Below, in pieces: positions 1-44,317 of a DNA stretch of 44,317 bases. Numbering within the stretch: the stretch's first letter is position 1; the number at the start of each line of letters is the position of its first letter. The notes beneath the pieces are model-generated. The model searched no databases, was not told the DNA's origin, and worked only from the letters and a program-made list of their open reading frames with translations. Source of the stretch: Acidobacteriota bacterium (GTDB lineage: Bacteria > Acidobacteriota > Terriglobia > Acidiferrales > UBA7541); assembly GCA_003223215.1 (NCBI GenBank), contig QHYH01000125.1, positions 1 to 44,317 of the forward strand, written 5' to 3'. Both the position numbers and the translations under genes were made by a program.

Positions 1-141
1 AAGGAACTGGCCAACGGCTGTCCCAAGGACATCGATGAACTCATGGAAAGCATCATCCGCGTGATCGATGGTATTCGCAGATCACCAGCGAAACTACGGT
101 GGTCCATCTTGCAATCAGAGCTTCCTCTTTTTTTGCGCTAA
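1..141 (+). CDS. C-terminal fragment of an unidentified protein
   Basis: Frame 1 is open from the first base for 46 codons and stops at TAA (139-141). The fragment is helical and charged, with an amphipathic stretch around IDELMESIIRVIDGIRR followed by a basic and hydrophobic end. The other two plus-strand frames close sooner, which is the main support for coding. The 5' part lies outside the window, so no domain can be assigned. A helical-bundle or regulatory protein would fit, but this is only an impression. Confidence 0.35.
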   Translation, partial: KELANGCPKDIDELMESIIRVIDGIRRSPAKLRWSILQSELPLFLR

Positions 142-378
142 CCATTGCATTATTTAATGTGAGATCAATAGGACACTGTAAGCTGAAGTGGGGAGGTCCC
201 TTCGCAAAATCAGTTTCTTCCTTCTCACTTGGGCGTTTTTCGCTTTCGCAGAAGGAGGAAGGTACGTGGAGTCAGTGGGCGTCTGGATTCCGATTCCCCC
301 GGCCGGCACCAGATCTTCTCCTTTCCTTTGTTCGCATTTGTGTTCTTATTAGCGCTAAGGTCGGTCACCACCTTGTGA

Positions 379-1329
379 ATGATGAACGCGCACACCGAAC
401 CGCACTTGGTTTCCAGCGACACCTCTGTTCTGGTGTTCGTGAATCGCGTGGCTGGCCGTGGCCGGGTGCAGGCTTATTTGCAGCGCATCCGCGATTTGTT
501 TGAATTTCTCCATATCGCAGCTGAATTTCTCGAAACAGGCAGCGCCAGCGAACTCGAATCCGCCGCTCGCCAGGCTCTTGTGCGGGGGCCCCGGCTGCTT
601 TTAGCGATGGGCGGAGACGGGACGTTCCAGGCCTTGGCGAACGGCGCGTTTAAGAGCGACGCCATTGTGGGGATCCTCCCGACAGGCGGCGGAAATGATT
701 TTGCAGCTGCCCTTGGGCTGCCGGGAGATTGTGTCCGCGCAGCGGAGACACTCCTGAAGGGTAAACCACGCCCGGTGGACTTGCTGAGAGTGCACACGGC
801 AGATGGCCGGACGCGTTTGTTTGCCGCTGGCGGAGGTGTGGGACTCGACGCCGAAGCGGCGCTTCTCGCAGGCGGGGCGTACCGCCATCTTCCCGGCCGA
901 TTTCGCTACGTTGCCTCGGCCCTTCGCGCGTTGTCCGAGCATCAGCCGCTACAGGTTCGGCTCGAATTCCCTAGCACGCAAATCCATCCGGTCGAAGCCA
1001 CTTGTCTTCTCACTGGTGTATTGAATACGCCAGCATATGGCGGAGGTATCCGCCTTGCGCCTGATGCCCTTATCGATGATGCTTTGCTTCATGTCGCATT
1101 AGTCGAAGATTTGAAGATCCTACAGGTTCTCAAACTGCTGCCACGGCTGATGCGAAGTGGAGAACTACGAACCTCTCGAATAAGGCGATGGAAAGCGCAA
1201 AGCGTGAAAATATCTACACACAGGCCTTGTCTGTTTCACGGCGACGGCGAGATCCTTGGACCCACGCCAGTGGAGATCGAAGTTGTGCCCAAGGCTGTGC
1301 GAGTCCTGGCGCCGCTCGCGGAATCTTGA
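379..1329 (+). CDS. Diacylglycerol kinase-fold lipid kinase (YegS/DgkB family)
   Basis: The 316-residue product has the usual length of bacterial lipid kinases of the DAGK_cat superfamily. These phosphorylate diacylglycerol or a related lipid alcohol with ATP at the inner face of the membrane. The nucleotide-binding motif MGGDGTF is at residues 77-83 and the second signature PTGGGNDFA at 101-109. A C-terminal beta-rich half ends with the typical HGDGE segment. Two ATG codons are adjacent (379 and 382); either could start the protein and no strong ribosome-binding site separates them. It stands alone: the upstream gene is a fragment and the next gene is convergent. The substrate cannot be read from the sequence; diacylglycerol, sphingoid-base and undecaprenol-like substrates all occur in this fold. 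Confidence 0.88.
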   Translation: MMNAHTEPHLVSSDTSVLVFVNRVAGRGRVQAYLQRIRDLFEFLHIAAEFLETGSASELESAARQALVRGPRLLLAMGGDGTFQALANGAFKSDAIVGILPTGGGNDFAAALGLPGDCVRAAETLLKGKPRPVDLLRVHTADGRTRLFAAGGGVGLDAEAALLAGGAYRHLPGRFRYVASALRALSEHQPLQVRLEFPSTQIHPVEATCLLTGVLNTPAYGGGIRLAPDALIDDALLHVALVEDLKILQVLKLLPRLMRSGELRTSRIRRWKAQSVKISTHRPCLFHGDGEILGPTPVEIEVVPKAVRVLAPLAES

Positions 1330-1351
1330 TGTACGTACGCCGTTCTGCGAA

Positions 1352-2164
1352 TCAGGGCGTATTCTTGTGAAACACTTTGCGTCGGATATCGGGCCAAAAC
1401 TCTTTCAATCCGTTGGATAGCCCATCGTAAATAATCAGAAACGCAAACGTCGTCGCGTTCCGCGAAGCCGTTCGGTCGCTCGGCACGTGGTATATGTTGG
1501 AAATCGCCGCTGCCACCGCATTGCCTATCGATTCCGAGTAATTGAATCGCTCATGACCTGAATCGGTGCGCGTCACGAACAGACGATTCACCGCATGATA
1601 TGCTCGCCGCCGGAATCCTCCCCTTCCCAGCTGGTAGTACCGGGGGTCTTCCCGAAATAAAGTCGGGAAAACAGCCACGGTCATGTACGTCCCGATGCTG
1701 TTGTCCGCAAAACTGGCCCCGAATCGTTTCCCGTACGCGTCCCAACCCTGTCCCCACTCTTTTGGATCGTTTCTTGCCTGCGCTATCGCGGAAAGCGCGC
1801 CGTTGAACGGATATGCCCCCCAGTCGAATACACTCGCGGTCGCAATCCGAAACTTCTGGCCGGTCGTGAGGGGCGGAAGCGCATTCGCGTTTTCAACCGT
1901 GCCGTAATTGGGAAGGACCTCAAAGATGCGGTCGTTGACCGTTCCCGTTTCCTTCTCCAGCTTGCTTTTTCCTACGGTTGCACCGGGTTGATCTCCTTCT
2001 TTCTTGTCCTTCTCGCCCTTGCTGCTGCCTGGTTGCGGGTCCGACTTGGGTGGAGGAGGCTGCTGCGAATTCGGCTGTTGACCCGGCGCCGGAGAGACAG
2101 CCCCCCATAGTCCGAACAAAACCGCTATAGCCAAGCGTTGTTGGAACCTGCGCGGTCTTTTCAT
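1352..2164 (-). CDS. Secreted protein of unknown function
   Basis: A 270-residue protein. The N-terminus has basic residues, a hydrophobic stretch and an Ala/Pro/Gly cleavage region, so it is probably exported. Residues about 28-70 form a low-complexity Pro/Gln/Lys/Asp-rich linker. The remaining 190 residues look like a compact domain with aromatic-rich motifs such as FDWGAYPF, FADNSIGTYM and REDPRYYQLGRG. I do not recognise an enzyme motif. The arrangement resembles small exported acidobacterial proteins of unknown function. It is convergent with the lipid kinase (22-base gap) and about 190 bases downstream of two other secreted-protein genes on the same strand. Confidence 0.75.
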   Translation of the reverse strand: MKRPRRFQQRLAIAVLFGLWGAVSPAPGQQPNSQQPPPPKSDPQPGSSKGEKDKKEGDQPGATVGKSKLEKETGTVNDRIFEVLPNYGTVENANALPPLTTGQKFRIATASVFDWGAYPFNGALSAIAQARNDPKEWGQGWDAYGKRFGASFADNSIGTYMTVAVFPTLFREDPRYYQLGRGGFRRRAYHAVNRLFVTRTDSGHERFNYSESIGNAVAAAISNIYHVPSDRTASRNATTFAFLIIYDGLSNGLKEFWPDIRRKVFHKNTP

Positions 2165-2353
2165 GGCGTCCAGTAATTATCTCCCGGGCTCGTGTTCCGG
2201 CCGGCGATGATTTGCTTAGTTTCCACAAAATGAGACTCCCCATGAGATTCCTCGAGCAAGAGAATGGTTTCTTCCTCGAATGCCTGTTGCAACTGCACGG
2301 AAATGGAAAATTCTCGTGAGAATTCGGCCGCCGCCTACCTCGATATGGCGAGT

Positions 2354-2716
2354 TCAGTTCTTTTTCTTGACGATTTTCAGATTCAGGACGATGTCCTTGC
2401 GCGAGTCGAAACTGGACACCGTGCGGGTTGCCGACTTTGCATTGTCCTTTTCCGCGTGCAGTTCGTAATCCGCGTTGGGGTCGAGTCCGCTGAACCGGTA
2501 ACTTCCGGTGTCATCGGTATAGCTGCTTCTCACGGAGTTGGTCCGCATGTTCTTCAAGAAAACAACGCTACCGGAGAGAGGGTTGTCGGATTTGTCGCTT
2601 ACCACGCCGCGAACGGTGCGCAGCTGCGCTTCACCCTTCTTGTCTTGAGCGTTCGCAGCGGCCGCGAGCGCGGCGATGACCACCAGCACGCAAAAGAAGC
2701 GTCGTCCAACCTTCAT
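2354..2716 (-). CDS. Small secreted carboxypeptidase regulatory-like domain protein
   Basis: The 120-residue product has a clear signal peptide (hydrophobic core residues 8-20, cleavage near AAANAQ). It is followed by one carboxypeptidase-regulatory-like (transthyretin/CNA-B-like) beta-sandwich. Family hallmarks are RGVVSDKSDNPLSGSVVFL and the DDTGSYRFSGL turn. It ends in a lysine-rich tail. Such domains usually act as periplasmic or surface binding modules, often attached to larger TonB or peptidase proteins; here the domain stands alone. Its ATG overlaps the stop of the upstream gene in an ATGA, so the two are probably translationally coupled. Confidence 0.8.
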   Translation of the reverse strand: MKVGRRFFCVLVVIAALAAAANAQDKKGEAQLRTVRGVVSDKSDNPLSGSVVFLKNMRTNSVRSSYTDDTGSYRFSGLDPNADYELHAEKDNAKSATRTVSSFDSRKDIVLNLKIVKKKN

Positions 2717-3162
2717 TTCTGGTCCCCCTTCAGTGGCTGCATCCGAAAGACCACGGTTTGTTCGTTACCGCCGCCCTTTGCTTCGATCGTCCGCGTTTGA
2801 TCAGCAAATCCCTTCACGTGCACCAGAATCTCATAGTTCGAGCCTTGCGGAACGCGCAAGGCGAAGTCTCCGCGCGAGTTCGTGTAAGTTTCCCATTTGT
2901 ATTTCTTTTGCCCCTCTTTGCGGACCCGCAGCTCCACTGCCGGAACGGAAAGCGCCTTTTCGTTGAAGACCGTTCCGCGAATCAGGAAATCATCCGCGTG
3001 GCTGTATTTTTTCTTGCCCGGGCTACCGGTTTTGGAAGTGGAATCCTGAGCCGGAGTGCTGGAACTGGCTGCGGCCGCTTTCTGTGCCGCCGCAAGCGTC
3101 ACGGTGGGCGAAAGCAGCAGCAAGCCCACACACACAAAATGCAGCTTTCTCGGGCGGTTCAT
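2713..3162 (-). CDS. Secreted carboxypeptidase regulatory-like domain protein
   Basis: The chosen ATG at 3162 begins a good signal peptide (NRPRKLHFVCVGLLLLSP). The open frame continues upstream to 3246 but that part has no secretion signal. The 149-residue product has an Ala/Ser/Thr linker (about 25-50) and then a single beta-sandwich with FLIRGTVFNEKALSVPAVELRV and the TNSRGDFALRVPQG turn. The domain type matches the downstream protein, although the sequences differ clearly. The TGA overlaps the next ATG by 4 bases. The pair looks like a two-component secreted module of unknown ligand. Confidence 0.78.
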   Translation of the reverse strand: MNRPRKLHFVCVGLLLLSPTVTLAAAQKAAAASSSTPAQDSTSKTGSPGKKKYSHADDFLIRGTVFNEKALSVPAVELRVRKEGQKKYKWETYTNSRGDFALRVPQGSNYEILVHVKGFADQTRTIEAKGGGNEQTVVFRMQPLKGDQK

Positions 3163-3235
3163 TTTGCGGGATATCCCTCTTGAATTCGATGGCGGAGGGG
3201 CGCAGCGGAGATGCCAGGCGGCAGGAAAGGTCCAG

Positions 3236-3490
3236 TCACTCCTCATCTTCCTCTTCGTATTCTTCTTCCTCTTCCTCGTCCGAATAGTCGCCGTCCTCTC
3301 CCATCTCGCTCTCCTCTTCCTCCTCCTCCTCTTCTTCGTCTAAATCGTCGGAGATGACGTTCAAATGAACGGGGTGCGTTTGCGACACCTCGAGCTCGGA
3401 TTCACACTCGGGGCAGCTCAGAATCTCGCCTTCCTCGACTTCTTCTTCATCGACATCGATTTCTGCGGAACATTCAGGGCAACGGATCAC
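3236..3490 (-). CDS. LysW-like zinc-ribbon protein with polyacidic tail
   Basis: I start this at GTG 3490 because GGAGG lies 8 bases upstream; the frame is open to 3574, but the extra 28 residues are Arg-rich and unlike the family. The 84-residue product begins with a zinc ribbon, CPEC (4-7) and CPEC about 22 residues later. The spacing and sequence (AEIDVDEEEVEEGEILSCPEC) resemble LysW, the amino-group carrier protein of the alpha-aminoadipate lysine route. After the ribbon comes HPVHLNV and then about 45 residues that are almost all Glu and Asp, ending in Glu. Ordinary LysW is about 55 residues with a short acidic tail, so this tail is unusual. No other lysine-biosynthesis gene is in the window. 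Carrier function is inference; a general acidic zinc-ribbon protein is the alternative. Confidence 0.68.
   Translation of the reverse strand: MIRCPECSAEIDVDEEEVEEGEILSCPECESELEVSQTHPVHLNVISDDLDEEEEEEEEESEMGEDGDYSDEEEEEEYEEEDEE
3238..3348 (-). repeat. Low-complexity GAA/GAG tract encoding the acidic tail
   Basis: About 110 bases are nearly pure pyrimidine on the plus strand and purine on the minus strand, made of irregular GAA/GAG/GAT codons. The runs are imperfect, so this is compositional bias of coding origin rather than a clean microsatellite. Length change by slippage would alter the tail without disturbing the zinc ribbon, provided it stays in frame. Confidence 0.6.
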
Positions 3491-3588
3491 AGCGCCAGCC
3501 TCCGGACACTTGTCTGCAAAGTGGCGGTACGAGGACCGTCCCCGCCACCTGCAGCGTATTATATACCGAGGCATGGAAATTCAACCTC

Positions 3589-4089
3589 TTGCCCGTGAAC
3601 GTGAGGCTCGCCCAAGTGGCCTCTTCCAGAGAATACCCTGACCGCCCGGTGATCGGCGTGGGCGGCGTGATCATCGACCAAGGCCGGACCGTGCTCATTC
3701 GTCGTGGTACCGAGCCCTTGCTTGGCGAATGGTCCATCCCTGGCGGCAGCGTCGAAATTGGGGAAACCCTGGAGGAAGCGGTCCGCCGCGAATTGCGGGA
3801 AGAAACCGGGCTGGAGGTTTGCGTTCTCGAGTTGATTGAGCTTTTCGACCGCATTTACCCGGATGAAGGTTCTGCCTCGGCGAACGGCAAAAAGAAGCCG
3901 CGTTTCCATTACGTCATCGCCGACTATCTCTGCGGGCTGGTGGGCGGCGAACCGCGCGCCGGCAGCGACGTGACCGACCTAGCTTTTGCCCGGGAAGGGG
4001 AACTTGGCAGATTTGAGTTAACGGAAAAAGCGACGTCAGTTCTAAAGAAGGCCTTCGCCATGTCCCGGGCGCGCGCCGCCGGCCAATAA
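3589..4089 (+). CDS. Nudix hydrolase
   Basis: The 166-residue protein has a complete Nudix box at residues 53-75 (GSVEIGE, then RELREETGL), the magnesium-binding catalytic helix of enzymes that cleave nucleoside diphosphates linked to another moiety. The preceding WSIPGG segment is also typical. It resembles the ADP-ribose pyrophosphatase / MutT-like group, but the substrate cannot be set. The start is uncertain: the longest frame begins with TTG 3589, GTG 3595 is two codons later, and neither has a strong ribosome-binding site. It diverges from the LysW-like gene (98 bases apart) and converges on the DUF4097 gene. Confidence 0.88.
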   Translation: MPVNVRLAQVASSREYPDRPVIGVGGVIIDQGRTVLIRRGTEPLLGEWSIPGGSVEIGETLEEAVRRELREETGLEVCVLELIELFDRIYPDEGSASANGKKKPRFHYVIADYLCGLVGGEPRAGSDVTDLAFAREGELGRFELTEKATSVLKKAFAMSRARAAGQ

Positions 4090-4117
4090 ATCCTCCCTAG
4101 TCTAGTCTAGCCGCTAG

Positions 4118-5767
4118 TTACGGCGCCTTGGTAATCTCGATGCTTCCGTTTGTATCGTTGAGCTGCAGCGCGCAGCCTCCCCCATTGATCGTTCCGTTGA
4201 GCGTGTCTCCGCCGATGCTCCCGGTTGACGTAACCGGCAGATCCGAAGAAACCCTGCCGAACGAGGTGTGCGCGGTGAGGTTGTACCCCAGTCCCTGTGG
4301 AATCTGCACGCGGATGGACGAAAACGAAGTTTTCAACAGGATGTCCCGGCAGCCGCTGGTCGGGCGGCTGGCCGTCACGGCGATCCCGCCGTTCTGGTTG
4401 TCCACGCTGATCTTCCCGCCGATCCCGTCGAGTGTAACGCCCGCGAAAGATGTCCTCACGTTTGCGTCGCCTTTCACGTTTCGCGCCGTTACCGAGCTGT
4501 TGTTGTTCTCTACGGTTAAATTCCCGTTCACGCGCTCGATCAAAACGCTGCCAAAGCTCGTTTTCGCATAAGTGTCTCCGCCAATATCCGCGAGTGTGAT
4601 CGCACCATTCCCGTCTGTTGCCCTGATCCCCTTCGGGATGTTGGAGGCATCGATGGCCCCGAAAGAGGTCCTGAGCGTAACGGTCCCGCGCGCGTCGCGA
4701 ACCGTGATCCTTCCATTGGAGGTCTCGGCGTCCAGCGTGCCGCTCACGGTGTCCAGCTCGATGTTGCCGAAAGAATCGTGAATCGTCACGGAACTGCCGG
4801 TCAGCGCGCTCCCTTTTACTCGGCCATTGCTTGTCGTGCAGCTCACGCGCCCATGAACATCCGAGAAGTTGACGTTGCCAAAGCTGTTGGTGATATCCGC
4901 GGCCCCGCCAATCGTGCCGACCTCCACGTTACCGTTGTTGTCGTGGACGGTCAGATCACCCTTCACGTTGCGCGCATCCACGCTCCCGAAGGAGGTCGTA
5001 ACGTTGCCGGCTGCGGCGTCCGACAAGGTAATCGCGCCGTTGCCTCCGTTGATGGTTGCCGCTCCCTGGATATTTTTCGCCGTGATGCTGCCGAAGCGGT
5101 TGCGCACCTCGAGCGTGCCCTTTACGTCGTACACTTGCACGGAACCGTTCGTGTCCGTCACCGATACGTTCCCGCCCGCGCCGGTTAACTCAATGCTCCC
5201 GAAGGAATTGTTTACCCGCGCCGCCCCCACGTCGCGCATCGCAATGCTGCCGTGGCTGTTGTCAATATCGGTACTGGCGTGGATACCGGAAGCTTCGGTG
5301 CTCCCGAAACTGTTGCGCACATTGAGGGGCGCGTCCGACGGCATCGCAATGTCGTAGTTCACAGAATAGGAGGTATTCCTGCCGAGATGAAACCATCTGC
5401 TTTCTTGTTCGGGATAAACGGTCTTGATGCGCAACCCCTCGGCTGTTTGCTGCACTTCGATTTGTATTTTGTCGGCAAAAGACTGCGCCTCGTCGTGCGA
5501 ACCGGCCTGCGCGCGAATTGTGGCGGAAATCTTCACCTCGCGCCCGGGTTCCCCGTGGACGCGCACTTCTCCAAATTTGTGCTCGATGTGGACGGACTGC
5601 CCCGCGCGGAGCGTCACGCTCTTCTGAAAATCCCTTGATACTTCTTCCTGGCCGCGATTGGTGGCCGCTGCGCATTGCCCTGCGGCAAAAAACATCGCGC
5701 CGACCAGCGCCTTCGCAGAGGCGCGACGCCATGGTCCTTTGCAAAAACCCCGTCTGAGCCGATTCAT
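4118..5767 (-). CDS. DUF4097-family exported beta-solenoid protein with alternating rungs
   Basis: The 549-residue product has an N-terminal signal-like segment (hydrophobic about 20-35), a mixed domain to about 150, and then a long array of short beta rungs to about 530. The rungs alternate strictly: one begins with SFG and is 19 residues, the next begins with NG and is 17. About ten such pairs are visible, for example near SFGNIELDTVSGTLDAETS and NGRITVRDARGTVTLRT. This matches the DUF4097 / putative adhesin beta-strand repeat family, thought to form a right-handed solenoid in the periplasm or at the surface. Its ATG shares one base with the stop of the anti-sigma gene (TAATG), so it is the third gene of a sigma / anti-sigma cassette and is probably co-expressed with it. 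Binding partner unknown. Confidence 0.85.
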   Translation of the reverse strand: MNRLRRGFCKGPWRRASAKALVGAMFFAAGQCAAATNRGQEEVSRDFQKSVTLRAGQSVHIEHKFGEVRVHGEPGREVKISATIRAQAGSHDEAQSFADKIQIEVQQTAEGLRIKTVYPEQESRWFHLGRNTSYSVNYDIAMPSDAPLNVRNSFGSTEASGIHASTDIDNSHGSIAMRDVGAARVNNSFGSIELTGAGGNVSVTDTNGSVQVYDVKGTLEVRNRFGSITAKNIQGAATINGGNGAITLSDAAAGNVTTSFGSVDARNVKGDLTVHDNNGNVEVGTIGGAADITNSFGNVNFSDVHGRVSCTTSNGRVKGSALTGSSVTIHDSFGNIELDTVSGTLDAETSNGRITVRDARGTVTLRTSFGAIDASNIPKGIRATDGNGAITLADIGGDTYAKTSFGSVLIERVNGNLTVENNNSSVTARNVKGDANVRTSFAGVTLDGIGGKISVDNQNGGIAVTASRPTSGCRDILLKTSFSSIRVQIPQGLGYNLTAHTSFGRVSSDLPVTSTGSIGGDTLNGTINGGGCALQLNDTNGSIEITKAP

Positions 5768-6426
5768 TACTTTCCAGCCCCCAAAACCTCTTCGAGCGTG
5801 CGCTGCTTCTCCTGATACATGGCCAGCAACTGATACCGCAATTGCGCGTTCGAAGGATTCAATCCCCCCTGCGCGCGCAAGTCGGCGATCGCGCTGTCCA
5901 GCACCAGCAGCTTTTCGTGATAGCTCGCGAGCAGCGGCGTCGCTGGTGTATCGAGCTGGGGCTTGGCCTCCGCAGCCAGCTTGTCGATGGCTTTTTTGTA
6001 TGCGCTTTCCGCGCTCTCTACTTCCTTGAGTGCCGCGTTCTTTAGCAGGGGATCTTGCTTGCCTGGGTCACGAACTGGTCTAGAAATGATCCAAGTCACA
6101 GAAGCCGTTAGGATCAAAGCAAACGCCCCGGCCACCGCCGTTTGCCAGCCCAAAGAAACATTTGGCAAAAACGAGAACCACCACTTGCCCTCCGGCCGCC
6201 GCGCCTTTCGTCCATCCTGTTCGATTAACGCGCGTTCAATGCGGCTCCACAACCCGGGGATTGGCGAATAATCCCGCAGCTCTTTCGCCGCCACGCTTAG
6301 CGACTGCCACGTGCGAATTTCCTCCGTGCACGTCGCACAGGCTGCCGCGTGCGCTGCGAGCGCGGCCCATTCCGCCGCCGTACCGTCTTCAAAAATCCGC
6401 TCGCGATCTTTACAGGTCACATTCAT
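5767..6426 (-). CDS. Membrane anti-sigma factor with HxxxCxxC zinc finger
   Basis: The 219-residue protein has the zinc-associated anti-sigma motif H26-x3-C30-x2-C33 in its cytoplasmic N-terminus. One transmembrane segment follows at about 92-114, then a helical C-terminal part outside the membrane (about 130-219) rich in Ala, Lys and Glu and likely to be a coiled coil. Such proteins hold an ECF sigma factor at the membrane until a signal releases it. It lies 29 bases after the sigma stop and overlaps the DUF4097 start by one base. The gene order supports direct pairing with the sigma factor at 6456-7148. Confidence 0.88.
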   Translation of the reverse strand: MNVTCKDRERIFEDGTAAEWAALAAHAAACATCTEEIRTWQSLSVAAKELRDYSPIPGLWSRIERALIEQDGRKARRPEGKWWFSFLPNVSLGWQTAVAGAFALILTASVTWIISRPVRDPGKQDPLLKNAALKEVESAESAYKKAIDKLAAEAKPQLDTPATPLLASYHEKLLVLDSAIADLRAQGGLNPSNAQLRYQLLAMYQEKQRTLEEVLGAGK

Positions 6427-6455
6427 CGTCGTTCACCCTACTTGGTTCACCGCAA

Positions 6456-7148
6456 CTACCCCGCGCTGCTTCGCGGCGGTTCCAGCATTTCGCGCAAGTT
6501 TTTCTTCGCCTGAAACAGCGTGTTTTTGGACGCCGCCTCGGAAATCTCCAGCATCCCGGCAATCTCCGCGTGCCGGAATCCTTCCACTTCGTACAGCAGA
6601 AAAACGTCGCGCTGATGACGGGTAAGCTTCTCGAGCGCGCGCACGAGCGCTATCCGCAATGACGGATGAGCTCCCGGCGCACGAGGTTCCCGGCGCGGTG
6701 TTTCCTCCGAGTCGTCGTCGGTCGTCACTTCTTTTTTCCGCAGCCGGCTGCGCCGCGCGTCGTAGCACGTGTTGATCAGGATCCGGTACGTCCAAGTCAC
6801 AAAGCTCGATTGCCCGCGAAAACTCGCAATGCTCCGCTGCACTTTGAGGAACGTCTCCTGCACCGCGTCTTCCGCGTCCGCGGCGCTGCCCAGCACGTTA
6901 CGCGCAAGGTTTTTCATCCGCGCGCCGTGCAGCACGTACAACCGCTCGTATGCGCGCAGGTCTCCTGCCCGGCAGGCTGCAGCCAGCGCGGCGTCTTCGT
7001 TTGCGGGTTTCGCCCCCGCCTGGGCCGGGCCGCCGGTCAGGTGCTCGGAAGGTCCCACTCGCGTCTCCCACCTGCCTATCGCGGCAGGTTCGTGCAGCGC
7101 GGAAGTGATTCTAGTCTTCCAGGGCAGCGCAAGTCCCATCGTTCCCAT
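6456..7148 (-). CDS. ECF RNA polymerase sigma factor
   Basis: I start at ATG 7148, which has AGGAG six bases upstream; a longer frame begins at 7253 and a second ATG is at 7139. The 230-residue protein has sigma region 2 (about 58-135, with DAEDAVQETFLKV and FVTWTYRILINTCYD) and region 4 (about 165-222, with LTRHQRDVFLLYEVEGFRHAEIA). An acidic and Arg-rich linker joins them. It directs RNA polymerase to a small regulon and is followed at once by its probable anti-sigma factor. The first 50 residues are an unusual extension, and its DNA contains a perfect 7-bp palindrome (7070-7089), as if a small palindromic element was absorbed into the reading frame. Confidence 0.9.
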   Translation of the reverse strand: MGTMGLALPWKTRITSALHEPAAIGRWETRVGPSEHLTGGPAQAGAKPANEDAALAAACRAGDLRAYERLYVLHGARMKNLARNVLGSAADAEDAVQETFLKVQRSIASFRGQSSFVTWTYRILINTCYDARRSRLRKKEVTTDDDSEETPRREPRAPGAHPSLRIALVRALEKLTRHQRDVFLLYEVEGFRHAEIAGMLEISEAASKNTLFQAKKNLREMLEPPRSSAG

Positions 7149-7336
7149 TCCTGGCTCCTGTGGAATAGACGACACAACGCAGGGAAACGTCAGGGGGCTC
7201 GATGCCCGGCCGCCGTCCTGGCCGCATGCGTTGGCCGGCGCCAAACAGCCCATTTAACTCATTTGTTTTGTTCGGAGTAGCTGGTCTTTTAAGAGCACGT
7301 TTGGAATCCGCCGCATCCCTTGCGGGAGGGTCTAGT

Positions 7337-8305
7337 TCAATCCGGAGTTGTTTCGGAGAGTGGCGATCCGGATTGAAAAAACTCTACAAGCAGCTCAGAA
7401 ACCTTTGCCGGCTCCTCGTGCAGGAGCCAGTGTGTGGCATCGGGGAAGGGGAAGAGTTCGCCATGAGTGCAATAGCGCAGGCTTTCGCGAGCCATTTCTG
7501 GGATCAAGAATTTGTCACGCTCGCCCCACAGGATGCGCGTGGGCACGCGCACGGTGGGGTCGGCGAAACGCGCGCGATAGCGCAGGGCCGCGCGATACCA
7601 GTTGATCATCGAGGCGAGGGCGCCAGGTTGCGACCAAGCGGCACGGTATTGCGCAAGATCGTCGGCAGAAAACGTGCCGGGGCGGCTCGAGCGAACGAGC
7701 GCGCGCGTGCCAACGTAGAAACCAGATGCGGAAAAGATGGTTTCCGCCAACCAAGGAATCTGAAAGAAAAAGATGTACCAGCTTCGCAATATCTGCCGGG
7801 GCTGCGTCGTCAGAAAGCGGCGCATAACCGAGGGATGCGGCACATTGACCACGGCGAGTTTTGCGATGCGCTTAGGATGCAAGAGTGCTGCGCCCCAGGC
7901 TACCGCAGCGCCCCAATCGTGACCCGCAAGAAGGATTTGCTTCTGCCCGAGCTCGTCGGCCATCGCGATCACGTCGGAAACGAGCTCGGTCAGCGCGTAG
8001 GAGGCCACACCGCGGGGTTTGCTGCTCACATTGTATCCGCGCTGGTCGGGCACGATGACGCGAAATCCGGCCTTCGCCAACGGTTCGATTTGTTTACGCC
8101 ATCCATACCAGAACTCCGGGAAGCCATGTAGAAGGACCGCGACGGGCCCATCCTTGGGGCCCGCGGCCATGGCGTCGAGCCCTACGCCGCGGTTTGCAAA
8201 AGGGATTTTCTCAAAGGAAGTTTCCACGGCACTAGAGTCTATTATGGGAAAGAAGGCTCTCCAAGGTTTGATCGTGTGCATCTCCGCCCGCTGGTCTAAC
8301 TCCAT
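7337..8305 (-). CDS. Alpha/beta hydrolase, epoxide-hydrolase-like
   Basis: Starting at ATG 8305 gives 322 residues. The oxyanion-hole motif HGFPEFW is at 60-66 and the nucleophile elbow GHDWGA at 128-133, with Asp130 as nucleophile rather than Ser. That is the mark of soluble epoxide hydrolases and haloalkane dehalogenases. A late acid is probably in LWGERDKFLIPEM and the catalytic His in DATHWLLHEEP. Both DQRG and the cap-domain sequence fit epoxide hydrolase better than dehalogenase. The start overlaps the glycosyltransferase stop (TGATG), which points to coupled translation. The frame continues upstream to 8422 inside the glycosyltransferase gene, which I discount; ATG 8281 is another possible start. 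Natural substrate unknown. Confidence 0.85.
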   Translation of the reverse strand: MELDQRAEMHTIKPWRAFFPIIDSSAVETSFEKIPFANRGVGLDAMAAGPKDGPVAVLLHGFPEFWYGWRKQIEPLAKAGFRVIVPDQRGYNVSSKPRGVASYALTELVSDVIAMADELGQKQILLAGHDWGAAVAWGAALLHPKRIAKLAVVNVPHPSVMRRFLTTQPRQILRSWYIFFFQIPWLAETIFSASGFYVGTRALVRSSRPGTFSADDLAQYRAAWSQPGALASMINWYRAALRYRARFADPTVRVPTRILWGERDKFLIPEMARESLRYCTHGELFPFPDATHWLLHEEPAKVSELLVEFFQSGSPLSETTPD

Positions 8306-9942
8306 CAGAATCCAGGCGCGCCCGAAGCGGCGGGCCGCATCTCGGGGGCATTCACGCCGAAACGCAGATGCGCGAAGTACGTTTGCCCGAGCGACATGAG
8401 GCCGGTGTAGAGATACCCCCACACGAACAGCAGTAGGAAGGGCACTGTCCCGTAGTTCTCGTTGGTGATGGCATAGATCACGGTCAGCGCAAAGTAAATC
8501 CCCAGCGCAACTTCCGCGTAAGGGATCCAGCCGGCTTTGTTCTTATAGGATTTTTTCGCGAACGTGCCTTTCTTGCCCTCAATCCTGAATTTCGGCGTGC
8601 GAGCAAATTCGCTTTCCTTGCCGACGAGCGCTTCAATCACCGCCTGGGCGTTGCGCACGGAAATGCCGATGCCGGTGGCCATCACGAACGGCAAATAGAG
8701 AAACGTGCGCCACCAGGTTTTGGGCCGCAGTTCTTTTTGCGCCACCAGGTAAAAGCTCGAAATCGAGCACGTCGATGCCAGAAAGAGCGGCAAGTCGATG
8801 AGCAGCATCTGGAACCAACCCTGCTGGAAGCGCACGATCATTACCGGCAAGAGCATCGCGGAAAGCAAAATCATGAGCGGGTAACTGATGCTCGAGGTCA
8901 GATGGAAGAACGCCTCGGCTTTGACATACGCCGGCACCTTCGCGTGGAACACTTTTGGAAGGATTTTCTTGGCCGTCTGCATCAACCCTTTGGCCCAGCG
9001 TGCTTGCTGCGCTTTGAAGCCGTTCATGTCCACCGGCAGTTCCGAGGCGCATTCGACCTGCGGGAGGTACAGGAACTTCCAGCCCTTAAGCTGCGCGCGA
9101 TAAGAAAGGTCCGTGTCCTCTGTCAGGGTGTCGTGTTGCCAGCCGCCCGCTTCGTCAATCACTTTCCGGCGCCACACTCCCGCCGTTCCGTTGAAATTGA
9201 AAAACGCTCCGCGCCGGGACCGTGCGCCGTGTTCGACAACGAAGTGCCCGTCGAGCAGGATCGTTTCCACGTTGGTCAGCAAGGAATAGTCGCTGTTCAG
9301 GTAAGTCCAGCGCGCCTGCACCATACCGATATGTTCCCCGCCGTCGGGATTCAAGAAATAGGGAATCGTTAGGCGAAGAAAGTCCGGTTCGGGAATGAAA
9401 TCCGCGTCGAAAATTGCCACGAATTCGCCCTTCGCTGTTTTTAGTCCGTTCTTCAGCGCCCCCGCCTTGTAGCCTTCGCGATTCGTGCGATGAATATAGG
9501 TGATGGGCATGCCCGGGGCCGCGTGGCGTTCCACGCACACACGCGCGACCTCCTGTGTTTCGTCCGTCGAATCGTCAAGTACCTGAACGTCGAGGAGCTC
9601 CCGCGGATAGTCAAAGCGCGCCACAGCTTCTGTGAGTCTTTCAATTACGTATCGTTCATTGAAGATCGGCAACTGCACCGTGACGCGCGGCCAGCTCGTC
9701 ACCGGCGGAGGAGGCGGAGGGACATTTTTGGAATACTGGAAATAGTCGTAGACCAGCCAGTAGCGGTGCAGGCCGTACATCGCCAGCACCACAAGCACGA
9801 TAAAGTAGGGAATGAGCATTGCCAGGTCGAAGGCATTGACGCGGTAAACGCTGCTGAACGTCCTGTCGCTGAGCCTATGAAGGTAACGGCTGATCGCGCT
9901 CTGGTGCGCGAGAAGAATCGTGAGTGTGAGGGCGGCGTACAC
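8305..9942 (-). CDS. Membrane glycosyltransferase family 2, cellulose-synthase-like
   Basis: The 545-residue protein has an N-terminal membrane segment (about 40-60), a proline run (75-80) and a GT2 catalytic domain. Active-site motifs are present in order: DDSTD (123-127), DAD (179-181), TED (274-276) and QQARW (312-316). These are the D, DxD, D, QxxRW residues of processive beta-glycosyltransferases. Several membrane segments follow from about 345, with another block near 485-520. It resembles the glucomannan/CslA-like group, which polymerises sugars from nucleotide-sugar donors across the inner membrane. It lacks a PilZ domain. The start is GTG 9942 without a strong ribosome-binding site. 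It is translationally coupled to the epoxide-hydrolase-like gene, an uncommon partner for a polysaccharide synthase. Confidence 0.9.
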   Translation of the reverse strand: MYAALTLTILLAHQSAISRYLHRLSDRTFSSVYRVNAFDLAMLIPYFIVLVVLAMYGLHRYWLVYDYFQYSKNVPPPPPPVTSWPRVTVQLPIFNERYVIERLTEAVARFDYPRELLDVQVLDDSTDETQEVARVCVERHAAPGMPITYIHRTNREGYKAGALKNGLKTAKGEFVAIFDADFIPEPDFLRLTIPYFLNPDGGEHIGMVQARWTYLNSDYSLLTNVETILLDGHFVVEHGARSRRGAFFNFNGTAGVWRRKVIDEAGGWQHDTLTEDTDLSYRAQLKGWKFLYLPQVECASELPVDMNGFKAQQARWAKGLMQTAKKILPKVFHAKVPAYVKAEAFFHLTSSISYPLMILLSAMLLPVMIVRFQQGWFQMLLIDLPLFLASTCSISSFYLVAQKELRPKTWWRTFLYLPFVMATGIGISVRNAQAVIEALVGKESEFARTPKFRIEGKKGTFAKKSYKNKAGWIPYAEVALGIYFALTVIYAITNENYGTVPFLLLFVWGYLYTGLMSLGQTYFAHLRFGVNAPEMRPAASGAPGF

Positions 9943-10063
9943 GATAAGGATCCCGTACAGCTTTCGTCGCGTTGTTTCGCCGTTTCCGACGAAGCATGAT
10001 TATACGGAAAATTCCGCCTGGCTGCCGAACCCGGAAAAGGCCGTCAGTCGCGCGCGCGGTTCG

Positions 10064-11026
10064 TCAGACCACGAGCACCATCTTCCCTGCCGCGCCCGGC
10101 TCGAGAATTTCCTTGTGTGCGCGCGCGGCTTCGGCCAGCGGCAGCTCTTTGCCCACCACGGGTCGCAGCGTGCCGTTTTCCAGTCCGGCGATCAGCCCCG
10201 CATGAATGTCCGCTTCTTCTGCGGGCGTAATTCCCCAAAGCGTGAAAGCACGAATGGAGCCGCGGCGCCCCATCAGCTCTCGCACATTGATCGTGACTTC
10301 GCCGCGATTGCCGATCACGATCACGCGGCCGCGAACCGCCAGCAGCTTCAAGTCGTGCGCGAGGTTCACGTTCGCGAGCATTTCCAAAATGATGTCCACG
10401 CCGCGCCCGCCCGTCGCTTTCATGATTTCTTCCTGGTAGCCGGCTTTGCTGTGGTCGAACACTTGGTGCGCTCCCTCGCGCTTCACCAGATCGAGCCCTC
10501 GTTGTGTCCCCGCCGTGCCCAAAACCGTGAGCCCCATCGCGCGCGCCATCTGCACGCCGGCGCTCCCCACTCCGCCGCTCGCTCCGTGTACCAGCACGGT
10601 TTCCGACGCGCGTGCTTTCGCTGACTGAATCAGCGCGTGATACGCCGTCCCGTACGGCACCCACACGCCTGCACCCTGGCTAAAGCTGATTTTCGCAGGA
10701 AGCGTATGCACCTGCTCTTCCAGCGCAAGCGCATACTGCGCGTAAGCTCCCGTGATGGTTTTCGCAGTATACACGCGGTCGCCAACCTTTACTTTCTTCA
10801 CGTTTTCGCCGACCGCCTCGATCACGCCCGCGCCGTCCGAGCCAGGAGTGTAGGGAAGCGCCGGCTTCTGCGCATAAGTGCCGCTGCGCATGTACGTGTC
10901 GTAGGGATTTACGCCCGCCGCATGAATGCGCGCGAGCACCTGTCCGGCCGCGGGCTTGGGAGTGGGCACTTCCTCGAGCCTCAGCACTTCCGGACCGCCG
11001 AATTGACGAACGAGAATCGCTTTCAT
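10064..11026 (-). CDS. NADPH:quinone oxidoreductase (zinc-independent MDR family)
   Basis: Starting at ATG 11026 (GGAG seven bases upstream) gives 320 residues; the frame extends to 11074 with no added homology. The N-terminus MKAILVRQFGGPEVL and the PGSDGAGVIEAVG segment are typical of zeta-crystallin-type quinone reductases. The nucleotide-binding turn HGASGGVGSAGVQMA is at about 147-161. The catalytic zinc ligands of alcohol dehydrogenases are absent. The enzyme probably reduces quinones or enones with NADPH in the cytoplasm. It lies 66 bases after the channel-like gene in the long minus-strand run. Confidence 0.88.
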   Translation of the reverse strand: MKAILVRQFGGPEVLRLEEVPTPKPAAGQVLARIHAAGVNPYDTYMRSGTYAQKPALPYTPGSDGAGVIEAVGENVKKVKVGDRVYTAKTITGAYAQYALALEEQVHTLPAKISFSQGAGVWVPYGTAYHALIQSAKARASETVLVHGASGGVGSAGVQMARAMGLTVLGTAGTQRGLDLVKREGAHQVFDHSKAGYQEEIMKATGGRGVDIILEMLANVNLAHDLKLLAVRGRVIVIGNRGEVTINVRELMGRRGSIRAFTLWGITPAEEADIHAGLIAGLENGTLRPVVGKELPLAEAARAHKEILEPGAAGKMVLVV

Positions 11027-11092
11027 GATTCGTCTCCGCTGGGTTCCGCGGCGAACGCGCCAAAACGCATACACCCACCAAGTTAGTCAGAA

Positions 11093-12250
11093 CTAAAAGT
11101 GGTCATCCACGCCGATGGGCGCCCCTTCTTTTTCGACCAATCCTGCCGAGCGGCCCCACGCCGTAGTCTGCCAATTGTCTTTCCCTTTCGCGGCAGGAAT
11201 CCACGGCGGAAGAGACAGGCCCAAATATTCCGCCAGCACAAAAAGATAGGGCTCGTACATTTTCCGCAGGTCCGCGAGCCGGTCGCCCATTTCCTCGATG
11301 TCCCCCGGTTTCTGGCCGAATTGCACGAGCATGTCGCGAATCCGCTTCAGATCCTCGGCAGGTAGGCGATTGTGCGGCGGCGCGTGTGGTTGCGTCTTGA
11401 AAACCTGCGAAAGATCGACCGCCGCGTGCCGGGCGATCGCGAATGTCAACTCCGCCTGCCGCCGGCAAGCATCCAGAACTGCCACCTTGACCAGCGCGCA
11501 GCTATCCAGGATCGCGGCCAGCGCGGCGATCCACGACTGGTTATCGTGCTGCGAGCGAAAAAACGCCAGCGCCGGGTAGGAAAGATGGCTTTCCATCAGT
11601 TCCGCGGCCCAAAATTCCCAATCCTTGAAAAGCAGGCGCAGCGCCTCGCCGCCTCCCGGGTAGGCATGCCGACGCAGAAGCTCTCCGGCAGTCGGGGGCG
11701 TGCCCGCGCGCGCATCCAGCAGCGAAATATTCACTTCGCGCTTCGAAAACGAGCCATAGATGAACGGCAGGTAGCCGATCACCGCCCCGAGAAATCCGAA
11801 TCCGAATCCGGCTTCCGTAACCACCAGGACGCGAGCCAGACCTGTTTGCGGCACCACGTCGCCGAGGCCCAGCGTGAAGAAAGTCGTTCCGCTCAGATAA
11901 ACGTCCGTAGCGAAACCCGGCTGCCCGCCAGTCATGTTGACCGCGGATCCGGCTCCGTACTGCATCATGCCAAATCCGAGCACCAGCCCGACCGCCCACA
12001 CCCCCACCAGGACTAGCAGCGAAAGCGGTCCATAGAAACTCAGCAGCGTCTCGCGCTTTTTGCGCGAAGGGATGAGCTGCGTAAGGAACTTCCAGGTTCT
12101 CCACGTGAATTTGTAGAAGACACGCGTCAGCCGGAACCTTCGCGTGACCCGCCGGGGAAGAATAATGGATTCAAACGCGTCCCACAGCACGATCAAGAAG
12201 ATGGCCACACCGGCAGCGAATGTCCCCGGGGCTGGAATCATGTGCGGCAT
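11093..12250 (-). CDS. Two-pore-helix potassium-channel-like membrane protein
   Basis: The 385-residue protein has membrane segments at about 10-31, 70-96 and 140-166. Between the last two is a pore region GTTFFTLGLGDVVPQ with the filter-like TLGLGD at 126-131. Canonical K+ channels have TVGYGD or close variants, so the second and fourth filter positions are changed. The C-terminal 215 residues are cytoplasmic, helical and lack an obvious RCK/TrkA-N nucleotide-binding motif. A cation channel is the best reading; ion selectivity is uncertain. The gene sits 47 bases downstream of osmC. Confidence 0.78.
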   Translation of the reverse strand: MPHMIPAPGTFAAGVAIFLIVLWDAFESIILPRRVTRRFRLTRVFYKFTWRTWKFLTQLIPSRKKRETLLSFYGPLSLLVLVGVWAVGLVLGFGMMQYGAGSAVNMTGGQPGFATDVYLSGTTFFTLGLGDVVPQTGLARVLVVTEAGFGFGFLGAVIGYLPFIYGSFSKREVNISLLDARAGTPPTAGELLRRHAYPGGGEALRLLFKDWEFWAAELMESHLSYPALAFFRSQHDNQSWIAALAAILDSCALVKVAVLDACRRQAELTFAIARHAAVDLSQVFKTQPHAPPHNRLPAEDLKRIRDMLVQFGQKPGDIEEMGDRLADLRKMYEPYLFVLAEYLGLSLPPWIPAAKGKDNWQTTAWGRSAGLVEKEGAPIGVDDHF

Positions 12251-12297
12251 TGTACTCGCTCGGTCGTGAGAACGCTCGTTCCTGAAAGATTCCAGTT

Positions 12298-12723
12298 TTA
12301 CGAGACCAGTCGCGCGCTGACGCTGATTTCCGCCTTGAACAGCTTCGAAACCGGGCAGCCCGTCTCCGCGTTTTTCACCGCCGTATCGAATTTCGCCTGG
12401 TCGGCCCCCGGAATGTGCGCGACGAGGTCCAAATGGCTTTTCGTGATGGCAAAGCCATCTGGTAGTTTCTCGAGCGAAATGGTTGCCGTGGTTTCCAGCT
12501 TGCTCGCGGTCATCCCCGCGTTTCCCAATTGCCCGGAAAGCGCCATGGTGAAGCAGCCCGCGTGCGCCGCGGCCAGCAACTCTTCCGGATTAGTCCCGGT
12601 GCCATTCTCAAACCGCGCGCTGAAGGAATATGGCGTCTGCCGGAGCACGCCGCTCTCGGTTGAAACCGTGCCTTTGCCGTCTTTCAATCCGCCTTGCCAT
12701 ACTGCCGAGCCTTTACGCTGCAT
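12298..12723 (-). CDS. osmC: OsmC family organic hydroperoxide reductase
   Basis: The 141-residue product closely follows classic OsmC: RKGSAVWQG at the start, GKGTVSTESGVL, GTNPEELLAAAHAGCF with Cys57, and TGCPVSKLFKAEI with Cys123. The two cysteines form the redox pair that reduces organic and fatty-acid hydroperoxides, and Arg37 and Glu47/48 are in place to assist. It works as a cytoplasmic dimer. A GAGGAGAGG ribosome-binding site precedes the ATG. Both neighbours are on the same strand within about 50 bases, so co-transcription is likely. Confidence 0.93.
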   Translation of the reverse strand: MQRKGSAVWQGGLKDGKGTVSTESGVLRQTPYSFSARFENGTGTNPEELLAAAHAGCFTMALSGQLGNAGMTASKLETTATISLEKLPDGFAITKSHLDLVAHIPGADQAKFDTAVKNAETGCPVSKLFKAEISVSARLVS

Positions 12724-12774
12724 GTTTTCCTCTCCTCTCGTTTCATGTGATCGGTTGGGTTCTTGAGATTCGAT

Positions 12775-13668
12775 TCATGGCCGCGCCCGAAGGATATATT
12801 TCCGGGTGGCTGTTTGCGAAGCGCTTTTGCCCTTTGTGCCGCCTGCGGCAGCTTCGTTCGCCGGGGACAAATGGCTCATGCTCTGGCTTACGCGATAAAT
12901 TTGGATGTCAATGCTGAGGTCCGCATCTCTGATCCATTTTTGTGTTGCCAGCGGGCGCGCCTCGCCGCGGCGGACTTTTGCATTACGGTCCAGTGCGTCG
13001 TCAATTTGGCTCAGCGAATTCATGGGTTGGAACTCGATGTAGGTCGGCAGCGGATACCCGGAGTGCACCTGGTAGACCATCCACGGCGTGTCGATATCGT
13101 TGGCTTCATACATCCGCGCCCGCGTGCGTATGGCGTCCGCAAATTCGTCCTCATACCCCGCCCGGAATTGGAAGATGGCAACCCGCACGAAATTGGTTTT
13201 CGCCAGGTTAATCTTGTTCAGACGGTAGCCCAAATCGTCGCGCCGGAAAGCCAGCACCGTTCGCGTTGCCGCGACCAAATCCGCCAGCTTCTGCTGTGCC
13301 GTCCCGATTTCCGGATGCGCATCCAGCCCTTGCGCCAGGTCCGCCCCGGATCGCTCGATGTCCGCGAAGTTGTCGAATCCGTCGAAATACAACACGTGCG
13401 GCGAGCCCGTCACGGCTTCGAGCGCGCTCCAATAAATGGGGATTTTCGCGTCCATATAGCCCTGCACGATTTCCGCTTCGGTCTGCTCGTAGGCGGTTTC
13501 CTTGCCGGAGAACAAATCGGCGCGGTATAGCAGCAGGGTGCTCGGCGTCACGCCTGTTTCGGGCGTCGGGGTAACGTTTTGCGCCGCTGCGGGCATGTTG
13601 CCTGCCGACGTTAGGCATGCCAGCAGCGCCATGCTGCCCATACGAATCAAGGAGAATTGCTTTTGCAT
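12775..13668 (-). CDS. Secreted protein of unknown function
   Basis: ATG 13668, with GGAGG five bases upstream, gives 297 residues; a frame start at 13686 is less likely. The N-terminal signal peptide ends near PAAAQ. The mature part has an alpha/beta pattern, with two segments that look like a repeated ferredoxin-like stress or monooxygenase fold: LLLYRADLFSGKETAYEQTEAEIVQ near the start and FVRVAIFQFRAGYEDEFADAIR in the middle. This suggests a tandem dimeric-barrel-like protein, but I cannot name the family. A 7-bp hairpin (13680-13698) lies immediately before its ribosome-binding site. Confidence 0.72.
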   Translation of the reverse strand: MQKQFSLIRMGSMALLACLTSAGNMPAAAQNVTPTPETGVTPSTLLLYRADLFSGKETAYEQTEAEIVQGYMDAKIPIYWSALEAVTGSPHVLYFDGFDNFADIERSGADLAQGLDAHPEIGTAQQKLADLVAATRTVLAFRRDDLGYRLNKINLAKTNFVRVAIFQFRAGYEDEFADAIRTRARMYEANDIDTPWMVYQVHSGYPLPTYIEFQPMNSLSQIDDALDRNAKVRRGEARPLATQKWIRDADLSIDIQIYRVSQSMSHLSPANEAAAGGTKGKSASQTATRKYILRARP

Positions 13669-13679
13669 CCGGCCCTCCT

Positions 13680-13698
13680 CTTCCACAGCCGGTGGAAG
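13680..13698 (-). promoter_or_regulatory. Hairpin in front of the ribosome-binding site of the secreted-protein gene
   Basis: CTTCCAC and GTGGAAG form a perfect 7-bp stem around a 5-base loop in the 42-base gap between the DUF486 gene and the next gene. In the minus-strand transcript the stem ends a few bases before GGAGG. There is no T run, so a terminator is unlikely; an RNA-processing or translation-modulating element is possible. Confidence 0.4.
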
Positions 13699-13710
13699 AA
13701 GTTGTTCAGT

Positions 13711-14040
13711 CTACCATTTGTGGAAAATAAAGAACGCCGCGGCCACAATGAGGGCGAACCCCACGCCATAGTTCCATTTGAAACGGTCTCCGAGATAAAA
13801 AACCGAAAATACCGGAAAAATCGAAAGCGTGATGATCTCCTGTATCGTCTTCAACTGCGCGGGTGTGAATTCATACGACCCGATTCGGTTTGCCGGCACC
13901 TGGAAGCAATACTCGAAAAAAGCGATGCCCCAGCTCACCACAATCACCTTCCACAGCGCCTCGCTGCGGAATCGCAAATGCCCATACCACGCAACCGTCA
14001 TGAAAATATTCGAAATCGTCAGCAGCAGAATGGTTCTCAT
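13711..14040 (-). CDS. DMT-family membrane protein (DUF486)
   Basis: The 109-residue product is four hydrophobic helices with short loops, the size and layout of DUF486. Typical sequence includes TISNIFMTVAWYGHL and AFFEYCFQVPANRIG. This family is related to small drug/metabolite transporters, but its substrate is unknown. It heads a closely spaced minus-strand group (secreted protein, osmC, channel) and its own upstream region is 319 bases long, so a promoter probably lies there. Confidence 0.85.
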   Translation of the reverse strand: MRTILLLTISNIFMTVAWYGHLRFRSEALWKVIVVSWGIAFFEYCFQVPANRIGSYEFTPAQLKTIQEIITLSIFPVFSVFYLGDRFKWNYGVGFALIVAAAFFIFHKW

Positions 14041-14359
14041 TCCTTGGGGTCACCCCTCGCTTCGCGCGTTGTCCGGGTCACAAGCCCTTGGACGAAAAAG
14101 GACTAGCGCTCGTTGCATCGGGCGACTCCCTTTACGCATTCTCCGGCCCATTTTGCTTCTCACACCCCATCCTTTAGTTTAGAGAATTTAGATCGCCAAT
14201 TGTGAGGCTTCCTCGTCCAGGGAATTCGATTGCCGCAGTCGCTTCCGCGGCCGGCAGGAAGAAAGGCGGCGATTTTCGCGTCTCGCTCACCAACGCTCCA
14301 GGCCTTCCGGGCGGGGCGGGCTGCAAATCGAGCAGGCCCGACGGGGACATCCAGGGTCT
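14041..14359. other. Intergenic region between mqnE and the DUF486 gene
   Basis: These 319 bases contain no reading frame that looks coding. The part nearest the DUF486 gene must hold its promoter, and there is a short AT-richer patch around 14171-14200. I see no hairpin with a T run and no RNA gene. Confidence 0.5.
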
Positions 14360-15517
14360 TCAGACGTTCAGGGTGAGGCTCACCAGATCCGGGCGCGTCG
14401 GCGGAGGAAGGGGCGGCAGCTTCGAGCGGTCCACCGGATGGTACAGCGTGTCGCGCTCCACCGGAACGCGCCCAGCCGCGCGAATCAACCGCTCCAGTTC
14501 CGCGCGTGGCGTGAACTCCGAAGTCTTTGCGCCCGCGTCGTGGTAAATCTTTTCTTCGACCACCGTGCCGTCCAGGTCGTTCGCGCCAAACCGCAGCGCG
14601 ATTTGCGCGATGCTTGGCGTCAGCATGATCCAGTACGCCTTGATGTGCTCGAAATTGTCGAGCAGCAGCCGGGACACCGCGATGTTGCGCAAATCTGCAT
14701 AACCCGTCGGCTTTGGCACACGCGAAAGCGCGGTGTTGTCCGGATGAAAGGCCAGCGGGATGAACGCCACAAATCCGTGCGTCTCGTCCTGCAGTTCGCG
14801 CAGTTTCACCAGGTGGTCCACGCGCTCTTCTTCGGTCTCCACGTGGCCGTAGAGCATCGTGGCGTTCGAACGTAGCCCGATTTCATGCGCTTGCCGCGCA
14901 ATGTTTAGCCACATCTGCCCGCTCACTTTGTGGTCGCAAATGATCTTGCGTACGCGCGGATGAAAAATCTCCGCTCCGCCGCCTGGCAGCGAGTCCACGC
15001 CTGCCTCTTTCAATTTCAGGAGCACTTCCTTCACCGTCAGCCTTGCAATGCGCGCGAAGTAGCCCACTTCGACCATCGTGAACGCCTTCAGATGCACGCC
15101 CGGGCAGCGTTTTTTAAGTCCCCGCATCATGTCCAGGAAGTATTCGAACGGCAGATCGGGATGCAGCCCGCCGACGATGTGGAATTCCAGCGCGCCCTCG
15201 CGCATGCCCTGTTCCGCACGTTGATAAATCTCTTCCAGCGCGAAGTTGTACGCACCCGGGGCGTCCTGATCGCGCCCAAACGCGCACAGTTTGCAGTGCG
15301 CCACGCAAATGTTCGTCGGATTGATGTGCCGGTTGACGTTGTAATACGTCACGTTCCCGTGCTTCTTTTCGCGCATGTGATTGGCGAGCCAGCCCACCGC
15401 CAGCAAGTCCGGCGACCGGTACAGCGTGATGCCATCGTCAAAACTCAGCCGCTCGCCCGCCAGCACCCTTTCCGCGATCGGCTTCAGCCGCTGGTCGGTA
15501 ATGGTCAGTTCGCGCAC
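14360..15517 (-). CDS. mqnE: Aminofutalosine synthase (menaquinone biosynthesis)
   Basis: The 385-residue radical SAM enzyme has its iron-sulfur ligands at C71-x3-C75-x2-C78 (CVAHCKLC). Other family marks are EFHIVGGLHPDLPFEYF, SLPGGGAEIF and GHVETEEERVDHL. MqnE joins 3-[(1-carboxyvinyl)oxy]benzoate to S-adenosylmethionine to give 6-amino-6-deoxyfutalosine, the first committed radical step of the futalosine route. The start is GTG 15517 with AGAGG about nine bases upstream. It follows the UbiA-type gene by 72 bases on the same strand, so both probably serve menaquinone. MqnC is a relative, but the motifs fit MqnE better. Confidence 0.92.
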   Translation of the reverse strand: MRELTITDQRLKPIAERVLAGERLSFDDGITLYRSPDLLAVGWLANHMREKKHGNVTYYNVNRHINPTNICVAHCKLCAFGRDQDAPGAYNFALEEIYQRAEQGMREGALEFHIVGGLHPDLPFEYFLDMMRGLKKRCPGVHLKAFTMVEVGYFARIARLTVKEVLLKLKEAGVDSLPGGGAEIFHPRVRKIICDHKVSGQMWLNIARQAHEIGLRSNATMLYGHVETEEERVDHLVKLRELQDETHGFVAFIPLAFHPDNTALSRVPKPTGYADLRNIAVSRLLLDNFEHIKAYWIMLTPSIAQIALRFGANDLDGTVVEEKIYHDAGAKTSEFTPRAELERLIRAAGRVPVERDTLYHPVDRSKLPPLPPPTRPDLVSLTLNV

Positions 15518-15535
15518 CTTGGTTCGCCTCTGTGG

Positions 15536-15562
15536 CGGCCGCCTTGTCAGGCGGCCGTTTTT
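15536..15562 (+). terminator. Strong intrinsic terminator on the plus strand
   Basis: CGGCCGCCT, a four-base loop TGTC, and AGGCGGCCG form a perfect 9-bp GC-rich stem followed directly by TTTTT (15558-15562). This is a textbook rho-independent terminator for plus-strand transcription. Both neighbouring genes, however, run on the minus strand; in their transcript the stem has A residues before it and no U run after it. Confidence 0.7.
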
Positions 15563-15589
15563 ACGTGGATTTCAGATGTTTCCAATCGC

Positions 15590-16504
15590 TTAAATCCGCC
15601 AAACCGCTGCCGCCGCCCCCCAGAACACCAGGAACAACATACTAATATAGCCGTTCACCGTGAAAAACGCAGCGTCCAGCTTGCTCAAATCGTCCGCTTT
15701 GATAAGCGAATGCTCGTACGCGAGAAGCACCGCAACCACGGCGATCCCCGCCCACGATGGCCACGGCAACCCCAAGCTCAGGGCCAGCCAGCTCAACAGC
15801 GCGATCACGCCGACGTGCATTCCCCGCGCGATCAGCAATGCCTTTGCGATCCCGAATCTTCTCGGAATGGAAAATAATCGCGCCGCTTTGTCGTAATCGA
15901 CATCCTGGCACGCATAAAGCACATCGAAGCCGCCCACCCACAGCGTTACCGCCGCGCAAAGAATGAGCATGCGCCAGTCGAGCCCGCCGGTAACGGCGAT
16001 CCACGCCGCCGCCGGTGAAATCCCCAGCGCGAATCCCAGAAACAGATGCGACCAGTTCGTGAATCGCTTCGTAAAGGAATAAAAAAACAGAATTGCGATC
16101 GCCAGGGGCGCGAGCTTCACTGCCAATGGATTCAATTGCCACGCCGCCGCAAAAAACACCGCCACCGCCAGCAACGTAAAAAGCCATGCGAATTCAAGCG
16201 AGAGCGCGCCGGTCACGAGCGCCCGCTGCCTTGTCCGCGGATTTTCCCGGTCGTAGCGCAGGTCCACGATACGGTTCATGGTCATGGCGGCCGACCGCGC
16301 CGCCACCATCGCCACCACGATCCACAGAACCTGCCGCAACGTCGGCCAGCCGTGCCGCGTCGCCCGCGCCGCCAGCAGCGCCCCGGTCAGTGCAAACGGC
16401 AGCGCAAACACCGAGTGCTCGAACTTGATCATTTCGAGCACCGTGCGTAGGCGTCCTCTGCTCATCGCCGGCAAGTCTGCCCCGTCAAATGCGTCCTGAT
16501 TCAC
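15590..16504 (-). CDS. mqnP: UbiA-type prenyltransferase, probably of the menaquinone futalosine pathway
   Basis: The 304-residue membrane protein has about eight or nine hydrophobic helices. The first Asp-rich motif is N77-R78-x2-D81-x3-D85 and the second, QDVDYDKA, is near 205. These bind the magnesium-pyrophosphate of an isoprenoid donor. Such enzymes attach a polyprenyl chain to an aromatic acid. Next to mqnE the likely acceptor is 1,4-dihydroxy-6-naphthoate (MqnP role) rather than 4-hydroxybenzoate (UbiA). That choice rests on context, since the fold is shared. The start may be GTG 16504 or ATG 16465; neither has a strong ribosome-binding site. Confidence 0.85.
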   Translation of the reverse strand: MNQDAFDGADLPAMSRGRLRTVLEMIKFEHSVFALPFALTGALLAARATRHGWPTLRQVLWIVVAMVAARSAAMTMNRIVDLRYDRENPRTRQRALVTGALSLEFAWLFTLLAVAVFFAAAWQLNPLAVKLAPLAIAILFFYSFTKRFTNWSHLFLGFALGISPAAAWIAVTGGLDWRMLILCAAVTLWVGGFDVLYACQDVDYDKAARLFSIPRRFGIAKALLIARGMHVGVIALLSWLALSLGLPWPSWAGIAVVAVLLAYEHSLIKADDLSKLDAAFFTVNGYISMLFLVFWGAAAAVWRI

Positions 16505-16668
16505 CGTAAAACCGTGTCGAATCTTCTTTGTGCACGCGGTCTTCTCCTGTCTTCCTTGTTAAGTCTTTTTTTCTTCTGTGGTTGAATTGAGTCTCGCAGC
16601 CGCTCCGCGGCAAGTCAAGCCGAGGCTATTCGGCGCGCCGATGATAGAATTTCGAGCGGCTGAATGGC

Positions 16669-17439
16669 ATGAATCAAACGGACTTATTGAAAATTCTGGA
16701 AGCCGTCGAGAGCGGGAAACTCTCGCCCGGCGCGGCCCTCGAGCGGCTCAGGCACCTGCCGTTTGAGGATCTCGGCTTTGCCAAAGTCGATCATCACCGC
16801 GCCCTGCGCCAGGGTTTTGCCGAAGTCGTGTTTGCCAAAGGAAAGACCCCGCAACAGGTCGCCGAAATCGTTCGGGCCATGCTTCAAAAAAAAGACTCGC
16901 GCCACAACATTCTCGTCACCCGCGCCAGCCCTGAAGTTTTCAGCGCCGTAAAAAAAACCAACGGCAAAACCGCCCGTGCAGCCCGATTCCACCCGCTCTC
17001 CGGCGTCATCACCATCGAACGCAGCCGCGAAACCTCCGGAAAAGGCGTGATCCTCGTTGTCTCTGCGGGCACCAGCGACATTCCCGTCGCGGAAGAAGCG
17101 TTTCTCACGGCGCACATGATGGGCAACCGTGTCGATCAACTCTACGACGTCGGCGTCGCCGGGATTCATCGCCTGCTCGAGCACCGCGAAAGCAAGCTCG
17201 CGCAAGCCCGCGTCATCATTTGCGTTGCGGGAATGGAAGGCGCCCTTCCCAGCGTCGTTGGCGGTCTCGTCGCCGCGCCGGTGATTGCCGTGCCAACCAG
17301 CGTCGGCTACGGCGCGAGCTTCGGCGGCATAGCCGCGCTCCTCGGCATGCTCAATTCCTGCGCCTCCAACGTCGCCGTCGTCAACATCGACAACGGCTTC
17401 GGCGCTGCCTGCGTCGCCTCCTGCATCAACCGCCAGTGA
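16669..17439 (+). CDS. larB: Nickel-pincer cofactor biosynthesis carboxylase LarB
   Basis: The 256-residue protein has an N-terminal helical region (1-60) and an AIR-carboxylase-like (PurE-related) domain (about 120-250). Family hallmarks are [36 protein letters not shown] and [19 protein letters not shown]. Cys231 in the last motif is probably the residue that forms a covalent adduct with the pyridinium. LarB carboxylates nicotinic acid adenine dinucleotide, the first step toward the pincer nucleotide used by lactate racemase and related enzymes. LarC and LarE are not in this window. It diverges from the UbiA-type gene (164 bases between them). Confidence 0.9.
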
Positions 17440-17465
17440 AACTCCCGCCCCCCTGGGATCTGCCA

Positions 17466-18518
17466 TCACCCTAGAGAACGACCTTCGCCGCGTTTCCAGG
17501 TCATGTCTTTCTTCACGCCCCGGAGCAGCACCTTCATCACGCCAGGTCTCTGGGCAAACGCTATCGCTTCTTGCGCTTCCGCCAGCGGAAACGCTCGCGT
17601 AACAAGCGGTCTGGGATCCACTTTCCCCGAACGCAGCAGGGCCATCGCCTTGTCGAAGGGTCCGCACCGCGAACCTACGACGTTGATTTCCTTCACCACG
17701 ATCGGCCACGTTGCCACTGGCGCCGCGCCATGAAACGTCGATTTCAGCACCAGCGTCCCGCGCGGCTCGGTCATCTGCTGCGCCAGTACGAGCCCGCTTG
17801 GCGAACCTGTCGCTTCGACCAGCAGCGAATAACTTTCTCGTACGCTCTTCCGGTCGCTCGCATCCCCGCGAACTCTCTTTGTCGCGATTCCCGCACGCCG
17901 CGCGAGCGCCAGCTTGTTTTCGTGCTTGCCATACATCACCACACGAGGAATCGCCGTACGCAGCACCCGCGCGATCAGTTGAGCCAGTTTCCCATCACCC
18001 AGCACGGCCGCTGCCCGGAACTTGCTCGCCTCCACTTGCTCCAAAATCTCGCATGCCGCCGCCAACGGCTCCACGAACAACGCTTGCTCGTCGCTCAGCG
18101 AACCTGGCACCGCATGCAAGTTCTCCAGCGGCAACGCCAAATACTCCGCAAAAGCGCCGTCATGCGCGACGATTCCCAGCACCGTTCGTCGCGCGCAGTG
18201 TGTCTCGAGTCCCCGCCGGCAGAATTCGCACTCTGGCTTGAATCGGTAAGCCGCGCACGCAACGTTGATCTCCCCGCAAACACGCCGTCCCGTCCACCTC
18301 TTTCGCTCACGCGCCGACACGCCCGCAACTTCAGCAACTTCTCCCACAAACTCATGTCCCGGGGTGCCGCGAAATTGGTGGTAGCCGCGGAGTATCTCGA
18401 CGTCCGTGTTGCAGATTCCGGCCATCCGCACGCGGAGGAGCGCCCAGCGAGGCCGGAGCTTGGGCGCCGGCTTCACGAGCAAACGCAAATTTCCTTTTTC
18501 AACTTGAAATGCGAGCAA
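17466..18518 (-). CDS. Zinc-dependent alcohol dehydrogenase family protein
   Basis: The 350-residue product is a medium-chain dehydrogenase. Catalytic zinc ligands are recognisable as Cys36 (GICNTD) and His55-Glu56 (GTPGHEFVG). A structural-zinc loop is partly present (C97, C100, C108). The cofactor-binding part is divergent: AVLGDGKLAQLIARVL replaces the usual GxGxxG. It resembles threonine/sorbitol-dehydrogenase-like enzymes; the substrate is not readable. The only start in frame before the next stop is TTG 18518, which is weak. It lies 83 bases downstream of the carboxypeptidase gene and is convergent with larB. Confidence 0.82.
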   Translation of the reverse strand: MLAFQVEKGNLRLLVKPAPKLRPRWALLRVRMAGICNTDVEILRGYHQFRGTPGHEFVGEVAEVAGVSARERKRWTGRRVCGEINVACAAYRFKPECEFCRRGLETHCARRTVLGIVAHDGAFAEYLALPLENLHAVPGSLSDEQALFVEPLAAACEILEQVEASKFRAAAVLGDGKLAQLIARVLRTAIPRVVMYGKHENKLALARRAGIATKRVRGDASDRKSVRESYSLLVEATGSPSGLVLAQQMTEPRGTLVLKSTFHGAAPVATWPIVVKEINVVGSRCGPFDKAMALLRSGKVDPRPLVTRAFPLAEAQEAIAFAQRPGVMKVLLRGVKKDMTWKRGEGRSLG

Positions 18519-18601
18519 CGGCGATACGCCCTTCTCTTGCCCGTGTGCCCTTACCCGGATTCGCTCATCATAACGCGCGACACCCTCGTTGCCCGCCTGC
18601 T

Positions 18602-20209
18602 TCAGCGCGCGTACGCCGCATTGAGAAACTCATCCACGTCTTTATGCAGCTTGTGATGCTCTTTCTCGTCGATATACATCATGTGTCCGGCCTCGTAGTA
18701 CGCGAAGCCCACGTTTTTCCGCACCGGCGGCTCCAGGTTCATGTGTGCGAACGTGTTTTCAATCCCGTTGAATGGCGTGGCCACATCATAGTAGCCGCAA
18801 AGCACCAGCACTCTCAGATAGGTCTGCTGCGTCATCGCCGCGCGCAAAACCTCCGCCACTTCGGTGTTGCCCGTCTGGTCCCACGGCCGCACATTCGCGC
18901 TCACCGTGTAGTACGTGTCGCTGTCCCACTTGAGTTCGCGCCGCACGTAGTCGTGAAAGGTGGCGACGAACGCGCCTTCATACGACGCTTCGCTCGGATC
19001 GTACTCCACGCGCTCGCCGGCCGCGTCCACGTCCATGCCTTCGAACCGCGAATCGAGCCGCCCGATGGTTCGCCGCTTGTCGCGTTCGAGTTCCTTGAAC
19101 CAGCGGAATGGGCTGATGCGCAGGTTGGTCTCTTCAATGTATTTCGGAGTAAGCCCGGTGAAGCGCGCGAGATCGGCAACCACTTTCTGATGCTCCGCTG
19201 CAGAGAGCGCGTCGCCCTTTTCGAGCGCCTGGGCGTATTCGCCGTGCGCGAATTCCCGCGCCTGCTGTGCCACCTGCTCGATGGCCAAATTCTGCAGGTC
19301 GGGCGGCAGCAAATGGTGATACCACGCGGTCGTCACATAGGTCGGCAGGAAAAACTCAAATCGATTGTCGGCGCCCCAGTTCGAGAAGGCCACCGAGGAA
19401 AGCAGTACGATGCCGCTCAAGTAAATTTGATGCCGCTCCTGGAGCACGCCCGCCAGTTCGGCTGACCGCGTCGTGCCGTAGCTTTCGCCAATCAAAAATT
19501 TGGGCGAAGCCCAGCGATCGTTGCGCGTGACGTACTCGTAGATGAAATCAGAGAACCAGTTAGCGTCCGCGATAATCCCGTGAAATTGATTGGCAGCTTC
19601 GCCAGGGGCGGGCCGGCTGAAGCCAGTGGAGACGGCGTCGATAAAAACAAGATCCGTTGCGTCGAGGAATGAATCTTCGTTGTCCACCACCGTGTACGGT
19701 GCGGGCATGCCGTGTCCGTCCGGAGTCAAAACCACCCGCTTTGGCCCCATGCCCATATGCGTGAACAGAGACGCCGAACCCGGCCCGCCGTTGTAAACAA
19801 AGCTGATCGGCCGCTTGGCGATGTCCGTCACGCCCTCTTTCGTGTACGCGACGTAAAACATGGTCGCTTTCGGCGTTCCGTCATCGGCTTTGATGTGGTA
19901 GGTCGCAGCCGTCGCGTTGTACTTGATCTCCTGCCCGCCAATGCGCGCGGAGTGATGCGTCAGGGAAGCTTTCTCTTCCGCGATCGGCGGGTGCTGCGCC
20001 GGCTTCGCCTGCGCGCCTTCTTGCTGCGCGGGCTGCTGCTCCCCCGGCTGCTGCGTGCGCTGGCGTTGCTGTGGAGGTTGCTGCGCCTGAGGAACGGTCA
20101 TTTGCTGCGAGGGAGATTCCGCGGGACGCTGCGGATCGCTTTGGCTCATCGCCGCCGGCGCAGCGAGCAGCACACAAATTCCGGCAAGGACGCACAGGTC
20201 TCTTCTCAT
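18602..20209 (-). CDS. Secreted S10-family serine carboxypeptidase
   Basis: ATG 20209 (GGAGAGG six bases upstream) gives 535 residues with a signal peptide (about 1-22). The frame runs upstream to 20332 without homology. Residues 25-75 form a Pro/Gln-rich linker. The catalytic domain has the oxyanion segment YNGGPGSAS (139-147), the nucleophile GESYG with Ser243, Asp475 in GYYDVATPF and His509 in EAGHMMYID. These are the catalytic elements of serine carboxypeptidases, which release C-terminal amino acids at acidic pH. An exported, acid-active peptidase would suit an acidobacterial lifestyle. The Gln/Pro linker is unusually long and may tether or space the enzyme. Confidence 0.9.
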   Translation of the reverse strand: MRRDLCVLAGICVLLAAPAAMSQSDPQRPAESPSQQMTVPQAQQPPQQRQRTQQPGEQQPAQQEGAQAKPAQHPPIAEEKASLTHHSARIGGQEIKYNATAATYHIKADDGTPKATMFYVAYTKEGVTDIAKRPISFVYNGGPGSASLFTHMGMGPKRVVLTPDGHGMPAPYTVVDNEDSFLDATDLVFIDAVSTGFSRPAPGEAANQFHGIIADANWFSDFIYEYVTRNDRWASPKFLIGESYGTTRSAELAGVLQERHQIYLSGIVLLSSVAFSNWGADNRFEFFLPTYVTTAWYHHLLPPDLQNLAIEQVAQQAREFAHGEYAQALEKGDALSAAEHQKVVADLARFTGLTPKYIEETNLRISPFRWFKELERDKRRTIGRLDSRFEGMDVDAAGERVEYDPSEASYEGAFVATFHDYVRRELKWDSDTYYTVSANVRPWDQTGNTEVAEVLRAAMTQQTYLRVLVLCGYYDVATPFNGIENTFAHMNLEPPVRKNVGFAYYEAGHMMYIDEKEHHKLHKDVDEFLNAAYAR

Positions 20210-20350
20210 TTCACACCTCTCCGTATGAATTAAGAGTTTCTCGGGCAACAGGACTCTAGCAAATGCACCGGAGGTTTCGCCCACTCTGCGAAGCCTCTGC
20301 ATTGGACGGACGAAGATTCGGCCGAGTTTCACCTTTACGTGAGGAAAACC

Positions 20351-22831
20351 CTACTCGTACCTTAGCGCCACGATGGGATTCACGCGCATGGCCCGCCGCG
20401 CCGGGAGGTAGGAGGCCACCACCGCCACCACAATCAAAAGCAGGGCCACGCCCAGGAAAGTCAGCGGATCGTGCGTCCCCACGCCAAAAAGCAGGCTGCT
20501 CAAAAAGCGCGCCACCAGGAACGCTCCCGCCAGTCCAATCGCCACGCCGAGTGCCGTCAGCTTGATGGTTTGCACCAGAATCATGCTGCGAACATTCGCG
20601 GCCTGCGCCCCGAGCGCCATGCGCACGCCAATCTCCTGCGTTCTTTGGCTCACCGTGTAACTCATCACTCCGTAGATGCCGACGGCTGCGAGCACCACCG
20701 CAAGGACGGCAAAAATCCCGACGAGCATGGCCGAGAATCGCCTTGGAGAGACAGAGCCCGCGAGCAGTTCGTCCATGGTCATCACGTGCGTTACCGGCAG
20801 GTCCGGAGCCGCTTGGTGAATCACCTCCGTGACCGCCGCGGCTAGGCTCAGCGGATCGGTCGCCGTCCGCACCACCACATAGGGCGTCCACCCGCCCACG
20901 AAGTAAATGTCAAAGGTTGGCTCAGCGTCCAGGCCAAACTGGTGCACGCTTCCTACAATGCCGATGACCGTGCTCCAGCATGGTTTTGGATCGAGCGAGC
21001 ACAGGTTGATGCGTTTCCCGATGGCGTCGCCTTTTGGCCAGAAGCGCCGCGCCATCGTCTCGTTGATCACCGTCCTCGGCACTTTCCAGTCGTCTTCGGT
21101 AAACAATCGGCCTTCACGCAGCGGGATCCCCATGGTTGAAAAATACGTCAGGCTCACGGTTCGGTATTGCGCGATCGGCCGCGCTCCTTCGTTAGGGATG
21201 GGCTGCCCTTCGATCACGAATCTCGAAGCCAGGCGAAATTCGTTACTCAAGGGCAGTTCATCGATTCCTGCCGCCTCCTTCACGCCCGGCAACGCGCGGA
21301 TCTGCTCTGCGATTTGCTCGAATTGGATGGATTGCTTTTCCTGAATGTGGATCCAATCCTGCTGCGAAAGCTTGCTGGCTTGCGAAAAGGGCAGCGCGGC
21401 CTGCTGCACTTCCATCGACAGGATGTGGTCCACGCGAAATCCGGGATTCACTTCCAGCAAATGTTGCAGACTGCGCAGCAGCAGTCCCGCGCCGATCAGC
21501 GCGACCAGCGCCATCGCGATCTCCGAGACCACCAGAATGTCGTGCGTTTTGCGGGGTCCCGACCCGGCCGTCCCCTTGCTTCCCTGTTTGAGAGCACCTG
21601 CGAGGTTCGCCCGGAGCGTTCGTAGCGCCGGCACCAGACCACAAATGATTCCGGCCGCCGCGCAAACCGCAGCCGTGAACGCGAGCACCGCGCCGTTCAA
21701 GCCGCCTTCCCGCAACACACCCAGGTCCGCGGGTACAAGCGCCATCAGCGCGCGCAGACCGCTCATCGCCAGCACTAGCCCTACCGCTCCGCCCGCCAAA
21801 GACAGCAACATGCTTTCCGTCAGCAGCTGCCGCGACAACTGCCAGGCGCTGGCCCCCAGCGCTGTGCGCAGCGCTGCTTCCCGCTGCCTGCCGGCGTTTC
21901 GCACCAGCAGCAGGTTCACGATGTTCGCGCACGCAATCAGCAGCACCAGGCCCACGGCTCCGGAAAGAACCGTTAGGATGCCTTTCAGTTTTGCCACCGA
22001 CGCATCTTCCATCGGTTCGACGAGCACGCCAAAGAATTTGTGCGAATCCGGATACTTGACGGTCTCCCGTTCGTTCAACCTCTTCATTTCGTCTTGAGCC
22101 TGCGCCAGAGTCACCCCGGGTTTCAGCCGTGCGACGCCGATGAACGCGTGATGAACGTGTTCGGTCAAGTCATCTTGGTACTGGCCGATGGGCATCCAAA
22201 GATCGGCCCAGCGCAGCAGACGAAAATCTGCCGGCAAGATGCCCGTTACCGTATAGCGCTGACTGTCCAGTGTGACCGTTCGTCCGATCACTCGGGGATC
22301 GCCCCCAAACCGGCTCTGCCATAAGCGATGACTCAGAATCACCACCGGGGAACTGCCCGCCCGGTCTTCTTCCGGAGTGAAGTAATGCCCGGCCGCGAGC
22401 CGTATCCCAAGCAGCGGGAACAGTCCCGCGCTGGCATAGCTCCCGAGCACCCGCTGCGGGTCGCCTTCGCCGGTGAGATTAAACCCCTGGGAGATTTGCG
22501 CGTACCCGCCCATTTCGGAAAAACTGGCATTTTGCTGGCGCCAATCCGCGTAGTCTCCCGGAGACAAAGGTGCGCGCGGAGCCTGCGGCGGGTAGGTATT
22601 CCAGATTTGCATCAGGTTTTCCGGTTGCGGATAAGGCAGGGGTCGCAACAGCACATTCTCGACCACGCTGAAAATCGCCGTGTTCGCCCCAATCCCCAGC
22701 GCCAGCGTCAACACCGCGACGGCAGCAAAGCCCGGATTCTTGGACAGTGTCCTGACCGAGTAACGGGCGTCTTCGAGAAGATTGTGAATCGCGCCACTCT
22801 CCCGTCGAAGAATCGATGGCAACCAGCGCAA
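20351..22831 (-). CDS. ADOP-type permease 1 (MacB/FtsX-like, no ATPase partner)
   Basis: The 826-residue protein has the duplicated architecture of acidobacterial orphan permeases. A first helix (about 33-57, [21 protein letters not shown]) leads into a MacB-like periplasmic core. A FtsX block follows (about 280-410, with CANIVNLLLVRNAGRQREAALR), then a second periplasmic core (about 440-680) and a second FtsX block (about 700-815, with GVMSYTVSQRTQEIGVRMALGAQ). It ends in the common ALRYE. Relatives work with MacB ATPases in lipoprotein or antimicrobial efflux, but no ATPase gene is adjacent. The only in-frame start near the N-terminus is TTG 22831, because a stop lies shortly upstream. It shares the layout and many motifs with the permeases at 29465-32020 and 39087-41516. 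Confidence 0.88.
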   Translation of the reverse strand: MRWLPSILRRESGAIHNLLEDARYSVRTLSKNPGFAAVAVLTLALGIGANTAIFSVVENVLLRPLPYPQPENLMQIWNTYPPQAPRAPLSPGDYADWRQQNASFSEMGGYAQISQGFNLTGEGDPQRVLGSYASAGLFPLLGIRLAAGHYFTPEEDRAGSSPVVILSHRLWQSRFGGDPRVIGRTVTLDSQRYTVTGILPADFRLLRWADLWMPIGQYQDDLTEHVHHAFIGVARLKPGVTLAQAQDEMKRLNERETVKYPDSHKFFGVLVEPMEDASVAKLKGILTVLSGAVGLVLLIACANIVNLLLVRNAGRQREAALRTALGASAWQLSRQLLTESMLLSLAGGAVGLVLAMSGLRALMALVPADLGVLREGGLNGAVLAFTAAVCAAAGIICGLVPALRTLRANLAGALKQGSKGTAGSGPRKTHDILVVSEIAMALVALIGAGLLLRSLQHLLEVNPGFRVDHILSMEVQQAALPFSQASKLSQQDWIHIQEKQSIQFEQIAEQIRALPGVKEAAGIDELPLSNEFRLASRFVIEGQPIPNEGARPIAQYRTVSLTYFSTMGIPLREGRLFTEDDWKVPRTVINETMARRFWPKGDAIGKRINLCSLDPKPCWSTVIGIVGSVHQFGLDAEPTFDIYFVGGWTPYVVVRTATDPLSLAAAVTEVIHQAAPDLPVTHVMTMDELLAGSVSPRRFSAMLVGIFAVLAVVLAAVGIYGVMSYTVSQRTQEIGVRMALGAQAANVRSMILVQTIKLTALGVAIGLAGAFLVARFLSSLLFGVGTHDPLTFLGVALLLIVVAVVASYLPARRAMRVNPIVALRYE

Positions 22832-23165
22832 ACAAAGCGACCTGCATCAGCTTCTTGCCGCCAGGCCTTATTGCGCGATGAATTCAGGTCGACGTTCGAG
22901 AATCCTGCCTTCGTTTCGCTCGGTATCTTATCTGACTGTGGCCCAAAATTTTACGGAATTTCGAAGTTGCAGTTCCTAAACAAAACGGTCCGGTTCCCTC
23001 CGAACCGGTGGACGAGGGCAAAGTCCCGCGAGGATGGAAAATGCGCCCGCATTCAGTCCCACGCCCATGGAAAACGGCAACACTGTCTCGCCAGTCAGCG
23101 CCGGCCCATGAATCGGACGTGGATAACACCGGTCGTCCAAAATCCCGCCACAGGCGCCCTTTGAC
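22832..23165. other. Intergenic region downstream of selA
   Basis: I find no convincing gene in these 334 bases. The only clear structure is the hairpin at 22990-23008. I looked for a tRNA-Sec and saw no cloverleaf. Confidence 0.5.
22981..23008 (-). terminator. Probable intrinsic terminator downstream of selA
   Basis: On the minus strand CCGGTTC, loop GGAGG and GAACCGG form a perfect 7-bp stem (22990-23008). It is followed by ACCG and then TTTTGTTT. It lies about 160 bases after the selA stop and would end that transcript. The T run is slightly displaced, so efficiency is uncertain. Confidence 0.5.
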
Positions 23166-24614
23166 TCAGTGCAGCGCGGCGGCGAGCGTCTTGACGAGCA
23201 GCGGTTCCTGCTCCGGGAAAACCGTGCGTAAGTCAAGAGCGAGGCGATCGTCTTCCACGCGGGCGATGACGGAAGTCCCGGCCGGCGCGCGGCGCAGCCG
23301 CTGCTCGAGTTTCGCCGCAGAATAACGAACGCTGGCAATGCGAATCACCTTGCTCGGCAGCGATTGCGTTGGCGTCGAGCCTCCTCCGGCGAGCGAAGCT
23401 CCGTCCACAACTTCAATCTCTACCTCGTCCAGGGGCAGCTCCGGGCGCAATTCTCGGATGAAATTCTCCGCGCGCCGCTTCAGTTCCTCGGGCGTCATGC
23501 GAATCATGCGCATCACGGGAATTTCGTCCCACGCCGCCCTCAGGTACGCTCCCAGCGTGGCCTCGAGCGCGGCAATCGCGAGTTTGTCGACGCGCAACGC
23601 GCGAAACAGGGGGTGCCGCCGCACTCGGGCGATCAAATCTTTCTTCCCCGCGATAATCCCCGCCTGCGGCCCGCCCAAAAGTTTGTCTCCGCTAAAGGTC
23701 ACGATGCCGACTCCGGCTTCCACGCTCTGGCGCACCGTCGGCTCGGTGATGCCCTGCTCGGCTAAATCCACGAGGCAGCCCGAGCCAAGATCCTCCACCA
23801 ACGGAATTTGCCTGCGTTGGCTCAGCGCAACCAGTTCTTCGAGCGACGGTTTGTCGGTGAAGCCGGTCACTTTGAAATTGGAAGGATGCACGCGCAGCAA
23901 CAATCGGGTTTTTTCATTGATGGCATTCTCGTAGTCGGAGAGCCGCGTGCGGTTTGTCGTCCCCACTTCCCTTAAAACCGCGCCGCTCTGCTCCATAATT
24001 TCCGGGATGCGAAAGCCGTCGCCAATTTCTATCAGTTCGCCGCGCGAAACGATCACTTCGCCGCCGCGCGCCAGTGCCGCGAGCGTGACCAGCACGGCTG
24101 CGGCGCAATTGTTTACCACGATGGCCGCCTCGCCTCCGGTAAGCCGTGTCAGCAATTCCGCGGTGTGCACGTCGCGTTTCCCGCGCGCTCCGGCTTCCAG
24201 ATCGTATTCGAGATTCGAGTACTGCGTGGCCGCCCAGCGAAACTCCTCCACCGCGCTTTCCGGCAATGGCGCGCGTCCCAGATTCGTGTGCAGGATCACG
24301 CCGGTGGCGTTGATCACCGGCAGCAGCGACCGCGCCAGAATCCGCTCCACCAGCGTGGTGATGCGCTCCTCCAGCGCGCTTCGGTCGCAGGCAACGGGAG
24401 AAATTTCTGCGAGAATGGCGGTTGCCGTTTGTCCGATGATGCGCCCGCGCAGATCATCGAGCACGGTGCGGGCAACCTCCACGACGAGGTTGCGATCCAC
24501 GCGTTTGGTCAGTTGCGCCAGCCGCGGCTGCGCCAGCAGTTCATCCACCGAGGGGATTTGCCGCAACAACTCCGACTGTTCCGCGGAAACGGCCCGTTTG
24601 GTGTGGGGAGCCAT
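23166..24614 (-). CDS. selA: L-seryl-tRNA(Sec) selenium transferase
   Basis: The 482-residue PLP enzyme matches SelA in length and motifs: an N-terminal helical domain starting QSELLRQIPSVDELL, INATGVILHTNLGRAPL (101-117), YSNLEYDLEAGARGKRD and VTFSGDKLLGGPQAG with the PLP lysine at 311. It converts Ser-tRNA(Sec) to Sec-tRNA(Sec) using selenophosphate. The organism should therefore also carry selB, selD and selC, none of which is visible here. The gene stands alone, divergent from the gene at 24816. Its ATG has no strong ribosome-binding site. Confidence 0.94.
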   Translation of the reverse strand: MAPHTKRAVSAEQSELLRQIPSVDELLAQPRLAQLTKRVDRNLVVEVARTVLDDLRGRIIGQTATAILAEISPVACDRSALEERITTLVERILARSLLPVINATGVILHTNLGRAPLPESAVEEFRWAATQYSNLEYDLEAGARGKRDVHTAELLTRLTGGEAAIVVNNCAAAVLVTLAALARGGEVIVSRGELIEIGDGFRIPEIMEQSGAVLREVGTTNRTRLSDYENAINEKTRLLLRVHPSNFKVTGFTDKPSLEELVALSQRRQIPLVEDLGSGCLVDLAEQGITEPTVRQSVEAGVGIVTFSGDKLLGGPQAGIIAGKKDLIARVRRHPLFRALRVDKLAIAALEATLGAYLRAAWDEIPVMRMIRMTPEELKRRAENFIRELRPELPLDEVEIEVVDGASLAGGGSTPTQSLPSKVIRIASVRYSAAKLEQRLRRAPAGTSVIARVEDDRLALDLRTVFPEQEPLLVKTLAAALH

Positions 24615-24815
24615 GCGAACATTTCAGCACAGGCCCGGGCACGCCGCAATCCTGCCGGACCGGCGCGCGCGGTCCCCACCCAGAAAGGGGGTTCTCGTCA
24701 GGTCACGGCTGAGGGCCTCCGGAGCGGCCCTCCTGCGGTCAAGCCGTGTCGCATTCGAAGCGCCTTTTCGGCCTTTTCGGCGCGCCGGTTGACGGTTTTG
24801 CCCGGCGAGCCTAGC

Positions 24816-25457
24816 ATGGAAGCTCGGGAGCTGTCTCGGCGCATGGGGACTATTGACGAAGATCTGGGCCAGATCGAAAAAGACATCCGCCAGCTCAAAA
24901 TCGAGTACGACCAGTACTTCGGAGGTGGCCGGAAGCGTCCGCCTACCGACATCGAATGGCGCATCGATCTTCTGGTCAAGCGCTACAACGAGCGCGGCGG
25001 AGACCTGAAGTTCGCACAGAGATTCCGCTTCAACAACCTCGCGCAGACCTACGCAAAATACAAAGACATCTTCCGGAAGAAAACCGCAATGAAGGAAGAA
25101 GGAAGGCTGCAGCGGCATTTCGGCGCCGCCGCCAAGGAAATCGAAGCGGCCCGTGCGCGGCAGCAGCAAAAGGAAGAAGCACCCGCAGCCGCAACAGGCA
25201 GCCCGGCAAAAGCATTCCGCATGATCTGCTCGCACCCCGAGAGCGAGCCGGAAAAGGTCGAGAAGCTGTACGAGGCATTCCTCCAGGCCAAGCAACTCGC
25301 CGGGGAACACACCGGAAAACTATCGCGCTCGAGCTTCAACGAATTCGTGTTGAAGAAAACCAAAGAATTGCAGGAGCAGAAAAACTGCAAAGACGTGGAG
25401 TACGTGGTCGAGACCGTCGAAGGCCAGGTCAAGCTGAAAGCCCTTGTGAAGTCCTGA
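24816..25457 (+). CDS. MXAN_5187 C-terminal-domain-like protein
   Basis: I start at ATG 24816. The open frame continues upstream into DNA coding selA on the other strand, so that part is a shadow. The 213-residue protein is strongly helical. Its first 90 residues (IEKDIRQLKIEYDQYFGGG, then RFRFNNLAQTYAKYKDIFRKK) resemble the conserved C-terminal domain of the myxobacterial MXAN_5187 family. An Ala/Gln/Glu-rich linker (about 100-130) and a second charged helical part follow. No enzyme motif or membrane segment is visible; it should be cytoplasmic. Function is unknown, and the family link is from memory of the motif. Confidence 0.68.
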   Translation: MEARELSRRMGTIDEDLGQIEKDIRQLKIEYDQYFGGGRKRPPTDIEWRIDLLVKRYNERGGDLKFAQRFRFNNLAQTYAKYKDIFRKKTAMKEEGRLQRHFGAAAKEIEAARARQQQKEEAPAAATGSPAKAFRMICSHPESEPEKVEKLYEAFLQAKQLAGEHTGKLSRSSFNEFVLKKTKELQEQKNCKDVEYVVETVEGQVKLKALVKS

Positions 25458-25778
25458 GAGCCTGTACGAGAACACCGAAAACCTGTCTTTCCGGGCAGAA
25501 AAGCGACGGGGAATCCCTTTTCGGCTTGAGTTTGCTCTCCAAGGCCGATCCCTCGCTTCGCTGGGAACGACAACCAAAACGTTCTTCCGCAACTTCCCAC
25601 ACCGGCTCAAGCCAGGATATGGACGCGGCCGAATTTCTTAGCCATTAACTCGGGCGTGCGACCTCGACCCCCCTTGAAGGCGTTTCCTTGTTCTGCTCTT
25701 CGATTTCCACACGACCGCACTTTCGCAAATCTCGCCGCGCGCTTACACTGTTGTGCTTTTCTCATTGCGGAGGAAGAC
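25458..25778. other. Intergenic region upstream of purH
   Basis: No gene is supported in these 321 bases. At about 25549-25574 there is GATCCCTCGCTTCGCTGGGAACGAC, cited here only in part: a GATCCCTCGCTTCGCTGGGA core that looks like the dispersed short repeats found between genes of many bacteria. The purH promoter should lie in the last 100 bases, but I see no clear -35/-10 pair. Confidence 0.4.
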
Positions 25779-27359
25779 ATGGCGGTGGAGCGCGCGCTCA
25801 TCAGCGTTTTCGACAAAACTGGCATCGTGGCTTTTGCGAAACGCCTCTCGGCGCTGGGAATCGAAACTCTTTCGACCGGAGGAACGGCCAAGCTTCTGCG
25901 CGAAAACGGTGTCGCGGTGCGCGATGTTTCCGACTTTACCGGTTGGCCTGAAATGCTCGGGGGACGCGTGAAGACGCTGCACCCCAAGGTACACGGCGGG
26001 CTGCTTTTTCGCAGGAAGCACACGGACGACCGCAAGCAAGCCGAGCAACATGGCATCGCGCCGATCGATTTAGTCGTTGTGAATCTGTATCCGTTTGAAG
26101 CGACGGCGGCAAAAACCCGACTGACTGCCGAAGAATTGATCGAAAACATCGACATCGGCGGGCCCACGATGCTGCGTTCGGCGGCGAAAAATTTCGAAAG
26201 CGTGACGGTGGTGTGCGATCCCGCGGACTATGAACTGGTTGCTTCAGAGTTAGAAAGCTCCGGAACAGTCAGCACAACGCTACCCCGGCGGATGGAGCTC
26301 GCGAGGAAAGTTTTTGCAACCACCTCGAGATACGACGGCTTGATTGCCATGGAGATGGAACGACTGGGCGTCGATCACAGTGGTGCGCTCGATCTTAACG
26401 AGAAGCCGCGCTTGCCCGAACGCCTGCACCTCGCGCTGCACCTCCAACAGGAATTGCGGTACGGCGAAAATCCGCACCAGGCCGCCGCGCTGTATGTGCC
26501 CGCAGGACGCGCGGCGGAGGGACTTGCGGCCGCGAAGCAGCTTCAGGGCAAGGAGCTTTCCTACAACAATTTCGTGGACCTGGAGGCGGCGCGAAGCCTC
26601 GCCGCGGAATTCAAGAATCCCGCGGCGGTGATCATCAAGCACAACAATCCCTGTGGCACGGCGGAGCAAACCTCACTGCGCGATGCGTATTTGAAGGCGC
26701 TAGCCTGCGATCCGGTTTCGGCGTACGGGGGTGTCCTGGCGTTCAACCGCGAAGTGGATGCGGCGACGGCGGATGAAGTCGCGAAGCTGTTCGTCGAGTG
26801 CATCGCCGCGCCGGGATTCGCGGCGCGCGCCAAGGAAATCTTTGCGGCGAAGAAAAACCTCCGTTTGCTCGAACTGCCTCCCGGCGGCTTGCAGCCGGAG
26901 CGTGAGCTGCAGCTCAAACGCATTCTTGGCGGGATGCTAGTGCAGCAGCCGGATTGCGGCGAACCTGCGGACAGCGAGCTGCGCACGGTAACAAGGCGCA
27001 TGCCAACGCCCGAAGAGATGCACACCATGCGCTTCGCGTGGCAAGTGGCGAAGCACGTGAAGTCCAACGCCATCGTGTTCGCCAAAGATGGCGCGACACT
27101 GGGCGTCGGCGCAGGGCAGATGAGCCGCGTCGATTCCGTGAAAATCGCGGTGATGAAGGCGCAAACGCCGCTGACCGGAAGCGTGGTGGCTTCCGACGCG
27201 TTCTTCCCCTTTCCCGACGGCGTCGAGGAAGCGGCCAAGGCCGGCGCGACCGCGGTGGTCCAGCCCGGTGGATCAGTCCGCGACCCGGATGTGATTGCCG
27301 CGGCGGACCGTCTGGGCCTCGCCATGGTGTTTACCGGCATGCGCCACTTCCTGCACTAG
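25779..27359 (+). CDS. purH: Bifunctional AICAR transformylase / IMP cyclohydrolase
   Basis: ATG 25779, with GGAGG five bases upstream, gives 526 residues, close to the 529 of E. coli PurH; the frame to 25656 is not needed. The IMP cyclohydrolase domain (about 1-195) shows ALISVFDKTGIV, STGGTAKLL and GRVKTLHPKVHGG. The AICAR transformylase domain (about 200-526) shows RYGENPHQAAALY and IIKHNNPCGTA with catalytic Lys287-His288. It performs the last two steps of purine synthesis in the cytoplasm. It appears to be a single-gene unit here, away from other pur genes. Confidence 0.96.
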   Translation: MAVERALISVFDKTGIVAFAKRLSALGIETLSTGGTAKLLRENGVAVRDVSDFTGWPEMLGGRVKTLHPKVHGGLLFRRKHTDDRKQAEQHGIAPIDLVVVNLYPFEATAAKTRLTAEELIENIDIGGPTMLRSAAKNFESVTVVCDPADYELVASELESSGTVSTTLPRRMELARKVFATTSRYDGLIAMEMERLGVDHSGALDLNEKPRLPERLHLALHLQQELRYGENPHQAAALYVPAGRAAEGLAAAKQLQGKELSYNNFVDLEAARSLAAEFKNPAAVIIKHNNPCGTAEQTSLRDAYLKALACDPVSAYGGVLAFNREVDAATADEVAKLFVECIAAPGFAARAKEIFAAKKNLRLLELPPGGLQPERELQLKRILGGMLVQQPDCGEPADSELRTVTRRMPTPEEMHTMRFAWQVAKHVKSNAIVFAKDGATLGVGAGQMSRVDSVKIAVMKAQTPLTGSVVASDAFFPFPDGVEEAAKAGATAVVQPGGSVRDPDVIAAADRLGLAMVFTGMRHFLH

Positions 27360-27555
27360 AACTCCGGTAACGGGTGTTCGTGATCCCTCGCTGACGGTTC
27401 GGGCAAGCCGAGCATTCGTGGAAGAAGAACGCCCGTTAATCGGCCGGGCCAATATGGCGGCTGAGTCGCGCACCTCTCCTGTGTGATCTCGGCGCTTTCT
27501 GTAGTGAAATCCTCTGTCCGCGATCGTTGCCGGCGGTCGCAGATGGAGGATCACC

Positions 27556-28101
27556 ATGGAGCACGACTTGCAGGACACCGTAGCCCTTCTCGCCCGCACT
27601 CCCACCACGCTCGATGCGTTTTTGCGCGATCTGCCGGAATCGTGGACGCGAAGCAACGAAGGCGCAGAAACCTGGAGCGTGTTCGACATCCTCGGCCACC
27701 TGATTCACGGCGAACGCACGGATTGGATGCCGCGGGCGCGGATGATTCTGCAGTTTGGCGAGAGCAAAGCTTTTGAGCCTTTCGATCGCCTGGCGCAGGA
27801 ACGCGAGAGTCAAGGCAAGTCGCTCGCGCGGCTACTCGATGAATTCGCGCTTTTGCGTGGAGAAAGCCTGGACCAACTGCGCGATCTGAATCTGCGACCC
27901 GAGGACCTCGCACGGCGCGGGCGGCACCCCGCCCTCGGCGTGGTTACCTTGTCACAACTGCTGGCAGCTTGGGTCGTTCATGACCTGACGCATTTGCATC
28001 AGATCTCGAGAGTGATGGCCCATCAATACCGTAATGCCGTCGGTCCGTGGAGCAAATACCTTGGCGTGCTCGAATGCGCCGGCCACAGCTCGCCTGCCTG
28101 A
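27556..28101 (+). CDS. DinB-family four-helix protein
   Basis: The 181-residue protein has the DinB/YfiT-like pattern of four helices with three metal-binding histidines: one in LGHLIHGERTDW (about residues 47-58) and two in VHDLTHLHQISRV near 145. The family includes metal-dependent thiol S-transferases and damage-induced proteins of unknown role; there is no reason here to choose one. A separate unit: 196 bases follow purH and a hairpin lies 7 bases past its stop. Confidence 0.85.
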   Translation: MEHDLQDTVALLARTPTTLDAFLRDLPESWTRSNEGAETWSVFDILGHLIHGERTDWMPRARMILQFGESKAFEPFDRLAQERESQGKSLARLLDEFALLRGESLDQLRDLNLRPEDLARRGRHPALGVVTLSQLLAAWVVHDLTHLHQISRVMAHQYRNAVGPWSKYLGVLECAGHSSPA

Positions 28102-28107
28102 CCTCGA

Positions 28108-28143
28108 AGAAGAGTTGGCTACCTCGACGGCCCTAACTCTTCT
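28108..28143 (+). terminator. Hairpin just after the DinB-family gene
   Basis: AGAAGAGTT (28108-28116) and AACTCTTCT (28135-28143) pair over nine bases, with an inner GGC/GCC pair inside the loop. It begins seven bases after the stop codon. The following sequence GCTTTGC has no long T run, so it may be a weak terminator or an mRNA-stabilising 3' hairpin. Confidence 0.42.
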
Positions 28144-28193
28144 GCTTTGCTAGTGCATCCAACATCTGAATTTGGAAGGTTAGGGGTGCGGCT

Positions 28194-28829
28194 ATGAGCG
28201 AAGGGAAGACCATGGGGTTGTTTGGGGATTTGCCGGACCGACGGGAACTCGAGAGGAAGGCGAAGGCCGAGGGGCGGCTGCCGCCAGGGCAGTCGCTGAC
28301 GCTGAAATGGCCAGTGTTGCACTACGGAAGCGTGCCGAGTTTTGATGCGACGAAGTGGGATTTCAAGATTTCCGGGCAGGTGGAGGAGCCGAAGCAGCTG
28401 ACGTGGGAGGAGTTTCGCGCCCTGCCGCCGACCGAAGTGACATCCGATTTTCATTGCGTGACGCGCTGGAGCCGGCTGGACAATCGCTGGAAGGGCGTGC
28501 TGTTCACGGAAGTCTTGAAACTGGTGAAACCGAAGCCGGAGGCGCAGTTTGCGCTGGTGCTAGCCGCAGAAGGCTACACGGCAAATGTACCGCTCGAGGA
28601 TTTGCAGCGGCCGAACGTGCTGTTTGCCTTCGAGCATGATGGCGAGCCGCTGTCGGCAGAGCATGGCGGTCCGCTCCGGCTGGTGGTGCCGCACTTGTAT
28701 GGGTGGAAAAGCGTGAAGTGGGTGCGCGGGTTCATTCTTCTGGATCACGACCGGCTGGGATTTTGGGAGCGGAACGGGTATCACGCCTACGGGGATCCGT
28801 GGAAAGAGCAAAGATATTCGGGACGGTAG
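28194..28829 (+). CDS. Sulfite-oxidase-like molybdopterin oxidoreductase
   Basis: The 211-residue protein carries a molybdopterin-binding domain of the sulfite oxidase / MsrP (YedY) superfamily. The molybdenum-ligand cysteine is Cys88 in DFHCVTRWSRLDN. Other marks are WDFKISGQVEEP, LAAEGYTANVPLEDL, GEPLSAEHGGPLRLVVPHLYGWKSVK and FWERNGYHAYGDPW. It lacks a signal peptide, a heme domain and the dimerisation domain, so it is a short cytoplasmic version of unknown substrate. ATG 28194 is followed by an in-frame ATG at 28212 with a purine-rich stretch before it; either may be used. Confidence 0.88.
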   Translation: MSEGKTMGLFGDLPDRRELERKAKAEGRLPPGQSLTLKWPVLHYGSVPSFDATKWDFKISGQVEEPKQLTWEEFRALPPTEVTSDFHCVTRWSRLDNRWKGVLFTEVLKLVKPKPEAQFALVLAAEGYTANVPLEDLQRPNVLFAFEHDGEPLSAEHGGPLRLVVPHLYGWKSVKWVRGFILLDHDRLGFWERNGYHAYGDPWKEQRYSGR

Positions 28830-29464
28830 GGCATGGAAAAGCTGATTGCTCGTTGCCTCGCCTGCCTGCCGTAGGCGGGCTCCCCGGAAGGACACAACTT
28901 CAGGTTTTCCAAAAGTCGAGTCTTGCTCAGGATTTTCCCTTTTTTTTCCGGATGCGAAAGACTAAAGCGAAAATCAGATTCGGTCCTCCGCAGGCCGCGG
29001 AAGAACGCAGGCGGCGGTTCGCGATGACTTTGTGGGAAGGTGGGTGGGGGCACCATGCCGGGGGGCTGGTTTTTCACCAGGGTGGCGGGGCCCGTGGGCT
29101 GCTTTCGCGTGACTATTCCGCTTGTGGATCGTCTCAAGCCTTTGGCAAGCCGGCCCCGTTGCGGAACAAACAACCGGAATGGACGTATTCCAAGGATGAC
29201 GGGAGCTATTTGAAAAGCCTCGCGATCTTGTAAGTCGTTGATATAGGGCAACTTGCTTCCAGGGCGCGACGAAAGCCCCGAGCGTGGCGGGGAAGTTCAT
29301 GTCAGACCAAACTCTCCGACCTCGAGTGCATGCGCGCACCGTGAAGCCCCATCGCAAGCAATGACCTTCTTGTCGGGCTTCCTGGTCAGGCCAGGACAGG
29401 CGCCCGGCCGATCGTAAACGAACGCGTAGTCCTGAAGAGAACCAATCGGAGGGGAGCCAGAGGG
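28830..29464. other. Intergenic region with a small GC palindrome
   Basis: No gene is supported across these 635 bases; frames on both strands have odd composition and no recognisable motif. The region contains the palindrome at 28864-28880. Near the end GGAGGGGAG (from 29450) provides the ribosome-binding site of the next gene. Confidence 0.5.
28864..28880. repeat. Short GC palindrome of dispersed-repeat type
   Basis: GCCTGCC, GTA, GGCGGGC gives a 7-bp stem with one G-T pair and a 3-base loop. The core CCTGCC...GGC(A/G)GG also occurs as ACCTGCC-N6-GGCAGGT at 7070-7089. These look like members of the small palindromic elements scattered through many bacterial genomes. Two copies in one window are weak evidence. 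Confidence 0.4.
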
Positions 29465-32020
29465 ATGAGCTTGAACCAATGGGCGAGAACGGCGATGGGC
29501 GATTTCAAGTATGCCCTGCGTACTCTGCGGCGCAGTCCGGGCTATATGGCGGTGGCGGCGATGACCCTGGCGCTCGGAATCGGGGCGAACACGGCCATTT
29601 TCTCGCTCCTGGATCAAATCCTGCTGCGGCTGCTGCCGGTGAAGAATCCTCAGCAACTGGTTCTGCTCACGATGAGGGGGCATCATTACGGGAGCAACTG
29701 GGGAGGGAACGCCATTTCTCATCCCATGTTCCGTGACTTTCAAGCACACAACGATGTGTTCTCCGGAATGTTTTGCCGTTTTCGGGACCCGGTGAGCCTC
29801 ACGTTTGCCGGGCAGTCGGAGCGCGTGAATGCCGAGCTGGTTTCAGGGACCTACTTCAGCGTTCTTGGCGTGAACACGATTCTCGGGCGCGCGTTCACTC
29901 CTGAGGACGATCGCGTTCCCCTCGGACATCCCCTGGCGATGCTGACTTACGACTATTGGAAGCGTCGGTTCGGGGGAGATCCGGGGATCGTGGGGAAAAA
30001 CCTGATTGTGAACGGCCACAACGTGACGGTGCTCGGTGTGGTGCAACCGGGGTTTGACGGCGTCGAGCTCGGGTATTCCACGAAGGTTTTCATTCCCATC
30101 ATGATGCAAGACTGGATCGTGGTGGGGAATCGGAAAATGCTGACGGACCGCCGGATGCGCTGGGTGAACGCCTTTGGACGGTTGAAACCAGGGGTCTCCA
30201 TAACGCAGGCCAAGGCGTCGCTCGAGCCTTTCATGCATTCGATGCTGGAAATGGAAGTGAAGGAAGCGGCCTTCAGTCACGCTTCGGCCTATGATCGCGA
30301 GCAATTTCTGAAGAGCTGGATGGACGTTCTGCCGGGGTCGCAGGGCCGGTCGTACACGCGGCGCGAGCTCTCGACGCCGCTTTGGGTTCTTATGGCCACG
30401 ACGGGAGTCGTGTTGCTGATTGCCTGCGCGAACCTGGCCAATCTCTTGCTGGCGCGAGCTACCGGGAGGCAAAAGGAGATTGCGGTACGGCTGGCTGTCG
30501 GCGCGAGCCGCGGGCGCATCATCTCACAGCTTCTGACGGAAACTCTTTCACTCGCAGGCTTGGGCGGGATCGCGGGACTAGCGATAGCCTTCTGGGCGGA
30601 CAAAGCTCTGCTGAGGATTTATTTGCCGGCAGATTCCACGGACTTGAATATTTCGACGCTGCCCGATTTTCGCATCCTCGTTTTCACGCTGGGGGTGACC
30701 GTCCTGACGGGGATCGTATTTGGGCTGGTGCCTGCATTCCAAACGACGCGGCCGGATGTCGGGCGCGTGCTGAAGGACGAAGCAGGGGCGGTGGTGGGCG
30801 GCGGCCACGCGGGATTACGGAAAACGCTGGTGGTGGCCCAGGTGGCGCTGTCGCTGTTGCTGCTCATCGGCGCGGGCCTTTTTCTGCGCAGTTTGAAGAA
30901 CCTCAGCAATCTTGGCCCGGGATTTCCCGCGGAGCGGCTGGTGGGTTTCAACATCGATCCTTCGCTTGGCGGCTACATCCCTGAACGGTCGAAAATTTAT
31001 TACCAACAGTTGACGAACGCGCTGAGCTCGGTTCCCGGAGTCGAATCGGTGGGTCTCGCGAGCATGCGCATTCTGGAGAACGACGAGTGGGACAGCAGCA
31101 TGACCGTAGAAGGATACACGCCTGCGAAACCGGAAGACCGGGCCGAGCCTTATATGAATCAGATCAGCCCGGGCTACTTTGCGACGCTAGGCGTGCCCAT
31201 TGTTGCAGGGCGGGACTTCCGGATGACCGACGATCACGAGATCAAAAAAGGCCCGGAGGATGATGACTGGACTCCCACGACGGTGATGATCAATGAGAAG
31301 TTTGCGAAGAAATTCTTTCCGGGGAGAAATCCCCTGGGTTTGCATCTTGGGTTCGGAAGCGATCCGGGAACGCGCATGGACATGGAAATCATCGGCATTG
31401 TGAAGGACATCAAGTACACCAATCTGCGGGACGAGGTTCCGGAGCAGGCCTACGTCCCGTACATGGGGAGCCATTTTCTGGGCAGTATGACGGTGTACAT
31501 CCGGACCGCGGTTGATCCAAACCTGCTGATGCCGGCAGTGCGCCAGAAGGTGAGAGAGCTCGATGCCAACCTGCCGATTTACGGGCTGAGGACCACAGAA
31601 ACGCAGATCAACAATTCGCTGGTTACGGAACGCATGATTGCCAGCCTCTCGACGGTGTTTGGTTTTCTGGCGACGATGCTTGCGGTGATCGGACTTTATG
31701 GCGTGATGTCTTACACCGTGGCGCAACGAACGCGGGAGATAGGGATTCGTATGGCGCTTGGGGCGGAGCAGGGGAAGGTGGTGTGGATGGTGATGCGCGA
31801 AGTGTTGCGGCTCATCGGCATTGGCGTCGTGGCGGGCATCCCCGCGGCGCTGGCGCTCACCCGAGTGGTCGAAAGTCAACTGTTCGGGTTGACGGGGCAT
31901 GATCCGCGGACGCTCGGGATTTCTACCGTTGCGCTGACGGTGGTGGCATGTGCGGCGGGATATATACCGGCGCTGCGCGCAAGTAGGCTCGATCCGATGA
32001 AGGCATTGCGATATGAATGA
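29465..32020 (+). CDS. ADOP-type permease 2 (MacB/FtsX-like, no ATPase partner)
   Basis: The 851-residue protein starts at ATG 29465 after a GGAGGGGAG-rich leader. Its layout is a short cytoplasmic start, helix 1 (about 30-58, with ALGIGANTAIFSLLDQILL), periplasmic core 1, FtsX block 1 (about 300-430, with CANLANLLLARATGRQKEIAVR), periplasmic core 2, and FtsX block 2 (about 725-840, with GVMSYTVAQRTREIGIRMALGAEQ). It ends MKALRYE. The MacB-like fold suggests mechanical coupling of ATP hydrolysis to export, but no ATPase is nearby; the ADOP name reflects this. It is the only plus-strand gene between the sulfite-oxidase-like gene and the bactofilin. Confidence 0.9.
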   Translation: MSLNQWARTAMGDFKYALRTLRRSPGYMAVAAMTLALGIGANTAIFSLLDQILLRLLPVKNPQQLVLLTMRGHHYGSNWGGNAISHPMFRDFQAHNDVFSGMFCRFRDPVSLTFAGQSERVNAELVSGTYFSVLGVNTILGRAFTPEDDRVPLGHPLAMLTYDYWKRRFGGDPGIVGKNLIVNGHNVTVLGVVQPGFDGVELGYSTKVFIPIMMQDWIVVGNRKMLTDRRMRWVNAFGRLKPGVSITQAKASLEPFMHSMLEMEVKEAAFSHASAYDREQFLKSWMDVLPGSQGRSYTRRELSTPLWVLMATTGVVLLIACANLANLLLARATGRQKEIAVRLAVGASRGRIISQLLTETLSLAGLGGIAGLAIAFWADKALLRIYLPADSTDLNISTLPDFRILVFTLGVTVLTGIVFGLVPAFQTTRPDVGRVLKDEAGAVVGGGHAGLRKTLVVAQVALSLLLLIGAGLFLRSLKNLSNLGPGFPAERLVGFNIDPSLGGYIPERSKIYYQQLTNALSSVPGVESVGLASMRILENDEWDSSMTVEGYTPAKPEDRAEPYMNQISPGYFATLGVPIVAGRDFRMTDDHEIKKGPEDDDWTPTTVMINEKFAKKFFPGRNPLGLHLGFGSDPGTRMDMEIIGIVKDIKYTNLRDEVPEQAYVPYMGSHFLGSMTVYIRTAVDPNLLMPAVRQKVRELDANLPIYGLRTTETQINNSLVTERMIASLSTVFGFLATMLAVIGLYGVMSYTVAQRTREIGIRMALGAEQGKVVWMVMREVLRLIGIGVVAGIPAALALTRVVESQLFGLTGHDPRTLGISTVALTVVACAAGYIPALRASRLDPMKALRYE

Positions 32021-32190
32021 CCCGGCGAGAATATGGAAAAACGCACGAGGGAAAAAGAAAAGGGCGCAGCACCCCTTCGACTGGCTCAGGGTAAAGCTTC
32101 GCCCCTCCAAGTGCGCTCAAGTGCGTTGCGGACCAAAGGAAAGCGTTGCGCTTGCTCGAGGCAAGCCGCTGCACTCCCTATAGGTAGTCG

Positions 32191-32652
32191 TTAGTCGCCG
32201 GCGGTGGGAGACTTGGTCGGGTCGATTTCGATGCGGCCCTTGAAATAGGCGCCGTCCTCGATGCTGATGCGCGCGGAAGAAATGTCGCCGGTGATGGAGC
32301 CGTCCTTCCTGATGTCGACGCGACCACGGGCGTGGACATTGCCCATGATTTTGCCGAAGGCAACCACGTCCCCGGCGTGAATCTCGGAAGTGAGCTGAGC
32401 GGCAGGGCCGACCGTGAGTTCGTGACCTTTGATCCGGATGGGGCCTTCGACAATGCCATCAATTTGCAAGTCTTCGCTACCGGTGACCTCTCCCCTGATC
32501 TGAATGCTGGCCCCAAGGCGCGCACCGCCGCGAGCCGGGGCGCTGCTGGGTTTTCCTGTCGAAGGCTGATTAAACCCAACAACTGGAGTCGACGCCGCCG
32601 CCGAAGGCGAAACCGCGGGTGGTTCCGCCACTGCTTGTTGCTTAGACCACAT
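32191..32652 (-). CDS. Bactofilin (polymer-forming cytoskeletal protein)
   Basis: The 153-residue protein has a disordered N-terminal tail (about 1-45, Ser/Pro/Ala-rich) and a bactofilin beta-helix domain (about 46-145). That domain shows the recurring pattern IRGEVTGSEDLQIDGIVEG, HAGDVVAFGKIMGNV and RVDIRKDGSITGDI. Bactofilins form nucleotide-free filaments that position cell-wall enzymes or chromosome partners. GGGAGG is six bases before the ATG, a strong start. It diverges from the first TPR gene, with 293 bases between the two starts, so they may share a control region. Confidence 0.92.
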   Translation of the reverse strand: MWSKQQAVAEPPAVSPSAAASTPVVGFNQPSTGKPSSAPARGGARLGASIQIRGEVTGSEDLQIDGIVEGPIRIKGHELTVGPAAQLTSEIHAGDVVAFGKIMGNVHARGRVDIRKDGSITGDISSARISIEDGAYFKGRIEIDPTKSPTAGD

Positions 32653-32875
32653 TGAAGACCTCCCTTATCGGAATCCTGAAAATAAAATCTGCTCCGGGTA
32701 AGAGGGAGCAGTGTGGCACCCATGTTGTCCCGCGCTGCGAGATGGGGCAACAGAGAAACAAAGCGGAATTGCGCAGTTGGAAAACTGATCGGAGGGACAG
32801 GTGGGAGAAAAAGCGGGGAAAGGGAAGAAAAAGACAGGCGCGGCCGGAGCGCTAGCCGCCGCTATTTTCCGCTCA

Positions 32876-32906
32876 TTGACGCTAAGGCCAAGGAGCGGTG
32901 TATGAT
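32876..32906 (+). promoter_or_regulatory. Probable promoter of TPR gene 1
   Basis: TTGACG (32876-32881) and TATGAT (32901-32906) are separated by 19 bases, slightly long for a housekeeping promoter. The 27 bases from CGCTAA to TATGAT reappear upstream of TPR gene 2 with about 22 matches and no gap. This conservation between paralogues is the main support. Confidence 0.5.
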
Positions 32907-32945
32907 GCGGCTCTTGAGGTCCCCCGCCGGTAAGTGGAGTTGGCC

Positions 32946-34826
32946 ATGTATTTGCGCGCGTTGAAATACCTTCCTGCGACAGCGATCCTGCATGTGACCA
33001 TCGGCGGGCTTGTTTACGCGCAAACAGCAGGTCCAACCGCAACTGGAGCTACCGAGCTAACCAACGCGATCAGGCTGAATACGTTCGAGAACGCAACCCT
33101 GGACGTATACCTTAAGGGCGCAGACGGCAAACCGGTAGAGGTCGCGGCGGTTGTCACCTTGCTGCAGTTGTCCAACGAAGCTTATCGGCAGGAAACGGCC
33201 AAGGCGGGCCACGTCCGGTTTCAAAGTATTAAGGCGACAGAGTACTTCGTCCAAGTGATAGCTCCGGGCTACCAGACCGCCGTGAAACAAGTCGAGGCGC
33301 GGAAGGATGAAACGAGGCAAGTGACGATTGAGCTTCGCGAGCTATCGGTCGAAGATGTCGCCGAAAACGCGGCGTACAGGGCGCTGGCTCCCAAGGCGCA
33401 AAAGGAAATTGGAAAAGCCCTGGAGCGGCTGCGCGCGCAAAAACTGGATGATGCGCGGAGCCATCTCGATGCCGCCAACCGGGCCGCGCCCAATCAGGCC
33501 GAGGTGCAATACCTTTATGGTGTTTACGCAAAGCAGGTGGGGGACGCGGAGCAAGCCAAGTCGTACTGGACGAAGGCCCTGGAACTCAGTCCGAAGCACC
33601 TTCCCGCCCTGTTGTCCTTGGCGGATGCTTTGCTTCGGGAAAACCACGAAGCGGAGGCTCTACCCTACGCGACGCGCGCGGTCGAGGTGGAACCGACCTC
33701 CTGGCGAGCGCACGTGATTCTGGCAAACGTGTACTTGCGCCAGGGCTCGGCGGATGCCGCCGTGAAAGAGGCAGAGCGAGCGATGGAACTGGGGCACGAG
33801 CAGGCCGCGATGGTGCAGCCAGTTTTGGCGGGAGCCTTGGCGAGAAAGGGCGAGAAGGAACGGGCAGTCGCTATTTTGCAAAACTACCTGAAAGAGCACC
33901 CCTTAGACGATCAGGCGAAGAAGTTGCAGGAAGGCTTCGAAAGGATTGCGACCTCGGACGGGCGGAGTGCGGCAAGCGCGCTGCCTGCCGAAGAATTGTC
34001 TCTATCCACCAGTGGGGCGGCCGCGCTGCCGCTTCCCTTGAGTTGGTTGCCGCCGGACGTCGACGAAAAGATGCCGCCGGTAGAGCCGGGCGTGACCTGC
34101 GCGCTTGAAGAAGTTTTAGAGAAGGCTGGGAAGCGGGCCCAGGTATTCGTCAAAAACGTGGAGCGCTTCACGGCGAGCGAATTCCTGAAACAGGAAACCA
34201 TTGACAAATGGGGCATTGCCGGGGCTGCAGAAACCCGCAAGTTTAATTACGTAGCGGCGATCGAGGAGCCCCAGCCCGGTTTCCTTATCGTGGAAGAATA
34301 TCGAGACAGCGGTGGCTCTCCGGCGGAATTCCCGGGCGGAGTCGAAACCAGCGGGCTGGCGGCTCTGGCACTCATTTTCCATCCTTATTACGCCGGAAAC
34401 TTTGATATGACCTGCGAAGGATTGACCCGTTGGAACGGCACGCCTGCTTGGCAGGTCCATTTCCGGCAAAGGCGAGACAAGCCCAATACGGTCCGCTCGT
34501 ACCGGCTGGGCTTGGAGGGCCCTTCTTATCCGGTCGCTTTGAAGGGGCGCGCCTGGATTCTCCGAGACAGTTTTGATATTGCACGGCTGGAAACCGACTT
34601 GATTGCCCCGGTGCCGCAAATCAAGCTGGTTGCTGATCACACCGCCATCGAATACGGCCCGGTGCGGTTTCATATTCCCGACGCGGAGATGTGGCTGCCG
34701 CAGAGCGCGGAAGTGTATTACGACTGGCGAGGCAAACGCATTCACCGGCGGCACAGCTTCAGTCATTACCTGCTTTTCGTTGTGGACGAGAAGCAACACA
34801 TCGCCGAGCCGAAACCTCAGAACTGA
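32946..34826 (+). CDS. Secreted TPR protein with carboxypeptidase-like N-terminal domain (paralogue 1)
   Basis: ATG 32946 (GGAG six bases upstream) begins a signal peptide ending near LVYAQ and gives 626 residues; GTG 32934 is an alternative. A carboxypeptidase-regulatory-like beta domain (about 45-130, with DVYLKGADGKPVEVAAVVTLL) precedes four or five TPR repeats (about 140-320, with LAPKAQKEIGKAL, YLYGVYAKQVGDAEQAKSYW and ALLSLADALL). A C-terminal domain (about 345-620) begins LPLSWLPPDVDEKMPPVEPG and contains ETRKFNYVAAIEE and WLPQSAEVYYDW. The C-terminal part recalls periplasmic lipoprotein-carrier-like beta folds, but I cannot assign it. It is probably a periplasmic or surface scaffold. 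The next gene is a full-length paralogue. Confidence 0.85.
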   Translation: MYLRALKYLPATAILHVTIGGLVYAQTAGPTATGATELTNAIRLNTFENATLDVYLKGADGKPVEVAAVVTLLQLSNEAYRQETAKAGHVRFQSIKATEYFVQVIAPGYQTAVKQVEARKDETRQVTIELRELSVEDVAENAAYRALAPKAQKEIGKALERLRAQKLDDARSHLDAANRAAPNQAEVQYLYGVYAKQVGDAEQAKSYWTKALELSPKHLPALLSLADALLRENHEAEALPYATRAVEVEPTSWRAHVILANVYLRQGSADAAVKEAERAMELGHEQAAMVQPVLAGALARKGEKERAVAILQNYLKEHPLDDQAKKLQEGFERIATSDGRSAASALPAEELSLSTSGAAALPLPLSWLPPDVDEKMPPVEPGVTCALEEVLEKAGKRAQVFVKNVERFTASEFLKQETIDKWGIAGAAETRKFNYVAAIEEPQPGFLIVEEYRDSGGSPAEFPGGVETSGLAALALIFHPYYAGNFDMTCEGLTRWNGTPAWQVHFRQRRDKPNTVRSYRLGLEGPSYPVALKGRAWILRDSFDIARLETDLIAPVPQIKLVADHTAIEYGPVRFHIPDAEMWLPQSAEVYYDWRGKRIHRRHSFSHYLLFVVDEKQHIAEPKPQN

Positions 34827-34969
34827 AAATGGGCGCGTCCGACCGGCGGCCAGGCAAGAGCTAGCTACTCAGGCCAAGCCTTTCTTGTCCAGGCAGGCTT
34901 CCCAACGGGAAACAGGAGTCGAGGCTCACGGGGGTGCCGAGGAATCTCAAGGAATCTCCTATCGCGTGG

Positions 34970-34996
34970 CGCTAATGCAAAACAGCGGTGTATGAT
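34970..34996 (+). promoter_or_regulatory. Probable promoter of TPR gene 2, copy of the upstream one
   Basis: CGCTAATGCAAAACAGCGGTGTATGAT, quoted here as its halves CGCTAATGCAAAAC and AGCGGTGTATGAT, aligns without gaps to 32880-32906. TATGAT (34991-34996) would be the -10. The -35 position reads GTGGCG instead of TTGACG, so this copy may be weaker or need an activator. The distance from TATGAT to the start codon is also similar (about 40 bases). Confidence 0.45.
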
Positions 34997-35036
34997 ACGG
35001 GTGATTCGGAGGCCCCGCCAGCCGGTGGAGTTGGTC

Positions 35037-36932
35037 ATGGTTTTTCGTTTAACCGCGTATCTTCTTTTTGCTGCGCTCTTTTTCTCTCATGCCGTTTTCG
35101 CGCAACGGCCGGCGCCGAATCCCGGCGGCGCGAACCGCGGGGGCGTCAGCGCGTCCCCTTTGGGGGGCGGCGATCCGACCATCGACCTGGACATTTACGT
35201 CAGGGGAGCGGACGGCGGTCCACTTGAAGAGACCGCTATGGTCACCCTGGTTGCTCCGACGGGGCAAATTTCCGGTCAAGGAACAACCCTGGGAGGAAAC
35301 ATAAAATTCAGCGGGATTGCCGCAACCGAGTACACCATACAAGTCGTCGCGGCCGGTTATGAGAATGCCGCGAAGGAACTCGACGGCTATGTCGCGCGGT
35401 ACGCAAGAATCATGATTCAAATGAAGGCCGCGTCGAACGCGGACGCGGGAGCCGGTTTTTCGCGCATGCTTCTCGCGCCGAAAGCGCAGAAAGAGCTCGG
35501 CAAAGCCCTCGAGGCGCTGCGCGCCAACAAGCCTGAGGAGGCGCGGGGGCATCTGGAAGCGGCGTATCACAGGGCGCCGAATCATCCGGCAGTCAACTAC
35601 CTCTATGGCGTGTATTTCCTTCAAATGAAAGACCAGGAAAAGGCGAAATCCTGCTGGACCAAGACGCTAGAATTCGATCCCAAGCATGTTTCCGCACTGC
35701 TTTCGTTGAGCGAAGCCCTGATTCGGGAGCAGAAATTGCAGGATGCGGAATCCTACGTGAAGCGCGCGGTGGCGGCGGATCCCAACTCCTGGCGCGGCCA
35801 TGCGATCCTCGCGGATGTGCTCTTGAAGGAGAACCTCGCGGAAGAGGCCGTCAAGGAAGCCGATCGCGCGATAGAACTGGGACACGGACAAGCCACGGCC
35901 GTCGAGCCGCTGTTGGTGCGCGCCTTGCTGGGAGGAGGAAACAAGGAACGCGGTCGGAAAGTTTTGCAAGAATACGTCCGGGAGCATCCTGGCGACGCTG
36001 CGGCGCGCAAGCAGCTGGATAGTTTCGAGTCTCCTGCGGTGCTAGTGTCATCGAGCAAGGAGGCGGCTCCCGCGGCGGCGAAGCCGTCGCCAGCGACAGA
36101 GACGGCCCTTGCGCTGCCGCTGCCGTCGAATTGGCTTCCGCCCGATATCGACGAAAAGGTGCCTACCGTTGAGGCGGCGACTTCCTGCGCGCTCGATGAA
36201 GTGGTCGAGAGGGCGGGAAAGCGAGTCGAGGAGTTTGTCAAGAATGTGGATCGCTTCACGGCGAGTGAATCGCTGACGCATGAATCGATCAATAAATGGG
36301 GACTTGCCGAATCTCCGGAAACGCGAAAGTTCAACTATGTGGCCAGCATTGAGCAATACCGGCCGGGATTCTTCAGTGTGACGGAATATCGGAGCGGAAC
36401 CCACGGGCTTTCCGATCCCCCGGACGGTGTGGAGACGACCGGAATGGCGGCTCTGGCGCTGATCTTTCATCCAAATAATGCCGCTAACTTTGCCATGAGT
36501 TGCGAGGGTCTGGGCCGCTGGAATGGACATCCGACATGGCAGGTCCATTTTCGTCAGAGGGCGGACAAGCCAAACACCATCCGGGCTTACAAATTTGGTC
36601 AGAATGGTCCTGCCTACCCCGTGGCCCTGAGGGGGCGAGCCTGGATCGCCGCGGACAGCTACCAAATCGTTCGCATGGAGACGGATTTAGTCGCACCACT
36701 GCCGGAAATCCGCCTTTTGAGCGATCACACGATTGTTGACTATGGACCGGTGCACTTCCGGAAGGGCAATGTGGACATGTGGCTGCCGCAGAGCGCCGAA
36801 TTGTACTGCGATTGGAAGGGACGGCGGATGCACCGGCGTTTGAGCTTCAGCCATTATTTGCTCTTTTCCGTGGATGAGAAACAGAAGATCTCCGAGCCGA
36901 AAGCGGAGACCGAAGGCCTCGAGGAGAATTAG
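35037..36932 (+). CDS. Secreted TPR protein with carboxypeptidase-like N-terminal domain (paralogue 2)
   Basis: ATG 35037, preceded by GGAG six bases upstream just as in paralogue 1, gives 631 residues with a signal peptide ending near AVFAQ. The domain order is the same: beta domain (about 50-130, DIYVRGADGGPLEETAMVTL), TPR repeats (about 145-330, LAPKAQKELGKALEAL and YLYGVYFLQMKDQEKAKSCW) and the C-terminal domain (about 355-620, LPSNWLPPDIDEKVPTVEAA). Similarity to paralogue 1 is high throughout, strongest in the TPRs and the last 250 residues. It differs by a Pro/Asn/Gly/Ala-rich insert after the signal peptide and a Pro/Ala linker after the TPRs. The pair arose by tandem duplication and the two may act as a hetero-complex. 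Confidence 0.86.
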   Translation: MVFRLTAYLLFAALFFSHAVFAQRPAPNPGGANRGGVSASPLGGGDPTIDLDIYVRGADGGPLEETAMVTLVAPTGQISGQGTTLGGNIKFSGIAATEYTIQVVAAGYENAAKELDGYVARYARIMIQMKAASNADAGAGFSRMLLAPKAQKELGKALEALRANKPEEARGHLEAAYHRAPNHPAVNYLYGVYFLQMKDQEKAKSCWTKTLEFDPKHVSALLSLSEALIREQKLQDAESYVKRAVAADPNSWRGHAILADVLLKENLAEEAVKEADRAIELGHGQATAVEPLLVRALLGGGNKERGRKVLQEYVREHPGDAAARKQLDSFESPAVLVSSSKEAAPAAAKPSPATETALALPLPSNWLPPDIDEKVPTVEAATSCALDEVVERAGKRVEEFVKNVDRFTASESLTHESINKWGLAESPETRKFNYVASIEQYRPGFFSVTEYRSGTHGLSDPPDGVETTGMAALALIFHPNNAANFAMSCEGLGRWNGHPTWQVHFRQRADKPNTIRAYKFGQNGPAYPVALRGRAWIAADSYQIVRMETDLVAPLPEIRLLSDHTIVDYGPVHFRKGNVDMWLPQSAELYCDWKGRRMHRRLSFSHYLLFSVDEKQKISEPKAETEGLEEN

Positions 36933-37042
36933 GTCCGGCAGGGAAGCTCGATCCTGTCATTCGTCCGTTCCGGTGGGTGCATTCCGTAGAAACCAGTTTT
37001 TCCACAGTGGATGTGCCGGCTTTGCCGAGACGTCGTCGCGGT

Positions 37043-37456
37043 TCAGGCGAGGCCGAGGACCCGGTTGAGGAAGCCGACCAGGTATTTCCACGCCAGGTAG
37101 TAAACGATCAGAGCCACCGGCGCGAGAATCGGAAAGGCGCGCGTGGCGAAGCCGGGAATCGAAAAGTTCAGGGCAGCCGAGGCGACCAGGCCCAGCGGCG
37201 CGAGCAGAATCGGCAGGAGCGCGCCGTGCAGTCCGAGTGACAGCGGAACGTGGCGGCGCCAGGCGACGAAGAGGACGTTCCAGAGGCCCCAGGCGTTGGG
37301 CACTACGGCCATGGGAAAAACAATGAAGCGCTCCACGGGGACAGGAAAATGGTAGATAAGGCGAAACACGGCGTAAGCGGTCATGGCCACGAGGAGTAAA
37401 GGAGTCGGAACGGCGATACCCGCCATATAGGCTCGAAGATAAGCATGCTTGTTCAT
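37043..37456 (-). CDS. Small multi-spanning membrane protein of the second sigma cassette
   Basis: ATG 37456, with GGGAGG five bases upstream, gives 137 residues; the frame to 37612 is a shadow of upstream coding DNA. Four hydrophobic helices can be seen, with conserved-looking LIYHFPVPVERFIVFPM and NAWGLWNVLFVAWRRHVP. I do not recognise the family. It is the third gene after the sigma factor and the 77-residue protein, 13 bases behind the latter, so it is probably part of the same transcript and may transduce or respond to the signal. Confidence 0.75.
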   Translation of the reverse strand: MNKHAYLRAYMAGIAVPTPLLLVAMTAYAVFRLIYHFPVPVERFIVFPMAVVPNAWGLWNVLFVAWRRHVPLSLGLHGALLPILLAPLGLVASAALNFSIPGFATRAFPILAPVALIVYYLAWKYLVGFLNRVLGLA

Positions 37457-37469
37457 CGAAGCCTCCCGC

Positions 37470-37703
37470 TCACAATTGATAGAGCAAAGCCGGAACCGCA
37501 CTAGGGAAAAGCAAGAGCGCAGCGGCGACGGCCGCGGCGAGAGCCCAGTCGAACCAGGGGACGCGAAGGGGCTGGGCGTCGAGGCGGCGGAGCATCCCGG
37601 GCCAGAGGTCACGCGGAAGCTCGGCTTCCTCGAAGGGAGGAAACTCGCGCTTGAGAAGCGCCCGAAGTTCCTTTTCGTTCGGATCCGGCATTTCCTCAGT
37701 CAT
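37470..37703 (-). CDS. 77-residue single-TM protein, probable mini anti-sigma factor
   Basis: The protein has an acidic N-terminus (MTEEMPDPNEKELRALLKRE), a basic/amphipathic middle and one C-terminal transmembrane helix (about 54-74, ALAAAVAAALLLFPSAVPALL). Its ATG overlaps the sigma stop by 4 bases (ATGA). An inner-membrane protein with a short cytoplasmic part coupled to an ECF sigma gene is most likely its regulator. It has no HxxxCxxC zinc finger and nothing beyond the membrane, so it differs from the anti-sigma at 5767-6426. Function is inferred from context. Confidence 0.72.
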   Translation of the reverse strand: MTEEMPDPNEKELRALLKREFPPFEEAELPRDLWPGMLRRLDAQPLRVPWFDWALAAAVAAALLLFPSAVPALLYQL

Positions 37704-38230
37704 TTTGCGTTGACCTCCACGCCCAGAGAATTGAGTTTTCTGCGCAGCATGCGAACGGCGCGAAAAACGCGTACTTTAACAAGCGCGGGCGAAATGCCGA
37801 CAGCGTCGGCGATTTCCTGGTAGGGCTCGTCTTCGATGAGCGCGAGAGTGGCGACGAGGCGGTATTTCGAGGGGAGCTCGAGAAACGCTCGCCGGAGGCG
37901 GCCACGCAGTTCGCCTTGGGCGGCAGGATCGCCCCGGGGAGCGGCGGGGAAATCCTCGGGAAGCTCGGTTTCCTTCCGCGCGTGGCGGAGATGATCCAGG
38001 GCCGCGTTGGTGGCAATGCGGCGGGCCCAGGCGCGAAAATTCCCCGCGGCGGGGTCGAACCGCCCGCGTGCCCGATAAACGCGCCAAAACGTCTCCACGG
38101 TCAAATCCTCGGCGGCGCAGCTGTCGCGAACGATGCGCACGGTCCAGGCGTAGACCTCCTTCTGGTGCTGGCGAAAGAGAGCCTCAAAGGCTTCGAGGTC
38201 GCCCGCCGCGAATCGTTCGAGCAGCTCCAT
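37700..38230 (-). CDS. ECF RNA polymerase sigma factor
   Basis: ATG 38230 gives 176 residues, the normal ECF length; GTG 38239 is possible and the frame to 38350 is not needed. Region 2 spans about 10-85 (AAEDLTVETFWRVY, FRAWARRIATNAALDHLRH) and region 4 about 105-168 (LELPSKYRLVATLALIEDEPYQEIA). The ribosome-binding site is weak. It heads a three-gene cassette with the 77-residue protein and the membrane protein. GTAACC about 45 bases before the start resembles ECF -35 elements, which would fit self-control, but the -10 is not convincing. Confidence 0.9.
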   Translation of the reverse strand: MELLERFAAGDLEAFEALFRQHQKEVYAWTVRIVRDSCAAEDLTVETFWRVYRARGRFDPAAGNFRAWARRIATNAALDHLRHARKETELPEDFPAAPRGDPAAQGELRGRLRRAFLELPSKYRLVATLALIEDEPYQEIADAVGISPALVKVRVFRAVRMLRRKLNSLGVEVNAK

Positions 38231-39086
38231 CGACCACACTCTATCCGTACTTACTGCCAAGGAGGGTGTGAGGTTACAGCGAGTTTCGAATGGAGCGAGT
38301 ATACAGGCGAATCGGTCCAAAAAAATGGAGCGACAGGAGACGGTCTGCACTGGTCCCGATCCTTCAGGACGGGCAGTATCCTCAAAAAAGGGGGCGAATG
38401 TGCTCTAGCGGGAGTCTGGCACACGCCCCTCAAATAGGATTAAGCCAGCGCCGAACATTTTTCGCTCGACGCTGGCCTACTTGCTGCTTCGAACGGCGCC
38501 GTTAAAGCGCGGAAATCGCTTATTCCAGTGCGAAAGCAAGTTCTTGTTCGAGTGCGCGGAACCGGGATCCAGAACCGAGCCGCATTGAGTCCCTCAGCGA
38601 TAGGGGCGCTTTTAGGTGCATCACGAAAGTACGACGAACATAACAATTAGAAGCCTTGCGGTATCCGCTTGACAAAGGCTATGACCTCTATGGGCGAACA
38701 AGATCAAGACCGACGTCCACCCACTGGATTGGAGGAACTTCCTGGGAAGTAACCTCGACGGCGTTGGCGACAGCCGGGTTGACTGGACTTACCGCGAAGG
38801 TCCAGGAGGCGCAGGATACACGGAAAGCGGTGCCAGGAATCACATCTGTAAGCAGCCGCTTGGGCTTCCGCAAATGCGTGTCGTTATCGTCGATTGACTG
38901 AGCGGCTGTCTTTAGTCTGTCCCTGTAACCTATCGCCCGCCTTCCGCCCCGGCAAATCTCCCGGAACATTTCGCCTTCCCCCGACGTTATGTACTTCATG
39001 CCGGCCGGGTCGTGACCGGCGTGTGCCCGGACCCTCGAAAGGTGCTAACCGGCGGGGCCGCAGGCAGTCCAATCGAGGTGGGGGCC
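38231..39086. other. Long intergenic region between sigma cassette 2 and ADOP permease 3
   Basis: These 856 bases contain no gene I can support. A 103-codon minus-strand frame (38688-38999) exists but has rare codons and no motif. TTGACA at 38669-38674 is a perfect -35 hexamer without a fitting -10. The last 80 bases serve permease 3, whose start has a GAGGTGGGGG leader. Confidence 0.45.
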
Positions 39087-41516
39087 ATGAACCAACTGGG
39101 CAAGGATATGCGCTTCGGGCTGCGAATGATCCGCAAAAGCCCCGGATTCGCCGCAGCGGCGATTTTGACCCTGGCGCTGGGCATCGGCGGCACCACGGCC
39201 ATTTTCAGTTTTGTCGATGCCGTTCTCCTCAAGCCCTTGCCATTTCCCGGAGCGGACCAGATTCTCAATGTCTGGGAAAAGCCTCCCGGCGGCGAACGCA
39301 ACGGCATCTCCACGCTCAATTTTCTCGATTGGAAGAATCAGAATACTGTCTTCACCGGCATGGCCGCCCAGTCCTGGGGCAGCGTTACGCTCACTGACGC
39401 CGATGTGCCCGTGGAACTCAGAAATGGCCGTGTCTCCGCGCCCTACTTTGAAATTTTTGGCGTCAAGCCCATGCTTGGCCGAACCTTCGCCGCAGACGAA
39501 GATCAGCTCGGAAAGAATCAAGTTGTGATTCTAAGCCACCGCGTCTGGCAGAACCGCTTTGGCGAAGATTCCAACATTATTGGCCGCAGCATCCGCCTGA
39601 ATGGTGAGCGCCATACGGTCATCGGCGTGATGCCTCCGGGAATGTACGATCGCGAACGGCAAGATGTCTGGACGCCCCTCGCGTTCAAGCCCTCACAGAT
39701 GACCCGCGACTATCACTGGATGATTTCCTGGGCCCGCCTGAAACCCGGTGTCACGTTGCAGCAAGCTCGCGAACAGATGAAAGGCATCGCGGCGCGGATT
39801 GAGCAGGCCTATCCCAAATCCAACAAGGGATGGAGCGTCACGGTTGACCGCTACGAAGATCGCATGGTCGGTCAAGATCTTCGCCAGTCTCTCCTCGTGC
39901 TTCTCGCCGCCGTTGGTGCCGTCCTCCTCATTGGTTGCGTTAATCTTGCCAATCTCCTCCTCGTGCGTGGCGCTGGCCGCGAGCGCGAAGTCGCCGTGCG
40001 CTCCGCGTTGGGCGCCGGGCGTGCTCGCCTTGTCAGGCAGTTCCTCACCGAGAGTGTCTTGCTCGCCGGAATCGGTGGTGCCGTAGGCGTAGCCCTCGGT
40101 TGGGCATTGATGCTCGGTCTGAAGGCGTGGATACCGCCGCTGCTTCTGCCTGCCGAAGCCGACGTCTCTCTGAACAGCCAGGTGCTGCTGTTCGCCGTCG
40201 CAATCGTTGTCACCGCGGGAATTTTGTTCGGCATCGCTCCGGCACTGCAAAGCATGAAGGCCGATCTGGTTGGCTCACTCAAAGAAGGTGGAAGAGGCGG
40301 CACCACCGGCATCAACCGCACCTACGTCAGAAATGGCTTAGCCGTTGCGGAAATTGCGCTGGCCTTTATTTTGTTGTCGGGCGCCGCGTTGCTCATCCGC
40401 AGCTTTTACCGATTGCAGCAGGTCGATCCCGGATTCGACGCCGCCAACGTCATCACCATGCAGTTTCCCATGACCTCGCAGCAGTATCCCGACGGCCCGC
40501 ACATCATCAACTATTTGGGTCAAGTCCTCGAGAAACTGCAATCACTGCCCGGAGTGCGCCAGGCCGCCACCACCGGCGCGCTTCCCCTGCAAGGCTGGCC
40601 CGACGGTATGCCGTTTCTCATCGAGGGCCAACCCTTTGTCGAGGTTGCCAAACGTCCCGCCGCCGGTTTCAAGCCCGTCAGTCCGTCGTATCTTGCCGCT
40701 ATCGGAATGCGCTTAAAGAAGGGACGCTGGCTGGCGGAAACCGATACCGCAGGAACGGCCCCCGTCACTGTCGTCAACGAGGCCATGGTCAAAAAATATT
40801 TTAACGGTGAAGAGCCCGTCGGCAAGCGCATCCGCATTGAGGAGATCGTTCCCGGCCAGCCAGCTCTCGGGCCAGAGATCGCCTGGGAAGTTGTAGGAGT
40901 GGTTGAGGGCGAGCGTGCCTGCGGCCTCGGCGACACCTGCGCGGGCCTGTACGTCTCCTACAAACAAAGCCCCAGTCCGGAGCAAGCCTTGGTAGTCCGC
41001 GGCGCAATGGATCCCAACCACCTCATTAAATCAATTCAAGCCGCAATCTGGGATTTGAACAAATTGCAAGCCCTGCCCGAGATCAAGCTCCTCGAGCAAA
41101 TCAAGTCGGAGTCCCTCGGCGAAAACCGCATGCGCACCGTTCTGTTGGGGACGTTTGCCGGCCTGGCTCTCCTGCTTTCCGCCGTTGGCGTGTATGGCGT
41201 AATTTCCTATTCCGTCACCCATCGCACCCACGAAATCGGCATTCGCGCCGCCCTCGGCGCAAGCACCTGGGAGCAGTTGATGCTCGTGCTCAAGACCGGC
41301 ATGGCGGTAACCGGAGCCGGCCTCGTAATCGGTGTTCTGGGCGCTCTGGCCCTCACGCGAATCTTATCCAGCCTTTTGTTTGGCGTCAGCCCACGAGACC
41401 CTTGGACCCTTCTATTCGTCAGTACCGTGTTGGCGGTGGTGGCTGTAGCGGCATGCTACATTCCTGCCCGCAGAGCGACGCAGGTGGATCCCCTGGTGGC
41501 GCTCCGGCATGAGTGA
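39087..41516 (+). CDS. ADOP-type permease 3 (MacB/FtsX-like, no ATPase partner)
   Basis: ATG 39087, after a GAGGTGGGGG leader, gives 809 residues; the frame to 39012 adds no homology. Helix 1 (about 24-50, [23 protein letters not shown]), periplasmic core 1, FtsX block 1 (about 270-400, [27 protein letters not shown]), periplasmic core 2 and FtsX block 2 (about 690-800, [23 protein letters not shown]) follow in order. It ends in ALRHE, a variant of the ALRYE of the other two. Codon use differs a little from permease 2, with more pyrimidine-ending codons. A DUF1330 gene follows 55 bases later and may be co-transcribed. Confidence 0.9.
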
Positions 41517-41571
41517 GCAGGGAAGCGGTGCGCAATCGAATCTCTAAATTTCAAAAAGTGAGGAGCAATTC

Positions 41572-41865
41572 ATGGCGAAGGGATATTGGATAGCATTCTA
41601 CCGGTCAGTCTGGAATCCCGCAGTGTTGGTGGAATATGCCAAGGTCGCGGCCCCTGTGATTCAAGCCGGCGGCGGAACCGTGCTTGCCCGCGGCACTCCG
41701 GCACGCGCCTACGAAGCCGGATTGAAGCAGAGAACCGTGATGATCGAGTTCGACACCGTCGAAAAGGCCATCGAGACCTACGAGAGCGCCGCCTACCAGG
41801 CCGCCGTCAAACTCCTGGGCCGCGCCGTCGAGCGCGAGGTCCGCATCGTCGAGGGCGTCGCCTGA
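41572..41865 (+). CDS. DUF1330 domain protein
   Basis: The 97-residue product is a complete DUF1330 / dimeric alpha-beta-barrel domain: AKGYWIAFYRSV at the start, YAKVAAPVIQAGGGTVLARG in the middle and MIEFDTVEKAIETYESAAYQAA near the end. Structures of relatives are small dimers, and some bind or transform small organic molecules; no function is assigned for most. GAGGAG lies six bases before the ATG. It is probably the last gene of a short unit with permease 3, since the next gene is convergent. Confidence 0.9.
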   Translation: MAKGYWIAFYRSVWNPAVLVEYAKVAAPVIQAGGGTVLARGTPARAYEAGLKQRTVMIEFDTVEKAIETYESAAYQAAVKLLGRAVEREVRIVEGVA

Positions 41866-41906
41866 CGACGAACGCAGACGAGACCCTTGAAGGTTCTCCC
41901 TGGAGT

Positions 41907-43055
41907 TCATTCGGACTGCAACCCTGCGAGCGCCTGAAAAAGCTTCGTCACGTCACTTGCATCGTTGTAAGGAGCAAGGGAAATTCGGATCCGTTCGCCG
42001 CGGGCCGAACATATAATCCTTTGGTCGCGGAGTTTCTCCACGGTTTCCCGTGCGCGTTTTCGGCCGTGTCCGAGCGAAATGATGTGAGGAGATGCGGCCA
42101 CACCATGGACGTCATGAAACGGTTCCCAGCCATATTCGCGAGCGCCATCAACCAGCATCGCGGCCAATTGACGTGCGTGCGCTTCGATGCGGTACTCCCC
42201 CAGGGATAACAGCTGTTCGATAGAAACAGTGAGACCCGCAAAGGAGACATAGGACATGGTGGACTGCGTGAAGCGCCGAGCATCGGACGCGAAGGAAACT
42301 GATTTAGCGTCGAGGTCAAAAGGATCAGGGGCGCCCATCCAGCCCGGCAAAATCGGAAGCTGTTTAAGTAAGGACTCAGACACGACTGCCAAAGCGACGC
42401 CCCCATGTCCGCCCAACCACTTATAACCACTGGTAACTACCGCATCAGCTTCGAGCGTCGAGGTATCCACCAGCATTGCACCGGCCGCTTGGGTCGCGTC
42501 CACGATCAGGAATGAGCCCACCTTCTGAGCACTTCTGGCCACGCGACTAACGTCCACGAGGGTGCCTGTAGCGTACTGCACACTGCTAACGGCTATGACA
42601 CCCGTGGTTTCGTCTATGGCGTTAATGATCGCGTCTGTCAGATCACGATCAGGAAGGTCATCGACAAAACGAACACGGATTTTTTCAAAATAGGACTGGT
42701 GAATCCACGGGCGAGTGACTGCGGGAAAGTCGGAGGAAACTGCAAGAATTGTGGCATTGGGTTTGAGACGAAATAGCAAAGGAAATTGTCCCAGCAGTTC
42801 GCTCGCACCCGCAAGAATGGCGATGCGTGATGGATCGTTATGAAACAATCTGCCGGCAACTCCCCTGAGGGCATGCCCGTAGTTGATCTCATCGCAGTCC
42901 GACATATAGAGATTGCCGTGCCTCGCCACATTCTCAAGGAAGCTGTGCATCGCAGCGACTGCTGGCTGGCCAATCAGTCCCAACGATGCTTGATTCAGAT
43001 ACACACTGTCGCGGAGGCATGGATATTGAGAACGATCCAATAGAGATGAAGTCAT
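41907..43055 (-). CDS. Class V aminotransferase-fold PLP enzyme
   Basis: Starting at ATG 43055 gives 382 residues. The frame continues to 43208, but the extra 51 residues come from a direct-repeat region and look non-homologous. PLP-binding features are the ring-stacking region near AGASELLGQ (82-90), Asp186 in LIVDATQAAGA, and the Schiff-base Lys212 in VTSGYKWLGGHGG. It resembles cysteine-desulfurase / isopenicillin-epimerase / kynureninase-like members, with no catalytic-cysteine loop recognised. Substrate unknown. The DNA appears a little less GC-rich than its neighbours, and GGAGG is too far (15 bases) from the ATG for an ideal start. Confidence 0.82.
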   Translation of the reverse strand: MTSSLLDRSQYPCLRDSVYLNQASLGLIGQPAVAAMHSFLENVARHGNLYMSDCDEINYGHALRGVAGRLFHNDPSRIAILAGASELLGQFPLLFRLKPNATILAVSSDFPAVTRPWIHQSYFEKIRVRFVDDLPDRDLTDAIINAIDETTGVIAVSSVQYATGTLVDVSRVARSAQKVGSFLIVDATQAAGAMLVDTSTLEADAVVTSGYKWLGGHGGVALAVVSESLLKQLPILPGWMGAPDPFDLDAKSVSFASDARRFTQSTMSYVSFAGLTVSIEQLLSLGEYRIEAHARQLAAMLVDGAREYGWEPFHDVHGVAASPHIISLGHGRKRARETVEKLRDQRIICSARGERIRISLAPYNDASDVTKLFQALAGLQSE

Positions 43056-43160
43056 TGTCGAATGTAGCTTCCTCCAAATAGCCAGCAAATCCCAATGTGG
43101 ATCGCCGACTGCCCGCCAAATGACAGTTATACTGGACAACCCGCATGGTATGACATCGGT

Positions 43161-43254
43161 AGAGCGGATGTTCGATATGGCCTCAGTTGTTCTCTTTGCT
43201 GTAACCATTGTAGAGAGGATGTTCGATACGGCCTAAGTGGTTCTCTTTCCTGTC
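43161..43254. repeat. Imperfect 43-bp tandem direct repeat
   Basis: Copy 1 is 43161-43203 and copy 2 is 43212-43254, with 37 of 43 bases identical and a period of 51. The shared core runs GGATGTTCGATA, GGCCT, AGT, GTTCTCTTT, CTGT. Both copies read ERMFD on the plus strand in the same frame. They could be duplicated regulatory DNA, the relic of a coding duplication, or binding sites. Confidence 0.65.
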
Positions 43255-43438
43255 GGTGGTAGGTTGACACTGTGGAGATGTGCTGGCCGGGCCTCCATCG
43301 GTTCAAGACGCTTCCTCGTCCCGGAGACGGGTTGTCTCTTCTCGGTAGTGGTAAGGGCTTGGGCAGCCCCTATCGTGCCGGAGGCGGCTCACTCGTCCTG
43401 CTCGCGCCCCTTTCTACCAGCAGCCTATCTTGACGCGC

Positions 43439-43458
43439 AGACCGGGGGTCTCCGGTCT
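43439..43458. promoter_or_regulatory. Perfect 7-bp dyad just before the Cys/His-rich gene
   Basis: AGACCGG (43439-43445), loop GGGTCT, CCGGTCT (43452-43458) is a perfect inverted repeat ending seven bases before ATG 43466. TTGACG lies just upstream (43430-43435). It may be an operator or an RNA hairpin covering the translation start; no ordinary ribosome-binding site is visible between it and the ATG. Confidence 0.45.
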
Positions 43459-43465
43459 GATTGTT

Positions 43466-43900
43466 ATGCGCTTTGCTGGACGGGTGCTGATCGCGGTACT
43501 CACCGTGGCTCTCGCGAGCTATGCGCTCGATGGCGTAGGGATGACTACGCCCGAGCAGGCGATGCAGTGCTGCAATTCAATGCGTTGCCCCTCGCATGGT
43601 CATCACGGTCAGGATTGTTGCAAGAGCATGCCATCCGTTCATGCTGCCCTCGGCCAGCCATCATCTATGCCGAGCGTGTCGTTCTCACTCATCGCGCTCG
43701 GAATGCACGTGAGCAAAGCCTTTCCCCAATTCATTGCGTGTAACAGTTCAGCTCCCTCGGTTACGGGGCGATTGTTTAAGGCTTGCGGTAGTACCTGGAG
43801 TGACGCAAACTCTGTTGCACATTTCGATGCTGCTTCCCGATGTTTCTCTCGAGCTGTTCTTTCTCCACCGCGGTGCGAAACATCTGGTAATGATGTATGA
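43466..43900 (+). CDS. Small exported Cys/His/Met-rich protein, C-terminus possibly replaced
   Basis: ATG 43466 starts a 144-residue frame with a signal-like helix (RFAGRVLIAVLTVALASYAL). Next comes a cluster of metal-type ligands: MTTPEQAMQCCNSMRC, then HGHHGQDCC and KSM. About 40 residues of plausible hydrophobic sequence follow (SVSFSLIALGMHV). The last 40 residues look random and overlap the 3' end of the opposite gene by 125 bases, so the natural C-terminus may have been lost. I recall similar small proteins in acidobacteria, without a known function. Periplasmic metal binding is inference. A start at TTG 43430 is possible but weaker. Confidence 0.6.
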   Translation: MRFAGRVLIAVLTVALASYALDGVGMTTPEQAMQCCNSMRCPSHGHHGQDCCKSMPSVHAALGQPSSMPSVSFSLIALGMHVSKAFPQFIACNSSAPSVTGRLFKACGSTWSDANSVAHFDAASRCFSRAVLSPPRCETSGNDV

Positions 43901-44282
43901 GGCGCTGCACGTAGTCGGGTGACTGTAACAAGATCCGAAAACGCTCGAGCAGCACCTGCGAGTACTGGGTTTGCGGGTTCAGCGGATCCAGCACGGGACC
44001 CTTCATCGCCCGCGCCTCCCGATCGCTGGAGCAACGCCCCCATTGTCGATAGAACTCCACATTCTCCCAGCCATAGTTGAGAGTGGCCCAAATCTTGTCC
44101 TCGGTATCCTCGCGGAGCACGTCAATCATCACCCGCCGGCAGTCACAACCCGGTTCGTCGCAATAGAGTTCAAGGAAACCATAGTCGCCATCCGGCAATT
44201 CTTTTCTCCCGGTGACCCGTAGGGCGCGGGTTTCTCGTGCCCCGAGTTCGGGAAATCGCGTGACAAAAGGCGTCATGGGCAT
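43776..44282 (-). CDS. Protein of unknown function with a YCDEPGCDCRR cluster
   Basis: ATG 44282 (GGAAG eight bases upstream) gives 168 residues; the frame stays open to the window edge, so a longer protein is possible. The N-terminal half is well formed: FVTRFPELGARETRALRV, LPDGDYGFLELYCDEPGCDCRRV and NYGWENVEFYRQWG. The cluster of three cysteines could bind a metal. A middle part (PLNPQTQYSQVLLERFRILL, then VQRLIHHYQMFRTAV) is helical. The family is familiar as a bacterial hypothetical, usually longer, I believe with a Cys-rich SEC-C-like end; here it stops after a basic, low-complexity tail, so it may be truncated. It converges on and overlaps the Cys/His-rich gene. Confidence 0.68.
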   Translation of the reverse strand: MPMTPFVTRFPELGARETRALRVTGRKELPDGDYGFLELYCDEPGCDCRRVMIDVLREDTEDKIWATLNYGWENVEFYRQWGRCSSDREARAMKGPVLDPLNPQTQYSQVLLERFRILLQSPDYVQRLIHHYQMFRTAVEKEQLERNIGKQHRNVQQSLRHSRYYRKP

Positions 44283-44317
44283 GAATCTTGCTTCCGCTTC
44301 ATCAACCCCACTCACAG

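Follow-up and report, generated by a model that had tools for sequence, protein, structure and literature searches.

The Toastrack-type protein encoded at 4118-5767 of the window (the whole stretch of DNA analysed, 44,317 nucleotides of contig QHYH01000125.1 from an Acidobacteriota bacterium) has 18 consecutive rungs, in which phenylalanine alternates with, mostly, asparagine before a conserved glycine. We suggest, with a probability of roughly 55%, that it is the secreted Toastrack of an auto-regulated ECF envelope-stress operon and that aromatic residues occupy every second coil for packing; the function is what we infer. The alternation is real and well conserved, but the register and the spatial meaning that a sequence-only reading had given it were wrong.

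The gene and its operon

The gene had been placed correctly at 4118-5767, but it lies on the minus strand and encodes 549 residues. The one-base overlap with an anti-sigma gene and the membership of a sigma/anti-sigma operon, both proposed earlier, were found as described: the anti-sigma stop overlaps the Toastrack start by one base (TAATG at 5767), and in 34 of the 34 other aligned orthologues the neighbouring same-strand gene encodes an anti-sigma factor. The features are as follows.

4118..5767, minus strand: Toastrack-type beta-solenoid gene, 549 codons, read from 5767 to 4118
5660..5767, minus strand: signal-peptide-like N-terminal segment (residues 1-36), read by eye as a hydrophobic stretch followed by A-x-A; pLDDT below 50 at residues 1-37
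5318..5650, minus strand: N-terminal cap region (residues 40-150), first K-F-G turn at 63-65; the VIA alignment to 3PET spans model residues 40-267
4328..5311, minus strand: 18 rungs (residues 153-480), 18-residue spacing, F/N alternation preceding the conserved glycine
4121..4327, minus strand: irregular C-terminal coils (residues 481-549), containing C532
5767..6426, minus strand: anti-sigma factor, H-x3-C-x2-C at residue 26, hydrophobic segment at 96-114, about 105 residues beyond it
6456..7148, minus strand: ECF sigma factor, regions 2 and 4; likely start ATG 7148, longest ORF from 7253
7166..7192, minus strand: ECF-type promoter TGAC-N17-CGTCTA, 17 bases before the likely start at 7148

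The sigma gene product matched Sigma70 region 2 (65.6 bits) and region 4 (56.2 bits), both over the cut-off, and TIGR02937 (92 bits, cut-off 42.9). Its start is likely ATG 7148, judging by conservation, and a CAGGAG ribosome site precedes it. A sigma gene was found for 33 of these 34 orthologues; the remaining one, L029, has just 822 bases of upstream sequence. The anti-sigma protein combines H-x3-C-x2-C with one hydrophobic segment (19-residue hydropathy average), as a zinc-motif membrane anti-sigma factor should, and scored 25.3 bits against the curated anti-sigma model NF052375, under its cut-off of 100. Pfam FliT, the sole match at 0.01 for this protein, fell below its cut-off.

The upstream regions of the window and of 12 hand-chosen orthologues out of 34 were aligned; GAC and CGTCTAT are identical in 13/13 regions and TGAC is present in 10/13. 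The CGTC element is typical of ECF promoters. TGAC-N17-CGTCTA showed no enrichment: the own genome has 14 sites and its reversed control 13, and across 36 genomes of the genus 162 sites compare with 445 in the control, so the motif points to no further regulon member; conservation supports the predicted promoter of the sigma gene itself, and only that one. The Toastrack gene would be the third of an auto-regulated operon for ECF sigma, membrane anti-sigma and Toastrack.

Two other genes lie beyond its 3' end. A NUDIX gene (3589-4089, plus strand) is convergent with the Toastrack gene, and a relative stands on the opposite strand in the flank of 21 of the 25 same-genus aligned orthologues (exceptions L030, L036, L037 and L040). 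The minus-strand gene at 3236-3574 encodes a LysW-like zinc-ribbon protein (PF21344, 42.5 bits), the zinc ribbon being followed by a long acidic run.

Two cysteines of the Toastrack protein, C473 in the last regular rung and C532 in the C-terminal coils, are each invariant (35/35 aligned rows) and may form a disulphide. Together with the signal-like N-terminus, they suggest that the protein is probably secreted. This conflicts with the intracellular location predicted for the Toastrack superfamily by Ravi et al. (PMC11237479).

Rung register

The conserved glycines of the 18 rungs span residues 155 to 460. Of the 17 intervals between successive glycines, fourteen measure 18 residues, two measure 17 and one measures 19, so each rung type has a length of 18. 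At position -1, directly before the glycine, the 18 rungs read FHFNFNFNFNFNFNFNFN: F, H, then F and N in turn, ending in N. Position -2 is mostly S in the F-type rungs and mixed in the N-type rungs. By order alone, nine F would fall in alternate places among 18 rungs with a probability of 4e-5. Past residue 460 the rung spacing turns irregular (23, 21, 21 and 16).

The alternation of two rung types was thus rightly seen in the sequence-only reading, and it runs through 18 consecutive rungs. The rung lengths of 19 and 17 residues assigned to them are rejected, since 14/17 glycine spacings are 18: the rungs had been counted from the S of S-F-G and from the N of N-G, and the apparent 19/17 arises because this S sits two places, and this N one place, before the conserved glycine. 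No DNA tandem repeat is left in the gene, so the rung repeat is probably old.

Conservation and parity in orthologues

Alignment A1 holds the window protein and 34 orthologues (35 rows, 35-83% identity), drawn from 37 distinct homologues above 200 bits; L059 and the partial frames L032 and L038 were left out. At L038 (genome G008, contig C156, 46079-47571) the orthologue is split between two reading frames, one of its pieces contains an internal stop, and sigma and anti-sigma genes are present upstream. The nearest homologues belong by title to acidobacterial metagenome bins, apart from one of six, L013 (CAJCHZ010000062.1), which is titled Betaproteobacteria; its Toastrack is the same as that of L027 from the window's genus, and the title is probably wrong.

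Phenylalanine occupies 304 of the 308 odd (F-type) cells, the exceptions being three Y and one S, and asparagine occupies 273/273 even cells of rungs 4 to 18. Rung 2 is mostly histidine (H 23, Y 5, N 3, Q 3, F 1), which makes the N-terminal end of the alternation imperfect.

Every gap longer than four residues within residues 150-470 is 35-37 residues long, corresponding to two rungs. Extra 36 residues were detected in L039, L045 and L046; 37 residues are missing in L040 and L041, and 37 in L047-L050, with 35 further missing in L050. These differences require at least four indel events, all of two rungs, so F/N parity is kept. The events are few: if one-rung and two-rung events were equally likely, four indel types would all be of two rungs in 1 of 16 cases.

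The earlier proposal extended the 36-residue period to the whole unit, which the alignment does not bear out. With positions -2 and -1 set aside, mean identity in the 35-row family is 0.259 between rungs of the same type and 0.256 between rungs of different type. Type dependence among sixteen positions was detected at -1 (p 0.0005) and -2 (p 0.0015) and weakly at +6 (permutation p 0.03); the 36-residue superperiod is confined mainly to positions -2/-1. These results bear on whether the alternation is no more than a relic of an array that grew by duplicating a 36-residue unit of two rungs. The two-rung indels in orthologues fit such growth, but odd and even rungs are about equally alike outside -2/-1 (and weakly +6), the DNA retains no repeat, and history alone would not hold one position while others drift, making this origin quite improbable as the full explanation.

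Predicted structure

AlphaFold2 run on A1 gave a beta-solenoid (mean pLDDT 89.4, pTM 0.79) akin to Toastracks in fold, as the sequence-only reading had anticipated in proposing a solenoid. The only stretches of at least three residues with pLDDT below 50 are 1-37 and 122-129. The typical 18-residue unit of the model consists of two strands, of six and five residues, and two turns, one of three residues (x-G-x) and one of four ([S/N]-[F/N]-G-x); on the predicted models such a unit would form one coil.

Coils of 18 and 36 residues were compared on a fragment of three units (residues 259-312, 54 residues; alignment A2 of 32 sequences), modelled with moderate confidence (pLDDT 79.9, pTM 0.54). Strands were predicted at all six places, the middle unit included, which disfavours a 36-residue coil, where the strands of the middle unit would lack a partner. 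Isolated bridges were detected only at fragment residues 2 and 20, corresponding to F260 and N278, 18 apart. The bridge output names no partners, and on the simplest reading F260 would pair with N278, which indicates a predicted coil of 18 residues. With an 18-residue coil, F and N would alternate along one corner and not on two faces.

Two chemically different faces or edges had been proposed earlier, and the fragment model argues for one corner instead. A coil of 36 residues, with F stacked on F along one edge and N stacked on N along the opposite edge, would agree with the uniform ladders found in relatives, and identical-residue ladders are usual in beta-solenoids. Yet the fragment shows strands in all three units with bridges at 2 and 20 only, and a coil near 18 also agrees with the long stretches over which other beta-helices align (rmsd 2.7-3.7 Angstrom), so we hold two faces to be very improbable.

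Foldseek found 4QRK (E 6.3e-6) as the sole match below 0.001 and the best solved match. VIA gave Z 16.5 for 3PET, 15.3 for 3JX8, 15.2 for 3LJY, 15.0 for 3LYC, 14.8 for 4OPW (model 37-285), 14.1 for 4QRK (model 43-240) and 14.1 for 4YGU; it also matched tailspikes and other beta-helices sharing the general fold, up to Z 17.9 for 7EEA. We take 3PET, 3LJY, 3LYC, 3JX8 and 4YGU to be members of the Toastrack superfamily, presumably DUF2807-type relatives. 4QRK and 4OPW are named as Toastracks by Ravi et al. (PMC11237479). The beta-helix fold and an N-terminal cap as in 4QRK and 4OPW (Foldseek, VIA) place the window protein in this superfamily.

Sequence profiles recovered the family unevenly. The window protein had no match at E 0.01 to PF13349 (Toastrack DUF4097, cut-off 22.9 bits), and PF13349 matched 6/35 aligned members at E 0.01, among them L043, 42% identical to the window protein, with 38.6 bits. 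Alternating proteins elsewhere were matched at 64.9 (L051), 95.3 (L060) and 78.6 bits (L061); the F/S alternators L053 and L059 had no match at 0.001. The only Pfam match of the window protein at 0.01, T2SSN, was rejected (19.2 bits, under its cut-off of 29.6). A phmmer search of PDB sequences with the window protein returned one match (E 0.65). In the PDB profile search 9e5c (E 2.7e-14) was read as spurious, a low-complexity repeat with bias nearly equal to the score, and otherwise 6unv appeared at E 0.5.

Ladder types in the wider family

We derived a rung caller from A1, masking positions -2 and -1, and applied it to the best Toastrack frame at each of 131 loci, which include several genes taken twice (seven such named). 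Frames with fewer than six rungs or scoring under 50 were dropped (22 loci), leaving 109. As controls, 200 shuffles of the window protein scored no higher than 15.2, and the maximum for seven other genes of the window was 15.5. The 109 proteins formed 58 clusters at 50% identity, with one representative each, and alternation was called by an order-shuffling test on side-chain volume (p < 0.01).

The -1 ladder alternates in 17/58 clusters, as F/N (10), Y/S (3), Y/H (2), F/S (1) and Y/N (1); it is uniform in 19 (G 12, S 6, H 1) and mixed in 22. Sampling began from the F/N query and 60 further regions were hand-picked among the matches listed, so these shares are not prevalences. The expectation that homologues would keep the alternation holds for the 35 aligned orthologues, with F/N, but fails in the uniform and mixed clusters of more distant relatives. 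Position -2 alternates too in L056 and L071 (S-F, then E-S), and mostly in L113 (S-Y, then E-H).

Aromatic residues avoid each other at -1, with 14 adjacent pairs observed in the 58 representatives against 66.4 expected from random order. Such pairs occur in 8/58 representatives (L021 in its first rungs, L054, L062, L065, L066, L109, L111 and L121), and these, with the mixed ladders, indicate that the fold does not require alternation. V, I, L and M make up 2.1% of the 619 ladder residues and 75.2% at five inward positions, so the ladder corner does not face the core. Tryptophan occurs once among the 619.

Some ladders differ from all of these. L105, representing a three-member cluster (L098 is alike), alternates H with D or N, without an aromatic (p 0.03), possibly a charge or metal row. 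A tblastn search of plasmids returned one record, from Paenibacillus cellulosilyticus (L154), with a Toastrack-like frame of six rungs, DNNNNN, near-uniform and not alternating, which lies outside the phylum Acidobacteriota. The own genome (G000) has two adjacent Toastrack frames at each of C49 63571-64696 and C279 89106-91284, and further copies on C103 (S ladder), C130, C215 (uniform D ladder) and C266; the C130 copy carries a LiaI-LiaF-like membrane part just under the cut-off.

Ladder type and sigma lineage

The G ladders of L076, L081, L090 and L119 and the S ladder of L125 also have sigma and anti-sigma neighbours, indicating that alternation is not needed in this setting. Of the 58 cluster representatives, 24 have a same-strand sigma gene upstream in the flank examined; a tree was built by a quick method from these 24 sigma factors and those of four more F/N members (28 in all), and its L125 branch is long. 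The F/N rows fall on one side of a branch (13 rows, SH-aLRT 83), the G-ladder group has five rows (99) and the Y/S group two (99), and F/N, F/S and Y/S come together with 86. Nine ladder labels need 8 changes on this tree, the minimum, which 0/200 shuffles match. Ladder type goes with the lineage of the sigma cassette in these sequences, although kinship between close relatives would by itself group the labels, and several groups consist of one row each. At L092, L094, L115, L121 and L129, 580-754 bases separate the anti-sigma end from the Toastrack start, leaving room for another gene.

A bolder and unlikely extension is that one corner of the Toastrack rod, on the solvent side, bears an inherited ladder code; this would be either uniform (G, S) or alternating (F/N, F/S, Y/S, Y/H, Y/N) and would match the sigma-factor lineage. 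Each code would be a distinct linear binding or assembly edge spaced by one or two coils, by which each sigma cassette might read a different envelope polymer or partner.

Packing, binding and function

We propose that the -1 residue sits at one corner, off the aliphatic core and at least partly exposed; the direction of its side chain is suggested by composition. The ring of a corner aromatic (phenyl or phenol) probably covers the turn of the next coil. Two aromatics in succession would then be disfavoured; aromatics would fall in every second coil, and the coils between them would carry something small or polar (N, S or H) at this position. Indels of two coils would keep this parity, as they do in the orthologues.

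The same corner could be read as a binding edge for a glycan, a peptidoglycan strand or another linear polymer that repeats about every 10 Angstrom. The usual coil rise of beta-solenoids is 4.8 Angstrom, and aromatics two coils apart would be spaced about 9.6 Angstrom, with a hydrogen-bonding residue between. An edge of this kind would also suit a position outside the core, the range of pairs (F/N, F/S, Y/S, Y/N, Y/H and the D,N/H row), the near-total conservation of F and N in orthologues and the probable extracytoplasmic setting suggested by the N-terminus. Against it, tryptophan, common in sugar-binding platforms, is nearly absent from the ladders, and phenylalanine is kept over tyrosine in the aligned family (304 versus 3), which fits partial burial rather than full exposure. 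We consider a binding edge doubtful, and prefer packing of aromatics in every second coil.

The packed rod would probably stand in the periplasm or on the surface, reporting on the envelope or buffering it. By analogy with LiaX, whose C-terminal part restrains LiaFSR, the Toastrack may feed back on the membrane anti-sigma factor encoded by the same message. Nearly as likely as such feedback is that the Toastrack is an output of the sigma factor only, a surface rod or adhesin that strengthens the envelope without sensing. The shared operon, the signal-like N-terminus and the length of the rod would suit this, as would the fact that several of the solved structures matched are titled 'putative adhesin' or 'cell adhesion protein'. 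However, two papers favour a regulatory role: Toastracks recur beside regulators in many systems, envelope-stress ones included (PMC11237479), and the C-terminal domain of LiaX is reported to be inhibitory, loss of LiaX switching LiaFSR on (PMC11601895).

A literature search, with most subscription papers outside its reach, found no naming of the alternation. The fold and the type of regulatory neighbourhood are already known; what is new is the alternating corner, its parity and its association with sigma lineage. One corner position, uniform or alternating by lineage, points to a testable feature of Toastracks, and a solenoid that can space bulky residues every second coil, with parity held over long divergence, is useful for repeat-protein design.

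Relation to known systems

The window protein resembles the Toastrack superfamily (DUF4097/DUF2154/DUF2807) in its beta-helix, in an N-terminal cap that aligns with 3PET and in its association with a stress regulator, an association that includes sigma factors (PMC11237479). It differs in its 18 regular rungs, in the aromatic/Asn alternation at one corner, in the signal-like N-terminus where the superfamily is predicted to be intracellular, and in lacking a DUF4097 Pfam match.

LiaX and LiaG of the LiaFSR system likewise have a Toastrack-type domain beside an envelope-stress regulator, and their profile matches are weak: 42 bits for LiaG (NF049997; cut-off 285, E 6.5e-11) and 22.4 bits for the C-terminal part of LiaX (NF038025; cut-off 350, E 4.4e-5). 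The regulator in the window is instead an ECF sigma/anti-sigma pair, and no PspC, LiaF or histidine kinase was detected by Pfam among the nine window genes scanned. Other ECF sigma/zinc-motif anti-sigma pairs share regions 2 and 4, H-x3-C-x2-C with one hydrophobic segment and the CGTC promoter; the window adds to such a pair a third, overlapping gene for a predicted solenoid protein.
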